Below, piece by piece: positions 1-29,771 of a stretch of 29,771 nt of DNA (within the stretch, counting starts at the first letter, position 1; each line of letters starts with the position of its first letter). Position numbers and translations under genes: made by a program. Origin of the DNA: a virus. A model generated the notes under the pieces. The model searched no databases and was not told where the DNA came from. It saw only the letters and a program-made list of their open reading frames with translations. The DNA lies in the IMG/VR virus record IMGVR_UViG_3300007735_000588, positions 1 through 29,771 of that record; one strand, written 5' to 3'.

Positions 1-289
1 TTTGCTGAGACACCCTAATACTAACAACCCCATCCTCAATCTTTACCGCCATTAAATCAACTTTATTATTATCCTGAGGTAATTTAACTATAAACCTATG
101 TTGCTGGAATTTAACCATGGCATCCTCCCGCAAATTGGCAACAATGGTATCTTTGGAACTTTGGGAATATATCTCATTATATCTCCCCCTGACAACCTTT
201 TTTAATTGGCCGGAATTGATGTTATGACCCTCTTCCAATAATTTTCCAATTATCTCAAAGATTTGTGCAGGGGATGCTCCTTTTTTCAT
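1..289 (-). CDS. Hypothetical protein, cut by the window edge
   Basis: An open frame runs from an ATG at 289 leftward off the window, giving at least 96 residues. It begins MKKGASPAQIFEIIGKLLEE and continues as a soluble alpha/beta-looking protein with a basic stretch (LKKVVRGRYNEIY). I do not recognise the family. The start is supported by a near-perfect Bacteroidota-type promoter whose -7 box ends only 4 nt upstream, so the mRNA is probably leaderless. It is divergent from the plus-strand gene at 348. Confidence 0.75.
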   Translation of the reverse strand, partial: MKKGASPAQIFEIIGKLLEEGHNINSGQLKKVVRGRYNEIYSQSSKDTIVANLREDAMVKFQQHRFIVKLPQDNNKVDLMAVKIEDGVVSIRVSQQ

Positions 290-293
290 AGTG

Positions 294-325
294 CAAATAT
301 ATTAAAACGTTTTAAATATACCAAA
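294..325 (-). promoter_or_regulatory. Bacteroidota-type promoter, leaderless
   Basis: Read on the minus strand, TTTG (322-325), a 20-nt spacer and TATATTTG (294-301) match the TTTG / TAnnTTTG consensus of Bacteroidota housekeeping promoters. Only 4 nt separate the -7 box from the ATG at 289, so transcription should begin at or beside the start codon. Confidence 0.7.
302..315. promoter_or_regulatory. 14-bp perfect palindrome, possible operator
   Basis: TTAAAACGTTTTAA is a perfect inverted repeat. It lies inside the spacer of the minus-strand promoter at 294-325, directly next to the -7 box, where a bound repressor would block polymerase. The regulator is unknown, and AT-rich palindromes can arise by chance. 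Confidence 0.4.
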
Positions 326-332
326 TTAATTA

Positions 333-340
333 TATTTATT
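333..340 (+). promoter_or_regulatory. Late-promoter-like box (TATTTATT)
   Basis: TATTTATT lies 7 nt before the ATG at 348. It differs by one base from the TATTTATA box found before many starts in this window, and its spacing is the longest of the set. Confidence 0.35.
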
Positions 341-347
341 ATCATAT

Positions 348-665
348 ATGAACCCATTAGTTATATCTATTGTTAAATTAATTGAAGCCTTATACGAACC
401 AAAAGGTATTGAGGTTAATGAAATTAATGATAATGGATTTCCTCAGACATTGATTAATGTGTATTTTGAAGAAATTGATGATTCATATATTAGTAATACA
501 CAACACCGCGATTCTAAGTATCTTAAAGAAAGGAATTTTGAATTTGAAATAAGAAAGATTATACTTTCCTACTTAGGTGTTAAAACATCAGGCCTTGACC
601 CTAAAACAGGGTTTTCCCCATATAAAGAAGAAGACATAACCATTAATGTAGTATCTGAATTATAA
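348..665 (+). CDS. Hypothetical protein, first gene of a plus-strand trio
   Basis: A 105-residue acidic soluble protein starting MNPLVISIVKLIEALYEPKG. It has no tag of the MKYIIKESQ type, unlike the two genes that follow. The stop is followed by one base and then the ATG of the next gene (TAA-T-ATG), so the two are probably translationally coupled. Family not recognised. Confidence 0.75.
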   Translation: MNPLVISIVKLIEALYEPKGIEVNEINDNGFPQTLINVYFEEIDDSYISNTQHRDSKYLKERNFEFEIRKIILSYLGVKTSGLDPKTGFSPYKEEDITINVVSEL

Positions 666-666
666 T

Positions 667-996
667 ATGAAATACATAATCAAAGAATCACAAATAAATA
701 ATGTTGTATTTTGGTATTTGAACAGTCAGGATTTTATTCGGATTAATAAAGGTAATAAGATATATTTTGTCAATTCGGAAGGTGATGAATATGCTCAAAT
801 AAGACTTGATAAAGATGATGGCTGGTGTTTTATTAATATTAATTTAATTAGAGAAATTTCTTCTTTCTTTTCTTTACAACCTTATGATTCTAAAGAAGTT
901 ATCGGCAGATGGGTTGATAATACCCTCCAAATGAAGGTCACACACACCCAATATTCAAGAGGTAAAGGCCAGAAAAGGTTGATAATACCCAAATAA
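667..996 (+). CDS. Tagged small protein (MKYIIKESQ), FFS-fold paralog 1
   Basis: A 109-residue protein. It begins with the tag MKYIIKESQ, which contains I-K-E, the (I/L)-x-E pattern cut by T4-type prohead proteases. The body (VVFWYLNSQDFIRI, then a strand-rich middle, then SSFFSLQ and a WV helix) is paralogous to the proteins at 5452 and 5788 and to the second half of 7419-8156. The inferred role is an internal capsid or injected protein; the body's activity is unknown. It is coupled to the preceding gene by TAA-T-ATG. Confidence 0.75.
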   Translation: MKYIIKESQINNVVFWYLNSQDFIRINKGNKIYFVNSEGDEYAQIRLDKDDGWCFININLIREISSFFSLQPYDSKEVIGRWVDNTLQMKVTHTQYSRGKGQKRLIIPK

Positions 997-998
997 CA

Positions 999-1006
999 TA
1001 TTTATA
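999..1006 (+). promoter_or_regulatory. Late-promoter-like box (TATTTATA), N5, ATG
   Basis: TATTTATA lies exactly 5 nt before the ATG at 1012. The same box-to-start spacing occurs before the starts at 5016, 5049 and 9376, which argues against chance in this AT-rich sequence. Confidence 0.5.
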
Positions 1007-1011
1007 ATAAT

Positions 1012-1389
1012 ATGAAATACATAATTAAAGAATCACAAATTGACTTACTGAATGAAGTTGAGAGACATTGGATGGATATGGAAGATGAGACTCAGTATAA
1101 TCAAATAAAAGATATGCTGGTTGGTTTTGTGATGAGTATTTTTGATTCATACGGTGAAAACAATAATGAACTTGTTATTTCAGATACTGATGATAAGATA
1201 TTATTTTCATTTAATAAAAAAAGTGGTGAGTTATATTATGATAGGGAACTTGATGATGTATATAGTGGTTTATTTCCCCACCCTATTTGGATGAAACATA
1301 TTAAGTATGCCATGTCTGATGCTTTTGAACAACAATTCCCTCAGTATAAAGATAAAGTAACAAGAGTAAGAAGTGCCCACATTAGTTAA
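1012..1389 (+). CDS. Tagged small protein (MKYIIKESQ), HPxW-fold paralog
   Basis: A 125-residue protein beginning MKYIIKESQIDLLNEVERHW. The body is acidic and ends in a conserved segment, LFPHPIWMKHIKYAM. It is clearly paralogous to the protein at 5049-5450, which has LPHPLWAVHGKYIL and the same length and order of elements. The I-K-E in the tag suggests processing after residue 7. It starts right after a TATTTATA box and ends 15 nt from the convergent gene at 1405. No enzymatic motif recognised. Confidence 0.75.
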   Translation: MKYIIKESQIDLLNEVERHWMDMEDETQYNQIKDMLVGFVMSIFDSYGENNNELVISDTDDKILFSFNKKSGELYYDRELDDVYSGLFPHPIWMKHIKYAMSDAFEQQFPQYKDKVTRVRSAHIS

Positions 1390-1404
1390 TTTGATTAATA
1401 ACTT

Positions 1405-3120
1405 CTATCTTATGTCGTAGAAGTGTTTTATATTTCTTTTTGAATAACGGTCATTTAAAAAATCCCATAGTTGATTAAATCTCTCACCATCGTCATCCAA
1501 AATTAATTCAAAGTTTTCAGATACTTCTTCAATTAAATTTGATGTAACAAGATGATTAAATTTATATGGTGTCATTGCATTTAATTGTTTTTTCTTATCT
1601 GTATATCTTTTTGAAACCACCTTTAAAACATATTGATATATCTGTTCAAGAGTTTCCATATCTATCCTTCTCCTAAAGTAAGTAGGTAGTTCTTTTTCTT
1701 CCCTCAATACTGATTCATTAATTACATTTCCCAAATTATCATATTTTAAAAGTTCAGTTTCTATAAAAACATCAGCATTTTTTTTCCTCACATCCCATTC
1801 AGCCATCCAAGTAGGACAAACAACAATATTTCCTGAAGTCCATTTATCAATATCTCTTGATATTTTTGTATCAAACCACGACTCAATGTTTGCCGCAGTA
1901 TCATCAGAATCAAAATAAATTTTAAGTAAAGGTTTATCATTATAAGTTGATTGTTCTATAAATGAAATCTCATCATATAAAACATGAATAATTTGCTTAA
2001 CAAATTTTAATTTGCGTCCCTCGGATTCTTCCCTTAATATTATTCTTATGTTTTCTTGTAGGTTCATTTTAGATTTTTTAATTACTTGAATAACTTTTTT
2101 CCACACATTATTTGGAATAGGTATTGTTGTTAAACATTCATAGGTATCTAAATCACTAAAATTACCTAATTCATCTATACCAGAATCGTACATTTCTGTA
2201 TCTTCACCAACATAATATTGGTTTTTAATTTCTTTTTTTGTATGAAAACCATTTGCGTCAAAATATAAGTTGTTTGTTAATTTAACATATACGTGAATTA
2301 CTTCTTGTTCTTCTTCCGAAAATATGAAAGTAAATTTATTATACCCCAGTTTTGATATTTCTTTTGCGAATTTAAAACAACTACCTCTATTGATTACTTG
2401 GTAATCCAAATCATCAATTTTTCTTATATTATAAGCAATATAACTTAAATCTGAATATTCTTGGTTTTGTGTTTGTTTTTGTAAATGTTTTTCAGCTCTA
2501 TCTGAATACCATTTTTGTGCGTCCTCTAATGAATCAAACTTTATTGGATTATTAAAATTATCTTTTTGTGGACCAAATCCATAACCCCTACTTCTACCAT
2601 TTTCATCATACAGAATATTATTAAATTCTTCACTACCGTATACCAAATTAAACCCTATTACTTTGTTTGTTTTTGAGTCAAATATAAAATTCAACATTTC
2701 AGTATCCTCCCTTAATATTCTTCTTATGGATTCTTGTAATTTTGGTTTTTCTGTTCCTACATACGCATATATTGGTACCCCTAATTTTATGGCTGCGGAT
2801 AATCTATGTTGACCATCCACAATAGAATATTCTTTACCATTATCTATTAAAACTATCGCAGGAAATTCACTACCTTGGATGTACTGTTTCATATATCTTT
2901 TTACATCTCTTTTAGATGCGGGATATAACATTTCTTTATTTATTTTTTTATCATCAGGATAAATGAGTTTAGGTATTAAATCCCAATCATACCCACTTAA
3001 AGACGGTATCCCCATAAAGGCATTTCTTGCACCAGTATGTGGATTTGTATCACTAATGTGTTTTCTAACAAATTGATGGTCTTCCCTTAATATTCTTCTT
3101 ATGGATTCTTGTAAGCTCAT
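1405..3120 (-). CDS. Multi-tag polyprotein-like protein with ParB-like domain
   Basis: 571 residues in four modules, each preceded by a copy of the tag. Tags are at residues 2-14 (SLQESIRRILRED), 128-139, 353-365 and 468-475 (shortened, NESVLREE); each contains L-R-E (L11, L136, L362, L472). Module 1 (about 15-126) has a ParB/sulfiredoxin-like signature, VDGQHRLSAAIKLG at 101-114. Module 2 (140-350) has C248 in RGSCFKFAKEI, H276 in IHVYVKL and D288 in YFDANG, an order that resembles papain/transglutaminase-like hydrolases. Module 3 (366-467) is unknown. Module 4 (476-571) begins with the YFRRRI motif seen repeatedly in the neighbouring gene. Cleavage at the tags would release four proteins. 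The start follows TAA-G-ATG coupling to 3122-4264. Confidence 0.75.
   Translation of the reverse strand: MSLQESIRRILREDHQFVRKHISDTNPHTGARNAFMGIPSLSGYDWDLIPKLIYPDDKKINKEMLYPASKRDVKRYMKQYIQGSEFPAIVLIDNGKEYSIVDGQHRLSAAIKLGVPIYAYVGTEKPKLQESIRRILREDTEMLNFIFDSKTNKVIGFNLVYGSEEFNNILYDENGRSRGYGFGPQKDNFNNPIKFDSLEDAQKWYSDRAEKHLQKQTQNQEYSDLSYIAYNIRKIDDLDYQVINRGSCFKFAKEISKLGYNKFTFIFSEEEQEVIHVYVKLTNNLYFDANGFHTKKEIKNQYYVGEDTEMYDSGIDELGNFSDLDTYECLTTIPIPNNVWKKVIQVIKKSKMNLQENIRIILREESEGRKLKFVKQIIHVLYDEISFIEQSTYNDKPLLKIYFDSDDTAANIESWFDTKISRDIDKWTSGNIVVCPTWMAEWDVRKKNADVFIETELLKYDNLGNVINESVLREEKELPTYFRRRIDMETLEQIYQYVLKVVSKRYTDKKKQLNAMTPYKFNHLVTSNLIEEVSENFELILDDDGERFNQLWDFLNDRYSKRNIKHFYDIR
2030..2061 (-). repeat. 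Tag-encoding repeat, copy 1
   Basis: Encodes the internal NLQENIRIILREE tag of the 1405-3120 gene. It is a diverged copy of the 32-bp unit at 3083-3114. Confidence 0.6.
2708..2739 (-). repeat. Tag-encoding repeat, copy 2
   Basis: Thirty-two bases identical to 3083-3114, within the same open frame. Encodes the internal LQESIRRILRE tag. Confidence 0.8.
3083..3114 (-). repeat. Tag-encoding repeat, copy 3
   Basis: Encodes the N-terminal LQESIRRILRE tag of 1405-3120. Identical over 32 bp to 2708-2739, so homologous recombination between the two could excise or duplicate module 1. Confidence 0.8.
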
Positions 3121-3121
3121 C

Positions 3122-4264
3122 TTATGTATTTGACACTAATTTTTTATATCTACTTTTAATTCTATCTTTATAGTAATCTTTTAAACTTCCCATAGCATCA
3201 TCATACCATTGTGAATCTTCTGGCATTGTACTATATAGTTCGTAATGAATCCCATCCATTAAAATTGAAATTGTTACATCTATAAACCTATTTAAACTCA
3301 TAATACTACCATCATCTTTATTTGTATTACGTAACATATTTGATGACATATCTAAAGATTCACTAAACTCCCTCTCTAAATCATTGTTAGGGACTCTACG
3401 TCTAATCATTGGGATAGGTTTGGACTCTTCCCTTAATATTGACTCATTTAATGGTTCCTCGTCCAATTTTGAATTGATATATCTAATTAATGATGGGAGG
3501 TGATTGATGGACCATTTATAATCTTTGAATCGTTCTCTGTTTGACGAAATAAAATTTTGAATTGCGTCATATAAGGCGTCACTTTTATCCTTCCCCCCAC
3601 TTATAGAAATTTTAACATCCCTGACCAACCTTTCAAGGTCATTAGCGGTCACCCTTCTTCTAATGTAATCAGATAATTTGGTCTCTTCCCTTAATATTCT
3701 TCTTATGGTTTCTTGTAGGTTATCATTTTTTAAAACAACACACCTTTCATTGAAGTATTCAGTTAATTCATCGTATTTGTAATCAAGAATGTAATTCTCA
3801 ATATCCATTCTTTCAATACCTTGTAATTCTTCCACATCAACTAAAAACCATCTAATTTCATCTAATACACCTTCCACAAAATGGTCAGAAGAATTATAGT
3901 CGCACGGATACATATTTGGTAATAAATTATCTATCACCATATCAACTAAATGAGTTCTTCTTTTTAATTGTGTTGATATGTTTTCTTGTAGGTTCATCTT
4001 TTTTTTATGTTGGTTGAATAAAGTTTTAATATCTTTTTCAAGTATATTGGAAACTTCAGTTACAAATTCAATTTCTTCCTCTTCAGGTAAATTTTCCCAC
4101 CCAAGTTCATATTCATTCCACATAATCGCCTCAACCACTCTTAAAGTTAATTCGTATTTAAATTGGCTATAACTTTCAGTTTCATAGTATACCTGCTCAG
4201 CATTAATTTTAAGAAATTCTCTTACCTTTTCTATATTAACTCTTCGTCTAAAAAATGGATTCAT
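3122..4264 (-). CDS. Multi-module protein with repeated RRRV units
   Basis: 380 residues made of four related units. Unit 1 starts at once with MNPFFRRRVNIEKV and has no tag. Unit 2 begins with a degenerate tag (MNLQENISTQLKRR, 90-103) that lacks L-R-E. Unit 3 has a full tag (NLQETIRRILREE, 182-194) followed by DYIRRRVTANDLE. Unit 4 has a shortened tag (LNESILREE, 272-280) followed by PMIRRRVPNNDLE. The pattern tag, 4-8 residues, (Y/M)(I/F)RRR(V/I), acidic helices also occurs in the last module of 1405-3120. The function of the RRR unit is unknown. The start overlaps the upstream stop (ATGA), supporting a shared transcript with 4261-5016. Confidence 0.75.
   Translation of the reverse strand: MNPFFRRRVNIEKVREFLKINAEQVYYETESYSQFKYELTLRVVEAIMWNEYELGWENLPEEEEIEFVTEVSNILEKDIKTLFNQHKKKMNLQENISTQLKRRTHLVDMVIDNLLPNMYPCDYNSSDHFVEGVLDEIRWFLVDVEELQGIERMDIENYILDYKYDELTEYFNERCVVLKNDNLQETIRRILREETKLSDYIRRRVTANDLERLVRDVKISISGGKDKSDALYDAIQNFISSNRERFKDYKWSINHLPSLIRYINSKLDEEPLNESILREESKPIPMIRRRVPNNDLEREFSESLDMSSNMLRNTNKDDGSIMSLNRFIDVTISILMDGIHYELYSTMPEDSQWYDDAMGSLKDYYKDRIKSRYKKLVSNT
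3687..3718 (-). repeat. Tag-encoding repeat, copy 4
   Basis: Encodes the internal NLQETIRRILRE tag of 3122-4264. Nearly identical to the unit at 3083-3114; the changes are mainly one base in the middle and one at the end. Confidence 0.75.
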
Positions 4265-5016
4265 TTCTTTTTCTTTTTAACACAATTAGGGTATCTCTTA
4301 CCAAACATTGTCTTCATTCCTTTTTGAGTATAACCTGGCCAACACTTTTCTGTCAGTTCTGATTCGTTAACACCTCCTCTTAACCTTTCTATCTCTGCAT
4401 TTTGAAGTTTTCCTAAGTATACTCTCTCAATATAACCAGGACTGTCTTCCTCGTATTTTAATAACTCGTTCCTTTTAAATAATGTTGTTTTAAGAATAAG
4501 GTCAATCATTTCTTCTTGCGTAATTCCTTCAGGTTTTTCAACAGGTGGAACACATACTTCAACATTTTCAGGATATTCACTAATCCCATCTATTTCTATA
4601 TCATCCCTACCCATTTTTTCAATTACCTCCGGGAAAATATTCTCTTCAAACCACTCAATTATCCTATGTTTCAAATAGTGTTTTCTTATTGGAACATATG
4701 TAATCAAATCATCAATAATACTTTTTGGGATTGATAAATTACCTTCATAAAAATCTCTTTCGCTTGTGGGTCGTTTATCGGGATAAACACTATTATCTTC
4801 ATTAAAAAATAGAATAACATTTGCAATTTGCTTCCCCTTATTACACCAATAGAAATCGTGTCTAGTTTCATATGATTTTTGATGATACATCTTGGACCCT
4901 GAGAAAAGTTTGGTTAACCAATTATTGATTAATCTATTAGTACTCTCATTTGGTCTTAAATTGGCTTCGTTAACCTCTTGTCTTAATATTCTTCTTATGG
5001 TTTCTTGTAAGTTCAT
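4261..5016 (-). CDS. Tagged protein with C-terminal Cys/Lys module
   Basis: 251 residues. The N-terminal tag is MNLQETIRRILRQE, in which R-Q-E replaces the usual L-R-E-E, so the first site may not be cut. A second site-like segment near the C-terminus (NESELTEKCW, with L-T-E) precedes a compact module with KCWPGYTQKGMKTMFG and NCVKKKKK, that is, two Cys and a lysine tail. The central 190 residues are acidic and unrecognised. It is the first gene of the minus-strand cluster running to 1405 and is divergent from 5049; both starts have a TATTTATA box 5 nt upstream. Confidence 0.75.
   Translation of the reverse strand: MNLQETIRRILRQEVNEANLRPNESTNRLINNWLTKLFSGSKMYHQKSYETRHDFYWCNKGKQIANVILFFNEDNSVYPDKRPTSERDFYEGNLSIPKSIIDDLITYVPIRKHYLKHRIIEWFEENIFPEVIEKMGRDDIEIDGISEYPENVEVCVPPVEKPEGITQEEMIDLILKTTLFKRNELLKYEEDSPGYIERVYLGKLQNAEIERLRGGVNESELTEKCWPGYTQKGMKTMFGKRYPNCVKKKKK
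4979..5010 (-). repeat. Tag-encoding repeat, copy 5
   Basis: Encodes the NLQETIRRILR tag of 4261-5016. It differs from the 3083-3114 unit at only a few bases, including the change that gives RQ instead of RE. Confidence 0.7.
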
Positions 5017-5021
5017 ACTAT

Positions 5022-5029
5022 TATAAATA
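5022..5029 (-). promoter_or_regulatory. Late-promoter-like box (TATTTATA), N5, ATG
   Basis: On the minus strand TATTTATA stands 5 nt before the ATG at 5016. The divergent gene at 5049 has the same box at the same distance, so this 32-nt intergenic space holds two mirrored promoters. Confidence 0.5.
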
Positions 5030-5035
5030 TACTTG

Positions 5036-5043
5036 TATTTATA
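5036..5043 (+). promoter_or_regulatory. Late-promoter-like box (TATTTATA), N5, ATG
   Basis: TATTTATA, then 5 nt, then the ATG at 5049. Partner of the mirrored box at 5022-5029. Confidence 0.5.
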
Positions 5044-5048
5044 ATCAT

Positions 5049-5450
5049 ATGAAGTATATTATTACTGAATCACAATATAAATTAATCTCTGAAAAAATTG
5101 AAAGAACTTGGAGAGATAGGGAATATGAACATCAGTATCCAAAATTAAGTAGTAAAATAATTCCTTTTATTTCTAATATGATTAAATCATATAGTGAAGA
5201 TGAGGACCATAAAATTGCGTTAAGAGGTTCAGATGGTGAAATATTAATTTTATTTATACCATACAGATATTCAGACAAGGTTAGTAATAATGGTGAAATT
5301 TATTATAGTCGTATATTAGATAAAATGTTTGAGGAAATGTTACCTCATCCTTTATGGGCAGTTCACGGAAAATATATTTTACAAGATATCTACAACTCAT
5401 ACTTCCCTGACGCAAATATAATGGATGTTAAAAGTGCACAAATGGTTTAA
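5049..5450 (+). CDS. Tagged small protein (MKYIITESQ), HPxW-fold paralog
   Basis: 133 residues beginning MKYIITESQYKLISEKIERTW. The tag contains I-T-E. The body parallels 1012-1389: an (E)RxW opening, an acidic middle, GEIYYSRILD (compare GELYYDRELD) and LPHPLWAVHGKYIL. The two are tandem-derived paralogs separated by the minus-strand cluster. The stop is followed by T and the next ATG (TAA-T-ATG). Function of the body unknown. Confidence 0.75.
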   Translation: MKYIITESQYKLISEKIERTWRDREYEHQYPKLSSKIIPFISNMIKSYSEDEDHKIALRGSDGEILILFIPYRYSDKVSNNGEIYYSRILDKMFEEMLPHPLWAVHGKYILQDIYNSYFPDANIMDVKSAQMV

Positions 5451-5451
5451 T

Positions 5452-5775
5452 ATGAAATATCTAATTACAGAATCACAACGAGATAAAGTGGTATTCAAGT
5501 ATTTGAACTTACTTGATTTATATATGATTGAGCACAAAGGTGATTATATATTTTGGACATCAGAAGAAGCTTGGAGAAGTGGTGATTATTCTAATGTTTT
5601 AATCTCCGCACATCGTCGTCATAACGATTGTTTTATAAGTTCAGATTTACTTGAACAGGTATCATCATTTTTCAGTTTTGAGTTGAGGGAATCATTAGAT
5701 ATTATAGGTGAGTGGGTCAAATCCAAAGTTGATTTTGATATCAATTATTTTTATTCTGACTCTGAATCCGTTTAA
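5452..5775 (+). CDS. Tagged small protein (MKYLITESQ), FFS-fold paralog 2
   Basis: 107 residues. The frame is open further upstream to 5425, but I chose 5452 because it gives the tag MKYLITESQRDK and the TAA-T-ATG junction. The body (VVFKYLNLLDLYMIEHKGDY, SSFFSFELRESLDIIGEWV) is a close paralog of 5788-6114 and of 667-996. The I-T-E in the tag fits processing at residue 7. No catalytic motif seen. Confidence 0.75.
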   Translation: MKYLITESQRDKVVFKYLNLLDLYMIEHKGDYIFWTSEEAWRSGDYSNVLISAHRRHNDCFISSDLLEQVSSFFSFELRESLDIIGEWVKSKVDFDINYFYSDSESV

Positions 5776-5783
5776 TATTTATT
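5776..5783 (+). promoter_or_regulatory. Late-promoter-like box (TATTTATT), N4, ATG
   Basis: One mismatch to TATTTATA, placed 4 nt before the ATG at 5788 and directly after the previous stop. Confidence 0.35.
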
Positions 5784-5787
5784 CTAT

Positions 5788-6114
5788 ATGAAATACCTAA
5801 TCACAGAATCACAACGAGATAAAATGGTATTCAAGTATTTGGATAACCAAAACTTTCTAAAAGTTAAGAAAGATAAAGAAATTTGTTTTCTTTATTCACC
5901 TGATGATTTATGGGCTATAATGAAATATATGAGGGGTAAATTAATAATTAATAAAGATTTAACCACCGAAATAGAATCATTTTTTTCAATCGATGAAGAT
6001 GATGCCGAAATATTAATAAGAGATTGGGTCAGTAAAGAAATAGGTATAAATATTGACATTTGGGATGTTAAATCACTTAGCGGTTTGTTTGGAGATACTT
6101 ATTTAAGTATGTGA
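5788..6114 (+). CDS. Tagged small protein (MKYLITESQ), FFS-fold paralog 3
   Basis: 108 residues beginning MKYLITESQRDKMVFKYL, nearly the same opening as 5452-5775, then a diverged body ending IESFFSIDEDDAEILIRDWV. A recent tandem duplication is likely. Its stop lies 3 nt from the stop of the convergent gene at 6118, leaving no room for a terminator between them. Confidence 0.75.
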   Translation: MKYLITESQRDKMVFKYLDNQNFLKVKKDKEICFLYSPDDLWAIMKYMRGKLIINKDLTTEIESFFSIDEDDAEILIRDWVSKEIGINIDIWDVKSLSGLFGDTYLSM

Positions 6115-6117
6115 TTG

Positions 6118-6804
6118 TTAGTCACAATTTCTTTCATAATGTTTTCTTATTTCTTTACCAAACTTTTCAGGTACATATTCAAATATAAATTGAGCGATGT
6201 CTTGCCATTGTTCTGACTCATCGTCTAATTCATAGAATGTATTGAAGTATAAATTCTCAATAACCGTATGTGATATAACAGTTATTAGTTCGTTTCCACC
6301 TCTATAATTAATACACAGATACTGACCAATATAAACACTGTTAAGTAACTTTTTGACCTCATCATCAATTAAATTAGTTCGTCTCATGATTGGGTACAAA
6401 TTACTTTTAGATTCATTTAAAGTATCTTTCTTATCCGTCATATTTTTGTACTCTTCACAAGATTTTACGTATTCAATTTTAACTTCAACATTAATTGGTA
6501 AAAAAGCTCTGATGGTATTATGCATCTCATCAATAATATCCATTTCTTTTTCGTATACCGCTTGAGTTCTCGGCCAGTATTTACTATCAACACCTCCAAC
6601 AATGTAAACCAAAACTCTATATGGTATCATTCGTTGACTTAAAAAATAATATCTGTCAGCATTTTCTGAAGGAGTTAATATATCAACACCGCAAATCCTA
6701 TCATAACTCTTCATTATTGGTCTAATAGATGTTTTAATTAAGGGAATCATCTTTTGTTCCCTATCTTCTCTTAAAACCCTTTTGATTGTTTCTTGTAGAT
6801 TCAT
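6118..6804 (-). CDS. Tagged protein with a second degenerate tag
   Basis: 228 residues. The N-terminal tag MNLQETIKRVLRED contains L-R-E. A first module (about 15-130) contains a strand-rich core (PYRVLVYIVGG, NVEVKIEYV). A degenerate internal tag follows (TLNESKSNLYPIMRRTNLID), with the LNES and RRT elements of the neighbouring polyproteins but no L-R-E, and then a second module of about 85 residues. It couples to 6806-7417 by TAA-T-ATG. Function unknown. Confidence 0.75.
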   Translation of the reverse strand: MNLQETIKRVLREDREQKMIPLIKTSIRPIMKSYDRICGVDILTPSENADRYYFLSQRMIPYRVLVYIVGGVDSKYWPRTQAVYEKEMDIIDEMHNTIRAFLPINVEVKIEYVKSCEEYKNMTDKKDTLNESKSNLYPIMRRTNLIDDEVKKLLNSVYIGQYLCINYRGGNELITVISHTVIENLYFNTFYELDDESEQWQDIAQFIFEYVPEKFGKEIRKHYERNCD

Positions 6805-6805
6805 A

Positions 6806-7417
6806 TTAAAATATCATATCTTCATCCATTTTATCTTGGATATCTTGTTGTACTTTAGGTAATAGTTCATTCATAATTATGTCATAAACACCTGGTAAAT
6901 AAACTTCATCATACCAACTTAACAACTCTTCAACACTATCAAATCTTGTTTTGTCTTTTAACGCTTTGTAATAATTTCCACCACCTTCAATTTCAACAAC
7001 TGCCTGTTTGTCAATTTTTCTACTTCTATCCTCCAAAGTAAACCAATCAATCTCAACAGGTGTATAATCAACCCCATCCCAAAATGGTGTCGCCATTGCT
7101 GTAATAACTTCAGTATAATTAGGGAGAAATTCCCCTGTCTTTAATTCTCCATCCCAATAAACAACACCATCCAAAGTTGATTGTATCTTAAATCCTTTGT
7201 AGGTGTCAGTTAAATTACCATTCTCCAAATTCTCCATCAATACATCGTTAGCAATCATACCGTTGATTGGTATATTAGCAATTTGAACCAATTTTGTAAA
7301 AGATATACCCCACATTTTATAGGTGTTATAAATACCATGTTGTTCAATGTACTTACGTAAAAGTCGCTCTTGCTTGTCCTCTTTTAAAACTCTCTTAATT
7401 GTTTTTCTTATATTCAT
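6806..7417 (-). CDS. Tagged protein with KYIEQHG-type fold
   Basis: 203 residues from MNIRKTIKRVLKEDKQ. The frame is open up to 7444, but 7417 gives the tag and a TAA-T-ATG junction with the gene upstream. The tag contains L-K-E. The next segment, KYIEQHGIYNTYKMWGISFTK, is a short helical motif paralogous to segments in 8852-9376 and 9475-9888. The rest is acidic with several tryptophans. Unknown function. Confidence 0.75.
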   Translation of the reverse strand: MNIRKTIKRVLKEDKQERLLRKYIEQHGIYNTYKMWGISFTKLVQIANIPINGMIANDVLMENLENGNLTDTYKGFKIQSTLDGVVYWDGELKTGEFLPNYTEVITAMATPFWDGVDYTPVEIDWFTLEDRSRKIDKQAVVEIEGGGNYYKALKDKTRFDSVEELLSWYDEVYLPGVYDIIMNELLPKVQQDIQDKMDEDMIF

Positions 7418-7418
7418 A

Positions 7419-8156
7419 TTAGTAAGCGTATTCAGCATTATCAAATGTGGTAACCTCTTCTAAATTTTCCAATCCATCGTAATTATCTTGAAACCATTTA
7501 ACTAAACTATCATTTACTTCATCCCAAGTTTCCATTGAGAACATTTCAGACACCGCTTCCCATATACTTTCATCAATCATAACTTCCATAACCTCTCTTC
7601 TTTTGTTGAAGAATATGGTTGCAATTAAATTATCATTATTACCAGTAATGTCAAATCTATAAGCTTCGCGATTATATTCCTGTTTAAATTTACCTTGTGG
7701 TTGAATTAATGAGGTAATATATCTGTAAACCAATTTATCCTTCTTGGTTTCTTCTTTGAGTATTCTTTTAATTGATTCTTCTATCATGTCTTTTTCCATA
7801 TCGACAGGTTTAACCTCCAACCAAGAAAAAGACATTCTTTTTACATGGTTTTGAACTCCCAACATGTCCCAAGAAGTTTTAAAAATTTCTTGTATCTCAT
7901 TACTATCATCAACACCTATAATATCACCAAGTGTTAAATATTCGTATTCTATTGGTCGTGAATAATTATACTTTCTCCATTGGTTTCCTAACCAATCGCT
8001 ATCAACATATATATAACCGACTGGACTAAATGATTTTATTTGGTCACTGAAACCAACCGCATTTAATTCAATATGGTCAAACCAATCAAATTTTTTTGAT
8101 AGTCGTTTGTTCAGTATCTTTCCTAATCTTTTAGCGTTTTTATCTATATCTTCCAT
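7419..8156 (-). CDS. Two-module protein with internal tag
   Basis: 245 residues from MEDIDKNAKRLGKIL. An upstream open stretch to 8201 overlaps 8158-8481, but the 8156 ATG follows that gene's TAG by one base. Module 1 (about 1-125) is unrecognised and has no N-terminal tag. An internal tag (DMIEESIKRILKEE, with L-K-E) precedes module 2, KDKLVYRYITSLIQ through VSEMFSMETWDEV and WF, which is the same fold as the MKY-tagged proteins at 667, 5452 and 5788. This looks like a fusion of an untagged gene with a tagged one. Confidence 0.7.
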   Translation of the reverse strand: MEDIDKNAKRLGKILNKRLSKKFDWFDHIELNAVGFSDQIKSFSPVGYIYVDSDWLGNQWRKYNYSRPIEYEYLTLGDIIGVDDSNEIQEIFKTSWDMLGVQNHVKRMSFSWLEVKPVDMEKDMIEESIKRILKEETKKDKLVYRYITSLIQPQGKFKQEYNREAYRFDITGNNDNLIATIFFNKRREVMEVMIDESIWEAVSEMFSMETWDEVNDSLVKWFQDNYDGLENLEEVTTFDNAEYAY

Positions 8157-8157
8157 A

Positions 8158-8481
8158 CTATCCATAAATAGTTTCACCATCAGTACCCATAACTGAGACA
8201 TATATTTGACTAATATCTCTTGTAGATATGTTTATGTATTGAAGTAAATAACCCACATACTTGTCAATTAAATAATGTGGGTCCAATCCTCTCTCATACA
8301 TAGTAGGAATGTCAACCATATCAGGGTCGTTCACATATATGTATAAATAAATGTCATAAAAAGGTAAAGTTTCATCCTTGTCCCAATCAACCTTTGTCTC
8401 AATGCGGTCAATCATTGGGTATACCTTTTTGATGTAATCCGAATTAACTAACTTATTTAATATTTTTGAGTTTAAAATCAT
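8158..8481 (-). CDS. Hypothetical protein, untagged member of the cluster
   Basis: 107 residues starting MILNSKILNKLVNSDYIKKV. The body has alternating acidic strands (FYDIYLYIYVNDPDMVDIP) and a motif RGLDPHYLIDKYVGYLLQYI. It has no tag of its own. Its start overlaps the upstream stop (ATGA), and the downstream gene begins 1 nt after its stop. It may be a complete or partial module that elsewhere is joined to a tag. Confidence 0.7.
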   Translation of the reverse strand: MILNSKILNKLVNSDYIKKVYPMIDRIETKVDWDKDETLPFYDIYLYIYVNDPDMVDIPTMYERGLDPHYLIDKYVGYLLQYINISTRDISQIYVSVMGTDGETIYG

Positions 8482-8855
8482 TTTGTTTTTCTTTCATCAT
8501 AAAACCATTTATGGTCTTTGTAAGATTCAATGGTTGATACCGAGCCCGTAATTCCTGAATTGAAGTAATCTGAAAACATACTTCTAACTCTTTCTCTACC
8601 ATGTCTGAGCAGATTATGTAACATATCAGAATCTTCTTTTTTGAATGGTTTTTTCATCAATGTAGTTATATGACACCGTTTACCATAATCATCATCATAA
8701 ATATCTACAATCACACCATAAAAGTTATCAGGTTCCAACAATACACCTTCAAAATTAGGTTTACCAAATTGTTTGGCAATTAACTTCTCAAGTTTGGTTC
8801 TTTCACCAAGTTCCTCAGTCTCTTCTTTCAATATTTGTCTTATAATGTCTTTCAT
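8478..8855 (-). CDS. Tagged small protein (MKDIIRQILKEE)
   Basis: 125 residues. The tag MKDIIRQILKEE contains L-K-E and is followed by an acidic linker (TEELGERTK) and a body with KLIAKQFGKPNFEGV, a strand-rich region (YGVIVDIYDDDYG) and a basic end. Coupled on both sides by ATGA overlaps. Family not recognised. Confidence 0.75.
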   Translation of the reverse strand: MKDIIRQILKEETEELGERTKLEKLIAKQFGKPNFEGVLLEPDNFYGVIVDIYDDDYGKRCHITTLMKKPFKKEDSDMLHNLLRHGRERVRSMFSDYFNSGITGSVSTIESYKDHKWFYDERKTK

Positions 8856-9376
8856 TTATAATCATTTAAATTATACTTGTCAATTATCTGTTGGAATATT
8901 TGCATTCTATATGTTTTTGCTAATGTTTCTCTTTTTGATATACCCGAATATCCAAACCCATGACTTCCGCTCATTCCAACGACTTTCCAAACAACTTTTC
9001 CGTTTGCGTAATTAACTTTTCGTAACCTAGCATCAAAAGAATATTGAAAGTCATTTTTCCTACCGAATTTAAACTTACCTAATTTTTTTTCGTCTTTACC
9101 AAAATCTTCCAAATTTAAATATTGTACAAGAGTATCATCAAAATACATATTAACCACATCACCTTCTTTAATTCTATAGGGTTCTATATTTTCATTTTTG
9201 TAAAACTCTTTAATGTCCCCACCATATACAATATCAATATATCTTTTAGGTCCTCCGAACATTTCAAAAGCATTCTCAATACCGAGTTTATCAGCAATCC
9301 TTTTAGCTTTCTCAGCCGAACTTATCTGAGGTTCCTCAGTTTGTTCCTTCAGTACTTTTAAGATAATATCTTTCAT
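8852..9376 (-). CDS. Tagged protein with KYIEQHG-type fold (MKDIILKVLKEQ)
   Basis: 174 residues from the ATG at 9376, chosen over an upstream extension because it gives the tag MKDIILKVLKEQ and sits 5 nt after a TATTTATA box. The helical segment DKLGIENAFEMFGGPKRYID is paralogous to KYIEQHGIYNTYKMWG in 6806-7417. The rest contains a strand-rich, Lys-rich half with FGYSGISKRETLAKTY near the end. First gene of a minus-strand run reaching at least 6118. Confidence 0.75.
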   Translation of the reverse strand: MKDIILKVLKEQTEEPQISSAEKAKRIADKLGIENAFEMFGGPKRYIDIVYGGDIKEFYKNENIEPYRIKEGDVVNMYFDDTLVQYLNLEDFGKDEKKLGKFKFGRKNDFQYSFDARLRKVNYANGKVVWKVVGMSGSHGFGYSGISKRETLAKTYRMQIFQQIIDKYNLNDYK

Positions 9377-9381
9377 TATTC

Positions 9382-9389
9382 TATAAATA
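9382..9389 (-). promoter_or_regulatory. Late-promoter-like box (TATTTATA), N5, ATG
   Basis: On the minus strand TATTTATA lies 5 nt before the ATG at 9376. A TATATTTG (9390-9397) abuts it upstream and could act as an alternative host-type -7 box, but no good -33 box precedes it. Confidence 0.5.
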
Positions 9390-9400
9390 CAAATATAATT

Positions 9401-9436
9401 AAAAAACCCCACCGAGTAGCGAATTCAATGGGGTTT
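9401..9436 (-). terminator. Rho-independent terminator of the 9475-9888 gene
   Basis: On the minus strand an 8-bp stem, AAACCCCA / TGGGGTTT (9429-9436 with 9404-9411), closes a 17-nt loop and runs into TTTTTT (9401-9406). It ends transcription from 9888 just before the promoter of 8852-9376. Confidence 0.75.
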
Positions 9437-9474
9437 ATGTAGCCGAAACTACAGCGGCCCTAAGCCCGTTTCTT
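9437..9474. other. GC-rich structured segment between stop and terminator
   Basis: An unusually GC-rich stretch for this sequence. It can form TGTAG / CTACA (9438-9442 with 9449-9453, 6-nt loop) or, alternatively, GAAAC / GTTTC (9445-9449 with 9468-9472). No open frame fits it. It could be a 3' UTR structure or the end of a small RNA. Confidence 0.35.
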
Positions 9475-9888
9475 TTATATTTCAATATTATTGTCGTAAA
9501 GTTGTGCAACAATATCAAAAATCTCATCAATCATATCGTCACTTAAATTATGATACGAAACAAAATATTCACCTTCAGTATCCCAACTTTCTTTATCCCA
9601 AACTATAACACTTACGTTTGATGCTCCGAGATAAAATATCTCCCTATATTCATTTTCATTCTGACTATAAAAAATAGGGTCAACATCTATTTCAGGTAAA
9701 CCAACACCATAACCTAAATCTTTGAAGTAATTTTGGATGAATTCCTGTTTAATCTTTCGGGTAAAATATTCAGGTCCTATACCTATACTAAATAACTTTC
9801 CGTAGGACATTCCAGTCATATCTAATGTTACCTTCAGTCCGAATTTTTCAATCTTCTTCAATATTCTATCTCTAAGATTATCACTCAT
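9475..9888 (-). CDS. Hypothetical protein with KYIEQHG-type fold, atypical tag
   Basis: 137 residues beginning MSDNLRDRILKKIEKFGLKV. The first residues are helical but lack (I/L)-x-E. LKKIEKFGLKVTLDMTGMSY is paralogous to the helical segments in 6806-7417 and 8852-9376, so this is the same family with the tag lost or replaced. It stands alone: a TATTTATT box 5 nt upstream of its start and a strong terminator downstream. Confidence 0.75.
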   Translation of the reverse strand: MSDNLRDRILKKIEKFGLKVTLDMTGMSYGKLFSIGIGPEYFTRKIKQEFIQNYFKDLGYGVGLPEIDVDPIFYSQNENEYREIFYLGASNVSVIVWDKESWDTEGEYFVSYHNLSDDMIDEIFDIVAQLYDNNIEI

Positions 9889-9893
9889 ATGTT

Positions 9894-9901
9894 AATAAAT
9901 A
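9894..9901 (-). promoter_or_regulatory. Late-promoter-like box (TATTTATT), N5, ATG
   Basis: On the minus strand TATTTATT lies 5 nt before the ATG at 9888; one mismatch to TATTTATA. Confidence 0.4.
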
Positions 9902-9926
9902 CCTTAGTAAAAAAAATAACCTAAAA

Positions 9927-9958
9927 CTTGGTTTACTAAATTTTTATCATTACTTTTG
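9927..9958 (+). promoter_or_regulatory. Bacteroidota-type promoter for the 9986 gene
   Basis: CTTG (9927-9930), a 20-nt spacer and TACTTTTG (9951-9958) match TTTG / TAnnTTTG with one mismatch. Unlike the leaderless promoters elsewhere in the window, it leaves a leader of about 20 nt before the ATG at 9986. Confidence 0.65.
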
Positions 9959-9985
9959 TATCAACATTTAAAAATATAAACAACT

Positions 9986-10234
9986 ATGGGAAAAAGTTCA
10001 GCAAAAGGCCGTTACGTTTGTAAGGTAGGATTTTATGATGTCTACGCTAAAGACAATCTAAAACCAGCAAAAGAGAGTAAAAATAAATGGGCAATCGGTG
10101 AAGTAATATCAACTGATTATATCGTTTACCACTCTAAAAAAATCGTAGAAAAAGGACTCCATACAAAGGAACAAGCAATTAACAAAGCTAAGGAACTTTT
10201 GGGGGTCAAATACCGAGAGGTGTACGGTCTGTAA
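9986..10234 (+). CDS. Small basic protein, stand-alone transcription unit
   Basis: 82 residues beginning MGKSSAKGRYVCKVGFYDVY, rich in lysine, with no membrane segment. It has its own promoter (9927-9958) and terminator (10241-10267), which is rare in this densely packed window and suggests strong or separately timed expression. The family is not recognised; a small DNA-binding or host-takeover protein would fit the charge and the isolated promoter, but that is a guess. Confidence 0.75.
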   Translation: MGKSSAKGRYVCKVGFYDVYAKDNLKPAKESKNKWAIGEVISTDYIVYHSKKIVEKGLHTKEQAINKAKELLGVKYREVYGL

Positions 10235-10240
10235 CAATAA

Positions 10241-10267
10241 AAAACCCTTCTTAATTGAAGGGTTTTT
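10241..10267 (+). terminator. Rho-independent terminator
   Basis: AAAACCCTTC (10241-10250), loop TTAATT, GAAGGGTTTT (10257-10266) and a T run: a 10-bp stem directly after the 9986-10234 gene. It is also symmetrical enough to work on the other strand. Confidence 0.85.
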
Positions 10268-10278
10268 AATTTAAAACA

Positions 10279-10286
10279 TATTTATA
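10279..10286 (+). promoter_or_regulatory. Late-promoter-like box (TATTTATA), N4, ATG
   Basis: TATTTATA followed by TTGG and the ATG at 10291. Confidence 0.45.
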
Positions 10287-10290
10287 TTGG

Positions 10291-11010
10291 ATGAAAGAAC
10301 ATTTATATTGGATGACCGAACAAAGATTTGACAGATTTAAAAAAGTATTATCAAAATATATTAATAAGATTAATATTGATGGGATTACTTTTTCAATGAC
10401 TGAATATACTGACCAAAAAAGAATTGGTGGTATCGATGTTCAGGTTCCACTAATTAAAATTCATAACACTAAAAATGTTCCGTTTTCTTACAACTCTCTA
10501 CATGATTTGTTCACCCAACAATTAGAAGTAGTTAACACATACGCAAATACAGAAATGAGTTTTAACCAACTTGAACTTTCATTTGTGTTTGATGATTTCC
10601 AAAGAAATGAATTTTATATTCCAAAATCAATTGAGAATAGATTGAAAAGATGTTTAAATAGTGAGTTTGTTTACGTTAAATTCAGAGATAAGAACAACAT
10701 TATTTACACATTAGAGATTAAATACATCGTTGATGACAACTTTGATTTATACTGGGATGATGGTGAAACATTCAAATTAGACATATCATTATTATGTAAG
10801 AGTATTTTTGTAGATAACCTAATTACAGGTAAACACTACATAATGGATGATAAGGAAGAAATGACTCGGTTAGTTTATGACATTAGATATGATGACCCGT
10901 ATATCTTTGAGAACCCCATATGGCCTTGTTTTGAGGATACTTTACATGAATACTCTTCTTTTATAAATAGAGAATGGCAATATATGGACGTTAACGTAAT
11001 TGTTATTTAA
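10291..11010 (+). CDS. Hypothetical protein with a variant tag
   Basis: 239 residues beginning MKEHLYWMTEQRFDRF, which resembles the MKYLITESQRDK tag (M-T-E-Q in place of I-T-E-S-Q). The body is strand-rich with aromatic clusters (YDIRYDDPYIFENPIWPCFE) and no recognised domain. It overlaps the convergent dihydrofolate reductase gene tail to tail by 8 nt. Confidence 0.7.
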   Translation: MKEHLYWMTEQRFDRFKKVLSKYINKINIDGITFSMTEYTDQKRIGGIDVQVPLIKIHNTKNVPFSYNSLHDLFTQQLEVVNTYANTEMSFNQLELSFVFDDFQRNEFYIPKSIENRLKRCLNSEFVYVKFRDKNNIIYTLEIKYIVDDNFDLYWDDGETFKLDISLLCKSIFVDNLITGKHYIMDDKEEMTRLVYDIRYDDPYIFENPIWPCFEDTLHEYSSFINREWQYMDVNVIVI

Positions 11011-11371
11011 AGTAGTAATTAAAAATCTTACACTCTTTACTTAAATCTCTCAAGTCAGGAAACATAATATCTCCAATATCATTATTATCAATGTGTGAGA
11101 TATGTAATTCTGTAAAGTACTTTGCATATTTCTCATATGTCTTTTTTCCACCGATACACCAATCGACGTTGGTTACTTCTTCATCTCTACCATCAACAAT
11201 TACTTCCCTATTTTTAAGTTTTGGTAGATTTAAAGATGTATTATGCCCAACCAATAATCTTTGATTTAACGTCATCTTAACAAAATGTGACATATCCTGT
11301 TGGGATTTCCATAAAAGTTCGTTATTAACCCCAATATACCCTAAATTATTTACAGCGATAATTCCTCTCAT
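11003..11371 (-). CDS. folA: Dihydrofolate reductase, short form
   Basis: Reduces dihydrofolate to tetrahydrofolate with NADPH, regenerating the folate that thymidylate synthase (thyA at 21105-22322) oxidises. The N-terminus (IIAVNNLGYIGVNNELLW), the acidic residue in SQQDMSHF, the VGHNTSLNLP nucleotide-binding segment, WCIGGKKTYEKY and the final ISHIDN...FPD strand all follow the DHFR order. At 122 residues it is well below the usual 160 or so; the loops are cut short but no core element appears missing. The start overlaps the stop of the PurA-like gene (ATGA). Confidence 0.85.
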   Translation of the reverse strand: MRGIIAVNNLGYIGVNNELLWKSQQDMSHFVKMTLNQRLLVGHNTSLNLPKLKNREVIVDGRDEEVTNVDWCIGGKKTYEKYAKYFTELHISHIDNNDIGDIMFPDLRDLSKECKIFNYYFK

Positions 11372-12375
11372 ATCGTCTCAGCACTTTCAGAAAAGATTAT
11401 TTCTCTAATTGTTGGACAATTTTTCTTGATTGTGTTCTCAAAAAATATTTTGAAGAATTGTTTATCAACAAAATTAATTATCTCATTTTTATATATTAAT
11501 TTAAATGTCCCAACTTTTTCGAGTACGTCTACTTTATTAACCACAAGATGTGTAACACCATTAATATTTGAAGCCTTTATTAAATCTTCCAAGTTTGTCC
11601 ATCCGATTTGTCTTGGTCTACCAGTAGTTGACCCATATTCGTTCCCAACTTCCCTAATTTTTTCAAAAATGGTACTTGGTACTTCAAATTGTTTAGCTCC
11701 AACATAAGTGTTGTAAGCTTTACATACACCATATACTTTTCTGATTCTTTGCGGTGGAACCCCGTTAAGAACCGCACTTCCAACCGTACAGTGTGATGAA
11801 GTAACATAAGGATAATCACCCCAATCAATATCCAATTCAAATCCTTGAGCGCCTTCAAATAAAATCTTAACCTCATCTTTACCATGAAACTCTTCATATA
11901 TGTCACACATATATTGTTCAAGTAATGAAGTATTTTCAACCCTTAATCCTTTCCTAAAATACTTGTCTCTGTATGCGGGTCCATTGCCTGTTTTTGTTGT
12001 TCCAATTTCTTGGTCTTTAGAATCTTCAGTAGTGTGTTCACCAGTAATAATGTGAACTCGTTTGTCAATAAACAAATTACCCATTACTTCAATACCATTA
12101 GCTTCGAGTTGTTGTATTTCATGGAACAATGAAATTGGATTTACAACACAGCCTGGTCCGATGATTGATTTAACACCATTTATAATACCTGAAGGAATGA
12201 AATGTGTGACCATCTTTTTACCTTTTTTATATATGGTATGACCAGCATTTCCACCTCCATTGTATCTAACAACGTGTGTATATTCATTTGGTATTTGACT
12301 TAAAGTATTACATACCTTTCCCTTCCCTGTGTCTCCAGCTTGGAGGTCCACAATTACGTCCGCATATTCAATCAT
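11368..12375 (-). CDS. purA: Adenylosuccinate synthetase family (PurA or PurZ0-like)
   Basis: 335 residues, close to archaeal PurA and phage PurZ and about 100 shorter than bacterial PurA. Motifs in order: VDLQAGDTGKGK (9-20; catalytic Asp15 kept, but Thr16 where PurA has Glu), GGGNAGHT with His46, THFIPSG, IGTTKTGNGPAY (124-135), EGAQG (174-178), YPYVTSS, GSTTGRPRQIGW (248-259) and VNKVD (279-283), the guanine-recognition motif. The enzyme joins aspartate to a 6-oxopurine nucleotide using GTP. The DLQ...TGKG form resembles PurZ of Z-genome phages, whereas Asp15 argues for IMP as in PurA. Neighbours are folA and an RmlD-like gene, both overlapping by 4 nt. Confidence 0.9.
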   Translation of the reverse strand: MIEYADVIVDLQAGDTGKGKVCNTLSQIPNEYTHVVRYNGGGNAGHTIYKKGKKMVTHFIPSGIINGVKSIIGPGCVVNPISLFHEIQQLEANGIEVMGNLFIDKRVHIITGEHTTEDSKDQEIGTTKTGNGPAYRDKYFRKGLRVENTSLLEQYMCDIYEEFHGKDEVKILFEGAQGFELDIDWGDYPYVTSSHCTVGSAVLNGVPPQRIRKVYGVCKAYNTYVGAKQFEVPSTIFEKIREVGNEYGSTTGRPRQIGWTNLEDLIKASNINGVTHLVVNKVDVLEKVGTFKLIYKNEIINFVDKQFFKIFFENTIKKNCPTIREIIFSESAETI

Positions 12376-13055
12376 TTCTTATTATAAAATTTTCTTAATT
12401 TTGTTGTGTCCATTACAAATATTTGACCTTCTTCTTGTGTAAATCCTTTAACACTTGGGTTTCTTTGTTTGGCCAATTCATATAAAGTTTTTTCTCCTGT
12501 TCCAACATTAATTATCCCAACTTCATCAGACAAAGTTAAATCTTTAATCATAGGAGCAATTACATCAACATAGTCCTTACTAACAAATCTATTTGTATAG
12601 GCAAATTCGTAGGGGTATTCAGATGCTCCGAAAGAAGTTCTAATAATTAATGAATTCTTGTGAGCTCTTACTGCACACTCACCACCCAGTTTAGTCCAAG
12701 CATATAAATTAAATGGTTTTAACGCCTCATCCTCTTGATGACTGTCCGAATTAAAATCATAAACGTAATCGGACGATATATAAACTAACCTAATATCTCT
12801 TTCAATACAATATTTGGTTACATTTACAGCACCTTTAATATTTGTTTCAATCGCTGGTATTGGATTACCGTCAATATTAACAGAGTTAGTTTCAGCCGCA
12901 GCTAATAGTATAATGTCAGGTCTAATAGTATCTAATTTAGAGTATAATTCATTTTCATTTACAATGTCTATATCTCGACCTGATAATATAAAATTAGATA
13001 TTTTTTTAAATTCGGAGCCAAGGGTTCCTGTTCCTCCGAGCATAATAACGTTCAT
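12372..13055 (-). CDS. RmlD-like NAD(P)-dependent sugar reductase/epimerase
   Basis: 227 residues of the extended short-chain dehydrogenase type. GGTGTLG near residue 8 is the Rossmann nucleotide loop; YISSDYVYDF supplies the Ser/Thr of the catalytic centre; YAWTKLGGE holds the Tyr-x-x-x-Lys pair. The closest family by motif is dTDP-4-dehydrorhamnose reductase (about 290 residues), so the C-terminal substrate domain is reduced. RmlA is encoded at 16997-17866, but no RmlB or RmlC is visible. It heads a run of three overlapping genes (rmlD-like, purA, folA). Confidence 0.8.
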   Translation of the reverse strand: MNVIMLGGTGTLGSEFKKISNFILSGRDIDIVNENELYSKLDTIRPDIILLAAAETNSVNIDGNPIPAIETNIKGAVNVTKYCIERDIRLVYISSDYVYDFNSDSHQEDEALKPFNLYAWTKLGGECAVRAHKNSLIIRTSFGASEYPYEFAYTNRFVSKDYVDVIAPMIKDLTLSDEVGIINVGTGEKTLYELAKQRNPSVKGFTQEEGQIFVMDTTKLRKFYNKK

Positions 13056-13059
13056 GTGT

Positions 13060-13091
13060 TAATTATACATTACTAATGATAAAGTTTCAAT
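13060..13091 (-). promoter_or_regulatory. Possible weak leaderless promoter
   Basis: ATTG (13088-13091), 20 nt, TATAATTA (13060-13067), then 4 nt and the ATG at 13055. The geometry equals the promoters at 294-325, 24401-24432 and 25813-25844, but the -7 box has two mismatches to TAnnTTTG. Confidence 0.35.
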
Positions 13092-13102
13092 AGTATTAAT
13101 GA

Positions 13103-13474
13103 TTACTTATTCAGATTCTCTGAACGAATTTCAGGTACGAAGTCAACACTTGGGAAATTATCAACTAAAAACTTAACCGTATCGTCTTCAAAATCATCCC
13201 AACTACTCTCAGGTATATCATCTCTATGATAATGTTTTTCCCCATCAATTGTGAATTTAACAATGTTAACCGAAACATCACAAAATTTATGATTTTTTTT
13301 AACCACTTGGTCCTTTATTTTACAATTAGGAATAACTTTATAATGAAGTTCATATTCGAAAAATTCGTCATCATAATCGTAATAATGAGATTTATAAACA
13401 TGAACTCTATCACCATAATAAGTTTTAATAACTCTGTCGATGACTTTTTTTAACTTATCGTTATCTTGTATCAT
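13103..13474 (-). CDS. Hypothetical acidic protein
   Basis: 123 residues starting MIQDNDKLKKVIDRVIKTYYGD, very rich in Asp, Lys, His and Tyr (YKSHYYDYDDEFFEYELHYK). It lacks an (I/L)-x-E tag, although the amphipathic opening helix is similar in length to one. It has a TATTTATT box 4 nt before its start and is divergent from 13504. Unknown function. Confidence 0.7.
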   Translation of the reverse strand: MIQDNDKLKKVIDRVIKTYYGDRVHVYKSHYYDYDDEFFEYELHYKVIPNCKIKDQVVKKNHKFCDVSVNIVKFTIDGEKHYHRDDIPESSWDDFEDDTVKFLVDNFPSVDFVPEIRSENLNK

Positions 13475-13478
13475 TATT

Positions 13479-13486
13479 AATAAATA
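13479..13486 (-). promoter_or_regulatory. Late-promoter-like box (TATTTATT), N4, ATG
   Basis: On the minus strand TATTTATT lies 4 nt before the ATG at 13474. A second box for the divergent gene follows at 13490-13497. Confidence 0.4.
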
Positions 13487-13489
13487 CTA

Positions 13490-13497
13490 TATTTATA
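13490..13497 (+). promoter_or_regulatory. Late-promoter-like box (TATTTATA), N6, ATG
   Basis: TATTTATA, 6 nt, ATG at 13504. Together with 13479-13486 it repeats the mirrored arrangement seen at 5022-5043. Confidence 0.45.
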
Positions 13498-13503
13498 ATT
13501 AAT

Positions 13504-14181
13504 ATGAATAAGTATTCAAGGTTGATTAAAAAATTATACTCTCTAATTGGTGATGGTCGTGTTGATATATCACCATTAACTTATATGTCAGAATATAATG
13601 AGGATAAAAGTGAGATTAATTTATATATTTCAAACCCAAAAGATATATCCTATAATGCATATGTGGTTGAGGAATTTTTCAATGAAAAAGTTACTTTTTT
13701 TACTGAATTTATACCAAGTGAAATAGGTCCTGGTCCATCAACATATTGGAATTTGAAGCAACATATAAAATTCTATTTTGATAACACAGTAAAAGGTAAG
13801 TTATATCTAAATGAAAAAGATAAAGAATCACTTTCTAATTTAGTTTTCAAAGTTAATGAATTTAGTTTTGAGGGTCTACTATCGGAAACAGAATCAACTT
13901 TTAATGGAATTAGAACTGATGGTGATGGTAATCTTATCGATATTAAAATACAATTTTTAGACCCTGAGTATAATTCTGAATCAATTGTATCTGAAAATGA
14001 CTTAGAAGATGTGTTACAAAGTGTAATTGAAAGTGATTACTATATGGATTACACTCATCGAATTTACAACGATGTATTAGCTTATGTCTGGGATGATAAG
14101 TTTTTAACCAATACTGAATACATGTATATAGATTTTAGAATTGACTACCGAGACCCAAATGGTAAGATTATTAATTATTAA
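13504..14181 (+). CDS. Hypothetical protein
   Basis: 225 residues starting MNKYSRLIKKLYSLIGDGRV. An acidic soluble protein with two halves of similar strand-rich character, and an opening helix like that of the gene at 10291. No tag cleavage motif and no recognised domain. Its end overlaps the convergent amidase gene by 11 nt. Confidence 0.7.
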   Translation: MNKYSRLIKKLYSLIGDGRVDISPLTYMSEYNEDKSEINLYISNPKDISYNAYVVEEFFNEKVTFFTEFIPSEIGPGPSTYWNLKQHIKFYFDNTVKGKLYLNEKDKESLSNLVFKVNEFSFEGLLSETESTFNGIRTDGDGNLIDIKIQFLDPEYNSESIVSENDLEDVLQSVIESDYYMDYTHRIYNDVLAYVWDDKFLTNTEYMYIDFRIDYRDPNGKIINY

Positions 14182-14689
14182 TACCTGTATTATAAATCTC
14201 GTCCCAATTGTTTTCTTTGCAATAATCTAAAAAGTCCTTTGGTGACATTCTGTACGATTCGTCTAATCCGTAAACCCAAGATACAAATTCAGAACAATAC
14301 ATTTTATCTTGTTCATGGTTTGATGGTTTTTTATTCCATTTCCCAGTTAATAATTCTATAGGTTGTTTAAGAATAAGACCTTCAAAATCATAAGCAGTTA
14401 AACCAACTTTACTCATTGCCTTAGTGGCGATTTTCTTTTCAGCAATTGCCTTTGGTTTTCTCATTACAATAAAATCATAATGATATTCATTTACCCAAGC
14501 TTCAAATGGTTTTACATTAACTCCGTTGTTCTGAGCATCAATTATGTATGGTTCACCCCATAACCAAATGAATAATGCGGTATGGTTAATGTTTGATTTT
14601 GTCGCCCATCTAATAATTTTACTGATTAGTTTTTTACCACGACAATGTAATACATCACCTGTTTTTAATTCATCAATGTTTAAACCCAT
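14171..14689 (-). CDS. Papain-like amidase/peptidase (YiiX or NlpC/P60-related)
   Basis: 172 residues. LKTGDVLHCRGKKLISKIIRW followed by NINHTALFIW (His36) and a late KMYCSEFVSWVYGL (Cys132) is the order of the circularly permuted NlpC/P60 (YiiX/YaeF-type) families, in which His precedes Cys. These enzymes cleave amide bonds in peptidoglycan peptides or lipid-linked substrates. No signal peptide is visible, so it would act in the cytoplasm or reach the periplasm through lysis or with the virion. It could serve as a lysis accessory or in a host-directed role; the substrate cannot be read from the sequence. Confidence 0.75.
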   Translation of the reverse strand: MGLNIDELKTGDVLHCRGKKLISKIIRWATKSNINHTALFIWLWGEPYIIDAQNNGVNVKPFEAWVNEYHYDFIVMRKPKAIAEKKIATKAMSKVGLTAYDFEGLILKQPIELLTGKWNKKPSNHEQDKMYCSEFVSWVYGLDESYRMSPKDFLDYCKENNWDEIYNTGINN

Positions 14690-14708
14690 AATAATTCTTT
14701 ATTAATAA

Positions 14709-15014
14709 TTATATACAAAACAATAAATTTTTACTTTTTGGTCGATAATCTACATATACTTTCATAAAATGTAGTCGTTTTGTTGAGAACATTTCTGTTA
14801 AACGTTTAAGTTCTTCATACAATTCGTCAATTATCTCATACCGATGGAAATAAACTTCAAAAGGAAATTCTTTCATAGGAAATATAAGTTTAAAAAACTC
14901 ATCGTCCATAAATTCAATAGACACACACGATGTTGGTAGGTTGTATTTAACTAATACTTTATCCTTAATGTGTTTTAAATATAAAATGTCTTGAGGTTTT
15001 AACTCACTAATCAT
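14709..15014 (-). CDS. Hypothetical protein
   Basis: 101 residues starting MISELKPQDILYLKHIKDKVL, with alternating short strands and many aromatic residues (FPFEVYFHRYEIIDELYEEL) and a Lys-rich end. The start overlaps the end of the thioesterase gene by 8 nt, so it belongs to the same transcript. Family not recognised. Confidence 0.65.
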   Translation of the reverse strand: MISELKPQDILYLKHIKDKVLVKYNLPTSCVSIEFMDDEFFKLIFPMKEFPFEVYFHRYEIIDELYEELKRLTEMFSTKRLHFMKVYVDYRPKSKNLLFCI

Positions 15015-15450
15015 TTTTTTCTTTCTCCTCTAATGATAGGAGACCCTTACCGAATTTTTTAATTCTATCGTAATATCTAACTTTAACGTGTTCGTGAATT
15101 GGTATTGCTTTACCATCACCATCAATTCTCACAAATGTTATGAATGTTTGAGTAACCGCTTCTTGTTTACCAGTATGTACATTATGTTTACGTACTTCAA
15201 CATATAACTTAATAGATGTGGTCCCGAATTTCTCAACTCTACCATATACTTTAAGTAGACTACCAACTTTTACAGGACTCTTAAATAACAACTCATCAAT
15301 CTTAATTGTAACTATTCTTGGTGTGTCGCATATCTGAGCAGCGTATGATGCCGCTGAGTCATCAATAAGGGACATTAGAACCCCTCCGAACATATTGTCG
15401 TGGACTCCAATGTCACCTTTTTTACATATGTAAGTTGTAATTAACTCCAT
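15007..15450 (-). CDS. Hotdog-fold acyl-CoA thioesterase
   Basis: 147 residues. NMFGGVLMSLIDDSAASYAA is the central helix and acidic residue of the YciA/acyl-CoA hydrolase type of hotdog thioesterase, and FKSPVKVGSLLKVYGRV followed by GTTSIKLYVEV are the characteristic strands. Such enzymes hydrolyse acyl-CoA thioesters; the specific acyl chain is not predictable. The start overlaps the glutamine synthetase stop (TAATG), so the two are co-translated. Thioesterases are unusual phage cargo; a role in altering host lipid metabolism is possible. Confidence 0.85.
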   Translation of the reverse strand: MELITTYICKKGDIGVHDNMFGGVLMSLIDDSAASYAAQICDTPRIVTIKIDELLFKSPVKVGSLLKVYGRVEKFGTTSIKLYVEVRKHNVHTGKQEAVTQTFITFVRIDGDGKAIPIHEHVKVRYYDRIKKFGKGLLSLEEKEKND

Positions 15451-16472
15451 TAAACATTCACCATTTTAAAATTCATTTCAACCATATTAACCGTTTCCGA
15501 AATTGATTTCATAATCAAATATGGATTTGCATTTGATGCTGGCCGTCTGTCTTCAATGTAACCTTTCCAATTATTCTTCTCAGTTGTTTGTGGAACTCTT
15601 ATTGATGCTCCTCTATCACTAACACCCCAACTGAATTTATCAATAGATTGTGTCTCGTGTTTACCAGTTAATCTCATTCGGTTATCTGAACCGTAGTTTT
15701 CAATATGCTTTGAATGATTTTGTTCCATCGCAAAGAACAACATTTCAAAGTAAGGTTTACCTCCAACTTCTCTCATATATTTGGTTGAGAAGTTTGTGTG
15801 TAATCCTGAACCATTCCAATCTCCATGTAATGGTTTTGGGTGAAGTTCAATTCTTGCACCGTAAGTTTCTGATAATCTGTCCAATAAAAAACGACATAAA
15901 ATAAGTTGGTCACAAGAATCTAATGTACCTTTACCCATTACTTGAAATTCCCATTGTCCAAGAGCTACTTCAGCGTTAATTCCTGTTACGTTAAGTCCTG
16001 CCGATAGACAAACATCCAAGTGGTGTTCAACAATATTTCTACCTGAAACATTTTGACTTCCAATACCACAATAATATTCACCTTGTGGTTTCATTAAACC
16101 TTTTGTATGTCCAAGAGGTAACTCACCATCATAAATAAAATACTCCTGTTCAAATCCAACCCACATATTTGGGTCGTCTTTAACTGTCGCTCTGTGGTTT
16201 GATGGATGTGGAGTCAAGTCAGAGTTTAATACCTCACAAAGGACTATCCAAGCATTTTTTCTTTGTGGGTCCTGAATCATCTTTACAGGTTTTAACATAC
16301 AGTCAGAGTAATTACCCTCAGCTTGCTTAGTTGATGACCCATCAAAACTCCAAATTGGTAGGTCCTCTAAATTTGGTTTTGCGTCTTCTGTTACGTAGAT
16401 TTTAGTTTTACTTCTAATGTTTGGTTCAGGTGTGTACCCGTCTAACCAAATGTATTCTAATTTGTATATCAT
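15450..16472 (-). CDS. glnA: Glutamine synthetase, type II (GSII)
   Basis: 340 residues, full length for the eukaryote-like GSII class. It condenses glutamate and ammonia to glutamine with ATP. All the signature pieces are present: FDGSSTKQAEG (43-53), EQEY (108-111), NAEVALGQWEFQ (166-177), GSGLHTNFST with His225, NRMRLTG (264-270), SDRGASIRVP with Arg287 and Arg292, and EDRRPASNANPY (307-318). The protein therefore looks active. Its place in a dense phage-like operon marks it as an auxiliary metabolic gene, probably raising glutamine for purine synthesis and amidotransfer during infection. Confidence 0.95.
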   Translation of the reverse strand: MIYKLEYIWLDGYTPEPNIRSKTKIYVTEDAKPNLEDLPIWSFDGSSTKQAEGNYSDCMLKPVKMIQDPQRKNAWIVLCEVLNSDLTPHPSNHRATVKDDPNMWVGFEQEYFIYDGELPLGHTKGLMKPQGEYYCGIGSQNVSGRNIVEHHLDVCLSAGLNVTGINAEVALGQWEFQVMGKGTLDSCDQLILCRFLLDRLSETYGARIELHPKPLHGDWNGSGLHTNFSTKYMREVGGKPYFEMLFFAMEQNHSKHIENYGSDNRMRLTGKHETQSIDKFSWGVSDRGASIRVPQTTEKNNWKGYIEDRRPASNANPYLIMKSISETVNMVEMNFKMVNV

Positions 16473-16480
16473 ATGTTTTA

Positions 16481-16654
16481 TTAATCCATTTCGTAATTAT
16501 CCACATCTAAGTCAATATATGCTTTTTGGACACTATCCACCCAAGGCAAACGCATTGTAGTATGAATGTCCTTTGCTTTATCAAGTACCTCGTTTCCAAT
16601 ACCTTTCTTGTGGGCGTTCCACAACAATTCTTCAACCAATTCTTCGTTATTCAT
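16481..16654 (-). CDS. Hypothetical 57-aa protein
   Basis: I start this gene at the ATG at 16654, giving MNNEELVEELLWNAHKKGIG, rather than at the longer open frame to 16783 that would overlap 16647-16970 by 137 nt. The chosen ATG overlaps the upstream gene's end by 8 nt, as is usual here. Acidic and helical, unknown function. Confidence 0.6.
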   Translation of the reverse strand: MNNEELVEELLWNAHKKGIGNEVLDKAKDIHTTMRLPWVDSVQKAYIDLDVDNYEMD

Positions 16655-16970
16655 ATTCGTCACTATAAATGTCAAAATCGTATTTTTTAGTTTTGTTTTT
16701 TTTCTTTGGTGTTGGTTGGTAGGTGTACTCTTTAGCAATGTTAAATGCAATCCAATATCTAACCCATAATAAATCAACTCCAAAACTATATGTGGTTGAT
16801 TTCATTTTCTTTCCGTCTTTCTTTTTACTACGGAAGATACTACTCAAATGACGTGAGGTGAAAAACCCCAAATGTCTATAGCTATTAGCTTGCATTGACT
16901 CGTCAGTCCACACTGACTTTACGTAAGAGTTAACTTCATGATTACCTATATCAAAACCAAAAATTTTCAT
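16647..16970 (-). CDS. Hypothetical basic protein
   Basis: 107 residues starting MKIFGFDIGNHEVNSYVKSV, with a basic middle (FRSKKKDGKKMKSTTYSFG) and a Lys-rich C-terminus ending in a short acidic tail. A nucleic-acid-binding role would fit the charge, but no fold is recognised. It lies between glnA and rmlA. Confidence 0.65.
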   Translation of the reverse strand: MKIFGFDIGNHEVNSYVKSVWTDESMQANSYRHLGFFTSRHLSSIFRSKKKDGKKMKSTTYSFGVDLLWVRYWIAFNIAKEYTYQPTPKKKNKTKKYDFDIYSDEYE

Positions 16971-16996
16971 ATGTAAAGTATAGTAATAACCTTAGT

Positions 16997-17866
16997 TTAT
17001 TCAATATTAGATATTATCTTTTTCAAGTATTTCCCGTAACTATTTTTGGAGTATCTTTCAGATAAAGTATTAACTTGAGCATCATCAATCCAATTGTTAT
17101 TGTACGCAATTTCTTCAATACAACCAACCATTAGTCCTTGTCTTTCTTGGATGGTCTCAACATATTGTCCCGCCTGATTTAATGACTCAAATGTTCCCGT
17201 ATCAAGCCAAGCAACTCCTCTTGGTAACTTATGCACTTTAAGTAAATTCCAATCCAAATAATGTTGGATGACATCGGTGATTTCAAGCTCACCTCGTTCA
17301 GATGGTTTAACATTGTACGCAACCTTAACCACAGAATTATCAAAGAAGTATAATCCTGGTACCGCATAGTTTGACTTAGGTTTCTTTGGTTTCTCTTGGA
17401 TTCCTGTTACCTCACCTTTCTTATTAAAAGATAATACTCCATAACGCTCAGGGTCATTAACTTGATAACCAAATACCAATCCACCTTTTAAATCTTGTAC
17501 TTGTTCCTTAACGTTCTCAGTATCAATACCATAAAATATGTTGTCACCCAATATTAAACATACTGAATCATCATCGATGAATTTTTCACCAATCATAAAT
17601 GCCTGCGCAAGTCCTTCAGGTTTGTCCTGAATCTCATAAAACAATTTAATACCCCATTCAGAACCATCACCTAACAAGTTTTGGAATAATGATTTGTCTT
17701 GCGGTGTTGAGATAATAAGAATTTCATTAATACCAAATGACATTAATGTACACAATGGGTAATAAATCATCGGTTTGTCATATACCGGTAACAACTGTTT
17801 TGTTACAGATAATGTAAGTGGGTGTAATCTTGTACCCGAACCTCCTGCAAGAATTATACCTTTCAT
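16997..17866 (-). CDS. rmlA: Glucose-1-phosphate thymidylyltransferase
   Basis: 289 residues, the full family length. It makes dTDP-glucose from dTTP and glucose-1-phosphate, the first step to dTDP-sugars such as dTDP-rhamnose. The GGSGTRL loop (8-14), the catalytic-lysine region ([18 protein letters not shown]), LGDNIFYG, the EKP segment ([12 protein letters not shown]), [10 protein letters not shown] and RGELEITD are all intact, and [11 protein letters not shown] follows near the end. It is long and conserved, so probably active. An RmlD-like gene lies 4 kb away; the dehydratase and epimerase steps are not visible. Confidence 0.95.
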
Positions 17867-18066
17867 TCCTCCGTTATTGTAATCTTTATTCTTTTACCAT
17901 TTAACGTAACAGGTAAGATTGTCATTCTTTCATCCATTGAAATTGTTTTTGGTCCAATTCCAACTTTATATAAAGACATACTTTCATTTTTCTGTTTTTC
18001 CCAATACTCCAAACTCTTTGTGATTTCACCTGTAATGAACTTAACTTCCCAATTATTGTTTTCCAT
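17863..18066 (-). CDS. Hypothetical 67-aa protein
   Basis: Starts [20 protein letters not shown]. Small, strand-rich and basic toward the end ([15 protein letters not shown]). Its stop overlaps the rmlA start and it follows 18068-18691 by one base, so it is part of the same transcript. Unknown. Confidence 0.65.
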
Positions 18067-18067
18067 A

Positions 18068-18691
18068 TTAATTTATTTTTTTAATTTCGTAATAGAATGA
18101 ATTAGAATCTTCCGATACCCATCTATCTGATTGAGCCTCTACCGACTCAATGTGAGTATCAACTTTAAAATTCTTAGGGTCTGTGGGAAATTTCTTTGTC
18201 ACCCAATTTGAATCTTTCCAATAAATCCGATTGTTTGGTTGACACATTAGATATCCGTCATCAGCAATTAATATATGTCCACACTTATAATCAGATGGTT
18301 CATCCGAATACGGATTTCTATACCAATCTACGGTCATTAGATAAGTTGCCCAAACTTTTGTACCATCTTTTAAAACAACCTCACATCTTTTCTCATAAAG
18401 ATAATCATAAGTTATTACCGTAACATTTTCAGAAAAACAATCCCAAAGTTGTTTATAGTGGAATGGAATATCTTTTTTAGGTATTTCCATGAATATCTCT
18501 GAGATTGGGACTCTTGACCTTAACATTCCATAATCAGTCATTACGTGAAATGTTAATATCTTACCGGCAACTGATTGTATTGCAAAAGCATAAGCTTTAT
18601 GATATACTTCATTATCTTCTTCTTTTTTTGTCAAGTGCGATGCTCTCACATAACACTTAAATAATTCTATATTCTCGTTATATACCGCCAT
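18068..18691 (-). CDS. Hypothetical protein
   Basis: 207 residues starting MAVYNENIELFKCYVRASHL. Mixed alpha/beta, rich in Trp and Tyr in the second half (WYRNPYSDEPSDYKCGHILI), no membrane segment and no recognised motif. Co-transcribed with its neighbours, with 1-nt gaps. Confidence 0.7.
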   Translation of the reverse strand: MAVYNENIELFKCYVRASHLTKKEEDNEVYHKAYAFAIQSVAGKILTFHVMTDYGMLRSRVPISEIFMEIPKKDIPFHYKQLWDCFSENVTVITYDYLYEKRCEVVLKDGTKVWATYLMTVDWYRNPYSDEPSDYKCGHILIADDGYLMCQPNNRIYWKDSNWVTKKFPTDPKNFKVDTHIESVEAQSDRWVSEDSNSFYYEIKKIN

Positions 18692-18692
18692 T

Positions 18693-19097
18693 TTAATTTA
18701 TTTTTTTCCACTTATTATCTGAATCCATTTCAAACTCACCAATGAATTCTTGTTTCCACTCAGTTGGTTTTATTAATGATAAGAAATATTCTCCATTATT
18801 TCTACGGTACAAATAATATCTTTCACCAACAATTGGTTGAAAGTTATAGTTAGCAGAATAAACCATTCTATTCCACTCAAACTCATCAACCAACTTCTTA
18901 TATTCTTCCTTTATTTCATCGTATCTTTTTTGAAAGTAATGGTTTGTTTTAAGTATTTTCTCATTCTTCCAAGTTGATACATTTTCAGGAATGATTACAG
19001 GAGCTCCCACATTTGTTGCATATGGGAGAAGATGGGCGTAATAACCCCTCTCCTCACTCCATACAACATTATCAGGATACTTTTTAGTGGGTCCCAT
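18693..19097 (-). CDS. Hypothetical protein
   Basis: 134 residues starting MGPTKKYPDNVVWSEERGYY, aromatic and basic, with a C-terminal segment (YRRNNGEYFLSLIKPTEW) of SH3-like strand pattern. It overlaps the upstream gene by 14 nt. No recognised family. Confidence 0.65.
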   Translation of the reverse strand: MGPTKKYPDNVVWSEERGYYAHLLPYATNVGAPVIIPENVSTWKNEKILKTNHYFQKRYDEIKEEYKKLVDEFEWNRMVYSANYNFQPIVGERYYLYRRNNGEYFLSLIKPTEWKQEFIGEFEMDSDNKWKKIN

Positions 19098-19278
19098 TCT
19101 TTAATGATATTCCGTGTTTCAATCCAGATATAAAATCATTTAATTCTTCTTCTGTTGATAGGTGTTCACCAATTGCAATTCCTATTTCATTACCAATGTC
19201 AGATATATCACCATTTTTGTAAGCAATATTCGCCAAACTGATAACTAAACTACTTGATATTTTTTCAAACTCTGTCAT
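19084..19278 (-). CDS. Hypothetical 64-aa protein
   Basis: Starts MTEFEKISSSLVISLANIAY; helical, acidic, ending SGLKHGISLKNGTH. It shares one base with the stop of the phosphoesterase gene, indicating coupling. Helical bundles of this size are common in phages, but the function is unknown. Confidence 0.6.
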   Translation of the reverse strand: MTEFEKISSSLVISLANIAYKNGDISDIGNEIGIAIGEHLSTEEELNDFISGLKHGISLKNGTH

Positions 19279-19823
19279 TACTTTACATTAATTTTCATTT
19301 TAACCTTATCACCATTTGGTTTTGAATACACCGCATATTGTGGTTTCAAATTATAACTCAAACCTTTTAACTTCTCAACATACTTCTTACCCATATTTGG
19401 TTTAAGGTAACCAATTGTTGTGTGAGGATGGTAATCAGGAAAACTATTGGTGTGCGGATACTTACGAAGTAAATCATTTGTCTTATGTAAGTTATCTCCT
19501 GATACATCAAACTTTAATACGTCATAGTCAGGGTTTTGAAATAGAGATGCGTTTTGTAATTTACAATTACCATATGTAAATCTATTTAAAACTTTTCTAA
19601 CATCATCTTCAGTTACATCATCGTGTAATCCAAATAAGAGTGTTGTATGAGGTTCATCTTCCAATCCGAAACTTCTATCACCTTCCTCGTAATAAACATC
19701 GTTATCGTCAATTAACTCGTGTATTTCTCCCATCTTTGGGAAATCGTAATATAACATTACGCAACCATAGTCAAACTTTTCTTTGGTTTCTTCTTTTAAA
19801 ATTTTCTTTATTAAATCTTTCAT
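19278..19823 (-). CDS. Tagged 2H phosphoesterase (LigT/Acb1-like)
   Basis: 181 residues. After the tag MKDLIKKILKEE (L-K-E at 9-11) comes a 2H phosphoesterase with both H-x-T motifs: PHTTLLFGL (His59, Thr61) and PHTTIGYLKP (His134, Thr136), about 75 residues apart as the family requires. These enzymes open 2',3'-cyclic phosphates or cleave cyclic oligonucleotides; T4 Acb1, which disarms CBASS immunity, is a member. It is the only clear enzyme with an N-terminal tag, and it lies 10 kb from the main tag cluster, which suggests packaging in the capsid and injection. The substrate is not predictable from the sequence. Confidence 0.85.
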   Translation of the reverse strand: MKDLIKKILKEETKEKFDYGCVMLYYDFPKMGEIHELIDDNDVYYEEGDRSFGLEDEPHTTLLFGLHDDVTEDDVRKVLNRFTYGNCKLQNASLFQNPDYDVLKFDVSGDNLHKTNDLLRKYPHTNSFPDYHPHTTIGYLKPNMGKKYVEKLKGLSYNLKPQYAVYSKPNGDKVKMKINVK

Positions 19824-19825
19824 AA

Positions 19826-20080
19826 TTACATATAATAAGTGTAAGGATTATAAGTATAAACATTTCCATACTTTCTACAAACTCCGTGTCCTGTGTAATT
19901 GTTTAACAGGTAAAGCTCGGCCTCTTCATAAGAATTGTGAGTTATACCTTTATATCTAGGACCTTCATTTTGATAGATTTCTTTCCAGCTAAACAAATTC
20001 TTTTGCTCAATAATCCAATGACCTTTCCTGTCATAACTCCCTGAATTTTCAATAACTTCAACTATTCTAAATTTTATCAT
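19826..20080 (-). CDS. Hypothetical 84-aa protein
   Basis: Starts MIKFRIVEVIENSGSYDRKG; strand-rich with WIIEQKNLFSWKEI and a Tyr-rich end (YGNVYTYNPYTYYM). Co-directional with 2-nt spacing to the phosphoesterase gene. Not recognised. Confidence 0.65.
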   Translation of the reverse strand: MIKFRIVEVIENSGSYDRKGHWIIEQKNLFSWKEIYQNEGPRYKGITHNSYEEAELYLLNNYTGHGVCRKYGNVYTYNPYTYYM

Positions 20081-20083
20081 AAC

Positions 20084-20293
20084 TTAATAATTTTCAATTT
20101 TTAACAACACATTTTTATCATAGGATATTTCATAATCACGATAGTCCGAGCAATCGTCTTTTGAGTTCAATTTATAGGTATAATACTCATCACTATAAAC
20201 CGTAATTGCGATTATGGTCTGAGGTGTTTGATTAATATCTGAATTGATATAAACCACATCTCCTATATTAAATTTGTTTTTTATTGTCATCAT
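20084..20293 (-). CDS. Hypothetical 69-aa protein
   Basis: Starts MMTIKNKFNIGDVVYINSDI, the pattern of a small SH3/KOW-like beta barrel (FNIGDVVYI, then TIIAITVYSDEYYTYKL). The start overlaps the kinase stop (TAATG). Its role is unknown. Confidence 0.65.
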   Translation of the reverse strand: MMTIKNKFNIGDVVYINSDINQTPQTIIAITVYSDEYYTYKLNSKDDCSDYRDYEISYDKNVLLKIENY

Positions 20294-20715
20294 TAATCAA
20301 TTACATCAGTAAGATACTGGCCTGAATTTAACTTAACTTTATAACAACCTTCTTGGTTATCCATTTCACCCATCCAATTATCCCAATTCTTATCCAACAA
20401 CTCAACAAACGCATCGTTGTTACCTCTGTCTTTATATCTTTGGATGTATTCATCTTTGATGTCTTTGTTTGGATATACCAAAACAAATGGTATTCCTTTT
20501 TTAACAAGAGCATCTCTAACATCCTTATGTGATGATACTAAAATCTTATCCACATTTGGGTCTTTAATATTCTTTTCAATATGTTCAATGTAGTTTGCCG
20601 GAAAGTTTTTCTTGTCAAACTTTGAACTATCACTATCCAACACATTCTTTTCCGTTGTGTTGAAATAGGTTGTTTTACCAACTCCAGGAAAGGCGGAATA
20701 TACTTTTGTTTTCAT
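20293..20715 (-). CDS. P-loop nucleotide kinase-like protein
   Basis: 140 residues from the ATG at 20715 (a TTG start 6 nt upstream is possible). YSAFPGVGKTTYF near the N-terminus is a Walker A loop; LDSDSSKF follows at the position where small-molecule kinases bind substrate, and ILVSSHKDVRDAL and PFVLVYPNKD look like the next core strands. It most resembles phage and bacterial polynucleotide or nucleoside kinases of the zeta-toxin/AAA_33 type. The substrate is unknown. The repeat derived from the thyA end (20720-20750) lies directly upstream. Confidence 0.7.
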   Translation of the reverse strand: MKTKVYSAFPGVGKTTYFNTTEKNVLDSDSSKFDKKNFPANYIEHIEKNIKDPNVDKILVSSHKDVRDALVKKGIPFVLVYPNKDIKDEYIQRYKDRGNNDAFVELLDKNWDNWMGEMDNQEGCYKVKLNSGQYLTDVID

Positions 20716-20719
20716 AATC

Positions 20720-20750
20720 AATTTGATAAAGGTGCTTTAATTGCTGGGTG
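20720..20750 (-). repeat. thyA 3'-end repeat, copy C
   Basis: Thirty-one bases identical to 21107-21137, which holds the last thyA codons. The stop of the 45-aa gene lies inside it. Confidence 0.85.
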
Positions 20751-20874
20751 CTTTAATTTTTACATAACTTGAGGGTGAACTATTGAGGTGGTCCCAAAGT
20801 TGTGGAGCAATAATACCTTGATTGTATAACCAACCGGCCAACTTAAATTGTAATTTTACTATTAGTGTTTTCAT
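20737..20874 (-). CDS. 45-aa small protein in the thyA-repeat cassette
   Basis: Open from the ATG at 20874: MKTLIVKLQFKLAGWLYNQG, ending YVKIKAPSN. The C-terminal IKAPSN mimics thyA's IKAPLSN because the stop falls inside a copy of the thyA 3'-end repeat. The ORF is flanked by repeat copies B and C. Amphipathic, possibly membrane-associated; unknown function. Confidence 0.5.
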   Translation of the reverse strand: MKTLIVKLQFKLAGWLYNQGIIAPQLWDHLNSSPSSYVKIKAPSN

Positions 20875-20893
20875 AATTTTTATTTTTTAATTG

Positions 20894-20930
20894 TTTATAT
20901 TTTTTTAATTTGATAAAGGTGCTTTAATTG
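20894..20930 (-). repeat. thyA 3'-end repeat, copy B
   Basis: Thirty-seven bases identical to 21094-21130, exactly 200 bp away. The stop of the 55-aa gene lies inside it. Confidence 0.85.
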
Positions 20931-21091
20931 ATGGGTTTAGTTTGTCTAACCTCTTCTTCATCAATAAGTTGACTGAGCTCTTTTGTAACCCACTCTAAAT
21001 TTTCTTGTGATGTGGGTAATTCTTTTAATTCTTCAAGCAGTTTATTTTTATTTTGTTCTGCGTCTTCTCTTGTCCATTTTTTGTTTTCCAT
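20924..21091 (-). CDS. 55-aa small acidic protein in the thyA-repeat cassette
   Basis: Open from the ATG at 21091: MENKKWTREDAEQNKNKLLE, a helical acidic protein with W6 and W34, ending VRQTKPIN. The stop lies in repeat copy B, and the start is 14 nt past the thyA stop. No family recognised, but the composition is that of a real soluble peptide. Confidence 0.6.
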   Translation of the reverse strand: MENKKWTREDAEQNKNKLLEELKELPTSQENLEWVTKELSQLIDEEEVRQTKPIN

Positions 21092-21093
21092 AA

Positions 21094-21137
21094 TTTATAT
21101 TTTTTTAATTTGATAAAGGTGCTTTAATTGCTGGGTG
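21094..21137 (-). repeat. thyA 3'-end repeat, copy A (source)
   Basis: Contains the final thyA codons and stop (21105-21107) and the AT-rich downstream bases. It shares 37 bp with copy B and 31 bp with copy C. Confidence 0.85.
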
Positions 21138-22322
21138 TGATTGGTAGTTCTCCAAGATAACATCATTAACCGATGAACAATGGATACCATCTCTAACCGA
21201 TACTTTTGGTAATGGATAAGGTTCTCTTGTTCTCTTTGGTGTTGGTTTATAATATGGGTCATCAAAGTTTGGAAGTTTGTTTGGGTCAAAGTATCTTTCC
21301 ATCCCTGTTTCATAATTGTTATCAAACCAAATGTGATATCTTTCCTCATCAGTCAAATCCCTACCAATCTGTTCTTTGGCTTGTTCAATATGGTTTAGGT
21401 AAAGATGGGTATCACCCAAGTTACCAATCAATTCATCAGGAACCATATTAACTTCATCCGCAATCATTGTTAATAGTAATCCATAACTAGCAATGTTGAA
21501 TGGTAAACCTAAGAATGTATCTACACTTCGTTGATTCCACATTAAAGAGATTGCTCTGGTTGGGATGTTTAATTTTTCACACTGCTCTATCCAACCCTCT
21601 TCACTTTGATTACCTAAAAATGTTTTTAGTATTGGTAGTATTTCCTTAGCAATCAATTTTCTCTCTTCCAAACTCAACTCTCTTGTATAAACTTGAAATC
21701 CATAATGACAAGGTGGAAGAACCATTTGGTCTAATTCACCTACATTCCAAGCATTAACCATTAGCCTACGGCTGTCTGGATTTGTTTTAAGTTCGGAGAT
21801 TAGTCCCGCAATTTGGTCAATAACAGTTTGGTCCATTTCATCATAAATGTTTTCATATGAACCATCTGTGGATAGGTACATTTTCTTCTTAGTCCATCTT
21901 CTCCATTGCTTACCATACACAGGTCCTAATTCACCCCACTTCTTAGCAAACTCATCATCTGTTTTGATTTTGTTGATGAATTCTTCTTTTGTTAGAATAG
22001 CTTTACCATCAACGTATTCAACGTTTGGTTCCCAATGCTTAACATACGATTTATAGGCATCACCATCCCAAATATGACAATCATTATCAACAAGGTATTT
22101 GATGTTGGTATCACCTCTTAAAAACCATAGTAGTTCTGTTACCATTGTTTTCCAAGCCATCTTCTTTGTTGTAAGAAGTGGAAACCCGTGTTTCATATCA
22201 TGACGGATGGTATAACCAAAGATTGATTTGGTTCCAGTTCCTGTCCTGTCTTTCTTTTCAACACCATAATCCAAAATTGTTTGGAGTAGGTCTGTGTATT
22301 GTTTGTCTAATGTATTACTCAT
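21105..22322 (-). CDS. thyA: Thymidylate synthase, enlarged
   Basis: 405 residues against about 264 in E. coli. It methylates dUMP to dTMP with methylene-tetrahydrofolate, feeding DNA synthesis and supplying dTTP for RmlA. DRTGTGTKSIFG (25-36), ELLWFLRGDTNI, ELGPVYGKQWRRW (131-143), DSRRLMVNAWN, LPPCHYGFQVY with nucleophile Cys205, NQRSVDTFLGLPFNIASY (263-280) and GDTHLYLNH are intact. The extra length is mainly an insertion of about 45 residues between the Cys loop and NQRS (213-256), a 20- to 30-residue insertion after GDAYK, and a C-terminal extension past the usual PxxxKVxV end. Its product cycle depends on the folA gene in this window. Confidence 0.95.
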   Translation of the reverse strand: MSNTLDKQYTDLLQTILDYGVEKKDRTGTGTKSIFGYTIRHDMKHGFPLLTTKKMAWKTMVTELLWFLRGDTNIKYLVDNDCHIWDGDAYKSYVKHWEPNVEYVDGKAILTKEEFINKIKTDDEFAKKWGELGPVYGKQWRRWTKKKMYLSTDGSYENIYDEMDQTVIDQIAGLISELKTNPDSRRLMVNAWNVGELDQMVLPPCHYGFQVYTRELSLEERKLIAKEILPILKTFLGNQSEEGWIEQCEKLNIPTRAISLMWNQRSVDTFLGLPFNIASYGLLLTMIADEVNMVPDELIGNLGDTHLYLNHIEQAKEQIGRDLTDEERYHIWFDNNYETGMERYFDPNKLPNFDDPYYKPTPKRTREPYPLPKVSVRDGIHCSSVNDVILENYQSHPAIKAPLSN

Positions 22323-22618
22323 ATTGTTCCGTTTTCATACTTATTGATTGTATCTTCCAACTGATGAAACATTTGTTTAATTCTCATTCCAAGTTCATAT
22401 GGGTCAGCATGTTTAACACCTTCTAATGTTATTTTATGATTGGCTTTGAACCATTGGGGTTTGCTAGATTGTTTTTCCATTCCCCACATTCCTTCATATT
22501 TTTTATATCCCACATCGTGCATTGTAACCAAACAATCAAATCTGATTTCGCATACTCTTGTGGTGTCAGCTTCCATTTCGGATACTGGTGTTATTTCTAA
22601 ATTATTCATTTGATTCAT
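22319..22618 (-). CDS. Hypothetical protein
   Basis: 99 residues starting MNQMNNLEITPVSEMEADTT, with VCEIRFDCLVTMHDVGYKKY and a Trp-rich middle, then a helical end. ATGA overlaps on both sides (thyA and 22615-23178) show a shared transcript. Not recognised. Confidence 0.65.
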   Translation of the reverse strand: MNQMNNLEITPVSEMEADTTRVCEIRFDCLVTMHDVGYKKYEGMWGMEKQSSKPQWFKANHKITLEGVKHADPYELGMRIKQMFHQLEDTINKYENGTI

Positions 22619-23178
22619 ATTGTATAATCTTTTTGTAATTTTGGTTCAACTTTAATTGCCTTTTCAGGGTCTATTTTGGTTTTTCTCCAATGCCCTGGTT
22701 CAGGAGAACTTCCCGCAACAACGGCAAGTTCCTCGTCCCTTGTTTTATTTAACACTGCAACATAACAATTACCTCTTTGGGTTTCAAGTATTTTTTCAAC
22801 TTGTTTTTCAGAATACATTAGATATTGTTCGTTAATGTACATTGACTCCAAACTTGAAATTTGCTCAACCATATTTTTTTCAAATTGTTGAATTCTCCCA
22901 ACGATTGAGTAGGTTTCACCATTATCATCTTTTCTTGGTAATAACAGGTCATCCAAATACATATGGACTACCTCCAAATCTTCCTTCAGTAACTCAATCT
23001 GATTGTCTCTAATATCTATGTCAGATTTTTTAATCGCTGATTTTGGTTCAACATAGTTTTTAACTGCCGAGTCAATTGATGCTGTTAAGAAATTGGTTAT
23101 ATCAGACGCATAAGAATACCCGTGTGAGGTTGACACTTCAACTTCCCAATCACCACTTTTAATTTTCACTGTTGTCAT
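22615..23178 (-). CDS. Hypothetical protein with coiled-coil centre
   Basis: 187 residues starting MTTVKIKSGDWEVEVSTSHG: a short beta N-terminus, a long helical middle (DIRDNQIELLKEDLEVVHMY), then a GDxYxxxLxxP-like end (NETYSIVGRIQQFEKNM, AVVAGSSPEPGHWRK). It could be a structural or assembly protein, but I see no diagnostic motif. Confidence 0.65.
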   Translation of the reverse strand: MTTVKIKSGDWEVEVSTSHGYSYASDITNFLTASIDSAVKNYVEPKSAIKKSDIDIRDNQIELLKEDLEVVHMYLDDLLLPRKDDNGETYSIVGRIQQFEKNMVEQISSLESMYINEQYLMYSEKQVEKILETQRGNCYVAVLNKTRDEELAVVAGSSPEPGHWRKTKIDPEKAIKVEPKLQKDYTI

Positions 23179-23184
23179 ATTATT

Positions 23185-23337
23185 TCATTTTTTTATTTCC
23201 CACTTCCTTGCAAACTCATCATCGGTATTAACTTTATTAATGAATTGTTCTTTTGTCAAACTCTCCACCTGTCCAGTCATTCCTGCAATTATCGCATATC
23301 TCTCATAAACCTCATCAATAGTTCGTTCCGTTACCAT
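23185..23337 (-). CDS. 50-aa protein carrying a thyA-like segment
   Basis: MVTERTIDEVYERYAIIAGM, then a segment SLTKEQFINKVNTDDEFARK that matches thyA residues 110-128 (ILTKEEFINKIKTDDEFAKK) almost throughout. The DNA is also similar, so it looks like a copied piece of thyA. It overlaps the C-terminal coding end of 23315-23719 by 23 nt. It may be a small gene or a decayed fragment. Confidence 0.5.
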   Translation of the reverse strand: MVTERTIDEVYERYAIIAGMTGQVESLTKEQFINKVNTDDEFARKWEIKK

Positions 23338-23719
23338 ATTTTTCTCTAAATTTATCGTTAAACCTTAATTCGTGTAAAAACCAATCATAACTTGGTACAT
23401 CTTCGTAACCTACGAATTCATCTTTATATTTCTGATAAAGGTCAAAAGTTGTTGGTTTGTCATTTTGTACTGGCACCTCCTCATCCCGTAATCTTTCAAT
23501 TCTATCATTTAAAGTTTCAATTTTTTTTGTAACATAATTTTCCAAATCTTCAGACACTTCCAAATACTTTTTTCTTAATCTATGAAATTCATCATCATCA
23601 ACGTCTATAAAAGATGAATAGTGTTTGAAACAATAATGGAAACCTTCCTCTTCCATTCTGTAACGGACCATTTCAAAGTCCTCTAATTTGTTCTCCAATT
23701 TTTCTATTTCTGTGAACAT
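23315..23719 (-). CDS. Hypothetical coiled-coil protein
   Basis: 134 residues starting MFTEIEKLENKLEDFEMVRY, highly charged and helical in the first two thirds (heptad-like Leu/Glu/Arg spacing), then an aromatic end (SYDWFLHELRFNDKFREKYG). Overlaps 23704-24075 by 16 nt. Unknown function. Confidence 0.7.
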   Translation of the reverse strand: MFTEIEKLENKLEDFEMVRYRMEEEGFHYCFKHYSSFIDVDDDEFHRLRKKYLEVSEDLENYVTKKIETLNDRIERLRDEEVPVQNDKPTTFDLYQKYKDEFVGYEDVPSYDWFLHELRFNDKFREKYGNGTNY

Positions 23720-24075
23720 AATTTATCAAGTATTTTATCGTATTGTTTATCGTAAGCTTCTTTCATTTCATCTGTGAATTGTTCATATAAGTTCTCCATC
23801 ATCCACTCATCCATCATATACCCAATCTTCAAATCTTTAAGGTATGACCCACAGTAACTACCATCAGGACTCATCTGACACATAGTTGCTTTACAGCAAC
23901 CATCTTCACCACATCCTGAACATACAGGACAATATGGAGAATAGTTATCTTCACCAATTCTATCAATTGACTCTTTTAAGTCATTAGCCCACTTTGTTTT
24001 CCATTCTTCAAAGGTAAGAGTTGAGTCGGGGTTCTTTTCCAAGAAATTCCAGTATTGTGATTCAAGTGTTGCCAT
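23704..24075 (-). CDS. Cys-rich zinc-ribbon-like protein
   Basis: 123 residues from the ATG at 24075 (a TTG start 12 nt upstream is also open). CPVCSGCGEDGCC at 49-61 plus C66 and C75 supply seven cysteines, enough for one or two zinc sites. The flanks are helical and acidic. The ATG follows the 31-aa gene's stop by one base (TAA-T-ATG). Possibly a regulator or a small adaptor; not assigned to a family. Confidence 0.7.
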   Translation of the reverse strand: MATLESQYWNFLEKNPDSTLTFEEWKTKWANDLKESIDRIGEDNYSPYCPVCSGCGEDGCCKATMCQMSPDGSYCGSYLKDLKIGYMMDEWMMENLYEQFTDEMKEAYDKQYDKILDKLCSQK

Positions 24076-24076
24076 A

Positions 24077-24172
24077 TTAAACTGCAAATAAAGTTGTTAG
24101 AAATACAATTGTAAAAACAATAATCATTATTATAAGTCCTGTCAAATCGGTTTTGTTATTTTTACTATTCAT
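24077..24172 (-). CDS. 31-aa single-pass membrane peptide
   Basis: MNSKNNKTDLTGLIIMIIVF, then TIVFLTTLFAV: a polar N-terminus and one hydrophobic helix of about 20 residues. The ATG overlaps the stop of 24169-24396 (ATGA) and its own stop is followed by TATG of the next gene, so translation is coupled on both sides. Small membrane peptides like this can be holin-like or regulatory; nothing more specific is visible. Confidence 0.6.
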   Translation of the reverse strand: MNSKNNKTDLTGLIIMIIVFTIVFLTTLFAV

Positions 24173-24396
24173 CGTATTATATTAATTTCAGATTCAGTTT
24201 CAATAATCACACGAGCACCACAAGACAATAACGTTTTATCGTTACCACCATATACAACACGACTAGGTCCCAAGATTTCAACCTCAGAACAATACGTGTT
24301 TTTTCTACCCTCTTTAATGGTAATGACTGGGTCCAAAGAATTGTTCTTTTTATTGGACCTTATCTTGTGTTGATTGACGTGGATATACTTCTTCAC
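24169..24396 (-). CDS. Hypothetical 75-aa protein, GTG start, leaderless
   Basis: Begins at GTG (24396) as (M)KKYIHVNQHKIRSNKKNNSL, then a small beta-rich domain (VEILGPSRVVYGGNDKTL, SCGARVIIETES). Start and mode are supported by the promoter at 24401-24432, whose -7 box ends 4 nt upstream, as for the ATG genes at 289 and 25808. Unknown function. Confidence 0.7.
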   Translation of the reverse strand: MKKYIHVNQHKIRSNKKNNSLDPVITIKEGRKNTYCSEVEILGPSRVVYGGNDKTLLSCGARVIIETESEINIIR

Positions 24397-24400
24397 GTCA

Positions 24401-24432
24401 CAAAGATAGTTAAGAATTAACGAGCAATCAAA
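24401..24432 (-). promoter_or_regulatory. Bacteroidota-type promoter, leaderless
   Basis: TTTG (24429-24432), 20 nt, TATCTTTG (24401-24408), then exactly 4 nt to the GTG at 24396. The -33 box lies within the C-terminal codons of the gene at 24417-24857. Confidence 0.7.
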
Positions 24433-24857
24433 TAAATAAATACTAAATTAACAATACCTGAACCAATAGCCGCGTTTCTCCACTTTCTCTTTCTATCCTT
24501 TTGGATTTTAAGTTTCTCCTGTGTCTTAGCGTGTTCAATAAGTTCGTTGTTATACTTTTCCTTTAATCTATTAGCTTCAGATTCCATTTCAGTAAATAAC
24601 TTATTCAAATCAGCATTTGCCTTCTGTTCCTTCTTTAATTGTTCATCACAATTATTCTTATAAACATACATTTGCTCAAGTTCCAACTTATTAGCCCTTT
24701 CATTTTTGATAATAGTTAACAACAATATTTCTTGTTGTTTGTTGAAGAATATACCTGTGTCTCCGTTAAAAACTATTCTGCTTGGCTTAATAGCTTGCCC
24801 AAGTACTATCGAGCTGAGCAGTACTAAGCTTACCAAGATTACTAATTTCTTTAGCAT
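24417..24857 (-). CDS. Exported coiled-coil protein with C-terminal membrane segment
   Basis: 146 residues from the ATG at 24857. MLKKLVILVSLVLLSSIVLG is a signal peptide or first membrane helix, then a short beta part (KPSRIVFNGDTGIFF), a long coiled coil, and a final hydrophobic helix (IGSGIVNLVFIYLIAR). N-terminal export plus a C-terminal membrane anchor is the topology of a unimolecular spanin, but no lipobox Cys is present. It overlaps the previous gene by 71 nt in another frame, an arrangement typical of spanin pairs. Confidence 0.7.
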   Translation of the reverse strand: MLKKLVILVSLVLLSSIVLGQAIKPSRIVFNGDTGIFFNKQQEILLLTIIKNERANKLELEQMYVYKNNCDEQLKKEQKANADLNKLFTEMESEANRLKEKYNNELIEHAKTQEKLKIQKDRKRKWRNAAIGSGIVNLVFIYLIAR

Positions 24858-25104
24858 TTTGTTCCTTAATGTATTTGATTTTGGTGATAACTTCACCTTG
24901 TTTATTATCGTATGCAATTCTCAGGTCAATCATTTGTTTATTCAAACTATCAACCTGTGAACGAAGAGCATTTATCTTTGCTCCGTCTTCAATAGTTACA
25001 GTAATCGGTTCCCTATTCATTAGGACACCAACATAAATTCCCATAACAATTACAATAACACCTAATAGGATTTGTGACCAGTATTTTTTTAAGACATCAT
25101 TCAT
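24787..25104 (-). CDS. Inner-membrane coiled-coil protein, i-spanin-like
   Basis: 105 residues: a short cytoplasmic N-terminus, one membrane helix (ILLGVIVIVMGIYVGVL) and a periplasmic coiled coil (LRSQVDSLNKQMIDLRIAYD), ending LSTAQLDSTWASY. Size and topology match an i-spanin, the inner-membrane half of the phage envelope-fusion pair. The frame overlap with 24417-24857 supports this reading. A TATTTATA box 3 nt upstream suggests late expression. A structural role other than lysis cannot be excluded. Confidence 0.65.
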   Translation of the reverse strand: MNDVLKKYWSQILLGVIVIVMGIYVGVLMNREPITVTIEDGAKINALRSQVDSLNKQMIDLRIAYDNKQGEVITKIKYIKEQNAKEISNLGKLSTAQLDSTWASY

Positions 25105-25107
25105 GTC

Positions 25108-25115
25108 TATAAATA
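25108..25115 (-). promoter_or_regulatory. Late-promoter-like box (TATTTATA), N3, ATG
   Basis: On the minus strand TATTTATA precedes the i-spanin-like gene, 3 nt before its ATG at 25104. Confidence 0.45.
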
Positions 25116-25119
25116 CTCT

Positions 25120-25248
25120 CTACTTACTAATTGATACATAAGTATTTTTATACCACCCAAACACTTCATCATTAAACTCTTTTTCAGGTTTAAACTCGTT
25201 CATATTAATTGTTAAATCATTAAAACAAGATTCGTTTGGGAATCTCAT
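25120..25248 (-). CDS. Hypothetical 42-aa protein
   Basis: From the ATG at 25248: MRFPNESCFNDLTINMNEFK, ending NTYVSISK. That ATG follows the previous stop by one base; ATGs at 25263 or 25296 are alternatives that overlap 25250-25456. Acidic and soluble; unknown. Confidence 0.5.
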   Translation of the reverse strand: MRFPNESCFNDLTINMNEFKPEKEFNDEVFGWYKNTYVSISK

Positions 25249-25249
25249 T

Positions 25250-25456
25250 TTAACTTTCGTCATCTCTGACACATTGTTCTGCAAGTTTTTTTCCATAGTC
25301 AGCGTTTCTTGTAAATGCGTTATCATAACATAAATCTTCGTTGTCTTTGTAAACCGCCCACCACCATTTCTGTGGACCCATCTGTTCTACACGAAGAATA
25401 TAATTCTTGTATTGACCAACGTAGTTATTATCGTCTTGTAATTTCCACTCTACCAT
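25250..25456 (-). CDS. Hypothetical 68-aa protein
   Basis: From the ATG at 25456: MVEWKLQDDNNYVGQYKNYI, with a Trp cluster (QKWWWAVYKDNEDL) and an end rich in charged residues. This start overlaps the end of 25428-25808 by 29 nt; a slightly longer form from 25477 is possible. Not recognised. Confidence 0.55.
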   Translation of the reverse strand: MVEWKLQDDNNYVGQYKNYILRVEQMGPQKWWWAVYKDNEDLCYDNAFTRNADYGKKLAEQCVRDDES

Positions 25457-25808
25457 CTTTATCCGTAATATCGTCATTATCGTTTATGTAAAACGCAATA
25501 TCACCAACCTTTGGTTTCTTATTTGTGTAGAACATCACTCCATTCTCAGCAACCACTTGCCATTTAGGAGTATTTTTTTCATATGATTTTTCAACACTCA
25601 CAACTTTAATTGGCCAAATCTTAATGTTCTTTTGTTCTACAATTGTTGTATCTTGTTTGATTGTATCGTCAACATTTTTTTGAATTTTTAATTCATTTTT
25701 AGGTTTTTCATGATTTTTTTCGTTTAGAATTACTAATGTTAATCCTCCACAGAACACTATCAAAAATATAACCCCAACAATAAAAATCAATTTGTCTATT
25801 TTTCCCAT
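25428..25808 (-). CDS. Membrane-anchored hypothetical protein
   Basis: 126 residues from the ATG at 25808. MGKIDKLIFIVGVIFLIVFC forms an N-terminal membrane helix, followed by a Lys-rich linker and a small beta-rich domain (KWQVVAENGVMFYTNKKPKV) that would be periplasmic. The leaderless promoter at 25813-25844 fixes the start. First gene of the operon that follows the terminator; function unknown. Confidence 0.7.
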   Translation of the reverse strand: MGKIDKLIFIVGVIFLIVFCGGLTLVILNEKNHEKPKNELKIQKNVDDTIKQDTTIVEQKNIKIWPIKVVSVEKSYEKNTPKWQVVAENGVMFYTNKKPKVGDIAFYINDNDDITDKDGRVEITRR

Positions 25809-25812
25809 ATCA

Positions 25813-25844
25813 CAAACATACAACAAAAAACCCAGTTTTTCAAC
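25813..25844 (-). promoter_or_regulatory. Bacteroidota-type promoter, leaderless
   Basis: GTTG (25841-25844), 20 nt, TATGTTTG (25813-25820), 4 nt, ATG at 25808. The -33 element overlaps the terminator hairpin of the upstream operon, so the two signals share bases. Confidence 0.65.
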
Positions 25845-25850
25845 TGGGTT
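25829..25850 (-). terminator. Terminator of the signalling operon
   Basis: AACCCAG / CTGGGTT (25829-25835 with 25844-25850) closes an 8-nt loop; on the minus strand the stem runs into a T-rich tract. It lies 9 bases past the stop of 25859-26368. Confidence 0.75.
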
Positions 25851-25858
25851 CTTGTTTT

Positions 25859-26368
25859 TTATATATTTTCTTCTTCAGATGGTGGAGTTTCATATCCATT
25901 ATCTGCCAAAGGTTCCTCATATGGAAGTGGTTCTTCATAAACCATTGGTTCGGATTCAGAAACAACTTCTTCTTTTTTAATGATTATAATTGGTTCTTGT
26001 GGAGGTCTTGGAGTTGTTGGGTATTCTACTACACTTGATAAACTACTTCCATCTTCCTCATCAACTTTCTGAATCAACATTTTGTCTCTATCTTCAGAGT
26101 TAAACCAATAGTCAACTACTTTATTCAAGTTACCAACGAAAGCACCTAAAAGGATTAATAACATTTCTTTCCAGTTCTCAGCAATTTCAATGTTGAACAT
26201 TACCGCCATGTTGATGCCAAAAATTATGAAGAAAAACAAGAATAATACAATTCCTGTAATCTTCCATCTATTAGCTTGCATTTGTTGCAACATATAATAG
26301 AAACGATTTTTATCTTCCACCTTCACATAAGGTGTTTCTCCAAATAACATTTTTTTAAATCTACTCAT
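25859..26368 (-). CDS. Membrane protein with acidic, Pro-rich tail
   Basis: 169 residues from the ATG at 26368 (MSRFKKMLFGETPYVKVEDK). Two membrane helices (ITGIVLFLFFFIIFGINMAV and a shorter one around EMLLILLGAFVGN), then a cytoplasmic or periplasmic tail rich in Glu and Pro (YEEPLPYEEPLADNGYETPP). Last gene of the signalling operon, before the terminator. Holin-like topology is possible but the long tail is atypical. Confidence 0.65.
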   Translation of the reverse strand: MSRFKKMLFGETPYVKVEDKNRFYYMLQQMQANRWKITGIVLFLFFFIIFGINMAVMFNIEIAENWKEMLLILLGAFVGNLNKVVDYWFNSEDRDKMLIQKVDEEDGSSLSSVVEYPTTPRPPQEPIIIIKKEEVVSESEPMVYEEPLPYEEPLADNGYETPPSEEENI

Positions 26369-26378
26369 TTTTTTATTT

Positions 26379-27062
26379 TTATTTTTCTTCTTTATTAGGT
26401 GAGGTACCATATTTAACCCCAAGTATTGTCCCGACAATACTGAAACTATTTGTTAATAAAATACCAAACATATTACTCCATGTTGAACCAATAATATCAG
26501 TATCCATTCCTATTGACATTGAATAGACATAGATTCCAGTGGTAATCCCTCCAACACCTATGATTACATATAAGGCAACTCTCACTATATTGTTTATCAA
26601 CTCAAATTGAGTTTTCTTTTGTATTAAATCTAAATTGTTTTCAGCCTCGTTTTTTGCATTTTCAGCCGCAACTCTTGCTTGTTCAGATTTTAACATTTCA
26701 TTTTGTAGTTCTTCAGTCAATCTAATATTCTCTTGTTTCCACTCGTTGAGTTCCCTATTTTGAACCTCGAATGTCATTTTGGATTCTTCAACATTCTTCA
26801 GTGTATCTTGTAACTCCTCCATCATTTTTTGATTCTGTTCATTCAGTTTGGTTAATTCAGCATTTTGTGTCTGAACTTGTTTTGTAATATCCAAACGTTT
26901 TTTTCTCAACGTCATGTCTTTTTCAGAACATTGTTTTAAATACGCAGCAAACTCCTCATCTCCATCAGATTCGATGAGTTTAACTATATTACCTTCTAAA
27001 CCAATATTTTTGGTTTTTAGTAAATCAATTAATTGTTTCTTTGTACTTTTATCTAAAACCAT
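26379..27062 (-). CDS. Coiled-coil protein with two C-terminal membrane helices
   Basis: 227 residues. The N-terminal 50 are a small helical domain, then about 100 residues of coiled coil (LNEQNQKMMEELQDTLKNVE and onward), then two hydrophobic helices (VALYVIIGVGGITTGIYVY and MFGILLTNSFSIVGTILGV). Its start overlaps the response-regulator stop (TAATG). Position and topology suggest the output or scaffold partner of the kinase and regulator; no enzymatic domain seen. Confidence 0.7.
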   Translation of the reverse strand: MVLDKSTKKQLIDLLKTKNIGLEGNIVKLIESDGDEEFAAYLKQCSEKDMTLRKKRLDITKQVQTQNAELTKLNEQNQKMMEELQDTLKNVEESKMTFEVQNRELNEWKQENIRLTEELQNEMLKSEQARVAAENAKNEAENNLDLIQKKTQFELINNIVRVALYVIIGVGGITTGIYVYSMSIGMDTDIIGSTWSNMFGILLTNSFSIVGTILGVKYGTSPNKEEK

Positions 27063-27493
27063 TACTTGTATACTTTAAATGACGCAGTTCTTTTTCTATA
27101 CCCCTCGTAATCTTTCTTAAATTCCTCCAATCTTGGTTCAATTTCATCAGATTTAATAATCCAAAATTGAGCTCCCGCCTGAACAGCTTTCGCTTGTTCT
27201 TCAGGTTCATTACTTGATGATATAATTCCAATCACAACGTGATTTCCATATTCAAAATTAATTTTTCTAATAAGTTCAATACCATCAAACGAAGACCCTA
27301 TAATATTTAAATCAACAAACACACATTCAGGTCTTCCATCGGGGTCTTTTTGCCATTCCGCAAATAATTTAGCCGCTTCATCAGCACTGCTCAAACTTCT
27401 CAATGACAATGTTATGTCAAGTAATGAACAGCTATCCTCAAACACAAGGTGGAAAAGGTCTTCGTCATCCACCAATAAAATTGAATCAATCAT
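27062..27493 (-). CDS. Single-domain response regulator (REC)
   Basis: 143 residues, a receiver domain with no output domain. Acidic pocket D9-D10-E11, phosphorylation site D61 (VFVDLN), hydroxyl residue in GIISSSNE (about 92), and K114 (WIIKSDE). All are in place, so it should accept phosphate from the kinase encoded immediately upstream, whose stop overlaps its start by 8 nt. With no DNA-binding domain it probably acts by protein contact, for example with the coiled-coil membrane protein that follows. Confidence 0.9.
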   Translation of the reverse strand: MIDSILLVDDEDLFHLVFEDSCSLLDITLSLRSLSSADEAAKLFAEWQKDPDGRPECVFVDLNIIGSSFDGIELIRKINFEYGNHVVIGIISSSNEPEEQAKAVQAGAQFWIIKSDEIEPRLEEFKKDYEGYRKRTASFKVYK

Positions 27494-28823
27494 TTTTTTC
27501 TTTTTTTATTTTTATTTTCATTTTAGTACCTGTGTCAATTTTTTCACAAGTAAGTTTAAATCCGTGCTCTTCTAAAATAGCAACACAAATATTAAGTCCA
27601 AGTCCTTTCTCATCTTCAGAATGTTCTTTGTTAGATGCATATTTTTTAAGTTGTTTTTCAAATTGTTTTTGACTGAACCCTCGTCCGTTATCTTCAACAA
27701 TTATATAATCCTCTTCCAAATAAATTTTAACTTTCTTTTCAGAACTATCGTTATATGTTAAACCATTTTTAATTAAATTTTCAATAGCGTTACAAAATAA
27801 AATTTCATTAACTTCCATCTGCACTAAATCGGAAATATCAACTTGAGAGCTGTATGAATTTGGAGATATGTATTTCCAAACTAACTCTTTAATATCAACC
27901 ATAGTTTTATTTAATACAACATTTTGTTTAACTAAATTAGTAAACTCGTACACACTCTTATAAACTCTTTGGGTGTGGTTAAGTCCCTCTTTGACCATCT
28001 TTAACGCTCCTTCAATTTTTAATCTTTGGATGTCGTCAGTTGTTAATCTTTTTTCTAATGATGTAATACCTCTTGGCATATAGGTATTAATCCCGGAGTG
28101 CATGTCGTGACGAATAATCCTTGCCGCATGTTCCAAGTAACTATTCTTTTTATTAATTTCATCAAGTTGTTCTTCAATTGCGACATCTTGTACTTGTATT
28201 TTTCTTCTTTGTAAAACAACCGCAATTACTAATCCAAGTACTGCTAATCCAGATAACGCAATATAAAGATATCTTTTAAGTTTATCCTGTTGGATTTTTA
28301 ATTCGTCATTTTGACCAATTAAGTTTCCATTTTTATCTTTTAACTCACCTTCATTTAATGTTAAATTAATAATACTCTTTTCTTTTTCTAAAACAGTTAA
28401 TGTAGTTTGTTTAGTTTTTATAACTTCTTGATTTGCATCTCTGGCCTTTAATAAAACATCCAACTCTTGTCTCAATTGTACTATCTTATTATCAATTTGA
28501 ACTAATATATTTTGTAAATTTTCTTTTGGTAAATTTTCATATGATTGGGGTAGTTCAGTCATAAATTTAACATCACCTTCAAGCATTTTAATGTCTTCCT
28601 CTGTTAATTCCTCCTTTAAAGGTTCTGGGTCAGGTTGAGGGTCCATCCATTTAGGTATGATTTTTTCAGGGAAAATATCATTAATGTCAAAAGATTCTAA
28701 TACTATACTATCTTTTTTAACTTCAGGGTTAACCCAATTAGGTTTAATACTATAATCTGAAGTATCTTGTGAATATGAATTAATACTCAATAAGATTAGT
28801 GTAAATAGAATTATAACTCTCAT
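27486..28823 (-). CDS. Transmembrane sensor histidine kinase
   Basis: 445 residues: a signal-like N-terminus (1-19), a periplasmic region of about 165 residues, half of it coiled coil (108-185), one membrane helix (185-205), and a cytoplasmic core. The dimerisation motif IIRHDMHSGINTYMPRG carries His239; the ATP domain has NAIENLIKNG (345-354), DNGRG (378-382) and GLGLNICVAIL (407-417). All catalytic motifs are present. It should autophosphorylate and pass phosphate to the receiver at 27062-27493. A second, partial kinase gene lies upstream at 29440. Confidence 0.9.
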   Translation of the reverse strand: MRVIILFTLILLSINSYSQDTSDYSIKPNWVNPEVKKDSIVLESFDINDIFPEKIIPKWMDPQPDPEPLKEELTEEDIKMLEGDVKFMTELPQSYENLPKENLQNILVQIDNKIVQLRQELDVLLKARDANQEVIKTKQTTLTVLEKEKSIINLTLNEGELKDKNGNLIGQNDELKIQQDKLKRYLYIALSGLAVLGLVIAVVLQRRKIQVQDVAIEEQLDEINKKNSYLEHAARIIRHDMHSGINTYMPRGITSLEKRLTTDDIQRLKIEGALKMVKEGLNHTQRVYKSVYEFTNLVKQNVVLNKTMVDIKELVWKYISPNSYSSQVDISDLVQMEVNEILFCNAIENLIKNGLTYNDSSEKKVKIYLEEDYIIVEDNGRGFSQKQFEKQLKKYASNKEHSEDEKGLGLNICVAILEEHGFKLTCEKIDTGTKMKIKIKKEKND

Positions 28824-29443
28824 TTTTTATCAGTTTTCCTTTTTTTATTCCAATCACCTTTAAACTTCCAAACTTTCCTTTCTTCTTGTTTTTCCTTCGG
28901 TAATTTTTTAATCTTTATCTCATTTCTGAAATCCCAAAAAGCTCGGTCATTCATCCCATACACTTCTGTAAATTCTAAATATTTTTTATACTCTTTATCC
29001 GACATTTTAACCATTATAATTCCAAAATCATCGGTTGTCATATAATAATGTGAAAGGTCCATAACATAAACTGTACTATCATCAGGATATTCAGTGTAAA
29101 TTAAACTAGGACCTAAAGACCATCTCCAAACACTATCAATTAGAACATTTTGTTCATCATCTTTTTTAAGATACTCTAAAAGTACATTTGACAAACTATC
29201 AATATAACAATTTTGTTCAATAAGAACTTGATTAACCTTCTTTAATTCCTGTTCGTATTCTTTATTTTTTTTTGTTAATTCTTTAACGGAATTTGAATTT
29301 TTTTCAATTATTGAATTAATTTTATCTGACTGTTCTACCGTTAAAATAATCACAGAATCCCCTTTAAATATCGTTTTAATCGGATACTGACTATATCCAA
29401 CAAAAGACATCAATATAAAAAAGACCAATAATAATTTTCTCAT
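28820..29443 (-). CDS. Exported coiled-coil protein between the kinases
   Basis: 207 residues. MRKLLLVFFILMSFVGYS is a signal peptide; a coiled coil follows (about 40-95), then a mixed domain (WSLGPSLIYTEYPDD, SHYYMTTDDFGIIMVKM) and a Lys-rich tail. ATGA junctions on both sides couple it to the two kinase genes. A periplasmic role near the kinase sensor domains is a natural inference. Confidence 0.7.
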   Translation of the reverse strand: MRKLLLVFFILMSFVGYSQYPIKTIFKGDSVIILTVEQSDKINSIIEKNSNSVKELTKKNKEYEQELKKVNQVLIEQNCYIDSLSNVLLEYLKKDDEQNVLIDSVWRWSLGPSLIYTEYPDDSTVYVMDLSHYYMTTDDFGIIMVKMSDKEYKKYLEFTEVYGMNDRAFWDFRNEIKIKKLPKEKQEERKVWKFKGDWNKKRKTDKK

Positions 29444-29771
29444 TTGTATTTGATTTTCATTTTAGTTCCAATTTCATTTTTTTCACAAGTGATTTCAAAT
29501 CCGTGTTCTTTAAGTATTGCAACACATATATTCAATCCTAAACCAGTTCCACTTTCTTTTTGACCTTCTTTCCTTACGTATGGTTTAGATAGGTGGTTAA
29601 AATCTTCTTGGGTTATGCCTCTACCATTATCCTGTATATAAATGGTATCTTTGTCGGAAGATATTTCAACAAATTTAGTGTCGGAATCGTTATACTTTAA
29701 TCCATTACGACTTAGATTGTCAACCGCAGTACAAAATAATGGTTCATTAACTTCTATGGTTGGTAAATTAT
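29440..29771 (-). CDS. Sensor histidine kinase, C-terminal part
   Basis: The window's right end contains the last 110 or so residues of a second histidine kinase, ending in TGA at 29440. It shows LFCTAVDNLSRNGLKYNDSD (N box), DNGRG, and GTGLGLNICVAILKEHGF, nearly identical in wording to the kinase at 27486-28823. It is a paralog in the same operon. The sensor and His box lie beyond the window. Confidence 0.85.
   Translation of the reverse strand, partial: NLPTIEVNEPLFCTAVDNLSRNGLKYNDSDTKFVEISSDKDTIYIQDNGRGITQEDFNHLSKPYVRKEGQKESGTGLGLNICVAILKEHGFEITCEKNEIGTKMKIKYK

Follow-up and report, generated by a model that had tools for sequence, protein, structure and literature searches.

The internal proteins of the T-even phages are described as diverse defence proteins whose only common part is a capsid targeting sequence (CTS) (PMC3012670), and the T4 Alt protein is cut at ITE-6 and LTE-619 (PMC5694885). 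Both gp23 and gp24 of T4 are cleaved by gp21 (record NC_000866). Polyvalent proteins (Iyer et al, 2017; PMC5512222) carry several unrelated domains, ParB-like ones included, on one polypeptide that is predicted to be injected. The ejection proteins of SPN3US and phiKZ are virion-internal and have long propeptides that are cut off at x-x-E motifs, there by S80 proteases, and lost; the SPN3US paralogues gp53 and gp54 have the same N-terminal 15 residues (PMC5694885).

The locus described here lies in a viral contig of 29,771 nucleotides (IMG/VR record IMGVR_UViG_3300007735_000588), referred to below as the window. An ORF on the minus strand (1405-3120, with its ATG at 3120) encodes 571 residues and is predicted to specify a polyprotein of four units in a single frame, each consisting of a short tag and a module. 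As with the T4 internal proteins and Alt, there is a short N-terminal helical propeptide (the helix, at residues 3-13, is predicted with low confidence) ending in an [IL]-x-E site, the phage group has an S77 protease and gp23, and the cargo is diverse with only the tag in common. In T4, however, there is one CTS per gene, whereas here dozens of genes have a common tag, and the tags recur within one ORF, separating two to at least five modules. Unlike in the polyvalent proteins, the modules are joined by a repeated targeting and cut tag, and cutting would probably occur in trans through the prohead protease rather than through an embedded peptidase; unlike in SPN3US and phiKZ, one chain would give several mature cargo proteins. 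We consider it likely that the tag works as a capsid-targeting propeptide of the T4 type, carrying a site for the prohead protease, and that the ORF specifies virion-internal proteins joined as a polyprotein, one protein probably being cut, by analogy with T4, into several that are loaded in the head. If so, a DNA phage would offer a rare example of a virus-style polyprotein, with the head protease cutting it in trans.

A sequence-only reading of the window had proposed four copies of the tag in one frame, each with L-R-E and each followed by a different domain. All four positions are indeed present, each with LRE, the fourth in a reduced form. With a slash marking the predicted cut, tag 1 (residues 2-14, SLQESIRRILRED; 3079-3117) reads SLQESIRRILRE/D and is the predicted N-terminal targeting propeptide and cut site. 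It is followed by module 1 (residues 15-127; 2740-3078), which is ParB/Srx-like with the motif VDGQHRLSAA, a weak assignment (PHROGs, phrog_1033, E 3.3e-6); ParB-like modules also adjoin tags in five other loci (L025, L030, L035, L043 and L059). Tag 2 (residues 128-139, LQESIRRILRED; 2704-2739), LQESIRRILRE/D, precedes module 2 (residues 140-352; 2065-2703), and tag 3 (residues 353-365, NLQENIRIILREE; 2026-2064), NLQENIRIILRE/E, precedes module 3 (residues 366-467; 1720-2025). These three tags are near-identical (...LQESIRRILRE followed by D or E) and score 40-41 bits with the tag PSSM (41 for tag 1), against a maximum of 5.8 among 137,447 positions of shuffled ORFs. Tag 4 (residues 468-475, NESVLREE; 1696-1719) scores -11, below detection by that PSSM, and stands at the exact start of module 4 (residues 476-571; 1408-1695), which L043 has as a tagged gene of its own. 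The two residues before it are VI, so that VINESVLREE holds two [IL]-x-E sites, INE/S directly beside LRE/E. Module 4 is helical, belongs to the 'RRR' module family and is modelled with a pLDDT of about 70-90, while the model of the full-length protein is poor (mean pLDDT 51.6), with middling matches in a fold search (Z up to 6.1). The modules are mutually unrelated, phmmer finding nothing beyond chance similarity among the four.

We infer cleavage, packaging and ejection along the following lines. The short amphipathic helix of the tag would bring the precursor, as a single chain, into the prohead core, where the gp21-type (S77) prohead protease would cut at the [IL]-x-E at the end of each tag, that is after E13, E138, E364 and E474 (and/or E469). 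Released in this way, the ParB-like protein, the possible papain-like hydrolase and the two small proteins of modules 3 and 4 would be packaged alongside the DNA and would probably enter the host by ejection.

To survey the tag more widely, IMG/VR contigs were searched with a degenerate DNA pattern encoding LQ[E][ST]IRRILRE[ED], which occurs in 47 stretches from about 44 viral contigs. None of 84,980 prokaryotic genomes (257 Gb) matched it exactly, and tblastn found the tag in none of the cultured phages; the full-length query had no match in phages and the query of modules 3 and 4 none in plasmids. The carriers are large T4-like phages, all uncultured, and the tag contigs with gp23 fall in one group with a mean MCP identity of 79% among 14. 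In the open-access papers that were searched, neither the tag nor polyproteins delimited by it are described. Scanning the tag loci with the PSSM gave 193 tags in 170 ORFs. Tag and module evidence together identify 50 ORFs in 32 loci with at least two modules each (36 with two, 11 with three, two with four and one with five), and a 911-residue ORF of L048 has, by eye, about seven units, module 3 among them behind an internal tag.

Comparison with the relatives shows that separate genes begin or stop exactly at the junctions of the window ORF. L076 encodes module 2 by itself (63% identity), with its own, different tag (MNLNENIHRIKSMMGINE/S), and the gene ends in VIKKSSSN followed by a stop, at the point where the window ORF runs on into tag 3. 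In the sister phage L006 (208,634 bp) modules 3 and 4 form one gene (8013-8675) that starts at tag 3 with MNLQENIRRILREE and is 93% identical, the identity of the two phages over the shared modules being 91%, and module 4 is in L043 a separate tagged gene (5375-5704) with 76-78% identity. Overall, homologues with a tag at the N-terminus exist in another contig for 41 internal or upstream modules, and most align from the first residues behind the tag.

The junctions were also located from module sequences alone, with the tag removed from the queries, giving 53 distinct internal module starts, and the motif [IL].E, fixed in advance from T4 gp21, was scored within an 11-residue window. It is present at 39 of the 53 starts, the expectation from these proteins being 8.9 (p about 5e-5, the limit of 20,000 simulations), whereas a control motif at the same junctions is not significant (26 vs 21). 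A looser motif, [ILVM][NTRSK]E[SADEGNQ], which was chosen post hoc, occurs at 44 of 53 (4.7 expected). Among the 29 junctions that lack a helical tag, [IL].E is retained at 18 (4.9 expected). Such a pattern is what a polyprotein would be expected to show, since a cut site is needed at each joint but a targeting helix only once. Some multi-module ORFs, in the window that at 3122-4264 and elsewhere one in L030, have no N-terminal tag, and there targeting would have to come from the internal tags. The helix-less junctions also bear on the idea of an uncut polyvalent protein, in which the modules would stay on a single chain through packaging and injection, with the tags as linkers or extra scaffold-binding helices. 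Multi-domain injected proteins with ParB-like domains are known, some of them packaged unprocessed (PMC5512222), and the tags are predicted, at low confidence, to be helical; neither a linker nor a helix, however, would need the motif that persists once the helix is lost, and the units exist as separate proteins in relatives, which makes an uncut chain unlikely.

The window contig, a 29.8-kb fragment, is without head genes or a protease of its own, and its link to a protease is through the sister phage. L006 has a homologue of gp21 (Peptidase_S77, PF03420, E 9.4e-27) and one of gp23 (E 5e-64), and of 25 other tag contigs 16 have a gp21-type protease and 15 have gp23. Neither was found in the long tag contigs G010, G012 and G016, possibly because these are incomplete. 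In 13 MCPs of tag contigs and in that of the sister phage the propeptide ends in LYENQAS[HFY]LINE followed by A or S (ALLNES in G008), and the E of LINE/[AS] aligns with E65 of T4 gp23 (FLTE/A), the T4 cut lying at E65/A66. T4 gp24, which begins MAKINELLRE, is cut directly behind this sequence. From these alignments the MCP propeptide appears to be cut at the same type of site as the tag. In G001 two tagged proteins (45083-46292) and one with VNE/ST (47830-48558) adjoin the gp23 gene. The further suggestion of the sequence-only reading, that one product would give several proteins if the tag were a protease site, is consistent with all of the comparative evidence: the tag ends in the T4 gp21-type [IL]-x-E, the sister phage encodes an S77 protease, as do most tag contigs, the modules are separate tagged genes elsewhere, and internal junctions keep the cut motif and not the helical part.

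At the DNA level the tag is unusually conserved. Silent sites in the tag codons mismatch between contigs at 0.19. The value predicted by codon usage is 0.47, and the MCP gene, a single-copy gene of these phages, gives 0.34-0.37; for most core tag codons the value is only 0.02-0.17. In L043, L059 and L035 one ParB-like module is joined to three different downstream modules, the DNA being about 80-100% identical as far as the end of the tag and near-random beyond it. Taken together, the silent-site conservation and the breakpoints at the tag indicate that it is probably also a recombination joint, and the polyprotein gene would have arisen when recombination within the near-identical tag DNA fused separate tagged genes in frame. 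The conservation is between phages; homogenisation within genomes is not clear (0.185 within vs 0.204 between), and gene conversion is not claimed for that reason. That close relatives (L006 and the window) have the modules fused in one case and separate in the other, together with the near-identity of tag DNA between genes and the breakpoints, would also suit neutral fusion relics, in which recombination between tag repeats deleted stop codons and left internal tags without function. Yet E12 is kept in 97% and L10 in 86% of internal tags, the fusions recur in many loci and reach at least five modules, and the motif survives at diverged junctions in which the rest of the tag has decayed, and we hold this explanation to be quite improbable. 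There is about an even chance that the cut propeptide which we favour extends to a plug-in cargo system, with one tag serving as head-targeting signal, cut site and DNA recombination joint. A shared pool of modules would then exist, from which five or more could be strung together per gene with packaging and release kept, and the tag would offer a simple account of how phages reshuffle their injected proteins.

In module 2 the residues C248, H276 and D288 are conserved, and its model (pLDDT 67.7) gives weak matches to papain-like folds (NTAQ1, NlpC/P60 and SseI, Z up to 4.9), suggesting a possible papain-like hydrolase with a candidate Cys/His/Asp triad. The L076 homologue matches PF24591 (E 0.0066); module 2 itself had no match in BFVD at E ≤ 0.001, nor did its alignment among PDB sequences. 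Embedded peptidases free domains in some polyvalent proteins (PMC5512222), and module 2 might on this evidence cut the polyprotein itself in place of the prohead protease. This is very improbable, as module 2 is not seen in most of the multi-module ORFs surveyed and the junction motif is of the S77/gp21 type. Least credible of all is that the tags are internal start or regulatory elements instead of protease sites: tag 3 has a Met (M352) and the conserved silent sites would allow a nucleic-acid role, but tags 2 and 4 have no Met and so are not start sites, the same being true of 34 of the 38 tags (among 193) that lie more than 60 residues inside an ORF, which have none nearby, and the conserved part is an amino-acid motif, I-x-x-x-L-x-E, in 140 proteins (themselves chosen by the tag).

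Pfam searches of 140 tagged proteins returned one ART-PolyVal domain and one Acb1-like protein, most remaining without assignment. A DYSP-type module as the source of the ART-PolyVal match was not supported. The modules would act as effectors in the host by analogy with the T4 precedent, on which this role is based because Pfam leaves most of the tagged proteins unassigned. Injected proteins of T4-like phages evolve fast and are hard to recognise, and a clear tag makes likely cargo readable from sequence, providing a list of candidate counter-defence proteins. One such is a LigT/Acb1-like 2H phosphoesterase in the window (19278-19823, minus strand; tag MKDLIKKILKEE; phrog_755 E 7e-9, PF23474 E 5.7e-4), a candidate packaged anti-CBASS protein.

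Other tagged genes of the window are likewise on the minus strand. The 380-residue ORF at 3122-4264, whose first module is the untagged one, has internal junctions MNLQENIST, LQETIRRILREE and LNESILREE, and in L006 the last of its modules stands alone as a tagged gene (6957-7301). The genes at 4261-5016 and 6806-7444 carry the tags MNLQETIRRILRQE and MNIRKTIKRVLKED, that at 6118-6804 has two modules with an internal DTLNE/SK, and the ORF at 7419-8201 has an internal tag, MIEESIKRILKEE, the module behind which has a gene to itself in L028 (73% identity). A short tag variant is found in two genes at 8478-9412 (MKDIIRQILKEE and MKDIILKVLKEQ). The protein from 4261-5016 ends in SELTE/KCWPGYTQKGMKTMFGKRYPNCVKKKKK, with a basic, Cys-containing segment, CWPGYTQKGMKTMFGKRYPNCVKKKKK, immediately behind SELTE; this segment also occurs in cyanophage proteins, mostly behind an [IL]-x-E-like site, and two of the five checked are encoded directly upstream of the large terminase gene. 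On the plus strand, at 348-1389 and 5049-6114, are divergent arrays of small genes, most of which begin MKYIITESQ or MKYIIKESQ. This start is probably a second tag class; MKYIITESQ also contains [IL]-x-E (IITE), comparable to ITE-6 of T4 Alt.

The C-terminus of the scaffold protein, ...RMKDLMxKIK (L127-L142; G001 scaffold, 50755-52290), resembles the phages' own short tag, that of the phosphoesterase. Similarly, the scaffold of Flavobacterium phage immuto (NC_055915, 125626-126867) ends in QKLAGIIK, comparable to the short tag MQKLAGIITESQ, and candidate short tags of this phage are MQKLAGIITE/SQ and MKKSQLRQIIKE/A. The likeness between scaffold ends and tags is suggestive, and the tag may mimic the scaffold end. 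One tag contig, G004 (IMGVR_UViG_3300032296_003307; 268,739 bp), has two gp21 and gp23 sets, at 31-35 kb and 233-238 kb, and is either a chimera or two related phages.

CRISPR-like arrays were seen in L006 (4991-6629, minus strand) and in the loci L022, L028, L062 and L152-L166. The repeat pattern was absent from the 84,980 prokaryotic genomes, and the L006 array had no match in Rfam. They consist of a 36-nt repeat, GTTGTAGATACCTTATGATTTAGGACCTCTTCCACC, and 30-nt spacers, the period being exactly 66 in 161 of 161 intervals, and the 77 distinct spacers have a GC content of 44%, compared with 31% for the window. The arrays are located within the 3' portion of a small paralogous gene and keep to its frame, which has 0 stops in 161 units; the other two frames have stops in 108 and 44.
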